Source: an uncultured Chthonomonas sp. (GTDB lineage: Bacteria; Armatimonadota; Chthonomonadetes; Chthonomonadales; CAJBBX01). Taken from it: DNA of 64,000 bases. The notes under the pieces were generated by a model. That model was not told the origin of the DNA. It saw only the letters and a list, made by a program, of their open reading frames with translations, and ran no database searches. Within the stretch, counting starts at the first letter, position 1; each line of letters begins with the position of its first letter. Both the position numbers and the translations under genes were made by a program. The stretch spans positions 1 through 64,000 of the forward strand of contig CAISJD010000082.1 in NCBI GenBank assembly GCA_903885605.1, written 5' to 3'. Of the stretch, positions 1 through 64,000 are shown one piece after another.

Positions 1-396
1 GTCAAGCTGGACGAGTCGAACAAGGCGGCACTGGTTGTGGTGGCGGACAACCAGCTCTCGCTGGCCATCGGCAAGTCGGGGCAGAACGTGCGCCTGGCCG
101 CACGGCTCACAGGCTGGCGGATCGATATCCGAAGCGAGAGCCAGGTCGCCAAGCCCGCCGCAGGCGCATCCGAGACCACGCCCACGCCGAAGCCCGCTCC
201 GAAGCCGAGGCCGGTAGACGAAACGCCGGTTGAGCCCGCGCCTCCGGTCGAAGCCGTCGCCGAAGAGGTCTCACCGGTGGTTGAGGTCGAGGTTATCGCC
301 ACGGAGCCGGGGCCGGCCGAAGCCGCCGAAGTCACGCCCGCCGAGCAAGTCGAGGTCGCCACGGACGCCGACGCAGGCGCCGCCCCGACAGACTGA
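1..396 (+). CDS. nusA: NusA C-terminal part (5' end outside window)
   Basis: This is the 3' part of the transcription termination/antitermination factor NusA, open from the first base of the window. The visible start is the end of the second KH domain: [20 protein letters not shown] carries the GKSGQN loop that binds RNA, followed by [11 protein letters not shown]. After that comes an unusual tail of about 80 residues rich in Pro, Ala, Glu and Val, probably disordered and acidic, in place of the acidic repeats of E. coli NusA. It lies 11 bp before ylxR, the usual nusA-ylxR order. Identification is firm; only the end of the protein can be judged. Confidence 0.9.
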
Positions 397-407
397 GGCA
401 GCAGGCC

Positions 408-686
408 ATGCGCCGCCCGCCGCACGTGCCGATCCGCACCTGCGTGGTCTGCCGCACGCCCGGCGACAAGCGGGGGTTGCTGCGGGTCGTGCGCACGGCC
501 GAGGCGGGCACGGCCTTCGATGTGACCGGAAAAGCCAGCGGCCGCGGCGCCTATGTTTGCGCCGCGGCCGCTTGCATAGAACTGGCCCGAAAGCAGAAGC
601 GCCTGGACCGGAGCCTGAAGGCGACGGTGGGCGCCGAGGTCTTCGACGCCCTGCTCGCCCAGGTCACCCCGCCCGAAGGTCAGTAG
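408..686 (+). CDS. ylxR: YlxR (DUF448) RNA-binding protein
   Basis: A 92-residue YlxR/DUF448 protein, a small nucleic-acid-binding protein normally encoded between nusA and infB. The family hallmark PIRTCVVCRTPGDKRGLLR is near the N-terminus, followed by the conserved GRGAYVC strand and a helical end. It is probably cotranscribed with nusA, whose stop is 11 bp upstream. Its last 7 bp overlap the end of the convergent proS gene, so the usual downstream infB is not here. Length is normal for the family. Confidence 0.85.
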   Translation: MRRPPHVPIRTCVVCRTPGDKRGLLRVVRTAEAGTAFDVTGKASGRGAYVCAAAACIELARKQKRLDRSLKATVGAEVFDALLAQVTPPEGQ

Positions 687-2119
687 GAACGGCCGAAGAT
701 CGCCACCTGATCGGTCTCTACCCCGGTCGCCACACACCGCCCCGCCTTGCCGGGCTGATCGAAGGGGATCACCCGGATCGTGGCCTTGGTCTCGTTCTGG
801 ATTCGCTCCTCGTCGGCGCCGGTTCCGGCCCAGGGCGCCCGCGCGAAGCCGGTCTTCACCGCTTCCACCAACTCGCCGTAGTCGGCCACGTCCACGGTGT
901 GCTCGTCGCGGAACCGCAGGGCGCGCTCAAACATGGAGTTCTGGATCTCTTCCAGCAAGGCGGCGATATGGTCGGACAGGACGTCCTGGCCGACGAACTG
1001 CTTCCCTTCCCTGCCCGGCTTGTCGCGGCGCGCCACCGCGGCAGTCCCCTTGGCCACATCGCGCGGGCCGACTTCGACGCGGACGGGCACGCCCTTCACT
1101 TCCCACTCGTTGAACTTGAAGCCGGGGGTCATCTGGTCGCGGTCGTCCACCTTCACGCGGAAGCGGCCGCCCCAAGAGGCGACCACGCGGTCGACCGCCT
1201 CCAGCACGGTGGCGCGCTCGGCCTCGCCCTTGTAGATGGGCACCACGACGACCTGGATCGGCGCGAGGCGCGGAGGGCAGACGAGGCCCTCGTCGTCCGA
1301 GTGGGCCATGATGAGGGCGCCCACGAGGCGGGTCGAGACGCCCCACGAGGTGGTCCACGCGAACTCCTCGAGGTTGTCGACTGTCTGGTACTTGATCCCG
1401 AACGCGCGGGCGAAGTTCTGACCCAGGTTGTGCGAGGTCCCTGCCTGCAGCGCGCGGCCGTCCTGCATCATGGCCTCGATGGCGTAGGTGCGGAGGGCGC
1501 CGGCGAACTTCTCGCGGTCGGTCTTCCGTCCACGCAGGACGGGCACGGCCATCTCGCGCTCGGAGAAGTCGGCGTAGACCTCGTTGAGGATCTTGAGCGT
1601 CTCCTCCTCGGCCTCCGCCTCGGTGGCGTGGGCGGTGTGGCCCTCCTGCCAGAGGAACTCCGTGGTGCGGAGGAAGGGGCGCGTGCGCATCTCCCAGCGG
1701 ACCACGTTGGCCCACTGGTTGATCAGCAGCGGTAGGTCGCGCCAGGAGTGGACCCACTTGGCGAAGCTGCATCCGATGATGGCCTCGGAGGTTGGGCGCA
1801 CGGCCAGCGGCTCTGCCAGCGCCTCTCCCCCACCATGCGTCACCACCGCCACCTCGGGCGCGAAGCCCTCCACGTGCTGCGCCTCGCGCTGCAGCAGGCT
1901 CATGGGGATGAAGAGCGGGAAGTAGGCGTTCGAGTGCCCTGTGGCCTTGATACGGCGGTCGAGGCCGCCCTGGATGTTCTCCCAGATGGCATAGCCCAGC
2001 GGCTTGATCACCATGCAGCCCCGGACCTCGGAGCTTTCGGCCAGGTCGGCCTGAGAGACGATATCGAGGTACCACTGTGAATAGTTGTCGCCGCGCGGCG
2101 TGATGTTGTCCTTGGGCAT
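680..2119 (-). CDS. proS: Prolyl-tRNA synthetase, short archaeal/eukaryotic-like type
   Basis: A class II aminoacyl-tRNA synthetase of 479 residues that charges tRNA-Pro with proline in the cytoplasm. The N-terminus (TPRGDNYSQWYLDIVSQADL), the YFPLFIP stretch, the LAVRPTSE motif 2 region and QEGHTAH are typical of the short ProRS type that has a C-terminal extension and lacks the YbaK-like editing insertion of E. coli ProRS. The anticodon-binding domain (IQVVVVPIYKG) and a family-specific C-terminal domain ending in FGRSY follow. Start is ATG at 2119. It converges on ylxR with a 7-bp overlap. Confidence 0.95.
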   Translation of the reverse strand: MPKDNITPRGDNYSQWYLDIVSQADLAESSEVRGCMVIKPLGYAIWENIQGGLDRRIKATGHSNAYFPLFIPMSLLQREAQHVEGFAPEVAVVTHGGGEALAEPLAVRPTSEAIIGCSFAKWVHSWRDLPLLINQWANVVRWEMRTRPFLRTTEFLWQEGHTAHATEAEAEEETLKILNEVYADFSEREMAVPVLRGRKTDREKFAGALRTYAIEAMMQDGRALQAGTSHNLGQNFARAFGIKYQTVDNLEEFAWTTSWGVSTRLVGALIMAHSDDEGLVCPPRLAPIQVVVVPIYKGEAERATVLEAVDRVVASWGGRFRVKVDDRDQMTPGFKFNEWEVKGVPVRVEVGPRDVAKGTAAVARRDKPGREGKQFVGQDVLSDHIAALLEEIQNSMFERALRFRDEHTVDVADYGELVEAVKTGFARAPWAGTGADEERIQNETKATIRVIPFDQPGKAGRCVATGVETDQVAIFGRSY

Positions 2120-2202
2120 GTCTGATGTCTCCAGTAGCAGAAGCGGCGATCGGCGCCGCGGTGCGTGGGCGTGATGAGGGGTGCGCGGCGACCGCGCCCG
2201 GG

Positions 2203-4056
2203 TCAGCCTGGGTGGTCGAGGACCTTGAGGACCGACTCGGCGATCCTGTGGTTGCCGAACGGCGGCATCAGGTAGACCCCCTGCGTGATGGGCCGGGCGT
2301 CCAGCAGGAACTGCCGCGCCACGTCCAGACCGTACTGGCGGGCGTCGTCGTCGGCCATGCCGGCGATGCGCGCACGAATCTCGTCCGGGATGACGATGCC
2401 CGGCACTTCGTTGTGCATGAACTCCGAGTGCCTTGAGCTTCGCAGGGGCAGCAGGCCGAAGATGAGCGGCAACCGATGGCGCGCCGCGGCCTCGACGGCC
2501 TCGTCCAGCGCCTTCCGAACGAAGATCGGCTGGGTGTAGAGCAGGTGCGCGCCTTCGTCGGCCTTCCGGGCCAGCCGCTCGCGTTCCTTGGCGGGATCGG
2601 GGGCCAGCGGATCGAAGGCCGCCGCGATGGTGAAGGCCGTAGCCCGGCCGATGCTGTTGCCCGCCAGGTCGATCCCTTCGTTGAACCGGCGCAGGATGCG
2701 GATCAGTCCCACGCTGTCCACGTCATACACCGAGGTGGCGGCCGGGTAGTCGCCGATCATGGCGGGGTCGCCGGTGACGGCCAGGATGTTGCGGATGCCC
2801 AGGGCGTAGGCTCCGAGCAGGTCGGCCTGCACGGCCAGCAGGTTACGGTCGCGGCAAGCGAAGTGCATCATCACCTCGACGCCGGCGTGCTGCTGGACGA
2901 GGTGCGCCACGCAGACTACGTTCATGCGCAGCCGGGCCCGGGCGCCGTCGGAGATATCAACCACGTTCACGCCCACGCTCTTCATCGCCTGGGCGCCCTC
3001 AAGCACCTTGGTCATGTCAAGCCCGCGAGGCACGTCCAGCTCGACTGCCTTCAGGTAGCCCGTCGCAGCGATGGACGCGATCGGCGAGCGCTCATCCACC
3101 GCAGGCGTGGTGGAGGTGGGCTCCAGCACCGTCGCCGCGGGCGCCGCCGTGGTGCGTGGTACACGGACGGCCGGGCGCATGCCCTCCAGCGCGCGGGCGA
3201 CCTCTGCGATGTGGTCCGGCCCGGTGCCGCAGCAGCCGCCGACGATGGAGGCGCCCGATTGGACCAGGGCGCGCGCGGCCGCGCCAAAGTAGGCAGGCGT
3301 TACGGCGTACCGTATCGTGGAGCCCACGCGTTGCGGCAGCCCGGGGGTGGGCATGGCAGAGATGGCGCAGCCGGTGGCATCGGCCATGGCCTGGACCACC
3401 TCGGCCATGCGCTGCGGGCCGATGGCGCAGTTGGCGCCGACAGCCACGACGCCTTTCCAGCCGCCGACGATGGATGCCACCCTGGCCGGTAGGCCCGACC
3501 GGATCGTGTCGCCGTCCTCAATGAAGACCTTCTGGGCGATCACAGGCACGTCGGGATCCAGCGAGCGGACCACGTCGAACGCCATCTGAAGCTCGTCGAG
3601 GTCGTTGAACGTCTCAAGCATAATCAGATCGACGCCGGCGTCCAGGAGGGCCGTGGCCTGCTCCAGGAACGCCGACCGGGCCAGATCCTTCTCCACAGCC
3701 CCCAGCGGGGCCAGCGCCTTGCCGCAGGGCCCCATGGCCCCCGCAACCAGCACACCGTGGCCGGCGGCTTGCCTCGCGACCCGAACGGCGCCCGTGTTGA
3801 TCGCCGTCGCCTGGTGCTCCAGCGCGTACTGAGAGAGCTTCACGGCGTTGGCGCCGAACGTGTTGGCCTCGATGATCTGGGCACCGGCAGCTACATAGAG
3901 CTCGTGGACCGACCGGACAAGGTCGGGCTGCCACAGGTTAGCCCGTTCGTAGGGCAACGGCAGGTCCTTCGTGCTGAGGACGGTGCCCATGGCGCCGTCG
4001 GCAACGAGTACGCCGTCCGCGAGGCGCTGCCGCAGGTCATCGGAGGAGATCGTCAT
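2203..4056 (-). CDS. Bifunctional homocysteine S-methyltransferase / 5,10-methylenetetrahydrofolate reductase
   Basis: A 617-residue fusion of two one-carbon enzymes. Residues 1 to about 290 form a homocysteine S-methyltransferase barrel: DGAMGT near the start, the first zinc-cysteine region (VGANCAIGP) and the terminal GGCCGTGPDHI motif supply the Cys ligands. The rest is an MTHFR barrel of the MetF type (VVDISDGARARLRMN, ILAVTGDPAMIGDYP, LLYTQPIF, GLLPLRSSRHSEFMHNEVPGI) that reduces methylene-THF to methyl-THF. I chose ATG at 4056 over an upstream in-frame ATG at 4167, because an AAAGGGCGG-like ribosome site lies just before it and the upstream residues look non-coding. Such fusions are known in several phyla. 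Confidence 0.93.
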   Translation of the reverse strand: MTISSDDLRQRLADGVLVADGAMGTVLSTKDLPLPYERANLWQPDLVRSVHELYVAAGAQIIEANTFGANAVKLSQYALEHQATAINTGAVRVARQAAGHGVLVAGAMGPCGKALAPLGAVEKDLARSAFLEQATALLDAGVDLIMLETFNDLDELQMAFDVVRSLDPDVPVIAQKVFIEDGDTIRSGLPARVASIVGGWKGVVAVGANCAIGPQRMAEVVQAMADATGCAISAMPTPGLPQRVGSTIRYAVTPAYFGAAARALVQSGASIVGGCCGTGPDHIAEVARALEGMRPAVRVPRTTAAPAATVLEPTSTTPAVDERSPIASIAATGYLKAVELDVPRGLDMTKVLEGAQAMKSVGVNVVDISDGARARLRMNVVCVAHLVQQHAGVEVMMHFACRDRNLLAVQADLLGAYALGIRNILAVTGDPAMIGDYPAATSVYDVDSVGLIRILRRFNEGIDLAGNSIGRATAFTIAAAFDPLAPDPAKERERLARKADEGAHLLYTQPIFVRKALDEAVEAAARHRLPLIFGLLPLRSSRHSEFMHNEVPGIVIPDEIRARIAGMADDDARQYGLDVARQFLLDARPITQGVYLMPPFGNHRIAESVLKVLDHPG

Positions 4057-4154
4057 TCGCCGCCCTTTTTCGTCGCCCTGTTTCCGCTTTCGCGGAGGGA
4101 ACGGGAGTAGCACAGTATACCTGCGGCCCGGAGGACGGGCGGTACAGACAGGGG

Positions 4155-4184
4155 TTGACAAAGACACCTGCTCAGTTGTACACT
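4155..4184 (+). promoter_or_regulatory. Sigma-70-type promoter before the FxLYD-like protein
   Basis: TTGACA at 4155-4160 and TACACT at 4179-4184 are separated by 18 bp. The site lies in the 225-bp gap between two divergent genes and points to the gene at 4282, predicting a leader of about 90 nt. Seen in sequence only. Confidence 0.6.
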
Positions 4185-4281
4185 GTTCACGTAGACATCT
4201 GGAACGTTTGTGGGCCGTAGCGCGTACTGCATAGCGGGTGACCCGCCTTGGGTGCCCGCCCTTGTCTCAATGGAGTAATCG

Positions 4282-4764
4282 ATGAGCGTCTACGTAATGA
4301 GTGCACATCGCTGGTCCGCCCAGACGGACCGCGCTATGCGGCGACGGCCGGCGATCCTGCTTTGCCTTGCATTGCTCGCACTGGCCGCCACGCTGGCTCG
4401 TCCCGCACGGCGACCCCAGCTCGACATACCCGTGGATCTTGAGGGCGCACCTGCCCTGGTGGACACGGTGGAAGTCTCCGCCATCACGGTTGAGCGCAGT
4501 TCCGGCTTCGCCATCGTCACCGGCGCCGTGCGCAACACCACCGGACGAAACGTACCATCGACCGAGGCGGCGGTCCAGCTGCTGAGCGCCGACGAGGGAT
4601 CGCTGGGCCATGCCGCAGTTGTCGTCAAGCCCACGAGCCTTGCGCCCGGGGCTACCGGCTCCTTCCGCATCGTCTGCCCTGACACGCAGGGCGCGGAACG
4701 CATGCGCCTCACAGTCCGTGAAATCGGCGGGCCGATCCTGAGTGCCCGTCGCGGCAGCGACTGA
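4282..4764 (+). CDS. Exported or membrane-anchored protein with FxLYD-like domain
   Basis: A protein of 160 residues of unknown function. After a short leader it has a hydrophobic segment (ILLCLALLALAATLA, about residues 24-38) that could be a signal peptide or anchor. The rest, from about residue 60, resembles an FxLYD/DUF3426-type beta-sandwich, with SGFAIVTGAVRNTTGRNV followed by a LAPGATGSFRI strand, a fold common in bacterial envelope proteins. GGAG at 4272 supports ATG 4282; a second ATG at 4336 just before the hydrophobic stretch is possible. It has its own promoter and precedes rsgA by about 100 bp, perhaps in one transcript. Confidence 0.7.
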   Translation: MSVYVMSAHRWSAQTDRAMRRRPAILLCLALLALAATLARPARRPQLDIPVDLEGAPALVDTVEVSAITVERSSGFAIVTGAVRNTTGRNVPSTEAAVQLLSADEGSLGHAAVVVKPTSLAPGATGSFRIVCPDTQGAERMRLTVREIGGPILSARRGSD

Positions 4765-4864
4765 AGGGCTGCGGGGCCCGCGGCCTTGAAGGAGTCGCGA
4801 GCCGCTCAGGCGAATAGTGTGGGCCGGGCTCGTCTCAGGGCCCAGACGGGACCGGCACACACCT

Positions 4865-5833
4865 ATGCAGCCGCAAACCAGAGAAGGCATCATCCTCCGC
4901 GCCATCAGCGGAGCCTACACTGTCCATAGCGACGGGCAGACGGTTCGTTGCTGCCTGCGCGGGAATCTGCGCAAGACATTCGAGTACGCCACCAATGTGC
5001 AGGCCCGCCGCGTGATTCGGGCGCGGACGATCTTCCGTGAGGATATCGTCGCCGTCGGCGACCGCGTTCGGTTCACCGAGACGCGGCACGGCGCGGGCGT
5101 CATCGAGGAGGTGCTGCCGCGCACCACGCGGTTCTGCCGTGCGGGCTTCCGGGGACGCGAGCAGGTGCTGGTCTGCAACATCGACCAGATACTCGTCGTC
5201 TTCTCGTGTGCCGATCCGAAGCCCGACCTCTGGAAGCTGGACCGCTTCCTGGTGGCCGGCGAGGTCGAGGGCTTCACTCCGATCATCATCGCCAACAAGG
5301 CCGACCTCGTAGGCGGTGACACGGTTGCCGGGATCTTCGCCGAGCACGCCCGGGCCGGCTACAGGGTTATAGCCACCAGCGCAAAGCTCGACCTGGGCCT
5401 CGAGACGCTGTGCAGGACGATGCAGGGCCGTGTTTCGGCGGTAGTGGGTCCCTCCGGCGTGGGCAAGTCGAGCCTGCTGAACCGGGTGCAGCCGGGGCTC
5501 GACCTGCGGACGGCCGAGGTGGGACTGCTCACCCACAAGGGCAGGCACACGACGACAGCGGCGCACCTGATCCCGCTCCGCACGGGCGGCTGGGTGGCCG
5601 ATACTCCCGGGCTACGCCAGCTTGACATCCTGGACGCCGCGCCCGAGGAGATCGCGGACGCATTCCCCGAGTTCCATACCCTCGAGGCGCGTTGCCGATT
5701 CGACGATTGCCGCCACAAGTCGGAGCCGAACTGCGCCGTGAAGGAGGCCGTCGAGACGGGTGGGATCGCCGCCCGGCGCCATCAGAGCTACCTGATCCTG
5801 GCCGCGGAGGCAGAGGCCGCAGAGAGGCGGTAG
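4865..5833 (+). CDS. rsgA: Ribosome small-subunit biogenesis GTPase RsgA
   Basis: A 322-residue circularly permuted GTPase that checks late 30S subunit maturation. The N-terminal OB fold is followed by GTPase motifs in permuted order: NKADLV (G4), TSAK (G5), GPSGVGKSSLLN (G1/P-loop), then DTPGLR (G3). A C-terminal zinc-binding cluster follows (CRFDDCRHKSEPNC). I prefer ATG 4865 to the in-frame ATG 4817, because family members begin close to the OB fold and the extra 16 residues are not conserved-looking. It converges on hslV with a 1-bp gap. Confidence 0.93.
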   Translation: MQPQTREGIILRAISGAYTVHSDGQTVRCCLRGNLRKTFEYATNVQARRVIRARTIFREDIVAVGDRVRFTETRHGAGVIEEVLPRTTRFCRAGFRGREQVLVCNIDQILVVFSCADPKPDLWKLDRFLVAGEVEGFTPIIIANKADLVGGDTVAGIFAEHARAGYRVIATSAKLDLGLETLCRTMQGRVSAVVGPSGVGKSSLLNRVQPGLDLRTAEVGLLTHKGRHTTTAAHLIPLRTGGWVADTPGLRQLDILDAAPEEIADAFPEFHTLEARCRFDDCRHKSEPNCAVKEAVETGGIAARRHQSYLILAAEAEAAERR

Positions 5834-5834
5834 G

Positions 5835-6374
5835 TCAGGGCAACTGCTCAACCGTCAGCTGGTCGTTGGTGTATATGCAGACTTCGGCCGCGACCCGCAT
5901 CGCCTGCTCCACGATAGCCGGCGCGTCCATGTCGGTGTTTCGAAGCAGGGCCTTGGCCGCCGCCAACGCAAAGGGTCCACCGGAGCCGATGGCGGCCACG
6001 TTGTCGTCGGGTTCCAGCACGTTGCCGTCGCCTGAGAGCAGGTAGAGCTTCCCGGTGTCAGCCACGAGCATCAGCGCCTCGAGCCGGCGGAGCATCCTGT
6101 CGGTGCGCCACTCCTTGGTGAACTCGATGGCCGCACGCGTCAGGTTTCCGCCTACACCCTCCAGCTTGCCCTCGAACCGGTCCGAGAGCGCCTGGGCGTC
6201 CGCCACGGAGCCTGCGAAGCCGGTCAGGACCTTGCCGTGGTACATCCGGCGGATTTTGCGCGCGGTGTGCTTAACGACCATGCTGTCCATGGTGACCTGG
6301 CCGTCGGCCGCCATGGCAAGCCGGCCATCGCGGATCATCGCCAGCACCGTCGTCGAGCGTACCTCGTGCTTCAT
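5835..6374 (-). CDS. hslV: HslV/ClpQ peptidase subunit
   Basis: A proteasome-like N-terminal-threonine peptidase of 179 residues that normally forms a double hexamer opened by the HslU ATPase. Near the start, RSTTVLA supplies the catalytic Thr, which would need removal of about seven residues, as in CodW-type HslV. Conserved blocks include ADGQVT, GFAGSVADA, KEWRTDRMLRRLEA, AIGSGGP and CIYTNDQ. Its start directly abuts the xerC stop, so it ends the ftsE-to-hslV operon. The partner hslU, usually next, is not in this window. Confidence 0.93.
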   Translation of the reverse strand: MKHEVRSTTVLAMIRDGRLAMAADGQVTMDSMVVKHTARKIRRMYHGKVLTGFAGSVADAQALSDRFEGKLEGVGGNLTRAAIEFTKEWRTDRMLRRLEALMLVADTGKLYLLSGDGNVLEPDDNVAAIGSGGPFALAAAKALLRNTDMDAPAIVEQAMRVAAEVCIYTNDQLTVEQLP

Positions 6375-7301
6375 CTACTCCTCCTCGTCCTCGGCTCCTG
6401 CGACAGCGCCTGCCAGCGGGTGTGCGCGGTCATGTTCGGCCCTCAGGTGGTCTACGGTCAGGTGAGTGTATATCTGTGTCGTCCCGATGCCGGCGTGGCC
6501 GAGCAGGTGCTGCACCGACCGCAGGTCGGCACCGTTGGCCAGCAGGTGCGTGGCGAAGGTATGGCGGAGCGTATGGGGCGTCGCCTTCAGCCTCTCACCT
6601 GCCGCAGAAGCGTACCTGTCAAACAGGCGCCGCACACCACGGTCGGACAGGCGCCCGCCTAGCTTGTTCAGGAAGAGCGCACCGGAGGGCTCGCGGGCCA
6701 AGCAGGGGCGCCCAACCGATAGGTACCGACGCAGTGCGTCGCCTGCCGGCTCGCCGAAGAGGGCCATCCGCTGTCTGCCGCCCTTCGCCATCCGGACCCG
6801 AAGCTCGCGGGCGACCATGTCCACATCGCCCACATCGAGCGCGACCAACTCCGACGCGCGCAGTCCGCTCCCATAGAGCAGCTCCAGGATCGCGCGGTCG
6901 CGCAGGCCGGCCGGCGTGGCGCCGGGCGCATCCATCAGCGCCTCGACCTCGGCAGGGCGAAGCGCGCCCGGAAGCTTCCTGCGTTGCCGAGGGGAACGCA
7001 ACGAACGGGTGGGGTCAGCGGTCGTCAGGCCCTGCCTCTTGCCCCACCTGTAGAGCGAACGCAGCGCGGAGAGGCGCCTCGCCACGGTAGCGGGCGCATA
7101 GTCTGCCTCGGCCAATCGCGCCAGATACGCGCGGACCAGAACGAGGGTCACATCCTCGGCCGATACCGCGCCGCCCTGCTCGGCGAACTCGGCAAACGCC
7201 GCTAGATCAGCGCCATAGGCGGCCACCGTGTGGTCGGATGCCCTTCGCACAGAGCGCAACGACTGCAGGTACCTGTCTATGAGATCATCAAGGACGATCA
7301 T
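6375..7301 (-). CDS. xerC: Tyrosine recombinase XerC/XerD family
   Basis: A 308-residue site-specific tyrosine recombinase, most likely resolving chromosome dimers at dif. The SAM-like N-terminal core-binding domain (DRYLQSLRSVRRASDHTVAAY) is followed by the catalytic domain with GLRASELVAL (Arg I), the HTLRHTFATHLL box (His/Arg) and LGHAGIGTTQIYTH with the nucleophilic Tyr. I start at ATG 7301, which overlaps the upstream EamA stop as ATGA; an open frame extends to 7571 but is non-coding-like. The xerC-hslV linkage matches many Firmicutes, where hslU and codY follow. Confidence 0.9.
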   Translation of the reverse strand: MIVLDDLIDRYLQSLRSVRRASDHTVAAYGADLAAFAEFAEQGGAVSAEDVTLVLVRAYLARLAEADYAPATVARRLSALRSLYRWGKRQGLTTADPTRSLRSPRQRRKLPGALRPAEVEALMDAPGATPAGLRDRAILELLYGSGLRASELVALDVGDVDMVARELRVRMAKGGRQRMALFGEPAGDALRRYLSVGRPCLAREPSGALFLNKLGGRLSDRGVRRLFDRYASAAGERLKATPHTLRHTFATHLLANGADLRSVQHLLGHAGIGTTQIYTHLTVDHLRAEHDRAHPLAGAVAGAEDEEE

Positions 7302-8188
7302 CGCGATGCCGCCCTGGCCGACCAGACCGTTGCCGCCATGATGCACACGCCGCCCAGGAGCGTGAGCGCCGAGAGCCGCTCGCCGAATACCAGCACGCCG
7401 ATCACCGCTGAGTAGGCCACCTGGGAGAGCATCAGCAGCACGCCCTCCGAGGTGCGGACGTACCGGTACCCGTAGGTCATCAGAAGCTGGGCGCCGACAC
7501 TGGCCGACGCCATCAGGAAGAGCAGACCCCAGCCTGCGGCATCGGGCAAGACCATCGGCCGGCCAAGGCACGCGATCAGGGAGACCGGCACGCCAATTAG
7601 CGAGAAGTAGAAGAAGACGCTGGAGGCCGACTCATGGCGCCTGAGCCGCCGCACCGCCGTGATCGCCGTGCCCGCAAGGAAGCCCGAGAGCAGGCCATAC
7701 AGGTCGCCCAGATGCTGGCCTCCAGGGCCGGGCCGGATTACCAGCAGCACCCCGGCCGTGGCAAGGCCGAAAGTCGGGAGCGCGCCGAGGCTCAGGCTCT
7801 CCTTGAGGAAGATCGCCGCGTTCACGGGGGCGAATACGGTGGAGGTCAGATTGAGCAGGACGGCGTTCGTCAGCGTCGTGTGCTCGATAGCGATAAAGTA
7901 GGTCAGCACCGCCACGCCTCCCGAGAGGCCGCGCCAAACGAGCCCGAGCCTGTCCGTGCCGAGCAGGTTCACGTCGCGCCGACCCAGCAGCGGCAGCATC
8001 ACCAGGACGCCGAAGGCGAAGCGGATCAGCGTCACCTCGGCGGCAGGTAGCGGGCGGCAGTAGCGTGGGTTGGCCAGCATCTTGGCCGCCACGGTCATCA
8101 CAGCAAAGAGCCCCGCCGAGGCCAGCATGGCGCCGACGGCATGCATGCTGTGGGCCGCCGACGGCGACGGCACGACGGGCCGGCTCAC
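7298..8188 (-). CDS. EamA/DMT-superfamily transporter
   Basis: A 296-residue integral membrane protein with about ten predicted hydrophobic helices in two EamA repeats, a family of small-molecule permeases and exporters. Visible features are the first repeat ([22 protein letters not shown]) with the ITLIRF-like [10 protein letters not shown] segment, and a second repeat ending in [22 protein letters not shown]. The substrate cannot be told from sequence. It overlaps the neighbouring genes by 4 bp at each end, so it is translated within the ftsEX operon, although EamA proteins have no known division role. Confidence 0.85.
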
Positions 8189-9351
8189 CGTGGGTTGACG
8201 GGGGTTCCGTTGCGGCGAACCTCGAAGTGGAGGTGCGGCCCGGTGGAGAACCCTGTGCTGCCCACTCGACCGATCACCTGCCCCTGGGAGACGGCCCGGC
8301 CGTCGGAGACGCCGAACGCCGACATATGGCCGTACAGGGTGGTCACGCCGCCCCCGTGGTCGATGATCACCGTGTTGCCGTAGCCGCGCAGGTAGCAGGA
8401 GGCGATCACGACGCCGCCTGCTGCGGCACGGATCGGAGTGCCCGATGCCGCACCGAAGTCGACACCCGTATGGAGCTTGGTCTTATGCAGGATCGGGTGG
8501 TACCGCATCCCAAACCGCGATGTGATGGAGCCCGACACCGGACGGATGAACCGGCCCGTCCATGCGCGCAGGCTTCGGGCGCGGCCTGACGGCGTGGCCA
8601 TCATGGCGCGGATCCGGGCCTCGATGTCGCGCGAGGACTGCTCCAGCATGTCGAGCGCCTCTTCCAAGGCCTCGCGCGACGAGCGAACATCGCGGAGCAT
8701 CACGACCATACGGCCGCAGTCGCTCTCATACTGCTCCCGACGCTGGGCCAACTCGACGCCCAGGCGCTCTTTCTCCCGCTGTTGCGCCTCCAACTGCCGG
8801 CGGTCGGCCGAGAGCTGATCCCGGTCGGACTTAACCGCCTTGATCAGACCGGCGTCGCTGGCCACGATCCGCTGCACATAGTAGGAGCGCGACATGTAGT
8901 CGTTCAGGCTGCGCGAGGAGAGTAATACACGCATGTAACCGCCGGACCCACGCTCGTAGTTCTCCCGCACACGGTTGGCCAGCGCACGCCGCCGCATGGC
9001 CAGGCGCCTCTCGGTGGCACCGATGCGCTCGGTCAGCACGGCGTGCTCGCGTCGCAGGTACCTGAGGCGGCTATGCACCTGGCCCAGGCGGCACCGGGTG
9101 GAGGCGATGCGGGTCTCGACCTCGCCGATCTCGCCCTTGATGCGCCGCTCCTGACGCCGCTTCACCGTGATCTGCCGCCGCTTCTGGCTGATCTGCGCGG
9201 CCATCGTGCGGAGCGCAGACCGGAGCTCGGCAGGCGTCTTCTTGGGCTGCATGGGGCCCGCAACGGCCGACGTGCTGATCATGCACGCCACCGCCGCTCC
9301 CAGCGCGGGGGCCCAACGACAGATGCTGCGGCGAAGCCTGCAGAGCCGCAT
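8185..9351 (-). CDS. EnvC-like M23-family murein hydrolase activator
   Basis: A secreted protein of 388 residues: signal peptide, a long coiled coil (about residues 45-265), and a C-terminal LytM/M23 domain. The M23 domain retains [16 protein letters not shown], the [13 protein letters not shown] core and GPHLHFEVR, so the zinc-ligand pattern HxxxD plus HxH looks intact; in E. coli EnvC it is degenerate. Coiled coil plus M23, directly downstream of ftsEX, matches the FtsEX-controlled activators (EnvC) or hydrolases (PcsB/CwlO roles) that split septal peptidoglycan. I infer it is gated by the neighbouring FtsEX; active hydrolase is more likely than pure activator. Confidence 0.85.
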
Positions 9352-9354
9352 GCT

Positions 9355-10257
9355 CTAGACCTTCCTCAGGAACCGGCGGAGAGAGATCGCACTGGTCACA
9401 ATCCCTACCGCCGCGCCGCCGGCGACCATCATGATCACGATCACGCCCGACGGAACCGCCGGCGGCACGCCCTGGGTCAGCGGCGTCTGGAACTGCCCTG
9501 CGTAACTGGAGACCTGGGCCACGACGAACAGAACCAGGCAGGCCGCGGCCGTGGCGCCGGCGGAGCCATAGAAAGTCCCCTCCAGCAGGAACGGAAGCCT
9601 GATGAACGCCGGAGTGGCGCCAACGAGCTGCATGACGCGAATCTCCCGGCGGCGGGCGTAGATGGTCAGACGAATGGTGTTCTGGATGACGAACGCGGTA
9701 GCGATGAACAGCAGCACCGCTACAGCGCCCCCAACATTGCGTATGACGTTCGACAGGGCGATTAGTTTGCTGAGCGCGTCGTTCTCGTCGCGCACCTGTT
9801 CGATCTCCGGGAAACGCGGGCTACGAAGCTCGCCCGCCACACGCTCCGTCACGGCCGGATCAGAGACGCGAACGTCGATCCGGTCAGGCAACGGATTGAT
9901 CCCCTCCAGGCTGGCCACGATCTCCGTGTGCTGGCGCCGGTCCTCGGCCTGCAGGTCACGGAGGGCCTGGTCCTTGGTGTAGACGCGCACCGAAGCCACA
10001 CCGGGGATGCGCGTCGCCCGATCACGCACACTCTCCACAGTCGCTGCATCGGCCTTCGGTTCCACGAAGGCCAGGATCTCGAACCGCCGAGGCTGGCTAT
10101 CGGCGAACTGCTTCAGGCGGTAGATGGTGAACAGCGATCCCCCCAGCACGGCCATGGCGACCGTCACGGTCGTCAGCGCGGCGATGGACATCAGCCCGTT
10201 GCGGCGGATGCTCTTGGCGGCATCATCCACCAGGAACGCGAAGGCGGAGAAACTCAT
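9355..10257 (-). CDS. ftsX: Cell division protein FtsX
   Basis: The permease-like subunit of the FtsEX complex, 300 residues. It has a short cytoplasmic start, TM1 near residues 20-45, a periplasmic loop of about 120 residues (LRDLQAEDR, IDVRVSDP), then three helices; RRREIRVMQLVGAT is the coupling region typical of the FtsX/MacB fold. It overlaps ftsE by 4 bp and lies 3 bp before the M23 gene. It transmits ATP hydrolysis by FtsE to the periplasmic hydrolase. Confidence 0.92.
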   Translation of the reverse strand: MSFSAFAFLVDDAAKSIRRNGLMSIAALTTVTVAMAVLGGSLFTIYRLKQFADSQPRRFEILAFVEPKADAATVESVRDRATRIPGVASVRVYTKDQALRDLQAEDRRQHTEIVASLEGINPLPDRIDVRVSDPAVTERVAGELRSPRFPEIEQVRDENDALSKLIALSNVIRNVGGAVAVLLFIATAFVIQNTIRLTIYARRREIRVMQLVGATPAFIRLPFLLEGTFYGSAGATAAACLVLFVVAQVSSYAGQFQTPLTQGVPPAVPSGVIVIMMVAGGAAVGIVTSAISLRRFLRKV

Positions 10258-10952
10258 GCCTCGGCCCTCGGGGCAGACTGGTACGTACCCTCGGCCTCGT
10301 CTCGGATCACCTCGCCGGCGGCCAGCTCCACCACGCGCCGCGGCTGGTTGTCCACCATGGTGTGGTCGTGCGTTGAAACGACTACGGTGGTGCCGGCCTC
10401 GTTGATGCGGTAGAGGACCTCCGCGATACCCAGCGAGGTCGCGGGGTCCAGGTTGCCGGTCGGCTCATCGGCCACCAGCAACGCGGGATGGTTCGCCAAC
10501 GCGCGGGCAATCGCCACACGCTGCTGCTCGCCTCCCGAGAGCTGGCCGGGAAAAGCGTCGCACCGGGCCATCAGTCCCACCGTCTCCAGGCACTCGGGAA
10601 CGCGCGCCCGAATGGCGCGGCGCCTGGCCCCGGTCACCCGGAGGGCGAACGCCACGTTCTCGAAGACCGTCAGGCCGGGCAACAGGCCGAAATCCTGAAA
10701 CACAACACCCATACGGCGCCGGAACCGAGGGACGTCGCCGGGACGCATGGCGGCAACATCACATCCGTTCACCACGACACGCCCCTGCGTGGGTGTCTCT
10801 TCACGGTAGAGGAGCTTCAGGAGGGTCGATTTGCCGGCTCCCGTAGCACCGATTATGAACACGAACTCCCCGTCCTCGACATGCAAGGAGACGCCTCGGA
10901 GGGCGCTGTGCCCCTCATCATACTGAACGGAGACATTGTGGAGGTCAATCAT
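10254..10952 (-). CDS. ftsE: Cell division ATP-binding protein FtsE
   Basis: A 232-residue ABC ATPase partnering FtsX. It shows Walker [10 protein letters not shown], the Q-loop [13 protein letters not shown], the signature LSGGEQQRV, Walker [15 protein letters not shown] and the switch His in STHDH, all intact. It begins the ftsE-ftsX-M23-EamA-xerC-hslV run. Length is typical. Confidence 0.93.
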
Positions 10953-11040
10953 GCGTACGGATGGCTCTCTTGGCCGGCGCGGACCGGCTTGGCTTGGTTC
11001 GGGTTGTGTACCCTGCGCGGGTGCGGGGAGTCAACCGGTG

Positions 11041-11070
11041 TTGACGAGGCAGAAACGGCTGTGGTAAGGT
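11041..11070 (+). promoter_or_regulatory. Promoter for greA
   Basis: TTGACG at 11041-11046 and TAAGGT at 11065-11070 with an 18-bp spacer, about 30 bp before the greA start, where AGGAG sits as a ribosome site. Confidence 0.5.
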
Positions 11071-11102
11071 ACCCGATCCATCCATCAGGAGTTCCTGACC
11101 GC

Positions 11103-11582
11103 ATGACGGACCAAATCGTCCTCACCGAGTCCAGCCGCGCCAAGATCGAGGCCGAGCTGAGCCACCTGAAGACCACCAAGAGGCAGGAGATCTCCGAGGC
11201 AATCCGCAAGGCGCGGGCCTTCGGCGACCTCTCCGAGAACTTTGAGTACCACGCCGCCCGCCGCGATCAAGGCATGTTGAACGGACGCATCACCGACCTG
11301 GAAGCCCTGCTGGAGCATGCAGTTATCGTCGCAGACGACGCCCACGCGGATGACACCGCGGCAGGCCTCGGCATGACGGTGACTGTGTGGGACCTCGTCT
11401 ACGAGGAGGAGGTCTGCTACCGCCTGGTAGACCCGGTCCAGGCCAACCCGCTCAAAGACATGATCAGTATCCTGTCGCCCGTGGGCCAGGCGCTGACCGG
11501 CAAGCGCGTGGGAGAGACCATCGAGGTTCCCATCCCCGCAGGCGTGGCTCGCCTCAAGGTCACCGCCATCAGCCGGACCTAG
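11103..11582 (+). CDS. greA: Transcription elongation factor GreA/GreB family
   Basis: A 159-residue transcript-cleavage factor that rescues backtracked RNA polymerase. The N-terminal coiled coil carries AIRKARAFGDLSENFEYHAA, with the DLSEN-type acidic tip used in the polymerase secondary channel. The C-terminal FKBP-like domain holds ISILSPVGQALTGKRVGE. ATG 11103 is right for the family; longer upstream frames are not coding. The 3' end overlaps the convergent hydrolase gene by 4 bp. Confidence 0.93.
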   Translation: MTDQIVLTESSRAKIEAELSHLKTTKRQEISEAIRKARAFGDLSENFEYHAARRDQGMLNGRITDLEALLEHAVIVADDAHADDTAAGLGMTVTVWDLVYEEEVCYRLVDPVQANPLKDMISILSPVGQALTGKRVGETIEVPIPAGVARLKVTAISRT

Positions 11583-12298
11583 CCGACGCGGTTCAGCAGC
11601 CATCCCCCGACCAGGCCCCGCGCATGGTCGGGGAGGTGCTGGTGACTGGCGGGCACCTCGGCGTACTCGGCGTGCGGCCCCACCCGTAGCGCAAGCTCCC
11701 GGACGCGCTCGGGCGGCACCAGGATGTCGGTCTTGCCCGCCACAAAGAGGGCGGGCAGGGCGCCAAGCTCGTCGGCATGGCGCGCCAGCCCCGCCGCCTG
11801 TCCGAGCAAGTCCAGGGCCGGTGCGCCGTCCAGGTACCCGCCTCGCTGACGCAGCATCGCCTCGCCGGCTGCGCCCTGGAAGGAGCGATCGGGGTCCGCG
11901 CTGGAGGCCAGGCAGGCAACGGCGCACACGCTCGCGCAGCGCGCCGCGGCAGCGATGCTGAGGAGCCCTCCCAGCGAGTGCCCAACCAGGGCAAGGGGCA
12001 TGTCATCGGTCTGGCCCAGGCGCCAGCGGCAGAGAGCCAGGAGGTCATCAACGGCGTCCTGCACACTCACAAGCCTCCCTGTGGAGGCGCCCAGGATGTG
12101 GCCGCGTAGGTCGTGGGTCACGCACGGCAACCCCTTCCCCGCCACATAGGCCGCGAGCAGGTCCATCCCCGCCCGCGAGGCAGTCAGCCCGTGCGTCAAC
12201 AGGACGCAGCCCTTCCGTCGGGGCCTGTGCGGCTGGTAGAGTACGGCGCTCAGCTGGGCGTCCGACGCAGCGATCATATGTCGCGATAGGGTGATCAA
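11579..12298 (-). CDS. Alpha/beta hydrolase
   Basis: A cytoplasmic alpha/beta hydrolase of 239 residues, substrate unknown. The oxyanion strand is LLTHGLTASRAGMD, the nucleophile elbow is GHSLGG, the acid is likely the Asp of GKTDILVPPE, and the base is a His in ASHQHLPDH. The fold resembles monoglyceride-lipase-like or BAAT-like hydrolases. It converges on greA and diverges from the zinc-ribbon gene. Confidence 0.85.
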   Translation of the reverse strand: MITLSRHMIAASDAQLSAVLYQPHRPRRKGCVLLTHGLTASRAGMDLLAAYVAGKGLPCVTHDLRGHILGASTGRLVSVQDAVDDLLALCRWRLGQTDDMPLALVGHSLGGLLSIAAAARCASVCAVACLASSADPDRSFQGAAGEAMLRQRGGYLDGAPALDLLGQAAGLARHADELGALPALFVAGKTDILVPPERVRELALRVGPHAEYAEVPASHQHLPDHARGLVGGWLLNRVG

Positions 12299-12391
12299 CG
12301 TGACTACCTCGGTTCAGTCTACCGCCTCGGGCCTCGTGGGATAGGAAACGCGCGACAGGCGGTGCTAGAATGCCACAAGGGGGAACGCCGC

Positions 12392-13102
12392 ATGCACAAC
12401 GATCTCCAAGCGCTGTACAAGGTCCAGGAGGCGGATAGCGAGATCATGCTGGTGCAGCGCGCTCTGCACGGGCTTGACAAGGGCCAGGCCGAACTGGCCG
12501 CCCTCCAGGAGGTCACGGAGAAGCACGACGAGGCGCACAGAGCCCTCCACCAGGCCTCCCGCGACCTGACCGACTCCGAGCTGGAACAGAAGAGCGTCGA
12601 GACGAAGAAGAAGCAGTGCGAGGATAAGCTCTACGGTGGTCGCGTCAGCGCGTTCAAAGAGCTCGAGGCCCTGCAGCAGGAGATCGTCGCCCTCGACCGG
12701 CGCCGAGGCGACCTCGACGTGCGGATCCTCACACTGATGGACGACGTCGAGCGGCTGACGCCCCTGGAGGCCGCGGCACGGGCCGTCATGGAGAAGGCCC
12801 GCCGGGCCCACGACGCCAAGGTGGCGGCCCATGCCAAGCGGACCGGCCTGCTCGCAGCCAAGCTGCAGGAGCTGCAGCGCCTCCGAGCGGAACGGCTGCC
12901 CGCCGTCCCCGCCGACCTCTTGCGAAGGTACGACAACATCCGGTCGCACGCGCACGGCGTGGGTGTCGGCCGCATCGATGCGGGGCGTTGCGGAGCGTGC
13001 CACACCAACCTTCCCGCCCAGACCATCCATAGCGTCAAGCACGACCTGGGCCTCCGAACCTGCGACAACTGCGGCCGGATGCTCTGCTGGGGTAGCGACT
13101 AG
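12392..13102 (+). CDS. CdsZ-like zinc-ribbon coiled-coil protein (DUF164 type)
   Basis: A 236-residue protein with a long helical hairpin (about residues 5-175) and a C-terminal zinc ribbon: GRCGACHTNLP ... RTCDNCGRMLCW, two CxxC knuckles. This matches the C4-type zinc-ribbon proteins annotated as CdsZ or YbgI-adjacent, thought to bind nucleic acid or regulate; their exact role is unsettled. The start ATG 12392 follows GGGGGAACGCCGC and is preferred to the in-frame ATG at 12362. It stands upstream of the PspA promoter. Confidence 0.8.
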   Translation: MHNDLQALYKVQEADSEIMLVQRALHGLDKGQAELAALQEVTEKHDEAHRALHQASRDLTDSELEQKSVETKKKQCEDKLYGGRVSAFKELEALQQEIVALDRRRGDLDVRILTLMDDVERLTPLEAAARAVMEKARRAHDAKVAAHAKRTGLLAAKLQELQRLRAERLPAVPADLLRRYDNIRSHAHGVGVGRIDAGRCGACHTNLPAQTIHSVKHDLGLRTCDNCGRMLCWGSD

Positions 13103-13135
13103 GCGCCGATGGCCCCCTTCGCGCTCCCGCTTGCG

Positions 13136-13164
13136 TTGACTTACGGCTGTCTACGTGCGATAAT
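13136..13164 (+). promoter_or_regulatory. Near-consensus promoter for the pspA cluster
   Basis: TTGACT at 13136-13141 and GATAAT at 13159-13164 with the optimal 17-bp spacer. The predicted start leaves a 65-nt leader before the pspA-like ATG at 13236. No sigma-54 (-24/-12) element of the enterobacterial psp type was noticed. Confidence 0.65.
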
Positions 13165-13235
13165 GTGGGCCAGAGTCGGCCACTGGGGCCGGCCCGCCCT
13201 TTGGCTTGCCTTCCTTTTCCTCTGTGAGGACCGCT

Positions 13236-14003
13236 ATGTTCAAACGCCTGTTCCGTTACCTGCGCGCGCTGATCCTTGGGAAGCTCGACGAGCTGGAGGA
13301 TCCGCAGATCATCCTGGACGATGCCGTCAGGGAGATGAAGGAGTCCCAGGCCAAGAACCGCGAGCGGGCCGTGCAGGCCATCACGGCTAAGAACAACCTG
13401 CTCGACCTGGTCACCAAAGAGGAGCGCCTCTGCCAGAACCTGGAGGCGAAGGCAGCCCTGGCCTTGCAGCAGGGCAACAAGGAGCTGGCGCGCGGCCTGT
13501 TGCGCGAGAAGGGCGCACACGACAAGGCGCTCGAGCAGCTTCGCGTCTCCCTGAAGCAAGCGGAAGAGACGGCGCAAGCCGTGAAGGTGGCCATCCAGCG
13601 CGACGAAGAGCGGGTTCGCCAGAAGACCGCCGAGGCGCTGGCCCTCAAGGCCAACATGAAGCAGGCCGAGATTCAGATCCAGATCAACAAGGCCCTGGAC
13701 GGCCTGCAGATGAGCGACGCGACCCAGAGCTGGGACCGCGCGGAGGAGCGCATCCGCAACATGCAGTCCGAGGCCGCCGCACGGGCCGAGGTGGCATCGA
13801 CGAACATCAACGCCAAGCTCGACCAGCTGCAGGACCAGCAGATCGATGTCGAGACCGACAACGCCCTGGCCGCCCTGGAGGCCAAGCTCGGGCTCTCCAC
13901 CGCCACGGCGACGGTGGCGGCACCCGTCGCGGCGTCGGGTGCGCAGGAGGACGACGTGGACCGGCAGCTGCGCGAACTGGAGCAGAAGCTGAGCCGATCG
14001 TGA
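13236..14003 (+). CDS. pspA: PspA/IM30 family membrane-stress protein
   Basis: A 255-residue ESCRT-III-like protein. It starts with the amphipathic helix 0 (MFKRLFRYLRALILGKLDELEDP), followed by the canonical DDAVREMKE helix 1 and a long coiled coil to about residue 215. A short linker rich in Ala, Thr and Val precedes a final helix (DVDRQLRELEQKL). Family members bind stressed membranes and polymerise. ATG 13236 is chosen because it begins the amphipathic helix; an upstream ATG would add ten residues. It is first in a three-gene run with a membrane coiled-coil protein and a J-like protein. Confidence 0.88.
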   Translation: MFKRLFRYLRALILGKLDELEDPQIILDDAVREMKESQAKNRERAVQAITAKNNLLDLVTKEERLCQNLEAKAALALQQGNKELARGLLREKGAHDKALEQLRVSLKQAEETAQAVKVAIQRDEERVRQKTAEALALKANMKQAEIQIQINKALDGLQMSDATQSWDRAEERIRNMQSEAAARAEVASTNINAKLDQLQDQQIDVETDNALAALEAKLGLSTATATVAAPVAASGAQEDDVDRQLRELEQKLSRS

Positions 14004-14046
14004 CATGGGCCTCCTTGTTGACGCCTGAGCACAGCGCGATGACGAT

Positions 14047-14889
14047 ATGTCCCATCTGACCACCGGGGGCAAACTGGGCTACGTCGCACGCAAGGTGATC
14101 CTATCGCCGGCCTCGCTGGTCGCATGGATCGCCGCGACCGGAGTCTGGCTCGGCGCCGGGGTCCCTCCGGAGGCCGCGTTCGGCGTCGCGCTCGCGGTAG
14201 ACGTGGTCATGCTCGCCCGCCGCCTGCGCGACGAGGAGTACCTCCGCAAGACCTTCGCCGAGCGCGAGGAGAAGGAGTACGACCTCACCGACGAGCAGGT
14301 CGAGGATGTGCTCGACCAGATGGATTTCGAGACGCGCCAGCGTGTGCGCTACATCCTGCAGCTCCAGAAGGAGATACTGCGGGAGGCGCGCGGCTCGGAT
14401 GTAGCGGACTATGCGAAGAAGGACCTGGACCAGATCGCCTCGCGCCTCCCGGCCTTGCTGCAGCGCGCGATCCGAATCGGTACGCGCAAGCAGCAACTGG
14501 CTCGCTACCTGGCGCAGGTAGACGAACGCTCGCTGACATCGTATTGCGCCGGCCTGCGCCAGAAGATCGCTGCCACGACCGATCCCGTCTCGCGGGAGCA
14601 GTACGAGCAGGCGCTGAAGGCCCGCGAGACCGAGCTATCGACCTATGCATCGATCAAGAAGGCCTGCGGCCGGATCGACAGCCAGTTGGAGAACGTCGAG
14701 GCCACCTTCGCCAGCTGGAAGGCCAAGGTAATCCGCATCAAGACGCTGGACATCAGCAGCGCGGCGTCCCTCAGCGAGAACATGAACCTGGAGCTGGACG
14801 GCCTCAGCCACGACATCGAGATGCTGGACAGCAGCGTGACCGAAGCGCTATCGGGTGACGAGCCCGCGGCGTTGCGGCAGAGCCTGTGA
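14047..14889 (+). CDS. Membrane-anchored coiled-coil protein of the pspA cluster
   Basis: A 280-residue protein I cannot name. Two hydrophobic stretches occur near residues 18-34 (SLVAWIAATGVWLGAG) and 40-54 (AAFGVALAVDVVMLA), consistent with a TM hairpin. The rest, residues 60-280, is charged and helical, with likely coiled coils around 70-125 and 165-265. It lies 43 bp after the PspA gene and 22 bp before the J-like gene on the same strand. The layout suggests a membrane partner for PspA, like PspB/PspC or LiaF-type partners in other phyla but unrelated to them by eye. Confidence 0.7.
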   Translation: MSHLTTGGKLGYVARKVILSPASLVAWIAATGVWLGAGVPPEAAFGVALAVDVVMLARRLRDEEYLRKTFAEREEKEYDLTDEQVEDVLDQMDFETRQRVRYILQLQKEILREARGSDVADYAKKDLDQIASRLPALLQRAIRIGTRKQQLARYLAQVDERSLTSYCAGLRQKIAATTDPVSREQYEQALKARETELSTYASIKKACGRIDSQLENVEATFASWKAKVIRIKTLDISSAASLSENMNLELDGLSHDIEMLDSSVTEALSGDEPAALRQSL

Positions 14890-14911
14890 CAGGCGCACGA
14901 GGCCCCCGACT

Positions 14912-15412
14912 ATGAGCTGGCCCAAACGGATACGCAACATCGCGGCATCTCAGCTGAATGCCATCAAGGATCGCCTGGACCGCATCGACGAGGAATCGGC
15001 GATGGAGACGCTGGAGCGGGTCGGAGCACGGGCGGCCGCGGAGCAGGAGCTCTCCGACGCCCTGCACGAGACCGCGCCAGGTCCGCTTCGGACGCCGACA
15101 GGGATCGCGGCGGGAGCCCAGCCGCGCACGGTGCGGACCGCCACTGAACCGACGATGCAGGTCGCCCCGCCCGCCGCCACGCCGCTGTCGCGCTCATACC
15201 GCATCCTTGGCCTGCCCGAGGGCGCAACGCTACCGGAGGTGGCGGCCCGTTACAAGGAGCTGGCCGCTCGCTCCGACCCCACCCGGTTCGAGCCCGGCTC
15301 GACCGACGAAGCCAACGCCAGGGATATCCTGAAGCGCGTCGAGGACGCTTACAAGGCCCTGGCTGAAGCGCTGGACCCGGCCGCCGGCCGGTTCGACAAA
15401 CTCGAGTTGTAG
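14912..15412 (+). CDS. Degenerate J-domain-like protein
   Basis: A 166-residue protein with a helical, charged N-terminal half, a Pro/Ala-rich linker (about 57-92) and a C-terminal J-like domain (about 93-157): SYRILGLPEGATLPEVAARYKELA, a loop, then ILKRVEDAYKALAEAL. In real J domains the loop holds HPD, which triggers Hsp70. Here the loop reads RSDPTRF, so His is replaced by Ser and the tripeptide is shifted; Hsp70 stimulation is doubtful. It is third in the pspA run and may be an assembly partner rather than a co-chaperone. ATG 14912 is chosen over an upstream frame that overlaps the previous gene. Confidence 0.65.
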   Translation: MSWPKRIRNIAASQLNAIKDRLDRIDEESAMETLERVGARAAAEQELSDALHETAPGPLRTPTGIAAGAQPRTVRTATEPTMQVAPPAATPLSRSYRILGLPEGATLPEVAARYKELAARSDPTRFEPGSTDEANARDILKRVEDAYKALAEALDPAAGRFDKLEL

Positions 15413-15437
15413 TGATCGGACGCCTTGCAGGTATACT
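15407..15437 (+). promoter_or_regulatory. Possible rpsT promoter
   Basis: TATACT at 15432-15437 is a good -10 element; the best -35 is a weak TTGTAG at 15407-15412 with a 19-bp spacer, overlapping the end of the J-like gene. Confidence 0.4.
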
Positions 15438-15466
15438 GAACGGCGCTCTGAGGAGGTGACACGCCT

Positions 15467-15739
15467 GTGCCCAACATTAAGTCAGTCGTTAAGGACGTCA
15501 AGAAGTCGCGCCAGAACCATCTGCGCAACGTCTCTGCCAAGTCGGCCATGAAGACCTACATCAAGAAGGCCCGCACCGCGATCGACGCGGGGACCGCCAC
15601 CGTAAGCGATGACGTGGTCCGCAAGGCCCTCAGCGTCATCGATAAGACCGCCCAGCGCGGCATCATCCACCCGAACGCGGCGGCCCGCCGCAAGTCCCGG
15701 ATGATGAAGCGCGCGGCCAAGTCGGCAGCCCAGGCCTAG
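15467..15739 (+). CDS. rpsT: 30S ribosomal protein S20
   Basis: The 16S rRNA-binding protein bS20, 90 residues. The basic helical pattern NIKSVVKDVKKSRQNHLRN, then AIDKTAQ-like VIDKTAQRGIIHPNAAARRKSRMMK is diagnostic. Translation starts at GTG 15467 behind a strong AGGAGGTGA at 15451-15459. Non-ATG starts are common for rpsT, where translation is autoregulated. It stands alone, converging on holA. Confidence 0.93.
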   Translation: MPNIKSVVKDVKKSRQNHLRNVSAKSAMKTYIKKARTAIDAGTATVSDDVVRKALSVIDKTAQRGIIHPNAAARRKSRMMKRAAKSAAQA

Positions 15740-15757
15740 GGGCGGCGCAAGCCGCCC
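15740..15757 (+). terminator. GC hairpin after rpsT
   Basis: GGGCGGC-GCAA-GCCGCCC, a 7-bp stem with a tetraloop starting just after the rpsT stop. No T-run follows (TACCCCCC instead), so intrinsic termination is uncertain. Confidence 0.45.
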
Positions 15758-15783
15758 TACCCCCCCTGCCCCGCGAGCCGAAG

Positions 15784-16881
15784 CTACCCCGCGGCACACA
15801 ACCGGACGATCAGAACTTCCAGGTTCACCAGCACGTCCTGACTGCCCTCGTCGCCCCCCTTGTTGGCCACGTCGCACGCGGCCAGGGCGTCGTAGCCGGC
15901 AGCCAGGGCGTTAGCGTCCCACTTCTGCGCCATCGTGTACAGATCGCGTATCTTGAAGGCCATGCTCAACACGGACGCCTCCGTGGGTAGCTCCGCGGCG
16001 ATGTGCGGCGGTAGCGTCTGAAGGTCTCGCGAACGTACCCCCTGCTCGATCAGGCTCCGGCACTGCCACAGGAGCTTGAGTTGCCGGTTGACCAGCGCCA
16101 GCATCCTCCCTGCCACGGCATGGGGCTTTGTCTCGTAGCGGCAGACCTCGCGGAGCAGCGTCAGGGCACGGTGCGCCAGGCGGTGCCCGATGGCATCGAC
16201 CAGCCGGAACATGACATCCTCCGGATCGACGCTGCAGACGGCGTCCACATGCGCCAGAGTCAGGCGCTTACCCTCGCCGGCATAGGACAGCACCTTGGCG
16301 AGCTCGTTGCGCAAGCCCCTCGGGTCACCGTGGGCGGCCTGTACCAGCCTCTCCGCCGCATCGGCGGAGAGCTGGAAGCCTTCGGCGCGGGCAAGCTCCA
16401 CGGCACGGTCGGCCAGGTCGGCCGCGCTCGGTGCGGCGAAACGGAGGATGACCCCTCGTTCCTCGGCATACGCATCCAGGCCGGGGCCCGCCACGCTTGC
16501 CTTGCCGCGTACTCGCTCCTCGGAGGGCCCGACCACCATGGCCACGCAGGCAGCCGGTCCGAGCTTGGCCAGGCCGGCCACGAGCGCGTCCGCGTCATCG
16601 GAGCGGCCCTTTGGCTTGAAGACCTCGGCTCCGCGGATTACCGTCGTCCGGTAGGGGGAGCCGAAGGGCAACTGGCCGATCCCTGCGAGCAACGCCGAGA
16701 CCGTCAGGGCGGATGCATCCACCTCCTGCCAGTCGAACTCCACGAACGACTCATCGGCGGTGCGCTTGCGGAGCTCGTCGATGAACTGCTGAACGGCCAG
16801 GTCGTCGTCGCCGTGGATCAGGTAGATGGGCCGTATGGGGTCCAGCGGGTCGCCTGAGTGGCCACCGGTCCGCTTGTTCAA
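15784..16881 (-). CDS. holA: DNA polymerase III delta subunit
   Basis: The clamp-loader wrench subunit, 365 residues. PIYLIHGDDDLAVQQFIDEL is the typical N-terminal AAA-like start; RLVQAAHGDPRGLRNELAKV and VCSVDPEDVMFRLVDAI mark the family. The C-terminal domain (VAGRMLALVNRQLKLLWQ) forms the collar. It is last in the moxR-DUF58-transglutaminase-holA run and overlaps the upstream gene by 4 bp. Linkage of holA with moxR genes has no obvious functional meaning. Confidence 0.9.
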   Translation of the reverse strand: MNKRTGGHSGDPLDPIRPIYLIHGDDDLAVQQFIDELRKRTADESFVEFDWQEVDASALTVSALLAGIGQLPFGSPYRTTVIRGAEVFKPKGRSDDADALVAGLAKLGPAACVAMVVGPSEERVRGKASVAGPGLDAYAEERGVILRFAAPSAADLADRAVELARAEGFQLSADAAERLVQAAHGDPRGLRNELAKVLSYAGEGKRLTLAHVDAVCSVDPEDVMFRLVDAIGHRLAHRALTLLREVCRYETKPHAVAGRMLALVNRQLKLLWQCRSLIEQGVRSRDLQTLPPHIAAELPTEASVLSMAFKIRDLYTMAQKWDANALAAGYDALAACDVANKGGDEGSQDVLVNLEVLIVRLCAAG

Positions 16882-19067
16882 ACGCCACCTCGCCGCAGTC
16901 GCCTGCGCTGCCTGCGCAGGTCGGCCGCCGCACGTCGGAGCGCTACCGCGTCGGCCTCGGCACGCGCGGCCGCGCCGTCGGGCGCCGGCGCTACAGCGTA
17001 CCTCGCAGAGACCACGAGCGCGGTCAGGCTTCGGAGCCGCTCAGCGGCCTCGCCCAGGCCGCCCTGCTCCACGGCACGCCGTGCAAACTCATCGGCGGTC
17101 TCCGAGGGCGCCCTTCGCAAGCCCAGGTGCGCCAGCGCCGCGCCGGCGCCGGCGTAGCTGCGCATGATGCGCCGGACCTCGGGCGAGAGCGCGGAGTCCT
17201 TCGCGACGGACCTGCGACGATCAAACACCTCGCTCTTGAGCACGTAAAGGAGCGCAGCGAAGCACGCCAGCAGCATCAGCATCGGCAGTGGGCCGTTCGC
17301 ACGGAGCCGCTGCCAGAGCGACCGGCCTGCCGCGGCCACGGCGGCTCCGGCCCGAGGCGTCACGTCCTCGGCGTCCGATGTGGCATCGAACGGCACCCAG
17401 CCGAAGCCCGCGAAGTAGACCTCGGTCCACATGTGCTTGTCGCGATCGCGGACCAGGTAGAGGCGGCTAGAGCTCTCGTAGTCGCCAGTGGCAAAGCCTG
17501 ACGCCACGCGAGCGGGAATGCCCAGCGAACGGCACAGGACGGCCAACGAGGTAGCGAACGAGTCGCAGTAGCCCTCACGGCTCTCCAGGAGGAAGTGGCG
17601 GACGATATCCTGGTCGGTCGGCGCAGCCGCGGCGGCGAGGTTGTACTTGCAGCGCGAGGCCACCCACATCCGCAACGCCTCGACGCGGTCGACCTTCGTG
17701 CGCTTGCCGGCGGTCGCCTTCTCGGCCTCGGCCCGCACGGCCGCCAGCGCGTCCGGCGCCATGTCATCGAGGGCGATGTACCGGGCGGCGACCTCGTCGG
17801 GCGCCGGGCCGGCCTCGGTGCGTAGCGCCTGCGGATCAGTCTGGGGCGTCTCCGACTCAATGATGTAGACCAGCCCCGGTAGCGGCGTCGCCAGGCTCAG
17901 CGCGCCGCCGTCATCCTGCATGACGACGCCCACACGCCACGATCGGTAGGGCGGGATCAGCCGTACGGAGCGCATCTCGCCCGCGCCGTAGAGTTGCGTC
18001 ACCACGGCGTTCTGAGCCACGGAGACGGCATGCCGCAGTGTGCGCGGGCTCCCGGGCGTGGCGGTGATGACCGTCCGCTCGGGCAAGACCGTGACGCCGC
18101 GGTCCTGTAGGCGCTCATCGCCGCCCCAGCCGCCCGAGGGCGGCGCCTGCGCCCGAACACGCGGCACACTATCGTGGTCCAGCGTGTTGCGCCAACCGTG
18201 GCCTGTGTACGCGTCATACGTAGCTCCGCGCCAGAGCGCCGGCTCCGGCGAGCGGACCCGCAGCAGCACCGTGTCGGTCTTGGTCACGGGTCCGGTGCCG
18301 ACATCAACGCTGTTGGCCTCGCCCATGGTGACGACCGGCCCGCGGCTCATGCGGTCGGCCCCCTGGTTCATGGGCATCAGGCCCATAGGGAAAAGCACCT
18401 CCGAACCTACGTAGTGGATCGGAACGGCCAGTAGCCGCCCGCCCGCCACGGCGACGGCGACACAGACGACTGAGAGCGTCACATGGCCCAAGGCGATGCG
18501 GCCCGAGGCCTGGCGGCCCGGCGCACGTCCGGCGCCGCGATGCTCGTGGAGCGCCAGGAAGGTCGTGGCGGCTGCGAAGCCGACGAACAGGACCATCAAC
18601 TCGGGCTCCACCGTCATGGTGCCCACCACTCCGAACAGGCTCAGCGACGGCACCGTCATGAAGAGCATCCGTGGTCCGGACGACTGCGTGAACGAGAGGT
18701 AGACCAGGAGCCAGCCGAGGAAGAGCGCCATGCCCTGCTGGCGGTCGGAGAAGGCCCCCGAGGCCACGAGGCCGCGGAACGGACCCGCATCAGCCACGAG
18801 GCCCGCCGCCATCAGGGCGAAGACGACGGTGGCGCCGATCTCGGAGACGGCGGCAACGCCGGGCCGCGACCGGGCCGCCAGGCTGACCAGGGAGCCGGCC
18901 GCAGTCAGGCAGATCAGCAAGACCGGCGCGTCGGCCTGTGCGGCGTCGAGGCCGATGCGCAGCGAGAGCAACGCGCAAGCCGAAGCCGCAAAGGCGGCCG
19001 CGAACGCCACCGGGCTCAGGATGGCGGCCGGGCGCACCGAAGTCGCCTCAGGCTGCACGGAGGACAC
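16878..19067 (-). CDS. Membrane transglutaminase-like protein (TgpA/DUF3488 type)
   Basis: A 729-residue membrane protein: about six N-terminal helices (residues 15-215), a large extracytoplasmic region, the transglutaminase core, another helix (LPMLMLLACFAALLYVL) and a cytoplasmic tail. The core shows REGYCDSFATSLAVLCRSLGIPARV with the catalytic Cys, DKHMWTEVYF with His and WVPFDAT with Asp. Together with the upstream MoxR ATPase and DUF58 protein this is the common moxR/DUF58/TgpA module, probably acting on envelope proteins. The start overlaps the DUF58 gene by 20 bp. Confidence 0.88.
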   Translation of the reverse strand: MSSVQPEATSVRPAAILSPVAFAAAFAASACALLSLRIGLDAAQADAPVLLICLTAAGSLVSLAARSRPGVAAVSEIGATVVFALMAAGLVADAGPFRGLVASGAFSDRQQGMALFLGWLLVYLSFTQSSGPRMLFMTVPSLSLFGVVGTMTVEPELMVLFVGFAAATTFLALHEHRGAGRAPGRQASGRIALGHVTLSVVCVAVAVAGGRLLAVPIHYVGSEVLFPMGLMPMNQGADRMSRGPVVTMGEANSVDVGTGPVTKTDTVLLRVRSPEPALWRGATYDAYTGHGWRNTLDHDSVPRVRAQAPPSGGWGGDERLQDRGVTVLPERTVITATPGSPRTLRHAVSVAQNAVVTQLYGAGEMRSVRLIPPYRSWRVGVVMQDDGGALSLATPLPGLVYIIESETPQTDPQALRTEAGPAPDEVAARYIALDDMAPDALAAVRAEAEKATAGKRTKVDRVEALRMWVASRCKYNLAAAAAPTDQDIVRHFLLESREGYCDSFATSLAVLCRSLGIPARVASGFATGDYESSSRLYLVRDRDKHMWTEVYFAGFGWVPFDATSDAEDVTPRAGAAVAAAGRSLWQRLRANGPLPMLMLLACFAALLYVLKSEVFDRRRSVAKDSALSPEVRRIMRSYAGAGAALAHLGLRRAPSETADEFARRAVEQGGLGEAAERLRSLTALVVSARYAVAPAPDGAAARAEADAVALRRAAADLRRQRRRLRRGGV

Positions 19068-20307
19068 CGCCCACGCCCCGAAGCTGCAGCGGAAGCCCCG
19101 GCCCCGAGGCGACCACCAGCGGCGGCGCCTCGCCGGCGGCGCCGAACCAGGCCGGCGCCGGCGCGGCGGGCCCAGTGCCCGTGCTTGCGTAGATCAGCTG
19201 CAGGCCGACGCCCGCCGAGGCCAACTGGGTGCACGTGCCGACAAGCTCCGGCGAAGGGTCCGCGGTGAGGGCCACCAGAGTGACGCCGGGGTGGATCATC
19301 CCGGCCAGCGCGGGCAGCGCCTCGGCCAGGCTGCGAGGATCCTTGGGCGCGGCATGTGCCAGCGCGTCCAGCTGGGCCAGCAGGTGCGCCGAGCCTCGAG
19401 CCACAGCGAAGGCAGGCCCAAGCTCGGGGCCGCAGGCCAGGCCGACGGCGGCACCCGACGCCAGCCACATGGAAGCCAGTGAGGCGGCCGTGCGAACCAT
19501 CACCTCGAACGGGCCGTCCTCAGCGTTGCCGCCGGGCACTCCGCTCCAGCAGTCCAGCACAAGCAGGGCGGAGAGGGAACGGGCCTCCTCGAACTCCTTC
19601 ACGTTGAGCACGCCGGTGCGGGCGGTGGCGCGCCAGTGCATACGGCGCAGGGGGTCGCCGGGCTCGTAGGGGCGGGCGCCGTCCGGGTCCACTCCCGCTC
19701 CCCGTGCGGTCGCTCGGGCCATGTCGACGGCCCCGTAGCGCTCGGAACCGGGCAGTGTGAGCCACTGGATGGGCTCCGGGCGGGGATAGGCCACGATCGA
19801 GGTCTCCACCGGAAGCGGAAGGTGGAAGTCGACCACGCCCAACGGGTCGGAGGCCATGGCGACGGCGCGGTCGAACCGATGCACACCACGCCGTCGGACC
19901 AGTGCCGAGTAGGTTGCCCGGGCTCCGTCCGCGTCTGCCGTCACCTGCGCTTCCAGGTCGCCCTGGGGCGCCAAGTCGGCAGGCACCTCATCGCGGACGC
20001 GAAGCAGCGGGTAGAGCATGCCCGACCCGCCCTGGACGTTGAGCGTGATCTCCACAGTGTCCCCCGCCCAGACCGACTCCGGCGCGATCCGCGTGACACG
20101 AAGCCCGCGCACGGCACGTCGTCCCATGAAGAACGAGATCGCCGGAAGCAGCAGCAGCATGGCCGCCATGTAGCAGAGCAGGAAGCTGTTGGCGGCGGCG
20201 CCGGTGGCCGCGAGGAAGCCGACGGCGAAGACAATGAAGAGCCGCTTGATGCCGGACACGCCGCCCGGGGTCACGCACATGGCGGCGGTCGTGGCGGTCT
20301 CGCTCAC
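19048..20307 (-). CDS. DUF58 (VWA-like) protein
   Basis: A 419-residue DUF58 protein with two N-terminal TM helices (FIVFAVGFLAATGAAANSF and a following segment), a beta-rich stretch, then the family block DGARPYEPGDPLRRMHWRATARTG followed by LNVKEFEE, leading into a VWA-like domain (ALLVLDCWSG). I start at GTG 20307, which overlaps the moxR stop as GTGA, matching the 4-bp overlap habit of this operon; ATG 20280 is an alternative. Neighbours MoxR and transglutaminase fit the usual module, in which MoxR may chaperone the VWA protein. Confidence 0.87.
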   Translation of the reverse strand: MSETATTAAMCVTPGGVSGIKRLFIVFAVGFLAATGAAANSFLLCYMAAMLLLLPAISFFMGRRAVRGLRVTRIAPESVWAGDTVEITLNVQGGSGMLYPLLRVRDEVPADLAPQGDLEAQVTADADGARATYSALVRRRGVHRFDRAVAMASDPLGVVDFHLPLPVETSIVAYPRPEPIQWLTLPGSERYGAVDMARATARGAGVDPDGARPYEPGDPLRRMHWRATARTGVLNVKEFEEARSLSALLVLDCWSGVPGGNAEDGPFEVMVRTAASLASMWLASGAAVGLACGPELGPAFAVARGSAHLLAQLDALAHAAPKDPRSLAEALPALAGMIHPGVTLVALTADPSPELVGTCTQLASAGVGLQLIYASTGTGPAAPAPAWFGAAGEAPPLVVASGPGLPLQLRGVGGVLRAA

Positions 20308-21257
20308 TTCTGGGGCTCCAGCGGAACCGGCGTCCGCTGCACAGCCTCGGCCACGCACTGGGCGCCGCCGACACCGCGGATGCGATGCTCGGGGCGGACG
20401 ATCACACGGTGGCCCAGAGCCGAGACCGCGCTGCGCTTCACGTCGTCGGGCTTCACGAAGGTGCGCCCGTCCATGGCGGCAACGGCCTGCGCCAGATGGA
20501 GCAGCGAAAGCGAGGCGCGCGGGCTAGCGCCCAGCGAGAGGGCCGGATGCGACCGCGTGGCGCTGACGAGGCCCAGGACGTAGCCGTAGAGCTCATCCGA
20601 CACATAGACACTGCGGACCGCCTCCTGGGCCTGCGTCACGGTCTCCGGAGACATGACGGGCTGGATCTCGTCCACGGCGCCGGAGAGGCGCTGCGACTTG
20701 AGGATGGCGATCTCGTCATCGACAGACGGGTAGCCCACCGCGAGGCGCGCGGCGAAGCGGTCCAGCTGCGCCTCCGGCAACGGGTAGGTCCCCGCATGCT
20801 CCAGGTTGTTCTGAGTGGCGATGACGAAGAAGGGCGCGGGAAGCTGCCGCGTGACGCCATCCACCGTGACCTGCCGCTCCTCCATGCACTCGAGCAGCGC
20901 CGACTGGGTCTTGGGGGTGGTCCGGTTGATCTCATCGGCCAGCACGACGTGGGCGAAGACCGGCCCGGGGCGGAAGTCGAACTCGGCCGTCTTCTGGTTG
21001 AAGACCGACGTACCGGTGACATCCGACGGGAGGAGGTCCGGCGTGAACTGCAGGCGCTTGAAGGAGCACCCCAGGGCTCGGGCCAGGGACTTGGCCAGCG
21101 TCGTCTTGCCGACGCCGGGGATATCTTCGATCAGCAGGTGACCGCCCGAGAGCAGCGTCGCCACACAGGCCTCGATGGCGCCGCGCTTGCCCTTGATGGC
21201 CAGCTCCACCGAGTCCACGATGCGGTTGACGCTTGCCGCCACGTTGATAGGTTCCAA
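20304..21257 (-). CDS. MoxR-family AAA+ ATPase
   Basis: A 317-residue MoxR ATPase. Walker A is EDIPGVGKTTLAKS, Walker B VVLADEINRTTPKTQSALLECMEE, sensor 1 FFVIATQNNLEH, and the lid holds GASPRASLSLLHLAQA. I choose the TTG at 21257 because a GGAGG lies 6 nt before it and the product has normal family length; the open frame back to 21419 is hydrophobic and unlike the family. It heads the operon and is divergent from the GH116 gene at 21407. Confidence 0.88.
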   Translation of the reverse strand: MEPINVAASVNRIVDSVELAIKGKRGAIEACVATLLSGGHLLIEDIPGVGKTTLAKSLARALGCSFKRLQFTPDLLPSDVTGTSVFNQKTAEFDFRPGPVFAHVVLADEINRTTPKTQSALLECMEERQVTVDGVTRQLPAPFFVIATQNNLEHAGTYPLPEAQLDRFAARLAVGYPSVDDEIAILKSQRLSGAVDEIQPVMSPETVTQAQEAVRSVYVSDELYGYVLGLVSATRSHPALSLGASPRASLSLLHLAQAVAAMDGRTFVKPDDVKRSAVSALGHRVIVRPEHRIRGVGGAQCVAEAVQRTPVPLEPQK

Positions 21258-21406
21258 TGGCCACCTCCGTAGAAGTTTGACGCTCGCGTGGGCGGGCAGG
21301 TAATGCAGGTCCGAGGCCATGCACAGGGACATCGGTGCGCCCAGGCAGGATTCCGGGAGCCGCGCGGCCAAACCCATAGGACCGATATACGCGATCAGGG
21401 AGCCCC

Positions 21407-23965
21407 ATGATGCCGACACACGCCACCACGTTCGACCGATTGCGCCGATTCACCGGCCCCAGCCTGGCGAGGATCGCCTTCCCCCTCGGCGGGATCGGCA
21501 CCGGAACGGTCTCGCTGGGAGGCCGGGGACAGCTCTGCGACTGGGAGATCTTCAACCGGCCGGCCAAGGGCCGCGACCTGCCCTACACGTTCTTCGCGCT
21601 CTGGGCCCAGGCGGTCGGAAAGGAGCCCGTGGCCCGCGTGCTGGAGCGGCGCGTCCTGCCGCCCTACGACTGCGGCTTCGGCCTGCCCACGGGCGCGGTG
21701 AGCGGGCTGCCCCGGCTGGCGGAGTGCGAGTTCGTCGGCGGCTACCCGACGGCTGAGCTGGTGTTCACGGACGATGTCCTGCCGCTCGAGGTGCGCCTGG
21801 AGGCCATGAACCCCTTCATCCCCATGGATGACCGGTCCAGCGGCATGCCCATGGCCCTCTTCACCTGGTCGCTCACCAACACGGGCGCCGAGCCGGTCTC
21901 GGCCAGCCTCTGCCTGAGCCTCCTCAACGCCTGCGGGTACGACGGCGTCGACAAGCTGGGCAACAGGCACAACGCGGGCTTCGGCCAGAACCAGAACGCC
22001 TTCCGCCGCGAGGCCGGCATGGCGGGAGTGGCAATGACCACCGGCAAGTACGAGGCCGACAGCCCGCGCCACGCCACCATGGCCCTCGTCACGCCCTGGC
22101 CCGACATCTCCGTCGCCACCCGATGGGAGCGCGCCGGCTGGTGGGACGACGTGCAGAGCTTCTGGGACGACTTCGCGTCGGACGGCCGCCTCACCGACGA
22201 GCGGCCCGCCGATCCGACGCCCGACGGCCAGACCGACGTGGGCTCCGTGGCGGCGCTGGCCGAGATCGCGCCGGGGCAGACCGTACGGATTCCCTTCATC
22301 ATCGCGTGGCACGTGCCCAACCTGTCGAACCACTGGAACAGCGAAGAGGCCGTGAAGGGCAAGCCGCTCACCACCTACTACGCCGGCCTCTGGCCCGACG
22401 CATGGGCCGTCGCCCGCGAAGCGCTGGACCGCCTGCCCGCGCTGGAGGCCGGCACCGCTGCCTACCGCCGGGCGCTCTTCAGCAGCACGCTGCCCGACGA
22501 GGTGCTGGATGCCGCCTCGGCCAACGCCTCCATCCTGCGCACCACGACCTGTATGCGAACCGGCGACGGCCGCCTGAACGCCTTCGAGGGATGCGGCGAC
22601 AACTGCGGCTGCTGCCCCATGAACTGCACCCACGTCTGGAACTACGAGCAGGCCGTAGCGCACCTCTTCCCCGCCCTGGAGCGAACCGTCCGGTACACCG
22701 ACTTCGCGCACAACACCCGTCCCGACGGCAACATGGCGTTCCGCACGCTCCTGCCGCTGGTCGATCAGCTGTGGGACTTCAAGCCCGCGGCCGACGGCCA
22801 GATGGGCACCGTGCTGAAGGCCTACCGCGAGTGGCAGCAGGGCGGCGGAGACGACTTCCTGCAGGCGCTCTGGCCGGGCGTCGTCCGCGCGCTGGAGTAC
22901 GCCTGGAGCCATGGAAGCTGGGATGCCGACGGTGACGGCGTGATGGAGGGCGAGCAGCACAACACCTACGACATCGAGTTCTACGGCCCCAACACCATGA
23001 TGGGCACGCTCTACCTGGCCGCGCTGAAGGCCGGCGCCGAGATGGCCGAGGCCATGGGCGAGCCCGACCGCGCCTCCCGGTACCGCGACCTCTTCGCCCG
23101 GGGCGCGGCCGCCACCGCGGAGCGGCTCTGGAACGGCGAGTACTTCACCCAAACCGTCATACGGCCCGAAGGCGCCACGGACGAGCCGCGATACCAGTAC
23201 GGTGCGGGATGCCTCAGCGACCACCTGCTGGGCCAGTGGTTCGCCGAGGTCGTGGGGCTGGGCCACGTGCTGCCTGCCGACCAGGTCCGCTCTGCGCTGA
23301 AGGCCATCCATACCCACAACTTCCGGCCCGACCTGAGCGCCCACGCCTCGGTGCAGCGCGTCTATGCCTTGAACGACGAGGCGGGACTGCTCCTCTGCTC
23401 GTGGCCCAACGGCGGACGGCCCACCTATCCGTTCCCCTACGCAGACGAGGTCTGGACCGGGATCGAGTACCAGGTGGCCGCGCATATGCTTTACGAGGGG
23501 CTCATCGAGGAGGGGCTCTCTATCGTGCGGGCCGTGCGAAACCGGCACGACGGCCTGAAGCGGAACCCCTGGAACGAGTTCGAGTGCGGACACCACTACG
23601 CCCGGGCCATGGCCTCGTGGAGCCTCGTCACGGCGCTCTCAGGCTGCGTCTACCGTGCGCCGAAGCAGCAGATTCGCTTCGAGCCGCGCATCCGGTCGCA
23701 CGCCTTCCGCTGCTTCTTCACGGCGGGCACGGCTTGGGGCGTCATCGAGCAGGTCGGCGGCCCGGCCTACGTCGCCGAGCTGACGATCGAGTGGGGCGAG
23801 GTGACGCTGGCGGAGATCGTGCTGCCGCAATCGCCGTCGGGGCGCGCCAAGGCGGCCCTGAACGGGTCGCCCGTGGCGGCGCGCCGGACCGAGGGCGGCT
23901 CCTTCGTGCTTGAGGGCGGCGTGCAGCTGCGCGCAGGCGACGCACTCGTCCTGACGGTGGCCTGA
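21407..23965 (+). CDS. GH116-family glycosidase (DUF608), intact copy
   Basis: A cytosolic glycoside hydrolase of 852 residues without signal peptide. The N-terminal beta domain begins IAFPLGGIGTGTVSLGGRG, the GH116/GBA2 hallmark, and the C-terminal (alpha/alpha)6 barrel follows. By comparison with GBA2-type enzymes, E394 in NAFEGCGDNC is the candidate nucleophile and D522 in QHNTYDIEFYGPN the candidate acid/base. A Cys-rich loop (GCGDNCGCCPMNCTHVW) beside the nucleophile is striking. The family acts on beta-glucosides or beta-xylosides with retention. A paralogue follows 3 bp downstream, so they share one transcript. Confidence 0.85.
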   Translation: MMPTHATTFDRLRRFTGPSLARIAFPLGGIGTGTVSLGGRGQLCDWEIFNRPAKGRDLPYTFFALWAQAVGKEPVARVLERRVLPPYDCGFGLPTGAVSGLPRLAECEFVGGYPTAELVFTDDVLPLEVRLEAMNPFIPMDDRSSGMPMALFTWSLTNTGAEPVSASLCLSLLNACGYDGVDKLGNRHNAGFGQNQNAFRREAGMAGVAMTTGKYEADSPRHATMALVTPWPDISVATRWERAGWWDDVQSFWDDFASDGRLTDERPADPTPDGQTDVGSVAALAEIAPGQTVRIPFIIAWHVPNLSNHWNSEEAVKGKPLTTYYAGLWPDAWAVAREALDRLPALEAGTAAYRRALFSSTLPDEVLDAASANASILRTTTCMRTGDGRLNAFEGCGDNCGCCPMNCTHVWNYEQAVAHLFPALERTVRYTDFAHNTRPDGNMAFRTLLPLVDQLWDFKPAADGQMGTVLKAYREWQQGGGDDFLQALWPGVVRALEYAWSHGSWDADGDGVMEGEQHNTYDIEFYGPNTMMGTLYLAALKAGAEMAEAMGEPDRASRYRDLFARGAAATAERLWNGEYFTQTVIRPEGATDEPRYQYGAGCLSDHLLGQWFAEVVGLGHVLPADQVRSALKAIHTHNFRPDLSAHASVQRVYALNDEAGLLLCSWPNGGRPTYPFPYADEVWTGIEYQVAAHMLYEGLIEEGLSIVRAVRNRHDGLKRNPWNEFECGHHYARAMASWSLVTALSGCVYRAPKQQIRFEPRIRSHAFRCFFTAGTAWGVIEQVGGPAYVAELTIEWGEVTLAEIVLPQSPSGRAKAALNGSPVAARRTEGGSFVLEGGVQLRAGDALVLTVA

Positions 23966-23968
23966 CCG

Positions 23969-24949
23969 ATGGCGCGCTTCACGTACAAGGGCCGCAAGAC
24001 GGCTCAGATCTCCTTCCCGCTGGGCGGCATCGGGACCGGGAGCATCGGGCTGGGCGGCAACGGACGGCTTCTGGACTGGGAGATCTTCAACCGGCCGAAC
24101 AAGGGGAGCTTCAACGGCTTCTCTCACTTCGCCATCAAGGCCGAGGCGGGCGACCGTGTGCTGGATGCCCGCGTCCTGAACGGCGACCTGCCGCCGCCCT
24201 ACTCCGGCCAGTTTGGCCTGGGCGACTTCGGCTCATTCGGGTTCGGGGCGCCGCGGCAGACTATGGCGGGGATGCCGCACTTCCGGGCGGCCGAGTTCGA
24301 TGGGAGGTTCCCCATCGCCTGCCTGCGATTCATCGATCCGAGCTTCCCCGGGCGCGTGCGGCTGACGGCGCTCAACCCCTTCATTCCGGGCAACGAGCAG
24401 GACTCGGGCATCCCGGCCGCGCTCTTTGAGTTCGAGGTGCGGAACACGGGCGCGGAACCGGTCACCTACACCCTCGCGGGGACGCTGGCCAACCCGCTCC
24501 CCGCGCCGAACCTGCACATCGCTGCGGACGATCTCCGGTCGGTTACACTGGGCACGACGGGCCTGCCGACCGACGACCCCGGCTTCGGTGACCTGACGCT
24601 GGCCACGGACGCCGCCGACGCCGCCCTGCAGTCCTACTGGTACCGGGGCGGATGGAACGACAACCTGGAGGTCTACTGGCGCGACTTCACGGCGCCGGGC
24701 CTGCCGACGGACCGCGTCTACGCCGCCGACGCGGCCGGGCGCGACAACCACGCCACGCTGGCCGCCCGCATCACGGTGCCGCCGGGCAAGGCGGGCAAGG
24801 TGCGGTTCGTCATCAGCTGGAGCTTCCCCAACTGCACCAACTACTGGAACACCGGGTGCGGGGACGCCTGCGCCAAGGCGGGCCTGCCGCGCAACTGGCG
24901 CAACTGGTACGCCACGGTCTGGCCCAACTCGCGGGAGAGCGCCGGCTAG
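23969..24949 (+). pseudogene. GH116 paralogue, N-terminal half, ended by an in-frame TAG
   Basis: The first 326 residues of a second GH116 enzyme: ISFPLGGIGTGSIGLGGNG, WEIFNRPNKGSF and the N-terminal beta domain. It stops at TAG 24947-24949, and the same frame continues at once in the next 519 codons. Together the halves would give 846 residues, against 852 in the upstream paralogue. Gap-free alignment puts the TAG opposite a Glu codon (AREAL against AG-stop-VL), so one G-to-T change would explain it. Alone this half lacks the catalytic barrel. It is either a recent pseudogene, a split gene or a sequence error. Confidence 0.8.
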
Positions 24950-26509
24950 GTGCTGGCCAACTGGAAGCGGCTCGTGGCCGAGACCCGGACCTTCCGCGAC
25001 GCGCTCTTCGCCTCCACGCTACCCGAGGTGGCGCTGGACGCGATCTCCGCCAACCTGAGCATCCTCAAGTCACCCACGGTGATGCGGCTGGAGGACGGGG
25101 CCTTCTACGGCTTCGAGGGATGCCACCCGGGTTCGGGTTGCTGCGAGGGCTCCTGCACGCACGTCTGGAACTACGCCCAGGCGCTTCCCTTCCTCTTCCC
25201 GGCGCTGGAACGCTCCATGCGCGAGGCCGACTACCGGCACAACCTGCTCCCCTCGGGTGCTATGCCCTTCCGCATCCAGTTGCCGCTGGGCGTGGAGCCC
25301 TCGGGCTTCCGGCCCTGCGCCGACGGCCAGTTCGGCGGCGTCATGAAGACCTACCGGGACTGGAAGGTCTGCGGCGACACCGAGTGGCTTCGGCGGCTCT
25401 GGCCGGCGGTGAAGGCCTCCATCGAGTTCGCATGGAGCCCGCAGAACGCGGACCGCTGGGATCCGGACAGGACCGGCGTGCTGTGCGGCCGCCAGCACCA
25501 CACGCTGGACATGGAGCTGTTCGGTCCCAACGCATGGCTCACGGGCTTCTACCTGGGAGCGCTGCGGGCCGGCGCCGCCATGGCCGAGGCCCTGGGCGAG
25601 CCCGGCACGGCAGCCGACTACCGGGCCCTCGCGGAGCGTGGCGCGGCGTGGATTGACGCCAGCGTCTTCAACGGAAGCTACTATGCGCAGGAGGTCGACC
25701 TGACCGACAAGGCGACGCTGGAGGCCTTCGGCGCGCTGGAGTACTGGTCCGAGGAGCATGGCGAGATCAAGTACCAGGTCGGCAACGGCTGCGGCATCGA
25801 CCAGGCGCTGGCGCAATGGCACTCGGACCTCTACGGCCTGGGCGACCTGTTGGACCCGGACCACGTCCAGACGGCGCTGGCTTCGCTCTACAGGCACAAC
25901 TTCAAGGACCCCATCCGCAACCACTACAACCCCTGGCGCCTCTTCTGCCTGAACGACGAGGCGGGGCTGGTCATGTGCGATTGGCCCCAGGGCGCCTGCC
26001 AGCCGCGCATCCCGCTCACCTACGCGCAGGAGACCATGCACGGCTTCGAGTACGCGGCGGCGGGCCTCATGATCTCGCGGGGGCTGGTGGAGGAGGGCGA
26101 GCGCGTGGTGCAGGCCGTGCGCGACCGCTATGACGGCGAGGCCCGCAACCCGTGGAACGAGATCGAGTGCGGAAGCAACTACGCCCGCTCCATGGCATCC
26201 TACGGCCTGCTGCTGACCTACAGCGGCTTCACCTTCGACATGACGCGCGGGGCCATGGGCTTCGCGCCGGTGCGGTGGGTGGACGACCGCTTCCGGGCGT
26301 TCTGGAGCGTCGAAGGCGCGTGGGGCGACGTGGAGCTGACGCCCGCCTCCTGCCGCCTGACGGTGCTGCACGGTTCGCTGACGCTGAAGCGGCTGGAGCT
26401 TCCGTTCGCGCCGGCCAGCGTCGCCCTGGATGGCGCGGCCTTGCGGGCGGCCTCCGATGCCGGCGGCATCACCATCGGGCGCGGTTCCACGCTGGCGTGC
26501 GAGGCGTAG
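24950..26509 (+). pseudogene. GH116 paralogue, C-terminal catalytic half after the TAG
   Basis: The downstream 519 codons of the interrupted GH116 gene, which could begin at the GTG directly after the TAG. It contains the whole (alpha/alpha)6 catalytic barrel: [17 protein letters not shown] with the candidate nucleophile (residue 56 of this part) and [13 protein letters not shown] with the candidate acid/base (residue 187). A gene caller will report it as a separate glycosidase. There is only a distant GGGAG before the GTG, so independent translation looks weak. The reading frame shows no other lesion, so the stop must be recent, suppressed or erroneous. Confidence 0.8.
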
Positions 26510-26581
26510 CGGCGTGCGGCTATACTCTCGGCGCAAGGGCACAGGCCCCACAGGCGCCGCCGGCGCGAGGAGACGCGACAT

Positions 26582-27559
26582 ATGACATCACGTGAGCGAG
26601 TACGGACCGTCATTGAGCACGGCAGGCCGGACCGCACCCCGATCTACGGCTGGGTCCGGGCGAACATGGACGGGCCCATCAGCCAGGCTTTCGGCTCGTG
26701 CGACGCCTTCGAGGACCATTACGAGTTCGACCTGGCGCACCTCTTCGGCGGGCCGGGCTCGTACGAGGCGACGGCGCTGCAGCAGGCCGCGGCGGCGGGA
26801 CCGATCCTGCCCGACGTCGCCCTCGAGCTGCCGATGACCGATCCCGACCGCACCTCGGACTACGACGACATCGCGGCGGCGATCAAGCACCACCAGACCG
26901 ACCGCGGACGCTTCGTCTACGTGCAGACACCGGGTATCTTTGAGTGCTTGAACGGCGTCTTCGGCATCGAGAACCACCTGATGTACCTGGCCATGTACCC
27001 CGACGTGCTGGCTCAAGTATACGCGCGGCAGGCCGAGTGGAACCGGCGGTTCGCCATGAACTGCATCGACCTGGGCGTCGATATGGTCCACGTGAGCGAT
27101 GACTGGGGCGCCGAGCGTGGGCTGCTCTTCTCGCCGAAGACCTGGTGGAAGCTCATCTACCCGGCGCACAAGGGCACGGTCGACGCCGTGCGCGCTCGGG
27201 GATGCTACGCCAGCCTCCACACCGACGGGAACAACAACTCCGTCGTCGACGGCATCGTGAAGCTCGGCTACAACGTCGTCCATCCGTGGCAGGAGTCGGC
27301 GGGCATGAGCCTGGCGGACCAGAAGGCGAACTGGAGCCACGAGTTCTCGGTGATGGGCGGGCTGGACGTGCAGACGACCATCGGCTTCGGCGACCTGGCG
27401 AAGCTGAAGAGCGAGATCGAGCGCGTCATGCGGCTCTTCGCCGACGGCGGCCTGCTCTTCTGCACCACGCACTTCGTGCAGGACCACTGCTCCATTGAGG
27501 AGCTGAAGGTGGCGTTCGACACGGCCTACGAGCTCTCACGGAGCCTGGCCAGAGCCTGA
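26582..27559 (+). CDS. Uroporphyrinogen-decarboxylase-family protein (MtaA/CmuA-like)
   Basis: A 325-residue TIM-barrel protein of the URO-D superfamily, which includes URO-D and corrinoid or CoM methyltransferases. The start MTSRERVRTVIEHGRPDRTP is typical of the methyltransferase-like branch. Candidate metal ligands are the His of LHTDGN and the Cys of LLFCTTHF; classical MtaA has HxC, here it is HxD. Heme synthesis is unlikely, as the URO-D substrate Arg block is absent. It follows the GH116 pair by 72 bp, and a TATACT at 26521 could be its -10. Such genes often accompany glycosidases in related phyla; the substrate is unknown. Confidence 0.8.
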   Translation: MTSRERVRTVIEHGRPDRTPIYGWVRANMDGPISQAFGSCDAFEDHYEFDLAHLFGGPGSYEATALQQAAAAGPILPDVALELPMTDPDRTSDYDDIAAAIKHHQTDRGRFVYVQTPGIFECLNGVFGIENHLMYLAMYPDVLAQVYARQAEWNRRFAMNCIDLGVDMVHVSDDWGAERGLLFSPKTWWKLIYPAHKGTVDAVRARGCYASLHTDGNNNSVVDGIVKLGYNVVHPWQESAGMSLADQKANWSHEFSVMGGLDVQTTIGFGDLAKLKSEIERVMRLFADGGLLFCTTHFVQDHCSIEELKVAFDTAYELSRSLARA

Positions 27560-27560
27560 C

Positions 27561-27597
27561 GGAGCGGCGGTGCGCCGGCCGCTCCGTCGGCGCACCG
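27561..27597. terminator. Overlapping inverted repeats between convergent genes
   Basis: GGAGCGGC (27561) pairs with GCCGCTCC (27578-27585), and GCGGTGCGCC overlaps a pairing with GGCGCACCGC; two alternative GC hairpins fill the 39-bp gap. There is no T-run, so this is a possible bidirectional terminator only. Confidence 0.4.
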
Positions 27598-27598
27598 C

Positions 27599-29380
27599 CT
27601 ACTCGTACCGGATGTCGTCGAGGTAGAAGACCACCGGCGCACCCTGCCCCGCCACGGTCCAGGCGAAGCCGGTCTTGATGCGGTTCAGGTCCTTGCCCGC
27701 CAGGTCGATGGTCACCTCGGTCCACTCCTGCGTCAGCTTCACGTCGGCCTTCTTGGCCTCGGCGGAGTCGAAGTACTTCTTGTCTCGGCCCAGCACGCCG
27801 AACATGAAGCTCACCACCTCGCCGCCCTTCTCGCCCCGCGCGCGGAACGTCAGACACCTGGCCCCGGTCAGGTTCCAGCCGCCGGGCTGGTCGCCCCAAT
27901 CGTCCGGCGGGCTCTGCCATACCACGCCCGCCCAGTCGGCGGCGGCCGTGTACTCGCAGCGGATGCAGGTGGCTCCGGCGAAGGGCTTGGTCGTGCACGC
28001 CTCGTCCATCTTCACGGCGGTGCGGTTGCCCATCCAGCCCGTGGGGACGTAGGCCGGGGCCTTGCGGTCACGCTCGTCGTAGACCACCAGAGGCAGCGCG
28101 GCCTTCGCGGCGGGCGGCGCCTTGCGCTCGCCCTTCACCAGCAGCGGCACGTTGGCGGTGGCGGCGCCTCCCTTGCCGTCACGAACGGTGGCGTAGAGGC
28201 GGTACGGGCCCGGCTCCGCGGGCATCTTCAGATCCGCGCCGGTGAGCGACGAGCGGGTCAGGGCGCCCGACACCACGGGAGGGGCCGCCTCGGCGTCGCC
28301 GCCGGTGAAGTAACGCTCGGCCTCGGCCTGCAGCACCCACTCCACCGCCAGCTTGTCGCCCTCGGGGTCCGAGGCGACCAGCGTGGCCGAGAGGGAGGCG
28401 CCGGGCTCCATCGCGTCGGCCGGGGAGACCTTCAGCGAGGTGATGACCGGGCACCGGTTGGCGGGCGGCTTGCCGGACCAGGACTCCTGGGCCACGTCGG
28501 CGGCGGCCACGCGAGAGCCGTCGGCCAGCAGCATGCCGAACCAGGTGGTGGTGGCCTCCTGCTTGTGGCCCCAGGTGAAGGCGTAGGAACCCAGGCAGAG
28601 CGGCTTGCCCACGATGGCCTCGGTGTAGGCGCGGCGGTACCAGCCTGCCTTGGCCTCGCTGGTGGGCTCAAGCACGGCGCCCCACGCGGTCTTCTCCACC
28701 TCCCAGGTGCCGGGGGGGCCGAACTCCGTGAGGACGTAGGGCTTCGTGCCGCCGGCCTTGGCGTAGCGCTCAGCGACGGAGACAGCCCCGGCGTAGCTGT
28801 TGATGCCCAGCACATCGATGCTGGGGCAGAGCTTGTGGACGGCGCCCACCTTGACGTCGCCCAGTTCGGCCACCACGGTCATGGTCGGGTGGTTCGGGTC
28901 GAGGCGCTTCACCATGGCGGCGGAGCCCTCCAGCGCGCTCCAGACTGCCGCGTTGGCGCCGTCGCCCTCCATCTCGTTGCCGAGACCCCACATGAGCAGG
29001 GCGGGGTGGTCCTTGAACTGGAGGACGGCCTTGCGCACCTCGTCGAGCTGCTTGGCGACCTGGTCCACGTTGTTGTAATCGAAGCCGTGGCGCGGGTGGC
29101 CGAGCCAGATGCCCAGCGTGACGCTTAGGCCCAGCTTCTGGGCGGCGTCCAGCGTCTCCTGGGCCTTCTCAACGCCCCACGTTCGGATGGAGTTGCCGCC
29201 CATGCGGGCCAGCAGCTCCAGCGACCCATCGCCGCCCGCGCCCTTGATGGTGTAAGCCGAACCGTTGCGCTTCAGCGCCCAGCCCTGCCCCTGCTTCTCG
29301 ACGGTCACCACGGAAGGCGCGCCCAGCGCGGCTGAGGCGGCACACAGGGCGGCGGCGGCCGCCGGCAGAACGCATCGCAT
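27599..29380 (-). CDS. Secreted GH2-like TIM-barrel glycosidase with C-terminal binding domain
   Basis: A 593-residue exported protein. A signal peptide (to about ALGAPS, residue 20) precedes a short beta domain and a TIM barrel resembling the GH2 catalytic domain or GH5-like transglycosidases. E136 in WGLGNEMEG is the likely acid/base and E219 in VLTEFG the likely nucleophile. A linker Ig-like region (about 320-420, SPADAMEPGASL) and a C-terminal jelly-roll (about 440-593), probably carbohydrate-binding, follow. It would act outside the cell, feeding the cytosolic GH116 enzymes. Exact linkage specificity cannot be read. Confidence 0.8.
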   Translation of the reverse strand: MRCVLPAAAAALCAASAALGAPSVVTVEKQGQGWALKRNGSAYTIKGAGGDGSLELLARMGGNSIRTWGVEKAQETLDAAQKLGLSVTLGIWLGHPRHGFDYNNVDQVAKQLDEVRKAVLQFKDHPALLMWGLGNEMEGDGANAAVWSALEGSAAMVKRLDPNHPTMTVVAELGDVKVGAVHKLCPSIDVLGINSYAGAVSVAERYAKAGGTKPYVLTEFGPPGTWEVEKTAWGAVLEPTSEAKAGWYRRAYTEAIVGKPLCLGSYAFTWGHKQEATTTWFGMLLADGSRVAAADVAQESWSGKPPANRCPVITSLKVSPADAMEPGASLSATLVASDPEGDKLAVEWVLQAEAERYFTGGDAEAAPPVVSGALTRSSLTGADLKMPAEPGPYRLYATVRDGKGGAATANVPLLVKGERKAPPAAKAALPLVVYDERDRKAPAYVPTGWMGNRTAVKMDEACTTKPFAGATCIRCEYTAAADWAGVVWQSPPDDWGDQPGGWNLTGARCLTFRARGEKGGEVVSFMFGVLGRDKKYFDSAEAKKADVKLTQEWTEVTIDLAGKDLNRIKTGFAWTVAGQGAPVVFYLDDIRYE

Positions 29381-29521
29381 GGTCGAACTCCTCGGGCGGG
29401 CGCCTGTCGTCTCCGGGCGCCGGCACGGCCCGATTATGCGGAACCGGCCGGGGCCGCGTCAACCGCCGCCGCGACCGTCAGGGGCCTTGGGGTACCCTAT
29501 GGCCGTAACGGCGCCCGTCCT

Positions 29522-31468
29522 ATGACCCCCTCCAACACCCCCAGACCCTTCGGCCGGATCACGCTACGCTCCATCGTGCTGGCAGCCCTGCTGGCGCCCG
29601 TGGCGGCGTGGGTCAACATCTCCGTGGAAGCCATCCGGTACGCAGGGCAGCCTACCACCGTCTCGGTCTACCCGCACATGATGGCCCTGCTGCTCCTCCT
29701 CGTGGCGTGCAGCGGCGCGGCGGGCCGGGTTCGCCCCTCCTGGCGGCTGAGCCCGGCGGAGATGGTGACGATCTACTTCCTCGTCTTCATGGCCGCCGTC
29801 ATGTCCGCGCACGACACCATGGAGGTGCTGGTCCCCATCCTCACCTACCCCTTCCGCTACGCCAACGCGGGCAACAAGTGGGAGAGCACGATCCTGCCCC
29901 TGCTGCCGCGCCGGCTCACGGTGAGCGACCCCTCGGCGGTGGAGCACTACTGGCTGGGCGGCGCAGACCTCTGGCGCTCCGGCGAGGTGGGCGTCTGGCT
30001 GGGTCCGGCGCTCTGCTGGGCGGCCTTCCTGAGCGCGCTGGTCTTCTGCGGCGCCTGCCTCAACTCGCTGTTGCGGCGGCAGTGGGCCGAGAACGAGCGG
30101 CTGGCCTTCCCGCTGGCGCAGTTGCCGCTGGACCTGGTGCAGCCCCGGCAGCCGCTCTGGACCAACCGGCTCTTCCTCATGGGCTTCGCTGCGGCCGTGG
30201 CACACGACACCTGGTTCGGCCTCCACACGCTCTGGCCCACGATCCCGGAGCCCTACATCCGGTTCCAGACCGCGCAGCAGTTCCTCACCGCGCCGCCATG
30301 GAACGCCATCGCCTGGCTACCCGTGGCCTTCTTCCCATGGATCATGGGGCTCGGCGTGATGCTGCCCACGGACCTGCTCTTCTCCTGCTGGTTCTTCTTC
30401 ATCGTCTGGAAGCTGCAGCCCGTGGTGGCGGCTGCCAACGGGTACACCGACATCCCCGGCTTCCCGTTCGTCTTCGAGCAGTCGTTCGGGGCCTACATGG
30501 CGATTGCGGTCTTCACGCTCTACACCGCCCGGAAGGCGCTCTGGCGGGGCTTCTCGGCGCTCTGGACGCGGGACGTGGAGGTCATGGCCGGCGACCCGCT
30601 CCACCCGAGGACGGCCTCGCTGGGCGTGCTGGCGGCTCTGGCAGCGGCGCTCTGGTTCCTGACGAAGATGGGCATGGCGGCGTGGGTGGCCTGCGGCACG
30701 CTGTCCATCTACCTCATGGCTGCCATCGCCATCACCCGGCTCCGCGCGGAGATGGGCACGCCGGCCCACGACCTGGGCCAGATGGGCCCCATGCGCCTGC
30801 TCCCGCTGACGTTCGGCAAGGAGGCGTTCCGCGACCAGGACCTGGTGGCGCTGGCGCTGAGCCACGGGTTCAACCGCAACTACCGGGCCTGCCCCATGGC
30901 GGTCCATGCCGAGGGCTTGCAGGCTCAGGCCAGGTCCGGCGGGAGCCTGCGGGGCATCTTCTGGGCGCTGGTGGTGTTCGCCTGCTGGGGCGCGCTCTGC
31001 GGGTTCGCAGCGGATGTGGCGCTGAACTACCGGTGGGGCGCCATCTCGCACTGCGACCCGCCCTACGTCAGCGCGATCTTCGGCAAGGAGCCCTACGACC
31101 ACATCACGAACCTGATGCAGGGCGGCATCACAGCCCTGCAGCGGCGGACGGCCGTGGCGGCGGTGGGCGTGGGGTTCGCCGTGGCGGCCGCGCTGGGTGC
31201 GGCGCGGATGGGCGCGGTGGGCTTCCCATTCCACCCCGTGGGGTACGCCATCTCCAGCAACTGGTGCATGTCGCTGATGTGGCTCTCGCTGCTGGCGGCA
31301 TGGGTCATCAAGGTCGCCCTGCTCAAGGCGGGAGGCCTGCGGCTCTACCGGCAGGCCCTGCCGCTTTTCCTGGGCATCGTCCTTGGCGAATGCGCCGCGG
31401 GCACGGTTTGGATGGCCCTGAGCGCGCTCCTGGGCACGAAGACCTTCATCGTCTGGCCCTACGGATAG
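29522..31468 (+). CDS. DUF6785/DUF6784-like polytopic membrane protein
   Basis: A 648-residue protein with about 14 hydrophobic segments, loosely resembling oligopeptide-transporter-like families in its layout. The first helix (SIVLAALLAPVAAWVNI), the block LSPAEMVTIYFLVFMAAVM and WAENERLAFPLAQLPL match what I recall of DUF6785 proteins of Armatimonadota and Planctomycetota, always of unknown function. Placement among glycosidases suggests uptake of a saccharide or a linked compound, which is inference. Start ATG 29522 fits the hydrophobicity pattern. Confidence 0.75.
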   Translation: MTPSNTPRPFGRITLRSIVLAALLAPVAAWVNISVEAIRYAGQPTTVSVYPHMMALLLLLVACSGAAGRVRPSWRLSPAEMVTIYFLVFMAAVMSAHDTMEVLVPILTYPFRYANAGNKWESTILPLLPRRLTVSDPSAVEHYWLGGADLWRSGEVGVWLGPALCWAAFLSALVFCGACLNSLLRRQWAENERLAFPLAQLPLDLVQPRQPLWTNRLFLMGFAAAVAHDTWFGLHTLWPTIPEPYIRFQTAQQFLTAPPWNAIAWLPVAFFPWIMGLGVMLPTDLLFSCWFFFIVWKLQPVVAAANGYTDIPGFPFVFEQSFGAYMAIAVFTLYTARKALWRGFSALWTRDVEVMAGDPLHPRTASLGVLAALAAALWFLTKMGMAAWVACGTLSIYLMAAIAITRLRAEMGTPAHDLGQMGPMRLLPLTFGKEAFRDQDLVALALSHGFNRNYRACPMAVHAEGLQAQARSGGSLRGIFWALVVFACWGALCGFAADVALNYRWGAISHCDPPYVSAIFGKEPYDHITNLMQGGITALQRRTAVAAVGVGFAVAAALGAARMGAVGFPFHPVGYAISSNWCMSLMWLSLLAAWVIKVALLKAGGLRLYRQALPLFLGIVLGECAAGTVWMALSALLGTKTFIVWPYG

Positions 31469-31545
31469 CGGCGAAACGAGAAGGCGGCCCGGTCCGTCAG
31501 ATTCCAGAGCGGCGCCACCACGACGGCCGCCGCGGGGAGCATAGA

Positions 31546-32394
31546 GTGGGCAGACTGACGCACGAGGAGCCGCAGGGCCAGGCCATCGACTCGAAGACGC
31601 TGGAGGCCCTGAGCAGCAAGAAGGAGCAGGTCCGCGAGCAGGCGCGCCAGGTGGTGGACCACGCCGGGGTCGATGCGCTGCTGGCTACCGTGCGGGCCGA
31701 GGGCGAGAGGCGGGCCAAGCGGCGCAAGGTGGGCATCGGCATCCTCTGCTTCTACGCGCTGCTCCTGGTCATCATGGTCGCGACCGACCACGGCAAGAGC
31801 ATGGGCAGCTTCGGGGGCATGACGGGCGTGCTGGCCACGCTCTTCGCGGCGAGCCAGGCGCAGCGCAACGCCGCCAAGGAGCTGGCCAAGTACGACGACG
31901 TGCGGGGCGTGGGTCCGCTGACCGAAGCGCTGGACTACCAGGACAAGGAGACGACCGCCGCGGTTGAGCCCACGCTGGTGGATCTGCTGCCGCGCCTCAA
32001 GGCGAGCGACCACGACCTGCTGGAGGAGGCGCACCGCAAGGCGCTGACCAAGCGCATGCTGGCCCACAAGAACCCGAAGCTGACCGCGGCGATCCTGAGG
32101 GGCTTCGAGCAGGTGGCAGACGAGGCGGCCGTGAAGGCGATCCGCGAGGTGGCGGCCGGCGAGCACAAGGCCGGAACCGACGCGGCGATCCGCAAGCTAG
32201 CCGCCGAAATCCTCCCCGGAGCCGAGGCCGCCGCCGTGCGGCTGACGCAGTACGGCACGCTCCTCCGCCCCGCCGACGCCTCGGCGCTGGGCGACAGGCT
32301 GGTCCGTCCCGCCGCAGCGGGCGTCTTCGCCACCGACGCTGACCGGCTGGTGCGGGCGGTGGAGGCGCCGGGTGATGAGGGGGTGAAGGGGTGA
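31546..32394 (+). CDS. HEAT-repeat-like membrane protein with GTG start
   Basis: A 282-residue protein of unknown function starting at GTG 31546, with GGGGAG about 8 nt upstream. The N-terminal 60 residues are charged and helical, two short hydrophobic segments follow (IGILCFYALLLVIMVA and GGMTGVLATLFAAS, about 63-100), and the rest looks like HEAT-type helical repeats (GPLTEALDY, LVDLLPRL, EAVKAIREVA). The frame is open far upstream across the DUF6785 gene, but that part is antisense-like shadow. It lies 77 bp after the membrane protein and may be its partner. Confidence 0.65.
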   Translation: MGRLTHEEPQGQAIDSKTLEALSSKKEQVREQARQVVDHAGVDALLATVRAEGERRAKRRKVGIGILCFYALLLVIMVATDHGKSMGSFGGMTGVLATLFAASQAQRNAAKELAKYDDVRGVGPLTEALDYQDKETTAAVEPTLVDLLPRLKASDHDLLEEAHRKALTKRMLAHKNPKLTAAILRGFEQVADEAAVKAIREVAAGEHKAGTDAAIRKLAAEILPGAEAAAVRLTQYGTLLRPADASALGDRLVRPAAAGVFATDADRLVRAVEAPGDEGVKG

Positions 32395-32410
32395 GCGGGT
32401 GAGGGGGTGA
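32371..32410 (+). repeat. Degenerate GGGTGA tandem repeat
   Basis: Five imperfect GGGTGA/GGGGTGA units cover the stop codon of the HEAT-like gene and the bases just after it. Simple-sequence slippage could extend or shorten the gene end. No other feature is evident in the rest of the 146-bp gap before the S9 peptidase, apart from a TAGAAT at 32505 that may be a -10. Confidence 0.5.
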
Positions 32411-32540
32411 AACGGCTTGGCCGTTGCTGATAGCAACGTTAATGCGGTCATGCCACCAGGGGTTTTGCCCTATTGGGAGCGGCGAGCGGCTTGCGCGCAG
32501 GCAGTAGAATGGAGCCACCCCATCCCTGAGGTGTGCCGCC

Positions 32541-35063
32541 ATGCCTTCCTTCCTCCGCTTGTGTGCCGCCGCGCTTGTGTCGGCTTCGTGCTCGAGCCCT
32601 GCGATGGGCCAGGGCGCGAAGGCCGACTACGCCCGCATCGAGACGATGCGCGGGCTGGCTCGGGCCTCGGTCTTCCGCACGCGCGTGCAGCCGCACTGGT
32701 TCGCCGGCGGCCGCAAGCTCTGGTACCGCAACGACCTGGCCGAGGGCCGCAAGGAGTTCATCCTCGTCGACGCGCAGGCCGGGCGGCGCGCGGCTGCGTT
32801 CGACCACAAGCGCCTGGCGGCGGCTCTGTCGACGGCCCTCGGCAAGCCGGTGGACGCGGCCAAGCTGCCGTTCGACGCCATCGCGCTGGATGATGCCTGC
32901 AGCGCCGTAACCGTCGGGGTGGCCGGCAAGGCGTGGCGCTGCTCGCTGACCGACTACGCAATCTCCCCCGCTAACGGAGCGGCGCCGGAGCAACCCACGC
33001 TGCCGCGCTCGATGCAGGTCAGGCCCTCCAGCCGCACCGGCGACGAGTCGGCCATCCGCTTTGAGAACCGCACCGGCGGGCCCGTCAGCCTCTTCTGGAT
33101 CGACAGCGAGGGCGGGCGCAAGGCCTACGGCACGCTGGCCGCCGGCGAGAGCCGCGAGCAGCACTCCTTCGCCGGGCACGTCTGGCTGGCCACCGACGCG
33201 GCGGGCAAGACGCTGGGCGTCTACGAGGCGGCGGACAGCCCGGGGGTGGCGGTCATCGACGGCAACGCGCCACAGCGGCCCAACGGCCGGACGCGGGGCC
33301 GCGGAGAGCAGGCGCGACAAGCCGAGCCCGGACGCTCGCCGGACGGCAAGTGGGTCGCCTTCGTGCGAGATGCCAACGTCTGGCTCCGCGACGCGGCCAC
33401 GGGCGCCGAGGCTGCCCTCAGCTCCGACGGCAAGCCCGGCGACGGCTACGGCGAGATCGTCTGGTCGCCCGACTCGCGGCGGATTGTGGCCGTGCGGACG
33501 CTGGCCGGCGAGGAGCACAAGGTGTATATCGTGCAATCCTCGCCACCCGACCAGGTGCAGCCCAAGCTGCTCACGCTGGACTACAACAAGCCCGGCGACA
33601 AGCTACCCGTGCCGACGCCGCACCTCTTCGACGTGGCGGCCCGGCGCGAAGTCCCGGTAGCGAACACGCTCTTCCCGCATGCCTGGTCGGTCGCCGACAT
33701 CCGGTGGGACGCCGACGCGTCGCGGTTCACGTTCCTCTACAACCAGCGCGGCCACCAGGTCCTGCGGATTGTGGCCGTGGACGCCGCATCAGGCGCGGTA
33801 TCCGCCCTGGTGGACGAGACCAGCAAGACCTTCATCGACTACGCGGGCAAGTACTTCTGCCGGTATATGGACGCGACGAACGAGATCCTCTGGATGTCGG
33901 AGCGGGACGGCTGGAACCACCTCTACCTCATCGACAGCCGCACGGGCGCCGTGAAGAGCCGCGTGACGCAGGGCCCGTGGGTGGTGCGGAGCGTGGATCG
34001 TGTGGACGAGGCGAAGCGGGAGGTCTGGTTCAGCTGCGGCGGCATCGACCCCGGCCAGGACCCCTACTACCTCCACCAGTGCCGCGTGGGCTTCGACGGC
34101 AAGGGGCTCGTGCGGCTGACGCAGGGCGACGGCAACCACGCCCTCACCTACTCGCCCGACGGGGAGCGCTACCTGGACGCCTACTCGCGGACCGACATGC
34201 CGACCGTCACCGAGTTGCGGCGCACGAAGGACGGCTCGCTGGTCTGCGCCCTGGAGCGGGGAGACGCCTCGACGCTGCTCAAGACGGGCTGGAAGATGCC
34301 GGAGCGCTTCGCCGCCAAGGGCCGCGACGGCGTGACGGACATCCACGGCGTCATCTACCGCCCCTCGAACTACCGGCCGGGCAAGCGCTACCCGGTCATC
34401 GAGAGCATCTACGCCGGGCCGCAGGGCTTCTTCACGCCCAAGGCCTGGTCGGCCTGGAACGGCATGCAGGAGCTGGCCGAGCTGGGCTTCATCGTGGTGC
34501 AGATGGACGGCATGGGCACCTCCGGCCGCTCCAAGGCGTTCCACGATGCCTGCGCGAGGAACCTGGGCGACGCCGGCTTCCCGGACCGCATCCTCTGGAT
34601 GCAGGCGGCGGCCAGGACGCGGCCCTGGATGGACCTGACGCGCGTCGGCATCTACGGCGGCTCGGCGGGCGGGCAGAACGCCCTGCGCGGGCTGGAGGCC
34701 TACCCCGACTTCTACAAGGCCGCCGTGGCCGACTGCGGTTGCCACGACAACCGCATGGACAAGGTCTGGTGGAACGAGCTATGGATGGGCTGGCCCGTGG
34801 GCCCGCACTACGCCGAGCAGTCCAACGTGACCAACGCCAAGGCCATCAAGGGCAAGCTGCTGCTGATCGTCGGGGAGATGGACACCAACGTCGACCCGGC
34901 CAGCACCATGCAGGTGGTCGACGCGCTCATCAAGGCGGACAAAGACTTCGACCTGCTGGTGGTACCCAACGGCGGGCACTGCCCCAGCGGGACCCCCTAC
35001 GGAACCCGGCGGCTCCGTGACTTCTTCGTGCGGGCGCTCTGGGGAGTGGAGCCGAGACGGTGA
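32541..35063 (+). CDS. Secreted S9 family prolyl oligopeptidase / DPP4-like peptidase
   Basis: An 840-residue serine peptidase with a signal peptide (about 1-24, ending AMGQG). Residues 40-600 hold a beta-propeller of the DPP4 N-terminal type with WSPDSRRIV and YSPDGERYL blades. The C-terminal alpha/beta hydrolase has IYGGSAGGQ with S708 as nucleophile, GEMDTNVDP with D781 as acid, and NGGHCPSG with H813 as base, all in order. An insert around 140-215 (RFENRTGGPVSLFWIDSEG) resembles a VHL-beta-like domain, known in some bacterial S9 peptidases. It cleaves small peptides outside the cytoplasm. Confidence 0.88.
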   Translation: MPSFLRLCAAALVSASCSSPAMGQGAKADYARIETMRGLARASVFRTRVQPHWFAGGRKLWYRNDLAEGRKEFILVDAQAGRRAAAFDHKRLAAALSTALGKPVDAAKLPFDAIALDDACSAVTVGVAGKAWRCSLTDYAISPANGAAPEQPTLPRSMQVRPSSRTGDESAIRFENRTGGPVSLFWIDSEGGRKAYGTLAAGESREQHSFAGHVWLATDAAGKTLGVYEAADSPGVAVIDGNAPQRPNGRTRGRGEQARQAEPGRSPDGKWVAFVRDANVWLRDAATGAEAALSSDGKPGDGYGEIVWSPDSRRIVAVRTLAGEEHKVYIVQSSPPDQVQPKLLTLDYNKPGDKLPVPTPHLFDVAARREVPVANTLFPHAWSVADIRWDADASRFTFLYNQRGHQVLRIVAVDAASGAVSALVDETSKTFIDYAGKYFCRYMDATNEILWMSERDGWNHLYLIDSRTGAVKSRVTQGPWVVRSVDRVDEAKREVWFSCGGIDPGQDPYYLHQCRVGFDGKGLVRLTQGDGNHALTYSPDGERYLDAYSRTDMPTVTELRRTKDGSLVCALERGDASTLLKTGWKMPERFAAKGRDGVTDIHGVIYRPSNYRPGKRYPVIESIYAGPQGFFTPKAWSAWNGMQELAELGFIVVQMDGMGTSGRSKAFHDACARNLGDAGFPDRILWMQAAARTRPWMDLTRVGIYGGSAGGQNALRGLEAYPDFYKAAVADCGCHDNRMDKVWWNELWMGWPVGPHYAEQSNVTNAKAIKGKLLLIVGEMDTNVDPASTMQVVDALIKADKDFDLLVVPNGGHCPSGTPYGTRRLRDFFVRALWGVEPRR

Positions 35064-35092
35064 GGGGCGCCCCGCGCAGTGCGGGACGCCCC
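35064..35092. terminator. Strong hairpin between convergent S9 peptidase and hcp
   Basis: GGGGCG-CCCCGC pairs with GCGGG-CGCCCC around a GCAGT loop, about 11-12 bp of stem with one mismatch or bulge. It fills the gap between two convergent genes and probably stops both transcripts. Confidence 0.55.
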
Positions 35093-35121
35093 AGGGCCGG
35101 CTTCGGTTGGGTTGCAGCAGC

Positions 35122-36759
35122 CTAAGCCGACAGCATGGCCGCCATATCGCCTTCGACGGTGCCGATGGGCTTCAGGTCGTAGGCCTCGACGATCTTGCTC
35201 ACCAGGTTGGGCGTGAGGAAGGCGGGCAGCGACGGTCCGATGCGCATGCCCTTGATGCCCAGGCTGAGGAGCGTGAGGAGGACCGCCACGGCCTTCTGCT
35301 CGTACCAGGAGAGGATGATCGAGAGCGGCAGGTCGTTGACGCCGCACTCGAAGGCGCCGGCCAGGGCCGAGGCGATCTTGATGGCCGAGTAGGTGTCGTT
35401 GCACTGGCCGATGTCCAGCATCCGGGGCAGGCCGGCGACGGTGCCGAACTCGAGCTTGTTGAAGCGGTACTTGCCGCAGGCCAGCGTGAGGATCACGGTG
35501 TCCTTGGGCGCGGCCTGGGCCAGCTTGGTGTAGTAGTTGCGGCCCGGCTTGCCGCCGTCGCAACCGCCGATGAGGAAGAAGTGCTTGATCTCGCCGCTCT
35601 TGACAGCGCCTACGACCTTGTCGGCCACGCCGAGGACCGCGTTGTGGCCGAAGCCGACCATCGTGTGGTGGTCCGGGCCGTCCTCGCTGAAGCCCGGCGC
35701 TGCCAGGGCGGCCTCGATGACCGGGGTGAAGTCCTGGTCGCTGATGTGCCGCACGCCCGGCCAGGCCACGAGGCCCGAGGTGAAGATGCGGTCGATGTAC
35801 TCGTCCGTCGGGCGCTGGATGCAGTTGGTGGTCATGAGCACGGCGCCGGGAAGCTCAGCGAACTCGGAGATCTGGTTCTGCCAGGCTCCGCCGAAGTTGC
35901 CGACCAGGTGCTTGAACTTCTTGAGCTCGGGGTAGCCGTGGGCGGGCAGCATCTCGCCGTGGGTGTAGATGTTGATGCCCTTGCCCTCGGTCTGCTGCAA
36001 GAGGGCGTAGAGGTCGGGCAGGTCGTGGCCTGAGACGACGATGGCCTTGCCCTTGAGCGGCTCCACGCGGACCTGCGTGGGCTCGGGGTGGCCGAAGGTG
36101 CTGGTGTGGGCTGCATCGAGCAGCTCCATGACGCGGAGGTTCAGCGTGCCGCACTCGAGGCACTTGCCCAGGAGCTCGTCGGCGCTCAGGTCGGTGCGGC
36201 TGAGGCACCAGACCAGCTCGTTGAACTGGGCGGCCACGGCGTCATCGGTCACGCCCAGCTTGACGGCGTGCTCGTAGTAGGCGGCGGCGCCCTTGATGCC
36301 GTAGGTCAGCAGCTCCTGCAGGCCCACGTAGTCGTCGCCCAGCGCCGCTCGGCGCCCGGTGATGGCGGCGAAGCGCCCCTGGGCGACGAGCATGTCGGTA
36401 TCGTCGGCGGGAACCCAGCTGCAGGGGCCGTTGAAGCTCTGCGCGGCGGCTCCGGCGGCTGCCTCGTAGCGTGCCTGGGCCCGGTCACGCACGGCGGCGG
36501 CTTCACGCACCCGGCGCTCCAGCAGGATCGGGTGGAAGTTGACGTTGGTGACGGTGGTGAAGAGCCCCTCGATCACGGCCTGGTCGGCCTCGCGGTCCAC
36601 CACGCCCAGGAGGCGCGAATGGTGCGCGTACGTGGCGATGCCCCGGCACGCGTAGAGCAGCAGGTCCTGCAGCGCGGCGGTGGTGGCATCCTTGCCGCAG
36701 ACGCCCTGGTCGGTGCAACCCGTCCCCTTGAGGGTCTGCTCACACTGGTAACAGAACAT
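35122..36759 (-). CDS. hcp: Hybrid cluster protein, class I (hydroxylamine reductase / NO reductase role)
   Basis: A 545-residue iron-sulfur protein that reduces hydroxylamine in vitro and handles NO or S-nitrosylation in vivo. The N-terminal Cys are at 3, 6, 15 and 21, spacing C-x2-C-x8-C-x5-C, the class I pattern of anaerobes that binds a 4Fe-4S cluster. Hybrid-cluster ligands lie in later motifs such as LIGGCDGG, LACGKYRFN and IGQCNDTYSA. AAAGGAG precedes the ATG. It has its own promoter and an operator-like palindrome. No hcr reductase gene lies next to it, typical for class I. Confidence 0.93.
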   Translation of the reverse strand: MFCYQCEQTLKGTGCTDQGVCGKDATTAALQDLLLYACRGIATYAHHSRLLGVVDREADQAVIEGLFTTVTNVNFHPILLERRVREAAAVRDRAQARYEAAAGAAAQSFNGPCSWVPADDTDMLVAQGRFAAITGRRAALGDDYVGLQELLTYGIKGAAAYYEHAVKLGVTDDAVAAQFNELVWCLSRTDLSADELLGKCLECGTLNLRVMELLDAAHTSTFGHPEPTQVRVEPLKGKAIVVSGHDLPDLYALLQQTEGKGINIYTHGEMLPAHGYPELKKFKHLVGNFGGAWQNQISEFAELPGAVLMTTNCIQRPTDEYIDRIFTSGLVAWPGVRHISDQDFTPVIEAALAAPGFSEDGPDHHTMVGFGHNAVLGVADKVVGAVKSGEIKHFFLIGGCDGGKPGRNYYTKLAQAAPKDTVILTLACGKYRFNKLEFGTVAGLPRMLDIGQCNDTYSAIKIASALAGAFECGVNDLPLSIILSWYEQKAVAVLLTLLSLGIKGMRIGPSLPAFLTPNLVSKIVEAYDLKPIGTVEGDMAAMLSA

Positions 36760-36805
36760 AACGCTGAACTCCTTTCGTGGCCGCGGCTACGCGGCCGGCC
36801 AACTC

Positions 36806-36829
36806 ACGACAACCGGATCATCTTGTCGT
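36806..36829 (-). promoter_or_regulatory. Operator-like palindrome in the hcp leader
   Basis: ACGACAA (36806-36812) and TTGTCGT (36823-36829) form a perfect 7-bp inverted repeat with a 10-bp spacer, lying just after the expected hcp start point. This is where a repressor would sit. A second hairpin, GGCCGCG-GCTA-CGCGGCC at 36779-36796, lies between it and the ribosome site. The half-site does not match an FNR box; the regulator is unknown. Confidence 0.55.
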
Positions 36830-36841
36830 CTTATTGGCGAC

Positions 36842-36871
36842 AGCATACCTCGGGCACAGGGCGAGTGTCAA
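36842..36871 (-). promoter_or_regulatory. hcp promoter
   Basis: On the minus strand, consensus TTGACA (36866-36871) and TATGCT (36842-36847) with an 18-bp spacer. Predicted start is near 36835, about 75 nt before the hcp ATG and directly beside the palindrome. Confidence 0.65.
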
Positions 36872-36917
36872 CAGGCTGCCGCCGTCGTGAAAGCTCAGTC
36901 TCGTGCGGCCGCTAGGG

Positions 36918-36923
36918 TATAAT
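36918..36923 (+). promoter_or_regulatory. Consensus -10 box for the prepilin leader
   Basis: A perfect TATAAT at 36918-36923 facing the prepilin gene at 37273. No good -35 hexamer is visible at the expected distance, so an activator or alternative start recognition may be needed. Confidence 0.45.
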
Positions 36924-37272
36924 CGTGTTCGTGTTCGCGACTCAGTCGCAACAAGTAGCACAAGACCCCTGCTTCCCCATCGGGCACGGGCAGGGCGCCG
37001 CGGGAAGGCCTCGCGCCGCGGCGGGATCGGTGTGCGAGCAGAACCGCTGGAAACGGCATGGAGCGCCGGAGCAGAAGGGCGTTACACGGGCACTTGGCCC
37101 CATCGGGCCGATGCACCCGGTTCGGAGAGCGAACGCGAAGCAGTCTACCAACAAGAGGGCGGCCTGCGGCATGGTGGGACATGCCGCAGGCCGAGACGTG
37201 GCCATCGTCGCCAGTCAACGACGAGTGTATCACGTCTCCTCGGCCCATGACAAGCGATGAGGAGTATGCACG
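36924..37272 (+). other. Long structured 5' leader or ncRNA before prepilin gene
   Basis: About 350 nt without a credible gene lie between the TATAAT and the prepilin ATG. The stretch is rich in hairpins: CCCTGC pairs with GCAGGG early on, GCCGCGG pairs with CCGCGGC around 37000, and a perfect 13-bp stem with a 6-nt loop spans 37161-37192. No T-run follows the last stem, so it is not a simple terminator. The short open frames here are overlapping, arginine-rich shadows. It may be a regulatory leader or a separate small RNA; it matched no riboswitch I know. Confidence 0.45.
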
Positions 37273-37995
37273 ATGTCACGCACGACGACCGCACGCCGGT
37301 TGCCTGCCGATCGACGGCCCGGCTTCACGCTGATCGAGCTGCTTGTTGTGATCGCGATCATCGCGATCCTGGCAGCCATCCTCTTCCCGGCCTTCGGTCA
37401 GGCGCGGGAGAAGGCCCGGCAGACCACCTGCGCCTCCAACACGCGGCAGTTCGCTCTGGCGACCTCCATGTACGTGCAGGACTGGGAAGCCCATATGCTC
37501 CACTCCTTCAACCGCTTCGGCAACCCCGGATATCGGTGGATGCAGATGATCCACCCTTACATGAAGTCTGCGTCGCTCTTCCACTGCCCGTCAACCGGCC
37601 GCAAGCCTCCGATGAGCGTGGAGCAGCAGGTGTACGGCTACAACTGGCAGTACCTCGGCAACTCGCGCCTCCTCGCGTTCGGCCGGGGACTTGTGCCCGA
37701 CAGCTCCGTGGAGGCGCCTGCCCAGACCATCGCGTTTGCCGACAGCGCCGGCGCCAGGAGCCGCATGGGCACCGCAACTGAGGGGCGTGCAGGCTACGCC
37801 ATCGACCCGCCTCAGCCAAGGCCCGACCCGGACGTCTACGGGTTCTACGACGCACATGACCCGGCCATGGTGGCCGGACGCCACCATGGCGGAGCCAACA
37901 TCGCCTTCTGCGACGGCCACGCCAAGTGGCTGGACCTGGGCGTGATCTACCGAGACAGCTCGCTCTGGAATGGCAGGGGAACCCCGGAGCCGTAA
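37273..37995 (+). CDS. Prepilin-type H-X9-DG protein
   Basis: A 240-residue secreted pseudopilin-like protein. After a basic leader (about residues 1-16) comes [19 protein letters not shown], the prepilin peptidase cleavage and methylation signal, then [10 protein letters not shown] with the family Cys. The C-terminal part ends with [13 protein letters not shown], an H-X9-DG motif, followed by KWLD. The family is hugely expanded in Armatimonadota and Planctomycetota and its function is unclear; some members may form short pseudopili. GAGGAG at 37258 lies 9 nt before the ATG. Confidence 0.9.
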
Positions 37996-38334
37996 CGAGC
38001 CGGTCATTCCAGCGGTTGGCCACGGGTCCGTTGTGTGGCAACACCCGCCGCGGCCGTAGGGGCGAGGCATTGGCCTGCGCCGGCTTCCAGCCGGTGGCGA
38101 ATGCTTCGCCCGCGGGCGGGACCAGACTTCCGCCACCATGCCTGAAGTCGTGGCCGGCGCGATAGCTGGAGCCTGCCTCGGCCGCTACCCCCACGTCTCG
38201 CGGCAGCAGGATACAGGGCGCCCCCCTGGCACAACGCGTGGCAGCAGGCTGACCCCGGCGGTATATTGTTGGCTGCGGCTTGCGCCTGCCTCACGCGGCG
38301 CCCAATCCCGGCCGCAGAAGTAGGAGTTCGCCAC
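37996..38334 (+). other. Intergenic region with REP-like hairpin
   Basis: A gap of 339 bp without a credible gene. It holds the hairpin listed at 38060-38111 and, near the end, a possible promoter TGGCAG (38241-38246) with TATATT (38264-38269) at a 17-bp spacing for the next gene. GC-rich overlapping open frames here show no protein-like pattern. Confidence 0.5.
38060..38111. repeat. REP-like imperfect palindrome
   Basis: GGGCGAGGCATT ... CGCCGGC pairs with GCCGG ... GAATGCTTCGCCC around a TTCCA loop: about 20 paired bases with a few mismatches. It resembles the interspersed GGGCGAGGCATTCGCC-type palindromes seen between genes in many large bacterial genomes. Confidence 0.5.
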
Positions 38335-39231
38335 ATGAGCAGATGGTTGTTGTCTTTGGTAGCTGCGACCTTCCTCGGCCTTGCGCCCCTTGCGGCAGTC
38401 GCCGGACAGGAAGCCGAGGCGCCCCCGGTGGGCCCTGTGTTCCACCTGGACGCCTACTGGGGCCTGAGCAACATCACGGGCGTCGTGCGCCGGCACATGG
38501 ACGGCCAGTGGGCGGGCGCCATGGTGAGCTACCCATCCAAGGCCGGCCTCGACTGGACCATGGCCGACGGGTCCACTGCCCGCGTCTCCATCGGTCTGGG
38601 CGACCTGCACAACGGTGACGGCCGCATCTTCAACCAGCCTGAAGAGGCCTACTGGTCCGGCCGGTTGCCGAATGACGGGCGGCTCTGGGTCGGCAAGCGG
38701 TACGTGCCCTTCGCCGCGCAGACGTGGGAATACGAGGCGAAGTGGGGCGTGGCGGCCGACACGAGCATCAGCGGCCTCAGCCTGAGTAGCGCCGCCGCCT
38801 ACGACGAGCACAGCCACCGCGGCAACGGCTACGCGAGGCTGGGCAAGGAGTGGGAAGGCGGCACCGCGGCAGGCATCTCCGTCGGAGCGGGCCGGGGCCT
38901 GCTGTTCGGAACGCCGCACGACCTGGCCATTGCGGCGGACGCCACGCGGCAGTTAGGGCGATGCAAGCTCATGGGCGAGGTGCTGGAGGCCCGCTCAGGG
39001 CAGGGCAGCTTCCGATTCGCCGGCCTCACAGCTGAACTTAACACGCAGAGCCGGTACACGCCCTATGTCTCGTGGATTTATGCACACGACAACAGCGAGG
39101 CGAACAGCAACCTGCGGAGCGCGACGGGCGGCGTGATCATCGGCGCGAGCAAGGCGCTGGCTTTTGAGCCCGGGGGCGGCGTGGTTAACGGCAAGGGGGT
39201 CTGGTGGCTTCAGTGCCGGGTTCGGCTATAG
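38335..39231 (+). CDS. Secreted protein of unknown function, possibly barrel-like
   Basis: A 298-residue protein I do not recognise. A signal peptide (WLLSLVAATFLGLAPLAAVAG, residues 3-23) is followed by alternating hydrophobic/polar strands, such as YEAKWGVAAD, AAGISVGAG and YTPYVSWIYA. It ends in WWLQCRVRL, an alternating strand that could close an outer-membrane barrel. ATG 38335 precedes the signal peptide; an upstream in-frame ATG would add 23 residues ahead of it. Confidence 0.65.
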   Translation: MSRWLLSLVAATFLGLAPLAAVAGQEAEAPPVGPVFHLDAYWGLSNITGVVRRHMDGQWAGAMVSYPSKAGLDWTMADGSTARVSIGLGDLHNGDGRIFNQPEEAYWSGRLPNDGRLWVGKRYVPFAAQTWEYEAKWGVAADTSISGLSLSSAAAYDEHSHRGNGYARLGKEWEGGTAAGISVGAGRGLLFGTPHDLAIAADATRQLGRCKLMGEVLEARSGQGSFRFAGLTAELNTQSRYTPYVSWIYAHDNSEANSNLRSATGGVIIGASKALAFEPGGGVVNGKGVWWLQCRVRL

Positions 39232-39238
39232 CCTAGGC

Positions 39239-39277
39239 AAAAAAAGGCCCTGGCAGGCGGCACACCGAACCAGGGCC
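39239..39277 (-). terminator. Intrinsic terminator reading on the minus strand
   Basis: Read on the minus strand, GGCCCTGG (39277-39270) pairs with CCAGGGCC (39253-39246) and is followed by seven T. The loop is 16 nt. On the plus strand no T-run follows. No intact minus-strand gene lies upstream, but a truncated coding end does (39328-39540). Confidence 0.6.
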
Positions 39278-39327
39278 GGGCTTGAGAGAGCCATTAGGCG
39301 ATGATGCAGGTCTCCCTGCATCCTGCC

Positions 39328-39501
39328 TCACATGTTCACCAGTACTATATCACCGACCTGCGCCGACAGGTAGGCCCTCTGGTCCAAATAGACCACCATT
39401 CGTGGATCGCTGGTACCTATCTGGACCTCTTGCAGGGCAGATGTCGGCGCGATGGACACCCAGAACGCCGTCGTTGCGTCTTCACTTACAACAACCGGCG
39501 G
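39328..39501 (-). pseudogene. 3' remnant of a minus-strand gene
   Basis: In one minus frame about 58 codons before a TGA at 39330-39328 read like real protein: PPPVVVSEDATTAFWVSI, then SALQEVQIGTSDPRMVVYLD, then an ending in QVGDIVLVNM. A matching terminator lies 50 bp downstream on the same strand. No start codon with a ribosome site is visible; further upstream the frame runs into the secreted-protein gene at 39550 and reads as shadow. I judge it the 3' end of a gene cut off by rearrangement; the family is not recognised. Confidence 0.45.
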
Positions 39502-39549
39502 CGGAGCAGACCCACGGACTACCCCGCCGAACGAAGGAGCGCATCTCCA

Positions 39550-40317
39550 ATGCTTCGAACGAGCCAGTTCATATGCCTGCTCGTAGCGACTGCGGCAGTC
39601 ACCACTGCTTCGGCCCAGGACACGGTCAACCTGCGCAGGGCCTACAAGGTCGGCGACACCGACCGGTACAAGACGGTGATCCAGGTTGCGAGCGCCGACA
39701 ACAGCCCCATCGATATGACCTTCGTTACGATCGACAAGGTCAAGGAGATCAAGGCTGACGGATCGACGGTGCTCGGCATGACCGTGGAGAGCGCCGTCGG
39801 CAAGTTCGGCGGGCAGGAGTTCCCGGTGCCGGCAGGGAGCGGCGAGATCGCCATCGAGATGGACAAGGACGGTAAGGTCACCCGGCAGGAGACCACCGGC
39901 AACTCCATGGGCCAGATTCTGCTCATTGCACGGCAGAGCCAGATGCCCACCAAGCCGCTGAAGATCGGCGAGGAGGCCAAGTTCGAGACGCCCGGCGGCA
40001 AGAACGGCAAGGGCAAGATGAACGGCGTCCTGACCGTCGTGGGCCGAGCCAAGAAGGGCGACAAGCTACCCGTGGACTGCATTGAGCTCAAGACGGTGGC
40101 CGAAGGGCTCGTCAATGGCCCCCAGGGCGACATGAAGCTGAAGGTCGAGGGCAAGAGCTTCATAGGCGAGGAAACCAACCGCCTGATCCGCTCCGAGGGC
40201 GCCATCACCGGCTTGGTCATCCCCATGCTCGGCGACGGCCCGCTCAAGTACACGATCACGCGCATGGAGGCCGACAAGGCCGCAGACAAGCCCACAGCCG
40301 CAGCCCCCGGCAAGTAG
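39550..40317 (+). CDS. Secreted protein of unknown function
   Basis: A 255-residue protein with a signal peptide (ICLLVATAAVTTASAQ, ending about residue 23). The mature part is beta-rich and lysine-rich: YKVGDTDRYKTVIQV, a repeated DKVKEIKADG-like turn, PLKIGEEAKFETPGG and a central KNGKGK loop. The pattern of strands interrupted by hydrophilic turns resembles LolA/LppX-like or DUF6263-like lipid-binding folds, only weakly. The C-terminus is Ala/Pro/Lys-rich. AAGGAG at 39534 supports ATG 39550. Confidence 0.65.
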   Translation: MLRTSQFICLLVATAAVTTASAQDTVNLRRAYKVGDTDRYKTVIQVASADNSPIDMTFVTIDKVKEIKADGSTVLGMTVESAVGKFGGQEFPVPAGSGEIAIEMDKDGKVTRQETTGNSMGQILLIARQSQMPTKPLKIGEEAKFETPGGKNGKGKMNGVLTVVGRAKKGDKLPVDCIELKTVAEGLVNGPQGDMKLKVEGKSFIGEETNRLIRSEGAITGLVIPMLGDGPLKYTITRMEADKAADKPTAAAPGK

Positions 40318-40494
40318 CGCCCAACTCCCGTCCGACCGAGTGTGGCGGCCCTACCTGCAGAGGTGGGGCCGCCTTGTTCCGCGGCCGGTCCGAACAACGA
40401 TGCTGCGATTGGGAAGGAAACTGCCCATCTGCGGGTGAACAGACCTCCGGCGCACGGCCGATCCCGTGCGAACCATCGCCACGGAGGAACCCGC

Positions 40495-41181
40495 GTGAGA
40501 CCGACCCGTATCCTCGCTTTCTGCGCCGCCCTGCTGGGCACGGCCGCGATGGCCGACGACATCGTCACCATGCCTACCGCGAACCAGCTGAAGGCCCGGG
40601 AGTTCGACGCCGCCATCTACTACATCAGCCTCAGCATGCCGGCCGGCGCCCCGCAGTACGTGCAGTACCAAACCCTCTACCTGGGCCTGACGGACCGGCT
40701 GGAGCTGGACCTGCACCGCGCGGCGGTCGATAACGATGCCAAATCCGTCGTCGTGGTGGGCCAGTACAAGCTCCTCTCCGAGGGGCCCGACACTCCCGAC
40801 CTCGTGGTGGGCGTCCGCAACCTGACCGGAGTGGCCACGACCAACTCGCCGCTGCGCTCCTACAGCCGCGAGCGGTCGATCTACGTGGCCACCGCCAAGA
40901 CCTGGTTCGTGCGCAAGGGCGTCCAGGGCCCGCCGCTGATCCGGCTCCACACGGGCATCGGCAGCCGTGACTACTCCCTGATGAACGAGCCGCGCCACGA
41001 GGGCGCATTCGGCGGCATCCAGTGCCTCATCACCCCCACCGTGGGCGCCGTGGTGCAGCACGACGGGCAGGACTGGATCACCGGCCTGACCTACATGCCC
41101 CCGAAGAGCGGCATCACCCTCAAGTTCGGCACGTACGGCGACCACAGCTGGTACGGCGCGGCCTACCGGATGGCCCTGTAA
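40495..41181 (+). CDS. Secreted barrel-like protein of unknown function
   Basis: A 228-residue exported protein. GTG 40495 is chosen because GGAGG lies 7 nt upstream and a signal peptide (ILAFCAALLGTAAMA) follows at once. The mature part opens with DDIVTMPTANQLKAREFDAAIYYIS, a pattern seen in YjbH/barrel-like envelope proteins, and has alternating strands such as RLELDLHRAAVD, KSVVVVGQYKLL and ITLKFGTYGDHSWYGAAYRM near the end. Likely an outer-membrane or periplasmic protein; no specific function can be assigned. Confidence 0.65.
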   Translation: MRPTRILAFCAALLGTAAMADDIVTMPTANQLKAREFDAAIYYISLSMPAGAPQYVQYQTLYLGLTDRLELDLHRAAVDNDAKSVVVVGQYKLLSEGPDTPDLVVGVRNLTGVATTNSPLRSYSRERSIYVATAKTWFVRKGVQGPPLIRLHTGIGSRDYSLMNEPRHEGAFGGIQCLITPTVGAVVQHDGQDWITGLTYMPPKSGITLKFGTYGDHSWYGAAYRMAL

Positions 41182-41198
41182 GGACGCTGCAGAGGCCC

Positions 41199-43040
41199 AT
41201 GGACGGCTTCGTGAGGCCCCGCCGCCTGGCAATGCCCGGCGCGGGCCTCGAAGTCTGGCAGATGGGCTGCAACGCCGGCGTGTTCCGGCGCGGCAGCGGC
41301 TCGCTGATCATCGGCGGGCCGGAAGCCGCCCTGCTGGAGCGCGCCGGCATCGCGCCGGGCTCCGTCGAGGCCGTCCTCTGCACCCACCACGACCGTATGG
41401 CCGCTCCCGGCCTGCCGGAACTGGAGACTGCAGGCGCCCGGGTTACCGCACCGGCGGACGAGGCCGCCCTGTTCCGCGAGGCCCGCTCCTTCCGGCGCGG
41501 CGGCGGGTGGCGGGTTCACGGATACAGCTTCCACCCCTCGCACCGCGTCTTTGCCGTGGATGCGCCGCCGATCGCCGAGGTGCGCCCCGGCGACGCCTTC
41601 GAGTGGCGCGGCGTGCGCTTCAAGGTCTTGCCGGGCGCCGGACCGACCGGTGGCGGCGTCGCGTACCTCGCCGAGGCCGAGGGCCTGCGCGTGGCATTCA
41701 TCGGCGACATGATGTGCGGCCATGGCAGGCTCCGCGAGTTCCACAGCCTGCAGGGCTCGCGCCCCTTGCCCGACGGCGGGCGGATGATGGAGTACCACGG
41801 GTTCGGCGAGCGGTGCGGCGACCTGCTGCAGTCGCTGGAGGCCGTGATTGAGTGTGGGCCGGACCTGCTCGTGCCCTCCTTCGGCGCCGTCGTGACCCAC
41901 CCGGCCGAGGCCGTCGCCCTGCTGCGGCGCCGCATCGAGGCGGCCATGGCGGCCTACCATGCAACCACCTCGGCGTGCTGGTACTTCGCCGGGATGCGGC
42001 CGGAGTGGCCCATCGACCGCTCAGAAGGCGAGGCGAGGCTACGCGCATTGCCGGGTTGGGTCAGGGAGGTGGCGCCCACATCGCGGCTGATCCTGGCGCC
42101 CGACGGCCGGGCCCTGCTGATCGACTGCGCCGGGCAGGCCGCCGACGCTATCGCCGCGCTGCTCGCCGACGGCGCGATCCGCTCCGTGGACTGCCTCTGG
42201 GTCACGCACTATCACGACGACCACGTGGAGAGGGTCAACGAGGCCCGGACCCGGTTCGGATGCGCGATCACGGCTCATCACACGCTGCAGGGCATCCTGG
42301 AGGCGCCGGAGGCCTACCTGATGCCGTGCCTCGACCCGACGCCGATCCCGGTTGACCGGGTGACGAACCACGGCGAGGCCTGGGAATGGCGCGGGTTCCG
42401 GCTGACCGCGATGGACTTCCCCGGCCAGACCGCGCTGGATGCCGCGCTGCTGGTTGAGCGCGACGGCGATCGGGTCCTGTTCGTCGGCGATAGCCTGACA
42501 CCCGGCGGGCTCGATGACTACTGCGCCCTGAACCGCAACCTCCTCGGCGCGGGCCGTGGCATGGATGCCTGCCTCCGGACGCTCGCCTCGCTCCCCTGCC
42601 CCACGCTCCTTGTGAACCAGCACTGCCCCGGCGCGTTCGCCTTCACTCCGCGCGAGGTCGCCGCGCTGCGGGCGGGCTTGCGGACGCGGCGGGCGCGGTT
42701 CCGCGAGCTGCTGGCGTGGGACGACCCCAACTACGGACTGGACGCGCAGTGGGTGCGACTGGAGCCCTACCACCGCACGGTGAGAGCAGGCGAACGCCTG
42801 ACGTGGGAGGTGCTGGTGCAGAACCACAGCGCCGGCCCCTCGGTGGGGCGGGTGCGGTTGCGGGATGTCTCGGGGTCGACCGACGGCTTGCCGCTGTCTG
42901 CCGAAGGACGCTGCGAGGCCCGCTGCACCGTCATGGGCGACGCGCCCCGTGAGCCCGGCGTCCACGCGGCGCTGATCGACCTGGTCTGGAACGGGCGGTA
43001 CCTGCCCGCCGTGGCCGAGGCGGTCGTCGAGGTCCTGTAG
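41199..43040 (+). CDS. Tandem metallo-beta-lactamase-fold protein
   Basis: A 613-residue cytosolic protein with two MBL-like halves. The first (about 10-320) has a degenerate metal motif, CTHHDRMAAPG, with FIGDMMCGHG later. The second (about 320-545) has intact THYHDDHVE (H337, H339, D341, H342), GDSLTPGG and NQHCPG, so it should bind two metals. A C-terminal beta-sandwich (about 550-613, VRAGERLTWEVLVQNHS) follows. The reaction is unknown; MBL hydrolases cleave phosphodiesters, esters or lactams. It converges with the lasso-like cyclase gene, 5 bp apart, with no clear link. Confidence 0.75.
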   Translation: MDGFVRPRRLAMPGAGLEVWQMGCNAGVFRRGSGSLIIGGPEAALLERAGIAPGSVEAVLCTHHDRMAAPGLPELETAGARVTAPADEAALFREARSFRRGGGWRVHGYSFHPSHRVFAVDAPPIAEVRPGDAFEWRGVRFKVLPGAGPTGGGVAYLAEAEGLRVAFIGDMMCGHGRLREFHSLQGSRPLPDGGRMMEYHGFGERCGDLLQSLEAVIECGPDLLVPSFGAVVTHPAEAVALLRRRIEAAMAAYHATTSACWYFAGMRPEWPIDRSEGEARLRALPGWVREVAPTSRLILAPDGRALLIDCAGQAADAIAALLADGAIRSVDCLWVTHYHDDHVERVNEARTRFGCAITAHHTLQGILEAPEAYLMPCLDPTPIPVDRVTNHGEAWEWRGFRLTAMDFPGQTALDAALLVERDGDRVLFVGDSLTPGGLDDYCALNRNLLGAGRGMDACLRTLASLPCPTLLVNQHCPGAFAFTPREVAALRAGLRTRRARFRELLAWDDPNYGLDAQWVRLEPYHRTVRAGERLTWEVLVQNHSAGPSVGRVRLRDVSGSTDGLPLSAEGRCEARCTVMGDAPREPGVHAALIDLVWNGRYLPAVAEAVVEVL

Positions 43041-43045
43041 GCGGG

Positions 43046-44872
43046 CTACAGCGTGATGTGACGCAGGTCGTCGCCGTGGCGCAGAAGCCACCGCTCCAGG
43101 GTCAGGGGCATCCAGAGGTCGTAGCCCTTGCGCGAGCCGGCCAGGAAGGCTTCTGCCGCCGTGGTGAGCCTGCCTGCATCCACCGCGCCCAGGTCGGCCA
43201 GCAGGGGCGCACGGAAGGCCTCCAGCATGGCGTCGCCGTGGACGCGCAGGCCATGCTCAATATAGGGCAGGAAGACCGCCTTGGCGGTGCGGGTTCGCAG
43301 GCTGTCGGGCAGCAGGCCTGCCATGGCCCTGCGGAGGATGACGCGATCCTCGCAGGCGGCGTGGACATCCGTGACGGGTAGCGAGTGGAGGAAGGCGACC
43401 AGCCGCGCGTCCATGAGCGGGCACCGGAGGTCGACGCCCATCTGCGAGAACTGCCGGTTACGCCAGGTGACCGCGCGGCCCACGGAGCCCGCGAGGCCGG
43501 CCACGTGCTCGGGGCGGCGGCCGACCACGCGGGGCCGCTGATCCTGCTGGAGGCGGTCGATGAGGCCCGAACGCTCCGCGAAGCCCCTCTCCAGCCACGA
43601 GGGTAGCGAGATGCGCGCCCGCCCGACGGCGAGGCGCAGGTCGTGCATCAGCGGGTCCATCAGGCCCGGACCCAGCAGGCCGACGGCGCTTCGGAGGTCC
43701 GGCACCTGCCACGCCAGGGCGCCGAGGCGGCCCTCCACCAGGGCGCGCGCCGCGGCATCGCGGGCGGCCACCCAGTGGTGCGCGGCGCAGTCGCCGGTCA
43801 GCACCACGTCGGCGCCCGCTTCGCGGACGAGCCCGCACTGCGCCTGCGCGATCCCCTCCCAGCCGAGGCACGGGCCTTCCAGCGGCTGCTCCAGCTCCGG
43901 CGAACCCGGCAAGGGCTGGTCGCAGGCTTCGACGGTGGCGAGCCTGATCCCCATGTCGGACAGCGGCAGGGTCCATGCCCGCTCATCGCAGGCCGGCAAG
44001 TCACGAAAGACGTTCTGTATAGCGACCGGCGCGGCCGCCTGGCCCTTGCGTGCCAGTCCGTGGGCCAGTACGGCGATGGACGAGGAATCGAGGCCCCCGC
44101 TGACGAGGATGGCCGCCCTGCCCTGCGACGGGATACGCTCCGCCACGGCCTCCTCCAGCAGGCGGCGCAGGGCGTCCGCTAGCCCCGCCGGACCCGACGG
44201 CGGCGCACCGAGGGCCGATGGGGGCATCTCGATGCGGTCGGCGTCCGCCTCGTCGGGCAGGAGCACCACTCCGCCGGGCGGCACGGGACAGATATCGCGA
44301 AAGAGCGTGGTCCTACCGCCGCAGCGGCCGACCAGGAAGTCGCCGACCTCCTCCAGGTCCAGCGCCGGCCGCACCGCCGGGTGGCGAAGCATGGCGGCCG
44401 CCTCAGACGCGAAAAGGGCCACGTGCGTGCCCCTTCCGTGGTAGAGCGGGCGCATGCCCATGGGGTCGCGGGCGAGGAGCGTCACGCCCCGTGCCGGGTC
44501 GTGGACGGCGAGGGCGAAGTCGCCCAGGAGGCGCCGCACGAAGTCGTCGCCCCAGTGCAGGTACGCCGCCAGCAGGAGCTGCTCATCGGTAGAAGCCGAG
44601 GTGAGGTGCGGAGCGACGCCGCGCAGCCTGGCCAGTAGCTCGAAGCGGTTGTCCAGGACGGCGTCGGCCACGAGTGCGCAGCCGTTCGCCGCTTCGGCAA
44701 CGTCCCGCCCGCCGTCCGGTTGCGTCGAAGCCCGGCAGAGGATCGCCGAGCCGCAGGGCAGCGTGGCGGCGGGCGCGCCGTCGGGCAATGCCATGCCGCG
44801 CACCATGTCAAGCGCCACAGCCGCGTCGGGCGAACGCAGGCCGAACTCCACGAAGCCGCAGATGCGGGCCAT
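43046..44872 (-). CDS. Asparagine-synthetase-like lasso peptide cyclase
   Basis: A 608-residue protein of the asparagine synthase B superfamily. The N-terminal Ntn-like domain (about 1-200) begins MARICGF, so the catalytic Cys expected at position 2 of a glutaminase is displaced to position 5. The C-terminal ATP-pyrophosphatase domain holds ILVSGGLDSSSIAV, the AMP-forming P-loop, and a GDCAAHHW region. In lasso systems this enzyme adenylates an Asp/Glu side chain and closes the macrolactam. It is third in an operon with B2 (3 bp apart) and B1, which fixes the lasso-like reading over ordinary asparagine synthesis. Confidence 0.82.
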   Translation of the reverse strand: MARICGFVEFGLRSPDAAVALDMVRGMALPDGAPAATLPCGSAILCRASTQPDGGRDVAEAANGCALVADAVLDNRFELLARLRGVAPHLTSASTDEQLLLAAYLHWGDDFVRRLLGDFALAVHDPARGVTLLARDPMGMRPLYHGRGTHVALFASEAAAMLRHPAVRPALDLEEVGDFLVGRCGGRTTLFRDICPVPPGGVVLLPDEADADRIEMPPSALGAPPSGPAGLADALRRLLEEAVAERIPSQGRAAILVSGGLDSSSIAVLAHGLARKGQAAAPVAIQNVFRDLPACDERAWTLPLSDMGIRLATVEACDQPLPGSPELEQPLEGPCLGWEGIAQAQCGLVREAGADVVLTGDCAAHHWVAARDAAARALVEGRLGALAWQVPDLRSAVGLLGPGLMDPLMHDLRLAVGRARISLPSWLERGFAERSGLIDRLQQDQRPRVVGRRPEHVAGLAGSVGRAVTWRNRQFSQMGVDLRCPLMDARLVAFLHSLPVTDVHAACEDRVILRRAMAGLLPDSLRTRTAKAVFLPYIEHGLRVHGDAMLEAFRAPLLADLGAVDAGRLTTAAEAFLAGSRKGYDLWMPLTLERWLLRHGDDLRHITL

Positions 44873-44875
44873 GGG

Positions 44876-45346
44876 TCAGGCCCCTCCGGGTGCGGCGGGA
44901 CGCAGGGGCTGGAAGCCAGCCAGGCCCTCCGGCCGATCGCCCACCGGCGAGCCGTCGATCTCGACCCAGGCGTGGAAGCGTGGCGGCCCGGCGGACCGGC
45001 TCACCCCGATGCGGAGGCAGGCCGGCACGCCCTCCTCCTCCAGAAGGCGCAGGAGGGTCAGGGCCCGTGGCAGGCAGAGCGGGCGCGGCGACTGGAGGCG
45101 GGCCATCCAGAAGACCAGCCGGAAGAGCTCGGCCGCACGTCGGAGCTGCGCCTCGCCGGCGCGGCCTGAAGCGCCCTTGGGGGCGTCCCAGACGGCCTCG
45201 GCGCTCAGGGGCATGTCGCCGCCCAGGTCGCGCTGATAGCGGCACAGGAGGCGCCAGGCGCGCGGCAGCAGGCGGCGGTCGCGGGCCAGGGCGCAGAGGA
45301 GGCCCGATGCCCTCGCGACCGGCGCGGCCGGGTGGTGCATGGGCAC
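44876..45346 (-). CDS. Lasso peptide biosynthesis B2-like transglutaminase-fold leader peptidase
   Basis: A 156-residue protein matching the C-terminal half of McjB-type enzymes. C91 in LCLPRALTLLRLL, H125 in FHAWVEIDG and D131 nearby form the expected Cys-His-Asp set. The spacing CLPRAL ... GVPACLRIGV ... HAWVE is the family pattern. It would remove the leader peptide from a precursor held by B1. It lies between B1 and the cyclase with gaps of 2 and 3 bp, so the three are cotranslated. No precursor gene was recognised. Confidence 0.82.
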   Translation of the reverse strand: MPMHHPAAPVARASGLLCALARDRRLLPRAWRLLCRYQRDLGGDMPLSAEAVWDAPKGASGRAGEAQLRRAAELFRLVFWMARLQSPRPLCLPRALTLLRLLEEEGVPACLRIGVSRSAGPPRFHAWVEIDGSPVGDRPEGLAGFQPLRPAAPGGA

Positions 45347-45348
45347 GC

Positions 45349-45711
45349 TCAGGCGGTCGGCGGGGGCGAGGGCTGCAGAGCCGCCAGGCCCTTGCCCACG
45401 AGGTCGGACATCAGCTCCAGCAGCCCGGCCTGGAGGCGCTCCCGCTCAACGGAGTAGACGCCGGCGAGCCGGTCCAGCGCCTCCGCCAGCGTGTCGGCCT
45501 CCATGGCGGCCTGCCACATCTGCGTCCCGGACTTGTTCAGCCCGTAGTAGTGGTTGGAGTTGGCGTCCAGGATCACGGCTTCGTCCTGGGCCACGGTGAC
45601 CAGAATGCCCTCCGCAGGCCGGACGCATGAGGCTAACGACACGCAGGGCTCCGGCACTCGGTCCTCCTTGCGCACCTGACGATGCGCGGCAACTGGCAGA
45701 TGGTTCACCAT
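45349..45711 (-). CDS. PqqD-like RiPP recognition element (lasso B1)
   Basis: A 120-residue PqqD-family protein. The winged-helix RRE core is clear: EGILVTVAQDEAVILDANSNHYY then GLNKSGTQMWQAAME and a C-terminal helical pair (VERERLQAGLLELMSDLVGKGL). These proteins bind RiPP leader peptides and present them to B2 and C. ATG 45711 is chosen over the in-frame ATG 45843, as the extra residues are arginine-rich shadow and overlap the divergent gene. It is first in the minus-strand operon. Confidence 0.82.
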   Translation of the reverse strand: MVNHLPVAAHRQVRKEDRVPEPCVSLASCVRPAEGILVTVAQDEAVILDANSNHYYGLNKSGTQMWQAAMEADTLAEALDRLAGVYSVERERLQAGLLELMSDLVGKGLAALQPSPPPTA

Positions 45712-45836
45712 ACCCCGCGCGCGAGCCGTCCCGCAAGATCGGCGCGCAGGAGCCCGGCTGAGCCCATGCGCGGGTGGTAATCTGTTGCGGCTTTCGGCCC
45801 GGTCGCGGGCCTTCCGTCTTCCGAGGTGAGAATGAC

Positions 45837-47294
45837 ATGGCAACCCGAGTGTGCGTGATCGGTCTGGACTGCGCCCCGCCCGAACTGGTGCTGGACCGCT
45901 GGGTCGGCGACCTGCCGAACCTGCGGCGGCTCATGGCGTCGGGCCTCTACGGTCCCCTGGCCAGCACCATCCCGCCCATCACCGTGCCGGCTTGGATGAG
46001 CATGTTCACGGGCAAAGACCCCGGCACGCTGGGCATCTACGGCTTCCGGAACCGGGCCGACCACTCCTACGACAAGCTCGGCTTCGCCTCCAGCCGCATG
46101 GTCCGCGAGGAGGCCGTGTGGGATGTCATCGCGCGGCACGGCAAGCGCTCCATCCTCGTGGGAGTGCCGCTCACCTACCCGCCCAAGCCGATCAACGGCC
46201 TGCTGGTGGGCGACTTCCTGAGTCCCAGCACCGACGCCGACTACACCTTCCCCGCGAGCCTGAAGGACGAGATCCGCGAGGCCGTGGGCGACTATATCAT
46301 CGACGTCCGCGACTTCCGCACCCACGACAAGGAGCGCCTGCTCGGCGAAATCCGCGCCATGGCCGACCGTCGGTTCGAGCTGGTGAAGCACCTCGCCACG
46401 AAGCACGAGTGGGACCTGCTCGTCGCGGTGGAGATGGGCCCGGACCGCATCCAGCACGGCTTCTGGCGATACATGGACCCCGAGCACCCGGCCTACGACC
46501 CCGCCTCACCCTTCGTCAACGCCATCCACGACCACTACGTGCAGCTTGACGCGCACATCGGCGACCTGCTGGCCCTGCTGCCGCCGGACACGGCGGTGCT
46601 GGTGGTGAGCGACCATGGCGCCAAGCGGATGGACGGCGGCATCTGCCTGAACGAGTGGCTGATCCAACAGGGCTGGCTCACGCTGAAGGAGGCGCCCTCA
46701 GGCGTGACGCGCTTCGGCCCCGACCTCGTGGACTGGAGCCGCACCCGGGCCTGGGGCGACGGCGGTTACTATGGGCGCATCTTCCTCAACGTGGAGGGTC
46801 GCGAGCCGCAGGGCGTCATCCCGCAGGGCGACTATGAGGACGCGCGGACGTGGCTGGTCGAGCAGCTACAGGCGCTGGGAGACGAGGGCGGCGCGCCTAT
46901 CGGCACGCGCGTCTACCGGCCCGAAGAGGTCTACCAGGCCGTGAACGGCGTGGCGCCGGACCTGATCGCCTACTTCGGCGACCTGTGCTGGCGGTCGGTG
47001 GGAAGCGTGGGCCACGGCTCCGTCTGGACCCGCGAGAACGACACCGGCCCGGACGACGCCAACCACGCGCAGCAGGGCATAGCGATCCTCACCGGCCTGG
47101 GAGGCCCCGCCGGGGTCCTGACCGAGGAGATGTCGATCTACGACATCGCGCCGACGATCCTGGGCGCCTTCGGTATCGACACCCCGGCAGGCATGGGCCG
47201 CCGATCGGTATCCGCGACGGAGAACCCATCGGTGTACACCGAGGACGAAGAGGCCGAGATCGCCCGCCGCCTGTCGGACCTGGGTTACCTGTAG
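45837..47294 (+). CDS. Alkaline-phosphatase-superfamily phosphodiesterase / nucleotide pyrophosphatase
   Basis: A 485-residue cytosolic enzyme of the type I phosphodiesterase family. The start VCVIGLDCAPPEL carries the first metal Asp, PPITVPAWMSMFTGKDPG the nucleophilic Thr, MGPDRIQHGFW a His/Asp pair, and VVSDHGAKRMDGG the second metal set. Many archaeal and bacterial relatives are annotated as phosphomutase-like or NPP-like, with substrates unknown. GAGGTGAG lies before ATG 45837. It is divergent from the lasso-like operon with a 125-bp shared gap, so common control is possible. Confidence 0.85.
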   Translation: MATRVCVIGLDCAPPELVLDRWVGDLPNLRRLMASGLYGPLASTIPPITVPAWMSMFTGKDPGTLGIYGFRNRADHSYDKLGFASSRMVREEAVWDVIARHGKRSILVGVPLTYPPKPINGLLVGDFLSPSTDADYTFPASLKDEIREAVGDYIIDVRDFRTHDKERLLGEIRAMADRRFELVKHLATKHEWDLLVAVEMGPDRIQHGFWRYMDPEHPAYDPASPFVNAIHDHYVQLDAHIGDLLALLPPDTAVLVVSDHGAKRMDGGICLNEWLIQQGWLTLKEAPSGVTRFGPDLVDWSRTRAWGDGGYYGRIFLNVEGREPQGVIPQGDYEDARTWLVEQLQALGDEGGAPIGTRVYRPEEVYQAVNGVAPDLIAYFGDLCWRSVGSVGHGSVWTRENDTGPDDANHAQQGIAILTGLGGPAGVLTEEMSIYDIAPTILGAFGIDTPAGMGRRSVSATENPSVYTEDEEAEIARRLSDLGYL

Positions 47295-47324
47295 CGGTGT
47301 GAGGGGGCGTCCGTGCGCCGTCCC

Positions 47325-47510
47325 TCACCGCGCGTACTTCTTGCGCCACTCCGCTTCGGCGCGCTGCAGCATGTTGCGCGCCTGGTCCGTTGCCGCCAGG
47401 TCGCGGGCCGTGTCCAGGTCCTTGTTCCGGATCGTCGGGTCTGCGCCGGCGTCGAGGAGAAGCTGGATGCACACGGGGTCCGGCGGCAAGCCGGCGTCGG
47501 CGGGCCATGA
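47325..47510 (-). pseudogene. Ankyrin-repeat gene, 3' remnant
   Basis: About 60 codons before a stop at 47325 read as the last ankyrin repeat and tail of a protein: PVCIQLLLDAGADPTIRNKD then LDTARDLAATDQARNMLQ and EAEWRKKYAR. LLLDAGADPTIRN is a near-perfect ankyrin beta-hairpin segment. The coding pattern stops close to the first palindromic repeat at 47526, and what lies upstream is repeats. The 5' part of the gene is therefore missing from this place. Confidence 0.65.
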
Positions 47511-47525
47511 CAGGCTCAGGATGGC

Positions 47526-47570
47526 CACTTTCCTGTGGCAGGGAAGTGGCCATCTTGACGGAGCAGGGCT
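47526..47570. repeat. Short palindromic repeat, copy 1
   Basis: CACTTTCCTGTGGCAGGGAA followed by GTGGCCATCTTGACGG and GAGCAGGGCT. The arms GGCCACTT and AAGTGGCC form a hairpin around a TGTGGCA loop. Near-identical to copy 2, 54 bp away. Confidence 0.6.
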
Positions 47571-47579
47571 CAAGGTGGA

Positions 47580-47624
47580 CACTTTCCTGTGGCAGAGAAG
47601 TGGCCATCTTGACGGAGTAGGGCT
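47580..47624. repeat. Short palindromic repeat, copy 2
   Basis: Differs from copy 1 at two positions over 45 bp (GGGAAG to GAGAAG, and GAGCAG to GAGTAG). Arms CACTT and AAGTG flank the same TGTGGCA loop. Confidence 0.6.
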
Positions 47625-47657
47625 GACCCCAGACTGAGACACCGCGCACAGCCCCAG

Positions 47658-47711
47658 CCGTCGGTTGAGTAGGTCCGCGCCGCCTTTGCGCGGGCCGTAT
47701 CGAAACCACCG
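47658..47711 (-). repeat. REP-like element, inverted copy A
   Basis: On the minus strand: GGTGGTTTCGATACGG, a GC palindromic centre (GCCCGCGC ... GGCGCGGACC), then TACTCAACCGACGG. The boundary motifs TTCGATACG and ACTC-ACCGACGG are shared with copy B in opposite orientation. They resemble REP-like palindromes common in high-GC genomes. Confidence 0.6.
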
Positions 47712-47749
47712 GCGCGCCCTCGCCACGGCAGGCGCGGTGCGGCGGCCCG

Positions 47750-47803
47750 CCGTGGTCTCGATACGCCTGCCCGCCTGTCGGCGGACAGGCACTCGACCGA
47801 CGG
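47750..47803 (+). repeat. REP-like element, copy B
   Basis: GTGGTCTCGATACG, a centre with GCCTGTC-GGCG-GACAGGC hairpin, then ACTCGACCGACGG. Same borders as copy A but opposite strand, 38 bp apart, giving a REPIN-like inverted pair. Confidence 0.6.
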
Positions 47804-47815
47804 CTTCGTGCGGAG

Positions 47816-47914
47816 GTCCGTGCTCGTCCGTGGATGTCCGTGTGGGTCCGTGTGGGCCTTACGGCGGCACGGACGGACACCGACCTCCACGGACCTCCAC
47901 GGACGCCGCCCCGA
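47816..47914. repeat. 10-bp tandem GTCCGTG repeat facing inverted CACGGAC copies
   Basis: Four contiguous 10-bp units start with GTCCGTG at 47816, 47826, 47836 and 47846, the last two identical. From 47869 onward CACGGAC recurs several times in inverted orientation, so the block can fold on itself. No protein-like pattern is seen. Confidence 0.55.
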
Positions 47915-47987
47915 CCGGCGACCCTGGTGGCTCGGGCCTCCGAGCCCCTGCTGACCGCCCGAAGCCGCCTCCAAACGCCAAGGGACT

Positions 47988-48020
47988 CACTTCCCTATGG
48001 CAGGAAAGTGAGCCCCTTGA
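47988..48020. repeat. Short palindromic repeat, diverged copy 3
   Basis: CACTTCCCTATGGCAGGAAA then GTGAGCCCCTTGA. Loop TATGGCA and the trailing CTTGA match copies 1 and 2. The stem has changed on both sides (CTCACTT with AAGTGAG), so pairing is kept. Confidence 0.5.
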
Positions 48021-48055
48021 ACGTCATGCTTCGACCGGGTTGGAGCGGGTTCGGC

Positions 48056-50527
48056 CTACAGGCCGGCGGCGCTCCGCTTCAGCAGGTCTTCGGTGCTGCA
48101 GTCGCGGGTCGGGGTGTAGCCCTTGAGCGGCCGGATGTGCGTGTGGACGGCGTCCAGGATGTCGTCCACGTAGGGGAAGAACGAGGTCTCGATCTCGTCC
48201 GGCGGGGTGATCCAGTTGCGGGCGCCCACAACCACCGGCGGCGCGTCCAGGTCGTCAAACGCGGCCATGGCCACCTTGGCGGCGATGGTCTGCAGGGCGC
48301 TTCCCCGCTCGCAGGCGTCGGAGACCAGCATGATGGAGCCGGTCTTCTTCACCGACTCCAGCACGAGGCTGTAGTCGAACGGAACGATCGACCGCGCGTC
48401 GATGATCTCGCAGGAGATGCCGTACTCCTTCTCAAGCACCTTGGCGGCGTCGACGGCGCGGTAGAGGGTGGCGCCGATGGTGACGATCGTCAGGTCGGTG
48501 CCGGCGCGCTTGATGTCGGGCTCGCCGATGGGGATGGTGTAGGCGCCGGCCGGAACGCCGCCGGCGTGGAAGATCTCGGCCTGGTCATAGAGCCGCTGGG
48601 ACTCGCAGAAGATGACCGGGTCGGTGCCCAGCAGCGCCGAGTACATGAGCCCCTTGGCGTCGTACGGCGTGGCCGGGAAGACGACCTTGAGGCCGGGGAT
48701 GTGGGCGCAGATGCTGGACCAGTCCTGGCTGTGCTGGGCGCCGTACTTGGCCCCGACGGAGACGCGGAGCACCACGGGCATCTTCAGCTCGCCGCCGGAC
48801 ATGCTCTGCCACTTGGCCAGCTGGTTGAAGACCTCGTCGCCGGCGCGGCCGAGGAAGTCGCAGTACATCAGCTCAACGAGAGCCCGGCCGCCCTCCAGCG
48901 CATAGCCGCAGGCCGAGCCGACGATGGCCGCCTCGGAGATGGGCGAGTTGAAGAGGCGATGGTACGGGAGCGCCTCGGTGAGGCCCCGGTAGACGGCGAA
49001 GGCGCCGCCCCAGTCGCGCACTTCCTCGCCATAGGCCACGAGGGTGGGGTCGGTGTAGAAGCGGTCGATGATCGCCTCGAAGAGGGCGTCGCGGATGCCG
49101 ACGACGCGGGCCTTGGAGAGCGCCACTCCGTTCTCGTCGAAGCCGGAGCGGCTCCGCTGGGCCAGCTGCTTCACGCGAGGGTTGTCGGCGATAGGCATCA
49201 GCACGTCCGGCTCGCGGCCGGGCTCCATGCTCTCAACCACCTGGTTGGAGAACATGGTCCGCTCAAGGAGGTTGTTCACGGCGAAGAGGTTGGCGCGGGG
49301 CGAGACCTCCAGGTCGATGGCCCTCTTGTAGGCCTTCAGCACGCGGGCGGAGAGGTCGGCGCGGACGGCTTCCATATCGGCGTCGGCCGACACGCCGGAG
49401 GCCTTGAGGTCGGCGGCGTAGGCGTCGATGGAGTCGACATGCTGCCAGGCCTCGACCTCGGCCTTCTCGCGGTAGGAGGAGGCGTCGGAGGGCGAGTGAC
49501 CGCTATACCGGTAGGTGAGCACGTCCAGCAGGACGGGGCCTTGACCGGAGGCGATGAGCTCCTTCTTGCGCTTGACGGCATCGGCGAGGGCCAGCGGGTT
49601 GTAGCCGTCGACGCGCTCGGCGTGCATCTGGTCCGGGGTGATGCCCGCGCCCAGGCGAGCCAGCACCTGGAAGCCCATGGTCTCGCCCACGGGCTGGCCG
49701 CCCATGCCGTAGAAGTTGTTGACCACGTTCAGGATGAAGGGCAGGCCGCCCTTGTGCTCCTGGTCCCAGAGTGTTTTGAACTGGTCCATGTTCGCCAGGC
49801 AGAGGGCCTCCCAGACCGGCCCGCAGCCCAGGGAGCCGTCGCCGATGTTGCAGACCACGACGCCCGGCTTCCGGTTCACCTTCTTGTAGAGCGCGGCGCC
49901 GACGCTGATGTCGGCCGAGCCGCCGACGATGGCGTTGTTCGGGTAGATGCCGAAGGGGACGAAGAAGGCGTGCATGGAGCCGCCCATGCCCCGGTTGAAG
50001 CCCGGTTCGCGGCCGAAGATCTCAGCCAGCGCGCCGTAGAGCAGGAAGTCGATGGCCAGCGACCGGGCCGAGGTGTGGGAGCCGTCATCGACCACGCGGA
50101 GGGTATCGCCCTTCAGGTTGGTCTTCATGATGGCCGTGAGCGTCGCTTCGTCCAGCTTGCGGATGGCGGAGAGGCCCTTGGCCAGGATCTCGCCGTGGCT
50201 CCGGTGGCTGCCGAAGATGTGGTCATCGACGCCCAGGTTGAGGGCCTGGCCCACGGCCGAGGCCTCCTGCCCGATGCTCAGGTGCGCGGGCCCCTTGTGG
50301 TCGTACGGGATATCCTCGTACTTGCCCTTGGTCTTGATGTCGTTGAGCATCGTCTCGAACATGCGGATCGCGACCATGTCATGGTACACGGCCCGGACCT
50401 CGTCGGCGCCATAGGCCGCGACCTCGTCCGTGAGCTTGCGATCATACACGTTGAGCGGGATGGGCTCGAACTCGAGCCGGCCCGCCTTCCGCACATCAGA
50501 TGGGTTGATAGGCATCGACTTAGGCAT
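48056..50527 (-). CDS. Fused E1 alpha/beta thiamine-dependent 2-oxoacid dehydrogenase
   Basis: An 823-residue single-chain E1. The alpha part (about 40-400) has the HRSHGEILAKG region, GMGGSMH, and the TPP motif GDGSLGCGPVWEAL ending in NVVNN, plus the phosphorylation-loop-like YRYSGHSPSDASSYR. The beta part (about 470-815) has GEEVRDWGGAF, SPISEAAIVGSACGYALEG and DARSIVPFD. It decarboxylates a 2-oxoacid and would pass the acyl group to a lipoyl E2. No E2 or E3 gene is adjacent. Upstream in the same direction are an amidotransferase-like and a GT2 gene. Pyruvate, acetoin or branched-chain substrates cannot be told apart. Confidence 0.88.
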   Translation of the reverse strand: MPKSMPINPSDVRKAGRLEFEPIPLNVYDRKLTDEVAAYGADEVRAVYHDMVAIRMFETMLNDIKTKGKYEDIPYDHKGPAHLSIGQEASAVGQALNLGVDDHIFGSHRSHGEILAKGLSAIRKLDEATLTAIMKTNLKGDTLRVVDDGSHTSARSLAIDFLLYGALAEIFGREPGFNRGMGGSMHAFFVPFGIYPNNAIVGGSADISVGAALYKKVNRKPGVVVCNIGDGSLGCGPVWEALCLANMDQFKTLWDQEHKGGLPFILNVVNNFYGMGGQPVGETMGFQVLARLGAGITPDQMHAERVDGYNPLALADAVKRKKELIASGQGPVLLDVLTYRYSGHSPSDASSYREKAEVEAWQHVDSIDAYAADLKASGVSADADMEAVRADLSARVLKAYKRAIDLEVSPRANLFAVNNLLERTMFSNQVVESMEPGREPDVLMPIADNPRVKQLAQRSRSGFDENGVALSKARVVGIRDALFEAIIDRFYTDPTLVAYGEEVRDWGGAFAVYRGLTEALPYHRLFNSPISEAAIVGSACGYALEGGRALVELMYCDFLGRAGDEVFNQLAKWQSMSGGELKMPVVLRVSVGAKYGAQHSQDWSSICAHIPGLKVVFPATPYDAKGLMYSALLGTDPVIFCESQRLYDQAEIFHAGGVPAGAYTIPIGEPDIKRAGTDLTIVTIGATLYRAVDAAKVLEKEYGISCEIIDARSIVPFDYSLVLESVKKTGSIMLVSDACERGSALQTIAAKVAMAAFDDLDAPPVVVGARNWITPPDEIETSFFPYVDDILDAVHTHIRPLKGYTPTRDCSTEDLLKRSAAGL

Positions 50528-51272
50528 TGGTACGCTCCTTGCGTGAGGTTAAACTCATACACTGATCGTCGGGCAGGGCCGGGCCCTGGGCGAAGAACGC
50601 CTGGAGCACGGCTCGGCCGTCGGGGAAACGGTCTGTCCAGTCTTCCGGATGGAACTGCACGCCCACAAGGGGCCGCTCCTCGTGCCTCATGGCCTGGATG
50701 CGGCACTCCGGTGTGGAGGCCAGCAGGCGGAAGCCCGGGGGAAGGCGCTTGATCTCGCAGTAGTGCGACTCGCAGACGGCGGGCGGCGCGCCGCACGTGG
50801 CGAACAGCGGGTCGGCGGCATGGAGCTCCAGCTCGTGGAAGCCGACCTCCATGAAGTAGTCGGGGTGGTAGTGCGGGTTGAGCGCCGGCTCGCCGGGTGT
50901 GCGGAGGCGCATGGGCTTGTCGACCGGCTGGGCGCCGCCCTCCAACTCGCCGTTGTAGAGATAGCCCAGGAGCTGGTGGGAGCCACAGATGGCGAGCACG
51001 GGCACGTCCGTGACATCCAGAGCCATGCCGCAGACGGCCTCCAGCGAGGCGGGCGTGTACTGCTCGAACGACCGCGCGAAGCCGCTCAGCACGATGGCAG
51101 AGGGCTCCAGGCGCCGCACCAGGTCGGTGTCGGCCTGCAGGAACGAAACCGTGAGGCATGGCCTTCCGGCGCACTCCTCGAAGCGTGCGGCGTGGCGCGC
51201 GTACGTCTGCGCCCAGGAGCCCCACTCGTCGGGCTGCGCGAAGCCGACGTAGAGCAGCGGCCGCGGCCCCAT
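50520..51272 (-). CDS. Class I glutamine-amidotransferase-like protein
   Basis: A 250-residue protein with the GATase1 fold: LAICGSHQLLGYLYNG holds the elbow with candidate nucleophile Cys, and VGVQFHPEDW the His-Glu pair. The nucleophile context GSHQ differs from the standard GxCxGxQ by having CGSHQLL, as in GATase1-like peptidases. ATG 51272 overlaps the GT2 stop by 1 bp (TGATG), so translation is coupled. It overlaps the E1 gene by 8 bp. It may supply ammonia or hydrolyse a gamma-glutamyl bond; substrate unknown. Confidence 0.8.
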   Translation of the reverse strand: MGPRPLLYVGFAQPDEWGSWAQTYARHAARFEECAGRPCLTVSFLQADTDLVRRLEPSAIVLSGFARSFEQYTPASLEAVCGMALDVTDVPVLAICGSHQLLGYLYNGELEGGAQPVDKPMRLRTPGEPALNPHYHPDYFMEVGFHELELHAADPLFATCGAPPAVCESHYCEIKRLPPGFRLLASTPECRIQAMRHEERPLVGVQFHPEDWTDRFPDGRAVLQAFFAQGPALPDDQCMSLTSRKERTNA

Positions 51273-52639
51273 CAGCGGACCCTCCCCAGCTTCAGGCGGA
51301 AGAAGCCCACGGTCGTCATGCGCAGGAGCTCGACGCCGTTGCGGAACCGGCTGATGTTGGTGGAGCCGTAGACGCGCTGGCGGTAGCGGATCGGCACGTC
51401 GACGATGCCCAGCCCCAGCGTCGCGGCCGGGAAGATGAGCTCGAAGTCGCCGAAGGGGTCGAAGTCGCCGAAGTCGCCGCGCCAGGCCGTGAAGCGGGCG
51501 TAGTCGTCGCGCGAGACGAGCTTGGTGCCGCAGAGCGAGTCGCCGATGGTAGCTCCGAGGACGTTGCTGAGAGCCCGGGCGAAGAAGAGGTTGCCCAGAT
51601 GGTTCAGGAACCGCATGGCCTCGCCCTCCATGGGGTAGACCAGGCGGGAGCCGTTGATGAAGTCGGCCAGGCCGGCGCGGTAGGCCTCGTAGAACCTCGG
51701 GAGCAGCTCCGGCGGCATCGTCAGGTCCGCGTCGAGGATCGTCAGCAGGTCGCAGGTCGCCTTGGAGAAGCCCAGCCGCACGGCGTCGTTCTTCCCCTTG
51801 CCCGTCTGCTTGTAGGCGGCGAGCCTGAGGCGGTCGGCATAGAGCGGCAGGACCCGCTGGATCTCCTCCCACGTGCCGTCGGACGAGCCGCCCTCGACGA
51901 AGATCACCTCGATGGCGGCGCCGCCCAGGTCGGGCATCCGCTGCAGGGCTCCTTCGATGTTGCCGCGCTCGTTGCGTGCTGGAATGACCACCGTCAGCGA
52001 GGGCCGCTCGGCCTCCGGCTTCACCGGGCGCAGCACCAGCACCGTGACGAGGCTGAGCCAGCGGAACAGGGGCGCCGCGGGCATGAGCGTGTTCACCTGG
52101 TCGCCCAGCCCCAACAGGCGGAAGGGGACGTAGACAGCAGGCCTGATGCGCACTACCTCGAAACCGGAGATGCGCGCGATATTGCGCAGGTCGGTGCGCG
52201 TAACGAAAGTGCTCGGCATCTCGCCGCGCCGAATGCCCAGGGCGTTGGCCAGGCGGTAGAGCCAGCGGAGGTAGGGGTTGAACGCGACCAACGCGAGGCG
52301 CGACGTCCGGCCCATCCGGGCGTGGAGCTCCAGCAGGTCGCGCTGGATATCGAAGTCGTGGTTCAGGTTGCCGTTCATCAGCACCAGCGTCGGGCCCGGC
52401 TGATCGAGCGGCAACGCATCGGCCGACGCGTCATCCACGCGGCACTTGTCCGCGCAATCGACGAGACCCAGCAGCAAGCCGCTGTCGTCCGGACGCGGCC
52501 GCCACTGCACCACGCGGGCGAAATAGCGGCTAAACGCAGCCAACTCGGCGGCGATCACCTGATTCACGTAAACCCGCCAGCCGCGCGTCGGCCCGCTCGG
52601 GGCCACTCGATCTGCGCTGCCGGCGCTGGTTGATGGCAT
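51272..52639 (-). CDS. GT2 glycosyltransferase with N-terminal methyltransferase-like domain
   Basis: A 455-residue protein. The C-terminal part (about 210-455) is a DPMS-like GT2: LTVVIPARNERGNI, VIFVEGGSSDGTW, LLTILDADLTMPPELL and GDFELIFPAATLG, with the DAD metal motif intact. The N-terminal 200 residues resemble the later half of a class I methyltransferase (TLVLMNGNLNHDFDIQRDLL, then FNPYLRWLYRLANALG), although the SAM loop is poor. ATG 52639 follows GAGAGAGACGG. It begins the operon with the amidotransferase-like and E1 genes and may modify lipid-linked or cell-surface glycans. Confidence 0.82.
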   Translation of the reverse strand: MPSTSAGSADRVAPSGPTRGWRVYVNQVIAAELAAFSRYFARVVQWRPRPDDSGLLLGLVDCADKCRVDDASADALPLDQPGPTLVLMNGNLNHDFDIQRDLLELHARMGRTSRLALVAFNPYLRWLYRLANALGIRRGEMPSTFVTRTDLRNIARISGFEVVRIRPAVYVPFRLLGLGDQVNTLMPAAPLFRWLSLVTVLVLRPVKPEAERPSLTVVIPARNERGNIEGALQRMPDLGGAAIEVIFVEGGSSDGTWEEIQRVLPLYADRLRLAAYKQTGKGKNDAVRLGFSKATCDLLTILDADLTMPPELLPRFYEAYRAGLADFINGSRLVYPMEGEAMRFLNHLGNLFFARALSNVLGATIGDSLCGTKLVSRDDYARFTAWRGDFGDFDPFGDFELIFPAATLGLGIVDVPIRYRQRVYGSTNISRFRNGVELLRMTTVGFFRLKLGRVR

Positions 52640-52821
52640 CCGTCTCTCTCCTGCCGTCGGGATGCCACACGGTACCCCAACGGCCCGGTCAGGACCTCGC
52701 ACGGCCAACTTTCGCCCCGACTCCGGCGCGGACCGCGCGAACACCCTCCATGATACGCTAAAATGTGAAGGGATTCAACGGCCAATCGCAAGAGAACGAA
52801 AGCAGACGGCGAGGTCGCACG

Positions 52822-53625
52822 ATGACACACGCACCCATGACGCACCAGAATGCCATGTTCGCCGAAGAGCGGCATCGCGCCATCCTTGAAAGGCTACGCG
52901 ACTCCGGCAAGGCGACAGTGGAGGAGCTAGCCTCGGCCTTCCAGGTCTCGGCGCCGACGATTCGTTCCGACCTGGCACGCCTGGAGCAGCAGGGCCTCCT
53001 GCGCCGAACCCACGGAGGCGCACTCAGCGTCGACGGAACGCTGTTTGAGCCGCCGTACGACCACAGGGAAGTGCTGCTCCACCGCGAGAAGCGCGCCATC
53101 GCACGCATGGCGGCCGACGCGGTGAAGGATGACGAGACCGTCCTGCTCGACGCCGGTACGACGACCTGCGAGATCGCGCGCATCCTGAAGGACCGGCGGC
53201 GGCTCACCGTGGTCACAAACTCGCTGGCCAACGCGGCCATCCTGATGGAGAACCCGGGCATCGAGGTGATCCTCGTCGGCGGCACCATGCAGGCGCAGAG
53301 GCGAGCGACGCTGGGCCCCCTGGCGGTTCGGTTCCTGACGTCGATCCATGTGGACCGGGCGTTCCTGGCCTTTAACGGTGTGCACCCGGACGCCGGCTTC
53401 ACCGTCGTCGACTTCGACGCCGCCGAGGTGAAGCGGCAGATGATGGCCCGTGCGGCCGAGGTGGTTGTGGTGGCGGATAGCGGCAAGATCGGGCGGTCGG
53501 CATTCGCCGTGGTAGCTCCGGTCAGCGCCGCGCACCTGCTCATGACGGACGACGGGGCGCCGGCGCATGTGCTGGCCCGCATCGCCGAGCAGGGGTTGCC
53601 GTACCGCGTCGCCAAGGCGGCATAG
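52822..53625 (+). CDS. DeoR/GlpR-family transcriptional regulator
   Basis: A 267-residue repressor-type protein. The N-terminal winged helix (EERHRAILERLRDSGKATVE then ELASAFQVSAPTIRSDLARL, ending RRTHGGA) is the DeoR hallmark. The C-terminal DeoRC sensor domain shows LLDAGTTTCEIAR, VTNSLANA and DRAFLAFNGV, which bind sugar phosphates. ATG 52822 has GAGG 7 nt before it. A TAAAAT at 52759 may be its -10. The neighbours give no clear target; the sugar-related genes at 59.3 kb are candidates. Confidence 0.88.
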   Translation: MTHAPMTHQNAMFAEERHRAILERLRDSGKATVEELASAFQVSAPTIRSDLARLEQQGLLRRTHGGALSVDGTLFEPPYDHREVLLHREKRAIARMAADAVKDDETVLLDAGTTTCEIARILKDRRRLTVVTNSLANAAILMENPGIEVILVGGTMQAQRRATLGPLAVRFLTSIHVDRAFLAFNGVHPDAGFTVVDFDAAEVKRQMMARAAEVVVVADSGKIGRSAFAVVAPVSAAHLLMTDDGAPAHVLARIAEQGLPYRVAKAA

Positions 53626-53656
53626 CCCCGCGGCCCTCCAGCCGGAGAGGCGACAA

Positions 53657-53699
53657 CGGCCCGCTCCAGAGCCGGGAGTACCCAGCTCGGAGCGGGCCG
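53657..53699. terminator. Long hairpin between convergent genes
   Basis: CGGCCCGCTCC (53657-53667) pairs perfectly with GGAGCGGGCCG (53689-53699); an inner GAGCCGGG/CCCAGCTC pairing extends the stem. It separates the DeoR gene and the lipoprotein gene, and on the minus strand TTGT follows. Confidence 0.5.
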
Positions 53700-53731
53700 C
53701 TGCATGCTTGCGGTCGGCTGTCGGCGCGCCG

Positions 53732-53935
53732 CTACTTGGCCTCGGCGCCAGGTGCCGCCGGAGGTGGCGCCGCCAGGGACACGGGCGCATTCGCTTCAGG
53801 CTTGCCCGCGTTCTTCGATGGCGGCGGCGCCTTGTCGTCCTCGGCTGCCTTGTTACCGGCACATCCGGCTAGCGACAGCGATACCAACGCCGTTAGCGCA
53901 GCGAGGCAGCACCGTACGCCGTACCGGCCGATCAC
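53732..53935 (-). CDS. Small lipoprotein coupled to the prepilin gene
   Basis: A 67-residue protein starting at GTG 53935, which overlaps the prepilin stop by one base (TAGTG). A signal segment CLAALTALVSLSLAGC ends in the lipobox LAGC, with Cys25 the lipidation site. The mature part is short and disordered, rich in Pro, Ala and Lys. The start is set by the overlap; longer frames run into the prepilin gene. Tiny lipoproteins after H-X9-DG prepilins recur in related genomes; their function is not known. Confidence 0.7.
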   Translation of the reverse strand: MIGRYGVRCCLAALTALVSLSLAGCAGNKAAEDDKAPPPSKNAGKPEANAPVSLAAPPPAAPGAEAK

Positions 53936-54777
53936 TAGTCGAGGTCCCAGATGTACTGCGAGCGGTCGATGATGTTGACGCTGCGCAGTGTCTTGGTGGA
54001 GGTCCAGTTGGTGCCGGCCGCCAGGGCGCCCGGCCTCATGAACTTCACATGGCCGTCGCAGAAGCCCACGTTGCCGCCGTCGGAATGCCGGGCCAGGAAG
54101 AAGCCCGTATTGGTGATACCGTTGAGGCCGTACCACAGGTTCGCGTTGACACCCCAGTCACCGTAGGTGCAGGCGCCGTCGGTGGATGTCATCGCGCCGG
54201 GGGCGTAGGCGATGGCGGAGCCGATGTTGGCATCGGTGCCGCTGCTCTGGCCGGTCTCGGTCAGGAGGACCGTCTCGCCGACCTTGGCGATGCCGGCGAT
54301 GGCCATGGGCGGGCCGAACATGTTGCCGTCGCTGCGTAGCGGACCGAAGTCGGTGCAGCCCGGAGTCGTGCCCTTGTTCATGTAGGTGGCGTTGAGGCCG
54401 TACTGGACCGAGTACTTCCAGTAGGTGCCGTTCTCACGCGCGGGATCGCCCTGCCAGGCGGCGGGAAGCTTGGGGCCGCCGGACGGGCAGAACATCATGT
54501 CCCAGTTCTTGATGTACGGCTGGACACGATCAGTCCAGAGGCTACTGACCCTGGGGTCGTTCCAACTGATCGCCAGGGGCATGGTCTCGTCGTAGTCCTG
54601 CAGGTACATGTGTACGGCTGTCGCAATCTGCTTGCTGTTCGAAAGGCACGCCGTCTGCCTCGCCTTCTCCCGGGCCTGAGCAAAGACCGGGAACAGAATC
54701 GCAGCGAGGATCGCGATAATCGCAATCACGACCAGCAGTTCGATCAAGGTAAAGCCGGATCGCCTGTTCCGCTCCAT
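53935..54777 (-). CDS. Prepilin-type H-X9-DG protein
   Basis: A 280-residue pseudopilin-like protein. It starts [17 protein letters not shown] with a short basic leader and the cleavage/methylation signal, then [21 protein letters not shown] and the conserved TACLSNSKQ. The C-terminal part holds [16 protein letters not shown], an H-X9-DG motif, and extra Cys that may form a disulfide. Export and leader removal by a PilD-like peptidase are expected. It resembles the prepilin at 37.3 kb but is only moderately similar. It is coupled to a lipoprotein gene downstream. Confidence 0.9.
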
Positions 54778-55062
54778 TATAGAGCTCCTCCCTCCCAGAG
54801 TGTTGGCGCCCGGCGGCGCGGTTCGCCGCCGAGGGCGTCTGCACGTTCAGCGCTTAACCGCCACGAGTCTGAAGCCTTGTGCGCCGCGCACCCCGGAGCG
54901 CTCCTCCGAGGCCACGCCTACGCACGGCCTGGTCAGCATGCGGCGCACCGAACTCCCACTCCGCGGTTGCCCGGATGGGCACAACTCAGGACTGATTCTT
55001 CGGGACGACCGCCGGCGGCCAACGCCCACAGCACGGAACGCAAGGGCCGCTACGAGCCGACA
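54778..55062 (-). other. Long leader of the second prepilin gene
   Basis: About 285 nt between the likely promoter and the ATG hold no credible gene. A stem GGCGGCG-AACCG-CGCCGCC, extended by flanking GC pairs, lies about 50-70 nt before the start. The ribosome site is GGAGGGAGGAG. Base composition matches non-coding. The stem-near-start layout resembles the leader of the first prepilin, though the sequences do not align. Confidence 0.4.
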
Positions 55063-55068
55063 TATACT

Positions 55069-55097
55069 AGGTTACAGCACCTGCTTCGGTCTGTCAA
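55069..55097 (-). promoter_or_regulatory. Possible promoter for the second prepilin
   Basis: On the minus strand, consensus TTGACA (55092-55097) with TAACCT (55069-55074) at a 17-bp spacer. TAGTAT a few bases on is an alternative -10 but at 22 bp. Confidence 0.45.
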
Positions 55098-55189
55098 GAG
55101 CTTTGGGCGTGACCTTTGCCCTGCGGACGCAAGTTGAGGGCGAAGTCCGCCTCGCGAACGACGCCCTCACCGCCCGATCGGGCCCTGAT

Positions 55190-55699
55190 CTAGAACCCAA
55201 ACCCTACCGACATGGCCCAGCCGTTGAGTTCGCCGTGGCTCTGCGTGACGCCGAGGTAGCGAAGGTCAACGTTGATCGGGTTCACGCCGGGCTTGAGGCT
55301 GTAACCCACAAGAAGGTTGTACGCCAGGCTCGAAAGGCCGCGGCTCGTGTCATGGCCGTAGCTGACGCCGAGGCCGGCGCCGTAGCGGAGGCCCTGCGAG
55401 GCGCCGCGGGCGTTCAGGCAGATCGGAATGTTGTAGATGGTGCTGCTGCCGCCCGCACCGTAGTAGTCGATGCTGAGGGTGCCCTTCCAGCGGTCGGCCT
55501 CATAGAAGGTCCGCTCGCCGCCCAGGGAGAACCAGACATCACGCCCAGCCTCGCGCGCGGACTCGCGCTCGGGCAGGAAGAACCCTACGCGGAGTTCCCA
55601 GTTCTTGGTGAGCTCGGAGTCATCCAACGTCTGGGCCTGGGCCGCACCACCGACGCCCAGCACGAGCGCCAGACCAACCAGCCATCCAAACCTTCTCAC
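55190..55699 (-). CDS. Small secreted beta-barrel-like protein
   Basis: A 169-residue protein of unknown function. A signal peptide (WLVGLALVLGVGGAAQAQ, cut about residue 22) leads into alternating strands: NWELRVGFFL, DVWFSLGGERTF, WKGTLSIDYYGAG, LRYGAGLGVSYGHD, NLLVGYSL and finally GWAMSVGFGF. The last strand ends in Phe, as outer-membrane barrels do. It would make an 8-strand barrel of OmpA/OmpW size. It lies alone between the prepilin leader and argS. Confidence 0.7.
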   Translation of the reverse strand: MRRFGWLVGLALVLGVGGAAQAQTLDDSELTKNWELRVGFFLPERESAREAGRDVWFSLGGERTFYEADRWKGTLSIDYYGAGGSSTIYNIPICLNARGASQGLRYGAGLGVSYGHDTSRGLSSLAYNLLVGYSLKPGVNPINVDLRYLGVTQSHGELNGWAMSVGFGF

Positions 55700-55817
55700 G
55701 TTTCGCCCTCCTGAGTTCGGCCCGGCGCCGGCGCACTATCCGTTGTTGCGTGCGCGGCGCACGGTCCAGATCGATTCTCGGTCTCGCATGTTCCGAGCCA
55801 GCATATTGTACTTGATG

Positions 55818-57590
55818 TCAAGCCGAAGCATCGTCGCCATCGGCCGCAGCGGGGCCTGATGACCTCTCCATCTTCGTAGGAGCCTCAATGCCCAGAAGCG
55901 CCAGCAGGTTACGCACTACGGTGGCGGTCGACTGGAACAACGCCAGGCGCGCCCCGCGCAACTCGTCCGAGACGCCCACCTTGAGCGCCGGGCACTCCTC
56001 GTAGAACTGGTGCAGGGCCTGCCCGATTTCGCGCACGAAGCCCGCCAGCCGGTGTGGAGCCAACAGGTCGGCGGCCATTCGGACCTCGCCCGGGTAGTCG
56101 GCGAGCTTCCGTAGCAGGTCCAGCTCCTTCTCGTGCGTCAGGAGCGACCGTGCAGCCTCAGACGCCAGAGGCGCCGCGACGCCCTCGTCCTCTGCGCGCT
56201 GCAGCACGCTGCAGCAGCGTGCGTGGGCATACTGGGCGTAGAAGACGGGGTTCTCCGAGCTCTGCCGCTTGGCCAGCTCCAGATCGAATGCCGCCGTGGT
56301 TTCGTAGGAGTTCATCAGGAAGTAGAAGCGCCCCGCGGCGCGGCCCACCTCGTTCACCAGGTCGACCAGCGGGATGATGTCCCCTGCCCTCTTGGACCCA
56401 CGCACGGGCTCCCCGTCGCGCATGAGCATCACCATCTGCGTCAGGAGCACCTCGCACTGCTCCGCGGGACACCCCAGCGCGGCAATGCCGGCCTTGAGGC
56501 GCGACACGTAGCCGTGGTGGTCGGCGCCCCAGATGTTGATCAGCCGGTTGAAGCCCCTGTCAAACTTGTCGCGATGGTACGCGGCGTCGGCGGCGACGTA
56601 GGTCTCCTTCTCGTTCGAGCGCACCAGGACCCTGTCCTGGTCGTCGCCCGAGAGGACCGTCGTCTTCAGCCAGAGCGCGCCGTCCTTCTCGTAGGCGTAG
56701 CCCCGGGCCTTCATGTCGGTGATCGCCTTCCGCACCGCGCCGGTGTCGTAGAGCGAGCTCTCGAAGAACCAGCGATCGAACTCCACGCCAAAGGCCGCCA
56801 GGGCCGATCGCTGCTGGTTGATCATCTGCTCGGTGGCTAGGCGGCGGAACTCCAGGCTCCGCTCGCCCACGGCAAGCCCGGACAGCGAGTCGCCGACCTG
56901 CGAGACGATCTCGCGGGCCATCTCAATGACATAATCGCCCTGGTAGCCGTTCTCGGGCATCTCGACCGGCCGGCCCAGCTCCTGCAGGTAGCGGCAGGCC
57001 AGCGACTCGCCGAGCAGCTCCATCTGCGTGGAATTGAGCGCGTCGTTCACGTAGAACTCGGTGCTCACCTCGGCTCCGCAGGCCTGGAGCAGGCGGCGCA
57101 GCGTATCTCCCAGGGCGGCCGCGCGGCCGTTCACCACGCTGATCGGACCCGTTGGGTTGGCGCTGACGAACTCGATGAGAGCCTTGTCGCCGGCGTGGGC
57201 CCGATTGGAGCCGTACGCCTCGTCCTTGGTCTCAATCTCCACCATCACGTCGTGGAGCCAGTCGGGGCGGAGGTGGAAGTTGAGGAAGCCGGGACCGGCG
57301 ATCTCGGCGCGCTCCACAAGGCCCGAGGGAGCGGGAATCCACTTCAGGATCCGCGCGGCGACATCCGGAGCGGGTAGGCCCGTGCTCCGGGCCAGCAGCA
57401 TCGGCAGGTTGCAGGCGTAGTCGCCGAACTGCTTGCGGCGCGGCGGCTCCAGAACCACTGCGGGCAGCGGGCCGTCTAACTGCAACTCACCGGCCTGGCA
57501 CGCAGCCAGCACGGCTTCGCGGATAAGGGTCGTCAGCCTATCGGTTACCACGTGGTCACTCCAGCGTCGGCTCGGTTCGAGCTTAGTCAT
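55818..57590 (-). CDS. argS: Arginyl-tRNA synthetase with unusual HIGH motif
   Basis: A 590-residue class I synthetase charging tRNA-Arg. The N-terminal Add-1 domain (RKQFGDYACNLPMLLA, GPGFLNFHL) and the C-terminal anticodon-binding domain (ALHQFYEECPAL, then ALLGIEAPTKM) are normal. The HIGH region normally reads TGPLHVGHGR; here it is TGPISVVNGR, so both His are replaced. The KMSKS counterpart reads RGSKRAGD. SANPTG and the rest are intact, so it is a functional-looking divergent subtype, not a pseudogene. Confidence 0.9.
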   Translation of the reverse strand: MTKLEPSRRWSDHVVTDRLTTLIREAVLAACQAGELQLDGPLPAVVLEPPRRKQFGDYACNLPMLLARSTGLPAPDVAARILKWIPAPSGLVERAEIAGPGFLNFHLRPDWLHDVMVEIETKDEAYGSNRAHAGDKALIEFVSANPTGPISVVNGRAAALGDTLRRLLQACGAEVSTEFYVNDALNSTQMELLGESLACRYLQELGRPVEMPENGYQGDYVIEMAREIVSQVGDSLSGLAVGERSLEFRRLATEQMINQQRSALAAFGVEFDRWFFESSLYDTGAVRKAITDMKARGYAYEKDGALWLKTTVLSGDDQDRVLVRSNEKETYVAADAAYHRDKFDRGFNRLINIWGADHHGYVSRLKAGIAALGCPAEQCEVLLTQMVMLMRDGEPVRGSKRAGDIIPLVDLVNEVGRAAGRFYFLMNSYETTAAFDLELAKRQSSENPVFYAQYAHARCCSVLQRAEDEGVAAPLASEAARSLLTHEKELDLLRKLADYPGEVRMAADLLAPHRLAGFVREIGQALHQFYEECPALKVGVSDELRGARLALFQSTATVVRNLLALLGIEAPTKMERSSGPAAADGDDASA

Positions 57591-57679
57591 TCCGGCGCGT
57601 AAGCGCAGGACGAAAGAAAGAGCCTACCACCGAATACGCCGGAACTCGGCACATGCCGCGCCGATAGGGCTCCTGTGCA

Positions 57680-58870
57680 CTACTGCACGAGCGCTCGAAC
57701 CGCATAGAACACGGCCTCCACTGCCGCAACACCTGTGATGACGCCCGCCATGGTCTGGGGAGCGCCCATACACCAGAGGCGCCGTAGCCGGGACGGCGGC
57801 GCGGCCGGCGCGAGGTAGCTCGAGCGCATCAGGTCGTTGGCAGCATCGATGGCGGCGCGCAGCTGGCGGTCGTTCGGCTCGCGGGTGGTGAACCAGCGCT
57901 GCAGCAGCGGACCCAGCCGCCGGTAGAGCAGCCATGCCAGCCCGCCGCCGATGAGGGCGCTGTCGGCCTCGGCCAAACCGGCAGGCCTGACAGCCGAGAG
58001 CGCCTGCGTCGCCGCCACGAAGATGCCGAGCGCCGCGATAAGGTTCGTGCCGCAGCGGGCGTGGACGCGCGACATCCGGCGAACGACGCCAATCTCCAGC
58101 GGCTCGCCCTGGTCCATGGCGTTGATCACCTTGTGCTCGGCTCCGTGGTAGCCGGCCAGCGGAAGTGCCCGGAGCATGAACAGGAAGACGGGCGCCACCG
58201 CGGCCTGCACCAGTAGCCACTGGACCTCGGAGGCCGTCGGGGCTTCGGCCGAGAGCCAGAGAGAGAACCACGTCCCATTTCCGGTGCGCTCGGCTACCCA
58301 GGCGCCCAGGCCCACGATGCCGTGGGAGAGGCCCAGCGCCGCGCCCAGGAGCGCGCCGGTGGCGTAGATCGCCCAATTGCTCGACCCGCCGCGCGCCGAG
58401 CCCGTGGTGAGGTAGACGCCGCGCGGAGTGGCCATGCCTCCGGCGCCTGCGGGCCGGTGGGCCAGGTCGGCCGGAGCCAGTTGGTCCGGGAGGTACGCAA
58501 TGCCGACGTAGCGGCCCGAGGCGTCGACGACGATCACGGACGACGTGGCGGCGGTCCCTGCCAGGACGGCCTCCGCGTCGCCGGGGCCGCCCGTGACGCG
58601 CGCCGTCCGGTCGCCGATCTCCATCAGGCCGAACGCCGGGCCGTTCAGGTCGAGGTTCCTCCCCGATGCCGCGGCCGCCAGGGCCGACGAGCTGACGGAG
58701 CCGAGGTAGGCGCCGCGTTCGTTGACGACCGCCACCGAGGCGGCGCCGGCGGCGCGCAGCAGGTCTACCGCACGGCGCAGGCTGCTGTTGGGCGAGAGCG
58801 GCGGCACGGGTCGGATCAGCGGTTGGGCGCCCGTGGCGCCGTGTGGCTCTTGGGTCGGAGTAGGTTCCAT
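57680..58870 (-). CDS. CBS-pair / DUF1385 membrane fusion protein
   Basis: A 396-residue protein. The first part (about 20-135) looks like two CBS motifs: LRRAVDLLRAAGAASVAVVN then YLGSVSSSAL, and AEAVLAGTAATSSVIVVDASGRYVGIAYL. The second part is DUF1385: YHGAEHKVINAMDQGEPL and RVHARCGTN with several TM helices. Stand-alone DUF1385 proteins, found near prfA or rpmE in Gram-positives, have no known role. A CBS sensor fused to them suggests nucleotide control, which is inference. It is divergent from rpmB. Confidence 0.78.
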   Translation of the reverse strand: MEPTPTQEPHGATGAQPLIRPVPPLSPNSSLRRAVDLLRAAGAASVAVVNERGAYLGSVSSSALAAAASGRNLDLNGPAFGLMEIGDRTARVTGGPGDAEAVLAGTAATSSVIVVDASGRYVGIAYLPDQLAPADLAHRPAGAGGMATPRGVYLTTGSARGGSSNWAIYATGALLGAALGLSHGIVGLGAWVAERTGNGTWFSLWLSAEAPTASEVQWLLVQAAVAPVFLFMLRALPLAGYHGAEHKVINAMDQGEPLEIGVVRRMSRVHARCGTNLIAALGIFVAATQALSAVRPAGLAEADSALIGGGLAWLLYRRLGPLLQRWFTTREPNDRQLRAAIDAANDLMRSSYLAPAAPPSRLRRLWCMGAPQTMAGVITGVAAVEAVFYAVRALVQ

Positions 58871-58888
58871 AGGGGTTCAGGTCCGGTT

Positions 58889-58898
58889 GTGCTATACT
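58889..58898 (+). promoter_or_regulatory. Extended -10 promoter for rpmB
   Basis: TG-C-TATACT with TATACT at 58893-58898 gives an extended -10 element; no good -35 is seen. The leader to the rpmB ATG is about 55 nt. Confidence 0.5.
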
Positions 58899-58960
58899 GA
58901 CGCGCCGGTTCACGCCGGCAGGATGCAGTGTGTGTTCATCGCGCAGGAGGCGCTGTCTCA

Positions 58961-59173
58961 ATGCAGCAGTGTGCAGTATGCGGCAAAGGCCCTCAGTTTG
59001 GCCAGAACATTCGTCACGTCCACTCCGGGGCGTGGGCGCTGAAGGCGCAGCGGACCAAGCGCCGCTGGCTTCCCAACCTTCAGACGGCTCGTATCAGCCT
59101 CGGCGGCACCACGCGCAAGGTTCGCGTGTGCGTCCGTTGCCTCAAGGCCGGCAAGGTGGCGCGGGCCGTTTAG
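58961..59173 (+). CDS. rpmB: 50S ribosomal protein L28
   Basis: Ribosomal protein bL28, 70 residues. It has QCAVCGKGPQFGQNIRHVHS, the RTKRRWLPNLQ block and VRVCVRCLKAGKV. The two CxxC pairs make it the zinc-binding (C+) form, common outside zinc-starved strains. AGGAGG at 58944 lies 11 nt before ATG 58961. It is monocistronic by layout. Confidence 0.93.
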   Translation: MQQCAVCGKGPQFGQNIRHVHSGAWALKAQRTKRRWLPNLQTARISLGGTTRKVRVCVRCLKAGKVARAV

Positions 59174-59268
59174 ACGGCTCCGCCACCTTCTCCGCCTCGT
59201 CTCCGCCCTACCCCTCCGCCTGGCCGGCCAGTGGCAGGTGGTTTCTGCCCGCCCTGGAGCGAACTCCG

Positions 59269-59282
59269 GCACCATCTGGTGC
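59269..59282. promoter_or_regulatory. Palindrome next to the -35 of the secreted enzyme gene
   Basis: GCACCA-TC-TGGTGC, a perfect 6-bp inverted repeat with a 2-bp centre, ends 3 bp before the -35 at 59286. Size and position suit a sugar-responsive regulator; it could instead be the rpmB terminator stem, as GGTTTG follows. Confidence 0.4.
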
Positions 59283-59285
59283 GGT

Positions 59286-59314
59286 TTGACGCCGCTCGCT
59301 CCGTATGATACACT
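59286..59314 (+). promoter_or_regulatory. Promoter for the secreted glycosidase-like gene
   Basis: TTGACG (59286-59291) and TACACT (59309-59314) with a 17-bp spacer, about 60 nt before ATG 59384. Confidence 0.55.
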
Positions 59315-59383
59315 GGCAAGGCGCGGAGTTCAAACCGCGCAGCGCCTTCCCGCAGGCAAAATCACCCAGCGAGTGCTGCACCT

Positions 59384-61951
59384 ATGCCGACCCGGCTGAA
59401 CACCCTGACGGCCCTTCTGGCTCTGGCGGCCTGCTCCGCATCGGCGCAGCGGCCCCAGACCACGGGCGCCTACACCGACCGTACGGGCGCCAAGCAACCC
59501 TGGACCATCGCGGGCAACAACATGCTCGTCTGGAACGGCAAGCCCTGGACGCCCGTGGGCGGCATCTTCTGCCCCGCCGGCCTGGCCGACAAAGCAGATG
59601 AGGCCGCCTGGCAGCGTGACGTCGCGGACCTGGCCCTGCTCAAGGGCAAGGGGCTCCTCGACCTGCTGATTGAGCCCGGCCGCCCCATCCCGGACGTGAG
59701 TCCCGTCGCGCTGCAGCGGCTGGTGGACCAGCTGGACGCTGACGGCTTCCGCTACGGCCTCGGGTTCGGCGGCGGCGTGGCGCAATCGGTATCGGGTTAT
59801 GTTGTTCGGCCCGCAGCCTATCGCATCCCCGGCGTGCGCGAAGGCGCCGACACCTCGTGGGACGCCCGCGACGCCGACGTGGCGCGCTATGTCCTCGTCG
59901 ACGAACGCGACGGCACGCAGATCGTGCAGGACGGCCTCCTGCGCGCCCGGGACGGCTCCTTCACGGTGATCGCCGGGCCCAGGGCGGGCGAGGGCGCCGT
60001 GGCGATCCTCTACCCCCACAAGACGCTCAACTCAAGCCGTGAGGGCGCACTGCCCGATGTCTGGTCTCGCTACGATGCCTACCGGGACCGCCTGATCCAG
60101 ACGCTGTCGGCCGTTAAGTTCGGACCGGGCCTTCGCTTCTTCATGGATCCGCTCGCGCAGCGCGTCTCCGTGGCCGGCGAGGCCGACTATCTCTTCCCGG
60201 ACTCGCGGGCATTTCGCACCGAGTGGGAGGCCTATCTGGGCCGAAGGTACTCCACGGTTGAGGAGCTCCTGACCGGTTGGTCCCTCGTTGACCGTGACCT
60301 GGCCTCGGTGCGCGAGGCAGCGTCGCTCTGCCCCATGTGGGCCGACCAGAAGGGCATCCCCTTCCTGATGGATGTCGGCACGGGGCGCCGCTACCAGGTG
60401 AACCCGGTAGAGAGCAAGTTCTGGTCCGACCTGCGCGAATGCCGCAATGACTCGCTTGTCTACTATATGAACGGCATCGCCGACCTGCTGAAGCGCGAGA
60501 TCGCCAACGTTCCCGTCATCCACACGCACACATCGCAGCACCGGGTCTTCTCGACGCCGGCCCGGGCCGGCGGGTTTGACGGGCTCGGCATCGCCGCCTA
60601 TGGCCGAGGTTCGGCGCTGGCCACAGCGGGAGCCGACGCCGCCTACGGACAAGCCACCGAAGCCTCGCACACCCTGTGGGTGCTGGTCAGCGAGACCATG
60701 GAGGTGACCACCTCCCCCAAGGCCCAACCCGGCTACGGCTCGCAGGACACGATGCAGTACGACCTCGACTGGTTCCGCAGCCTCGGAGCGCGCGGCATCT
60801 TCGTCAACGCATTCCGCGCTCCCGCAGGGGAGAGGTGGCGCAACTACTCGTTACTCGACGTGCCGGACCAGTTGGACTGGCTCAAGGCCTTCGCCGATCG
60901 GATGAACCGGCAGGCGACCGATGCCGCCTCGGCCCCGAAGATGCTCCCCTACCCGGCGTCCGCGGCCGGCATGGTGAAGTCGGGGCCCATCGGCAGCAAG
61001 GGCGTCTGGTGGGTGCCATCGCTGGCCAAGGGGCAGGTGGTGGACTACGGCGCCGCATATGCGGGGTACACAATCTCTCTGCCTGAGGGCGACACGCTCG
61101 TCCTCTGGTCGCAACGCGGCGACCGCGAGACCCGCCTCTCCGTTGCGGACCCCCGCAAGCTGTCGGCCACCACGCCCGAGGGCGTTCCGGTCGCCATGAA
61201 GCTGGACGTCAAGGGCCGTATGGCCAAGCTGGTCATCACAGAACAACCGACTATCATCCGCACAGGCGGCCAGGACCTGCTGCCGGTCGAGGCCGCCGAG
61301 GATGCGCTGAAGCAGCTGCGGCAGCTCGTCGACCAGGCCGCGGCGCAGCGACTGCCCGTCCAGGAAATCCGCTACCAGCTCCAGCGCGCCGAGACCAAGG
61401 TGAAGGTGCGCGACCTGACGTTCGGCCTGGCCATTGCCCAGCAGGCCATCGCCTCCGTGGTCGACCTCCTGCAGCCCTTCACCTGGCGCGAGGCCGAAAC
61501 GGCCGACTCCTCCACGTTCGGCGACTCGGCCCGCGACGAGGGCGCCTCCGGCAAGGCCTTCCTCACGCTCGACACCGACACGCGCCCGGCCTCCGAAGGC
61601 TACACCGTGCAGTACCGGGTCACCGTTCCCGCTGACGGCAGCTACACGCTCTGGGTCGCCGCATCGCCGCAGACGCCCAACGCCAGCCGCTTTGCCTGGA
61701 CGATCGACACGCGTGTCTCCGGGTCCAGCGCCGACGGGTCGGCCGTCGGCTCGTCCTACCTTGGAGACCGCTTCGTCTGGCAGAACCTTGGGAAGGCACA
61801 GCTGGCGCGGGGGCCGCATACCATCTCGCTTCGGGTCACAGACCGGGCAGCCGCAACCAACCGCTACTTCCTGGCCATGGACGCGGTCCTCCTCACGCGC
61901 CACGCATTCACGCCAAGGGGCACGACCAAGCCCAGCCCAGACGGCCTCTAG
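59384..61951 (+). CDS. Secreted glycosidase-like TIM-barrel protein
   Basis: An 855-residue exported protein. A signal peptide (LTALLALAACSASAQ, cut about residue 22) precedes a barrel-like region (about 45-510) reminiscent of GH42-type enzymes: VWNGKPWTPVGGIFCPAG, FGPGLRFFMDPLAQR and TEWEAYLGRRYSTVEELLTG, the last close to a GH42-style linker. LVSETMEVTTSPKAQPGYG may hold an active-site Glu. A beta domain and a C-terminal CBM-like module (FTWREAETADSSTFGD, about 700-840) follow. Activity is not proven. It has its own promoter. Confidence 0.72.
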   Translation: MPTRLNTLTALLALAACSASAQRPQTTGAYTDRTGAKQPWTIAGNNMLVWNGKPWTPVGGIFCPAGLADKADEAAWQRDVADLALLKGKGLLDLLIEPGRPIPDVSPVALQRLVDQLDADGFRYGLGFGGGVAQSVSGYVVRPAAYRIPGVREGADTSWDARDADVARYVLVDERDGTQIVQDGLLRARDGSFTVIAGPRAGEGAVAILYPHKTLNSSREGALPDVWSRYDAYRDRLIQTLSAVKFGPGLRFFMDPLAQRVSVAGEADYLFPDSRAFRTEWEAYLGRRYSTVEELLTGWSLVDRDLASVREAASLCPMWADQKGIPFLMDVGTGRRYQVNPVESKFWSDLRECRNDSLVYYMNGIADLLKREIANVPVIHTHTSQHRVFSTPARAGGFDGLGIAAYGRGSALATAGADAAYGQATEASHTLWVLVSETMEVTTSPKAQPGYGSQDTMQYDLDWFRSLGARGIFVNAFRAPAGERWRNYSLLDVPDQLDWLKAFADRMNRQATDAASAPKMLPYPASAAGMVKSGPIGSKGVWWVPSLAKGQVVDYGAAYAGYTISLPEGDTLVLWSQRGDRETRLSVADPRKLSATTPEGVPVAMKLDVKGRMAKLVITEQPTIIRTGGQDLLPVEAAEDALKQLRQLVDQAAAQRLPVQEIRYQLQRAETKVKVRDLTFGLAIAQQAIASVVDLLQPFTWREAETADSSTFGDSARDEGASGKAFLTLDTDTRPASEGYTVQYRVTVPADGSYTLWVAASPQTPNASRFAWTIDTRVSGSSADGSAVGSSYLGDRFVWQNLGKAQLARGPHTISLRVTDRAAATNRYFLAMDAVLLTRHAFTPRGTTKPSPDGL

Positions 61952-61983
61952 GGCGACGCCACCATGCCGGATCTGAACACACC

Positions 61984-64000
61984 ATGAGCCGCGCCGCCCT
62001 CTGGGCCGGTGCGGCTCTGTCTATGGTCGCTGCCGGCGCCGGCGCCGCGATGGACAGCGTCGACCTCACGTCGCGGATGTCGCGGATGTCGCATCGGGTG
62101 ACCTACACCGCCGCCGTCGCCACCCGACGCACCGTGGCGATCGGCGCGACGACGCAGGAGGCCTCCGGCCTGACGCTGGAAGAGGGCGGCTCGGTGCGGG
62201 CCAGGCTGCGTCTCCAGAGGGGCGACGGCGCGGGTTGCATCATCGTGACGTTGGCCACACCGCCCGAGCGCTACGGGAAGCTGCAGCGCTGGTCTGTCTC
62301 CGTTGCGGGCGGTCCGGCGGTGGTAGTCAGTGACCGCGATCCCGGCGCGGGATCGCGGCGCAGCGCCTTTCTGGACCTCCCTGCCGGCGCTCGCGAGGTT
62401 ACGGTCGAGGTGCGCCGCCTGCCCGGAAGCGAGTGCCCGATCACGGTGCAGAGCATCGTCTCGGCTCCTCTGCACGCCCACCTGACCCAGGCCCCGGCCC
62501 CCATGGCGGTCAGCTTCCTGACGCAGCAGGGCTCGGGGTACTCGACCAGCGCAGCGGAAATACGCGCAGCTCTGGACCGCGTGCCGGTGAGCCCGTTCCT
62601 CCAGGCCCAGGCGGCGGTCCTGTACAACTTCTGCATCCGTGACGCCGCCCAGAACCGCGCCGAGATCGCACGCCTGGCTCGTCTCGCCGAGCAGGCCAAC
62701 GTGCCGCTACGCATCGCATTCCAGATGCACTGGGCGGGCGCGCCCATCGGCGTTCCAGACGGCGCCGGCGGCACATTCATGGATATGCCGTACCAGCAGG
62801 TCACCTATGACCCCGCCAACAAGCTCGCCGCGCCGGGTCTGCAGGCCCTGCTGGGCGACCTCTACCGGCCCGCGTTCGGCCTCAGCGTCCCAAACCGATG
62901 GTCCAACACGCCCTGGCTCACCATGAACCACCCGCGCCTGAACCAGCTACGCCGGGCTCGCCTGACGGACGCCGTCCGGGCGTGGCGCGACGAACGCCTC
63001 AGGCTTGCCCGCTCGGGCCGGGCTCGACTGCTGCCCGGGGAGCTCTCCACCGGTGAGGAGACCGTCTACTGGGCGGCGGGTGTGGACGACAGCGCCTACA
63101 CGGCTGCCAACGGCGGGGCCGCACGGACCCAGCTGGCCGCCGACTTCAACCCCTTCACCGCCGCCGACGCCTTCCGCGACGGCGTGACGCTGGACCCGCG
63201 AGACGGCCTGAGCAAGCCCGAGAAGCACTGGCTCCACGGCAACCTGGCGCGCTGGCAGCAGACGATCGTGGACTGGATGACCGGGGCCCTCGGCTCCGAG
63301 CCCATGCGGGCCGCTGATGATGAGACCACCTACGCCGGCGACCTGGTGCGCCTGAACCTCTACACCGAGCCCTATGCGATGCCGCTCTACCCGCTCAAGG
63401 GAGTGACCCGGTACCAGCCCGGCCTGGAACTGGGCTACGTCGAGGGCGGCCGGAGCGGCGGCGAGTACTGGAGCGGCGCCCAGATGATGCCGTGGCTCCT
63501 CAAGTCCCGTGAAACGGGCCGGACGGCCCTGCCCAACCTGGAGTGCACCGGCGCCGGCGACGATCAGGTCGCCGCCTGCCTGGCCGCCGCTTACGGTACC
63601 GGCGCCCGGTTCAGCACCCTCTACAACTGGCACCACCGGCCGGGCATCACCGACGTGATGAAGCGGCTCACGCGATGGATCGAGACGCCGCACGGGCAGT
63701 CGTTCGGTCCGGCAACGACCGTCGCTCCCGCGGGCGCCCGTGAGCGGTCCTACGCCGCCGCAGCCGACGCCTACGCCATCAACAGCATCCGGTTCTGGCT
63801 GGTTCCGGGCGCTGAGCCGCCCACAGGCCTGGCTGTCACCGTGACCGACCCCTCCACCGGCGCATCGGTCACAGTCCCTGCCGTTGTGGCTCCGGCCGGG
63901 ACCGGGCCGCGACGATGCGATGCCGCGTTGCCGCTGCCGTTCCACCAGGAGCCGGGCAAGGTCTACCGGGTGCGCATCGGTCGGCCCGGCGTCCAGGATG
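61984..64000 (+). CDS. Large secreted protein of unknown function (3' end outside window)
   Basis: The first 672 residues of a protein that runs off the window, with no stop. A signal peptide (ALWAGAALSMVAAGAGA) begins it. A beta domain (about 35-165) precedes a probable TIM barrel (about 180-600) with FLTQQGSGYSTSAAEIRAAL, LRIAFQMHWAGAP, LLPGELSTGEETVYWAAG and LNLYTEPYAMPLYP; the Glu residues in GELSTGEE and ETTYAGD could be catalytic. A beta-sandwich begins about residue 585. Layout resembles the preceding gene, 32 bp upstream, so the two likely act together on a glycan; the family is not recognised. Confidence 0.7.
   Translation, partial: MSRAALWAGAALSMVAAGAGAAMDSVDLTSRMSRMSHRVTYTAAVATRRTVAIGATTQEASGLTLEEGGSVRARLRLQRGDGAGCIIVTLATPPERYGKLQRWSVSVAGGPAVVVSDRDPGAGSRRSAFLDLPAGAREVTVEVRRLPGSECPITVQSIVSAPLHAHLTQAPAPMAVSFLTQQGSGYSTSAAEIRAALDRVPVSPFLQAQAAVLYNFCIRDAAQNRAEIARLARLAEQANVPLRIAFQMHWAGAPIGVPDGAGGTFMDMPYQQVTYDPANKLAAPGLQALLGDLYRPAFGLSVPNRWSNTPWLTMNHPRLNQLRRARLTDAVRAWRDERLRLARSGRARLLPGELSTGEETVYWAAGVDDSAYTAANGGAARTQLAADFNPFTAADAFRDGVTLDPRDGLSKPEKHWLHGNLARWQQTIVDWMTGALGSEPMRAADDETTYAGDLVRLNLYTEPYAMPLYPLKGVTRYQPGLELGYVEGGRSGGEYWSGAQMMPWLLKSRETGRTALPNLECTGAGDDQVAACLAAAYGTGARFSTLYNWHHRPGITDVMKRLTRWIETPHGQSFGPATTVAPAGARERSYAAAADAYAINSIRFWLVPGAEPPTGLAVTVTDPSTGASVTVPAVVAPAGTGPRRCDAALPLPFHQEPGKVYRVRIGRPGVQD

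Follow-up and report, generated by a model that had tools for sequence, protein, structure and literature searches.

The genes that mature a lasso peptide usually, if not necessarily, lie in one cluster with the gene of their precursor, and the locus described here raises the question of what such enzymes act on when no precursor is in sight. In the window, by which we mean the whole stretch of 64,000 nucleotides that was analysed, the genes B1, B2 and C follow one another on the minus strand, with 2 bp between the first two and 3 bp between the last two. A sequence-only reading had described them as a split-B lasso layout lacking a visible precursor. Coordinates, Pfam scores and NCBIfam scores agree with this arrangement, and judged by the model matches of its three products B1-B2-C is a lasso-peptide maturation operon of the split-B type.

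B1 (45349..45657, minus strand) is a predicted discrete PqqD-like RRE of 102 amino acids. It scored 48 bits against Pfam PqqD, over the cut-off, and about 38 bits against the lasso PqqD models NF033536 and NF033530, under their cut-offs. A phmmer comparison matched it to TbiB1 (5v1u) with E=6.9e-6 and more weakly to a lasso PqqD chaperone (9x90) and to TfuB1; by sequence, B1 is a relative of these solved lasso RREs, TbiB1 and TfuB1. B2 (44876..45346, minus strand) is a predicted lasso leader peptidase with 60.8 bits to NF033537 (lasso_biosyn_B2, cut-off 33) and 71.8 bits to Transglut_core3, and it is the sole protein in the genome over the Pfam cut-off. The homology of B1 and B2 on which the earlier call depended was therefore recovered by HMM search. 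The proposed Cys-His-Asp triad also held: Cys91 and His125 are invariant across the aligned B2 proteins of the phylum, and the acidic residue 12 positions past His125 is Asp137 here and Glu in one congener.

The third gene, C (43046..44872, minus strand), encodes a putative asparagine-synthetase-like lasso macrolactam cyclase of 608 amino acids with GATase_7 and Asn_synthase domains. Among NCBIfam models it matches the lasso cyclase NF033535 best, with 183.7 bits versus 134.9 bits for asparagine synthase; the former score lies under the 525-bit "exception" cut-off of NF033535. The SGGLDSS ATP-pyrophosphatase loop is intact; Cys5 is not N-terminal, and glutaminase activity is therefore unlikely. 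A search of its own genome with C returned C only, with 84% identity in two congeners, and the C proteins of two intact lasso clusters can be aligned with it over its length, with identities of 24-29%. An AlphaFold model of C from a five-sequence alignment had a mean pLDDT of 38, too low for use. Downstream of the operon, 5 bp away, lies a convergent metallo-beta-lactamase-fold gene (41022-43040, plus strand), which carries two metallo-beta-lactamase stretches in one protein.

Where the precursor gene might be expected, immediately before B1, the earlier reading had measured a gap of 125 bp, because it took ATG 45711 as the B1 start. GTG 45657 fits better on sequence grounds: it sits behind AAGGAGGAC, and both congeners retain this ribosome-binding site and the start (as TTG), while the stretch upstream of it has diverged among the three species, yet with the frame open in all three. 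With GTG 45657 as start, the gap to the divergent phosphodiesterase gene becomes 179 bp (45658..45836). This gap holds no precursor. The three-species alignment revealed no conserved small frame there, so that the nearby frame that related genomes might have disclosed did not appear and a precursor in this gap was ruled out; a strict lasso leader-plus-core rule likewise found none in the 64-kb window, in keeping with the earlier reading that no precursor gene is visible. Elsewhere in the window, close to where the synteny block ends, we observed a tandem repeat (47513-47624; 54-bp units, 2.1 copies, 91% match) that holds a CACTTTCCTGTGGCAG motif.

The B1-B2-C cluster also contains no tailoring or transport genes. 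Such a bare cluster could be read as a decaying one, its enzyme genes being relics after precursor loss. We regard this as very improbable. The three frames are intact in all three species, C retains its catalytic motifs at 84% identity, and the operon's neighbours, gene order and spacing are preserved in both congeners, an Armatimonadetes bacterium from the Lac Pavin metagenome and an uncultured Chthonomonas sp., the only two genomes that a contig scan with C returned. Furthermore, a matching precursor exists.

This precursor came from a scan of whole genomes with the DNA pattern Y/F-x2-P-x-L-x3-G-x5-T-x-G. Each of the three operon-bearing species gave exactly one match, at orthologous places, and the pattern also recovered the genuine precursor in the intact lasso cluster of G077, a B2-bearing relative in the same phylum. 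Across the phylum the pattern yields about 0.5-1 matches per genome, mostly by chance in unrelated DNA, and a match alone therefore proves nothing. The match in our genome, A (G000:C25:29726-29851, minus strand), is a candidate lasso precursor of 41 residues on another contig, with the leader MNVTEVQPYEEPVLTDWGSLLDLTA and the core GNAGGPGDDLATGTLT. It combines a YxxPxL leader, Thr at -2, Gly1, Asp8/Asp9 and a C-terminal Thr; no aromatic or otherwise bulky residue that could serve as a plug occurs in the core. The leader agrees with the RRE-binding consensus [Y/W]xxPx[L/V/I/A/F/Y] from the literature (PMC13381572).

Conservation sets A apart from the chance matches. An ATGGAGG ribosome-binding site precedes the frame, and A is 90% identical between species, with a core that is invariant save for L/I10. 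From Tyr9 on, each pair of species differs by 4 to 7 synonymous codon changes and by 1 to 3 that are non-synonymous, whereas the flanking DNA on either side is diverged. Against lasso_leader_L3 (NF033521) the three orthologs scored 18.0, 17.8 and 18.9 bits, just missing the cut-off of 19. In 0.96 Mb of own sequence the strict leader-plus-core rule returned A and one poor match, and no credible paralogous precursor was found. On the 3' side of A is a predicted hairpin region with 22 pairs in all and little covariation. Of the two explanations offered earlier, a precursor that lies elsewhere was thus borne out, in all three species and beside an HprK-like kinase gene; a non-classical substrate is not needed, as A has every feature listed.

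The kinase gene, K (G000:C25:28682-29704, minus strand), is the next gene after A and lies outside the window. Its product is HprK-related and contains a P-loop. The kinases that adjoin A in two lasso clusters, those of G077 and of a further genome, G078, are homologs of K; against TIGR04352 K scored 32.6-35.3 bits, far under the cut-off of 200. The neighbours of A-K are a thioredoxin-like gene, URO-D, SBP_bac_5 and a C1-like peptidase, and the open frames listed around the pair include no RRE, B2 or C gene. No exporter gene adjoins either locus. The earlier reading had allowed that a conserved precursor elsewhere, under the same control, would make this an ordinary lasso system; the precursor and its conservation were found, but shared control was not, the regions upstream of the operon and of A-K having no common conserved 7-mer as a promoter or operator motif.

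The operon lies at 43-45.7 kb of the 77.9-kb contig C82, and A lies 4.7 kb from the end of the 34.6-kb contig C25. From these positions, the two are at least 37 kb apart, and none of the three species has both on one contig. The three genomes are fragmented metagenome assemblies of 180-211 contigs, as would suit an artefact of assembly or binning in which the precursor truly sits beside the operon on misjoined contigs, or C25 is foreign. This is hardly credible, given that each locus has the same layout and matching flanks in three separately assembled genomes. The loci also occur together: A and K are present in 3 of the 31 genomes of the order (K has one more match, very weak and interrupted), and close B2 relatives (84-88%) with a full-length C match are confined to these same three.

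Together, these data argue that the operon is very probably the maturation half of a two-locus lasso system, [B1-B2-C] plus [A-K], with B1-B2-C acting in trans on A. Another possibility is that B1-B2-C act on some other, non-classical or unseen substrate and that A-K is a separate RiPP using another RRE. The genome encodes four PqqD proteins, B1 and three others (loci on C76, C5 and C165), and two of the others adjoin NTP_transf_5 genes. Moreover, LPP-type RiPPs, which are lasso-related, combine an RRE, an HprK-like kinase and an NTP transferase with a YxxP leader, mostly without B2 or C (PMC13381572). Their leader motif is YxxPxVLxHQxIxFETxxS, and an RRE and SpI peptidase lie beside the precursor (PMC13381572). 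The leader of A, unlike theirs, reads YEEPVLTDWGSLLDLTAG; neither an RRE nor an SpI peptidase gene is seen beside A, which has the lasso-specific T-2, G1 and D8/D9. Since A-K and B2/C co-occur exactly across the 31 genomes, and A and K belong to lasso clusters in G077 and G078, we consider a separate RiPP unlikely.

Two of the other PqqD loci were also noted. On C165 (L042:9515-12380), a gene beside PqqD and NTP_transf_5 encodes a peptide of 85 aa whose N-terminus is Tat-like (SRRTLIAAGWTVPVV) and whose tail is rich in Asp, His and Thr; this peptide was dropped as a substrate because it is without the leader motif, and the locus is possibly a further RiPP-like one of the same genome. On C76 (L040:10146-13272), genes for PqqD, a radical SAM protein, an S24-like peptidase and NTP_transf_5 are consecutive, another RiPP-like cluster.

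In the more distant Armatimonadota G077 and G078, A and K lie within ordinary lasso clusters; this suggests but does not prove that the split layout is derived. The G077 cluster is classic (B1-B2-C-A-K-ABC-NTP transferase), with the leader YKAPVLTVYGDVIDLTQG. In G078 the probable precursor is a 159-aa protein (L070:11473-11952, minus strand) with the leader AYETPELTVHGTIANITE, fused to a Peptidase_S74 intramolecular-chaperone domain (PF13884, 37.8 bits); the fusion was seen in 1 of the 19 genomes of its order. The S74 domain cuts itself off in phage tailspikes, and no link between lasso peptides and S74 was found in the openly available literature. A B2 system of another kind was observed at L066:9879-11589 (minus strand), where B1, an HprK-like gene and B2 stand in a row without a cyclase.

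Our analysis establishes the genes, motifs, conservation and co-occurrence of the two-locus system, and these suggest how it might work. B1 would bind the leader motif YEEPVL of A, and B2 would cut A after Ala25, that is, after ...LTA with Thr at -2. C would then activate Asp8 or Asp9 of the core with ATP and couple it to the Gly1 amino group, closing an isopeptide ring. The C-terminal Thr (Thr16) may be phosphorylated by K. Since no bulky residue occurs in the tail LATGTLT, it is uncertain whether the product is threaded; with no plug, it could conceivably, though we doubt it, be a branched-cyclic peptide that is not threaded, or else a lasso in which a phosphorylated C-terminal Thr keeps the tail in place.

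The system resembles the split-B clusters A-B1-B2-C (fusilassin/fuscanodin; G077) in its discrete RRE, transglutaminase-type B2, AS-like C, and precursor with a YxxPxL leader and Thr at -2; it differs in that A is outside the cluster, at least 37 kb off. Paeninodin-type kinases phosphorylate a C-terminal Ser. Like paeninodin-type clusters, A-K has an HprK-related kinase beside a precursor with a hydroxyl residue at the core C-terminus; here, however, that residue is Thr rather than Ser, the leader is YxxP rather than WxxP, and K is far under the TIGR04352 cut-off (about 33-35 of 200 bits). RiPPs with unclustered genes exist, for example lanthipeptides with proteases encoded elsewhere (PMC8960859). 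As in those, one essential part of the pathway is encoded apart from the rest, whereas here the unlinked part is the precursor with its kinase and the class is lasso. No direct precedent for an unlinked lasso precursor was found in the open literature, which is weak evidence as subscription papers were mostly outside the search.

The chemistry is known and the parts are ordinary; it is the layout that is unusual, and the puzzle of the missing precursor arose because the search was limited to nearby DNA. Software that restricts its precursor search to the surroundings of B and C labels operons of this kind as orphan. As this case shows, the precursor gene can lie at a distance, next to that of the kinase, and such a gene can be found with a leader pattern whose matches are compared between sister species. 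The system also adds a lasso candidate for the little-studied phylum Armatimonadota.
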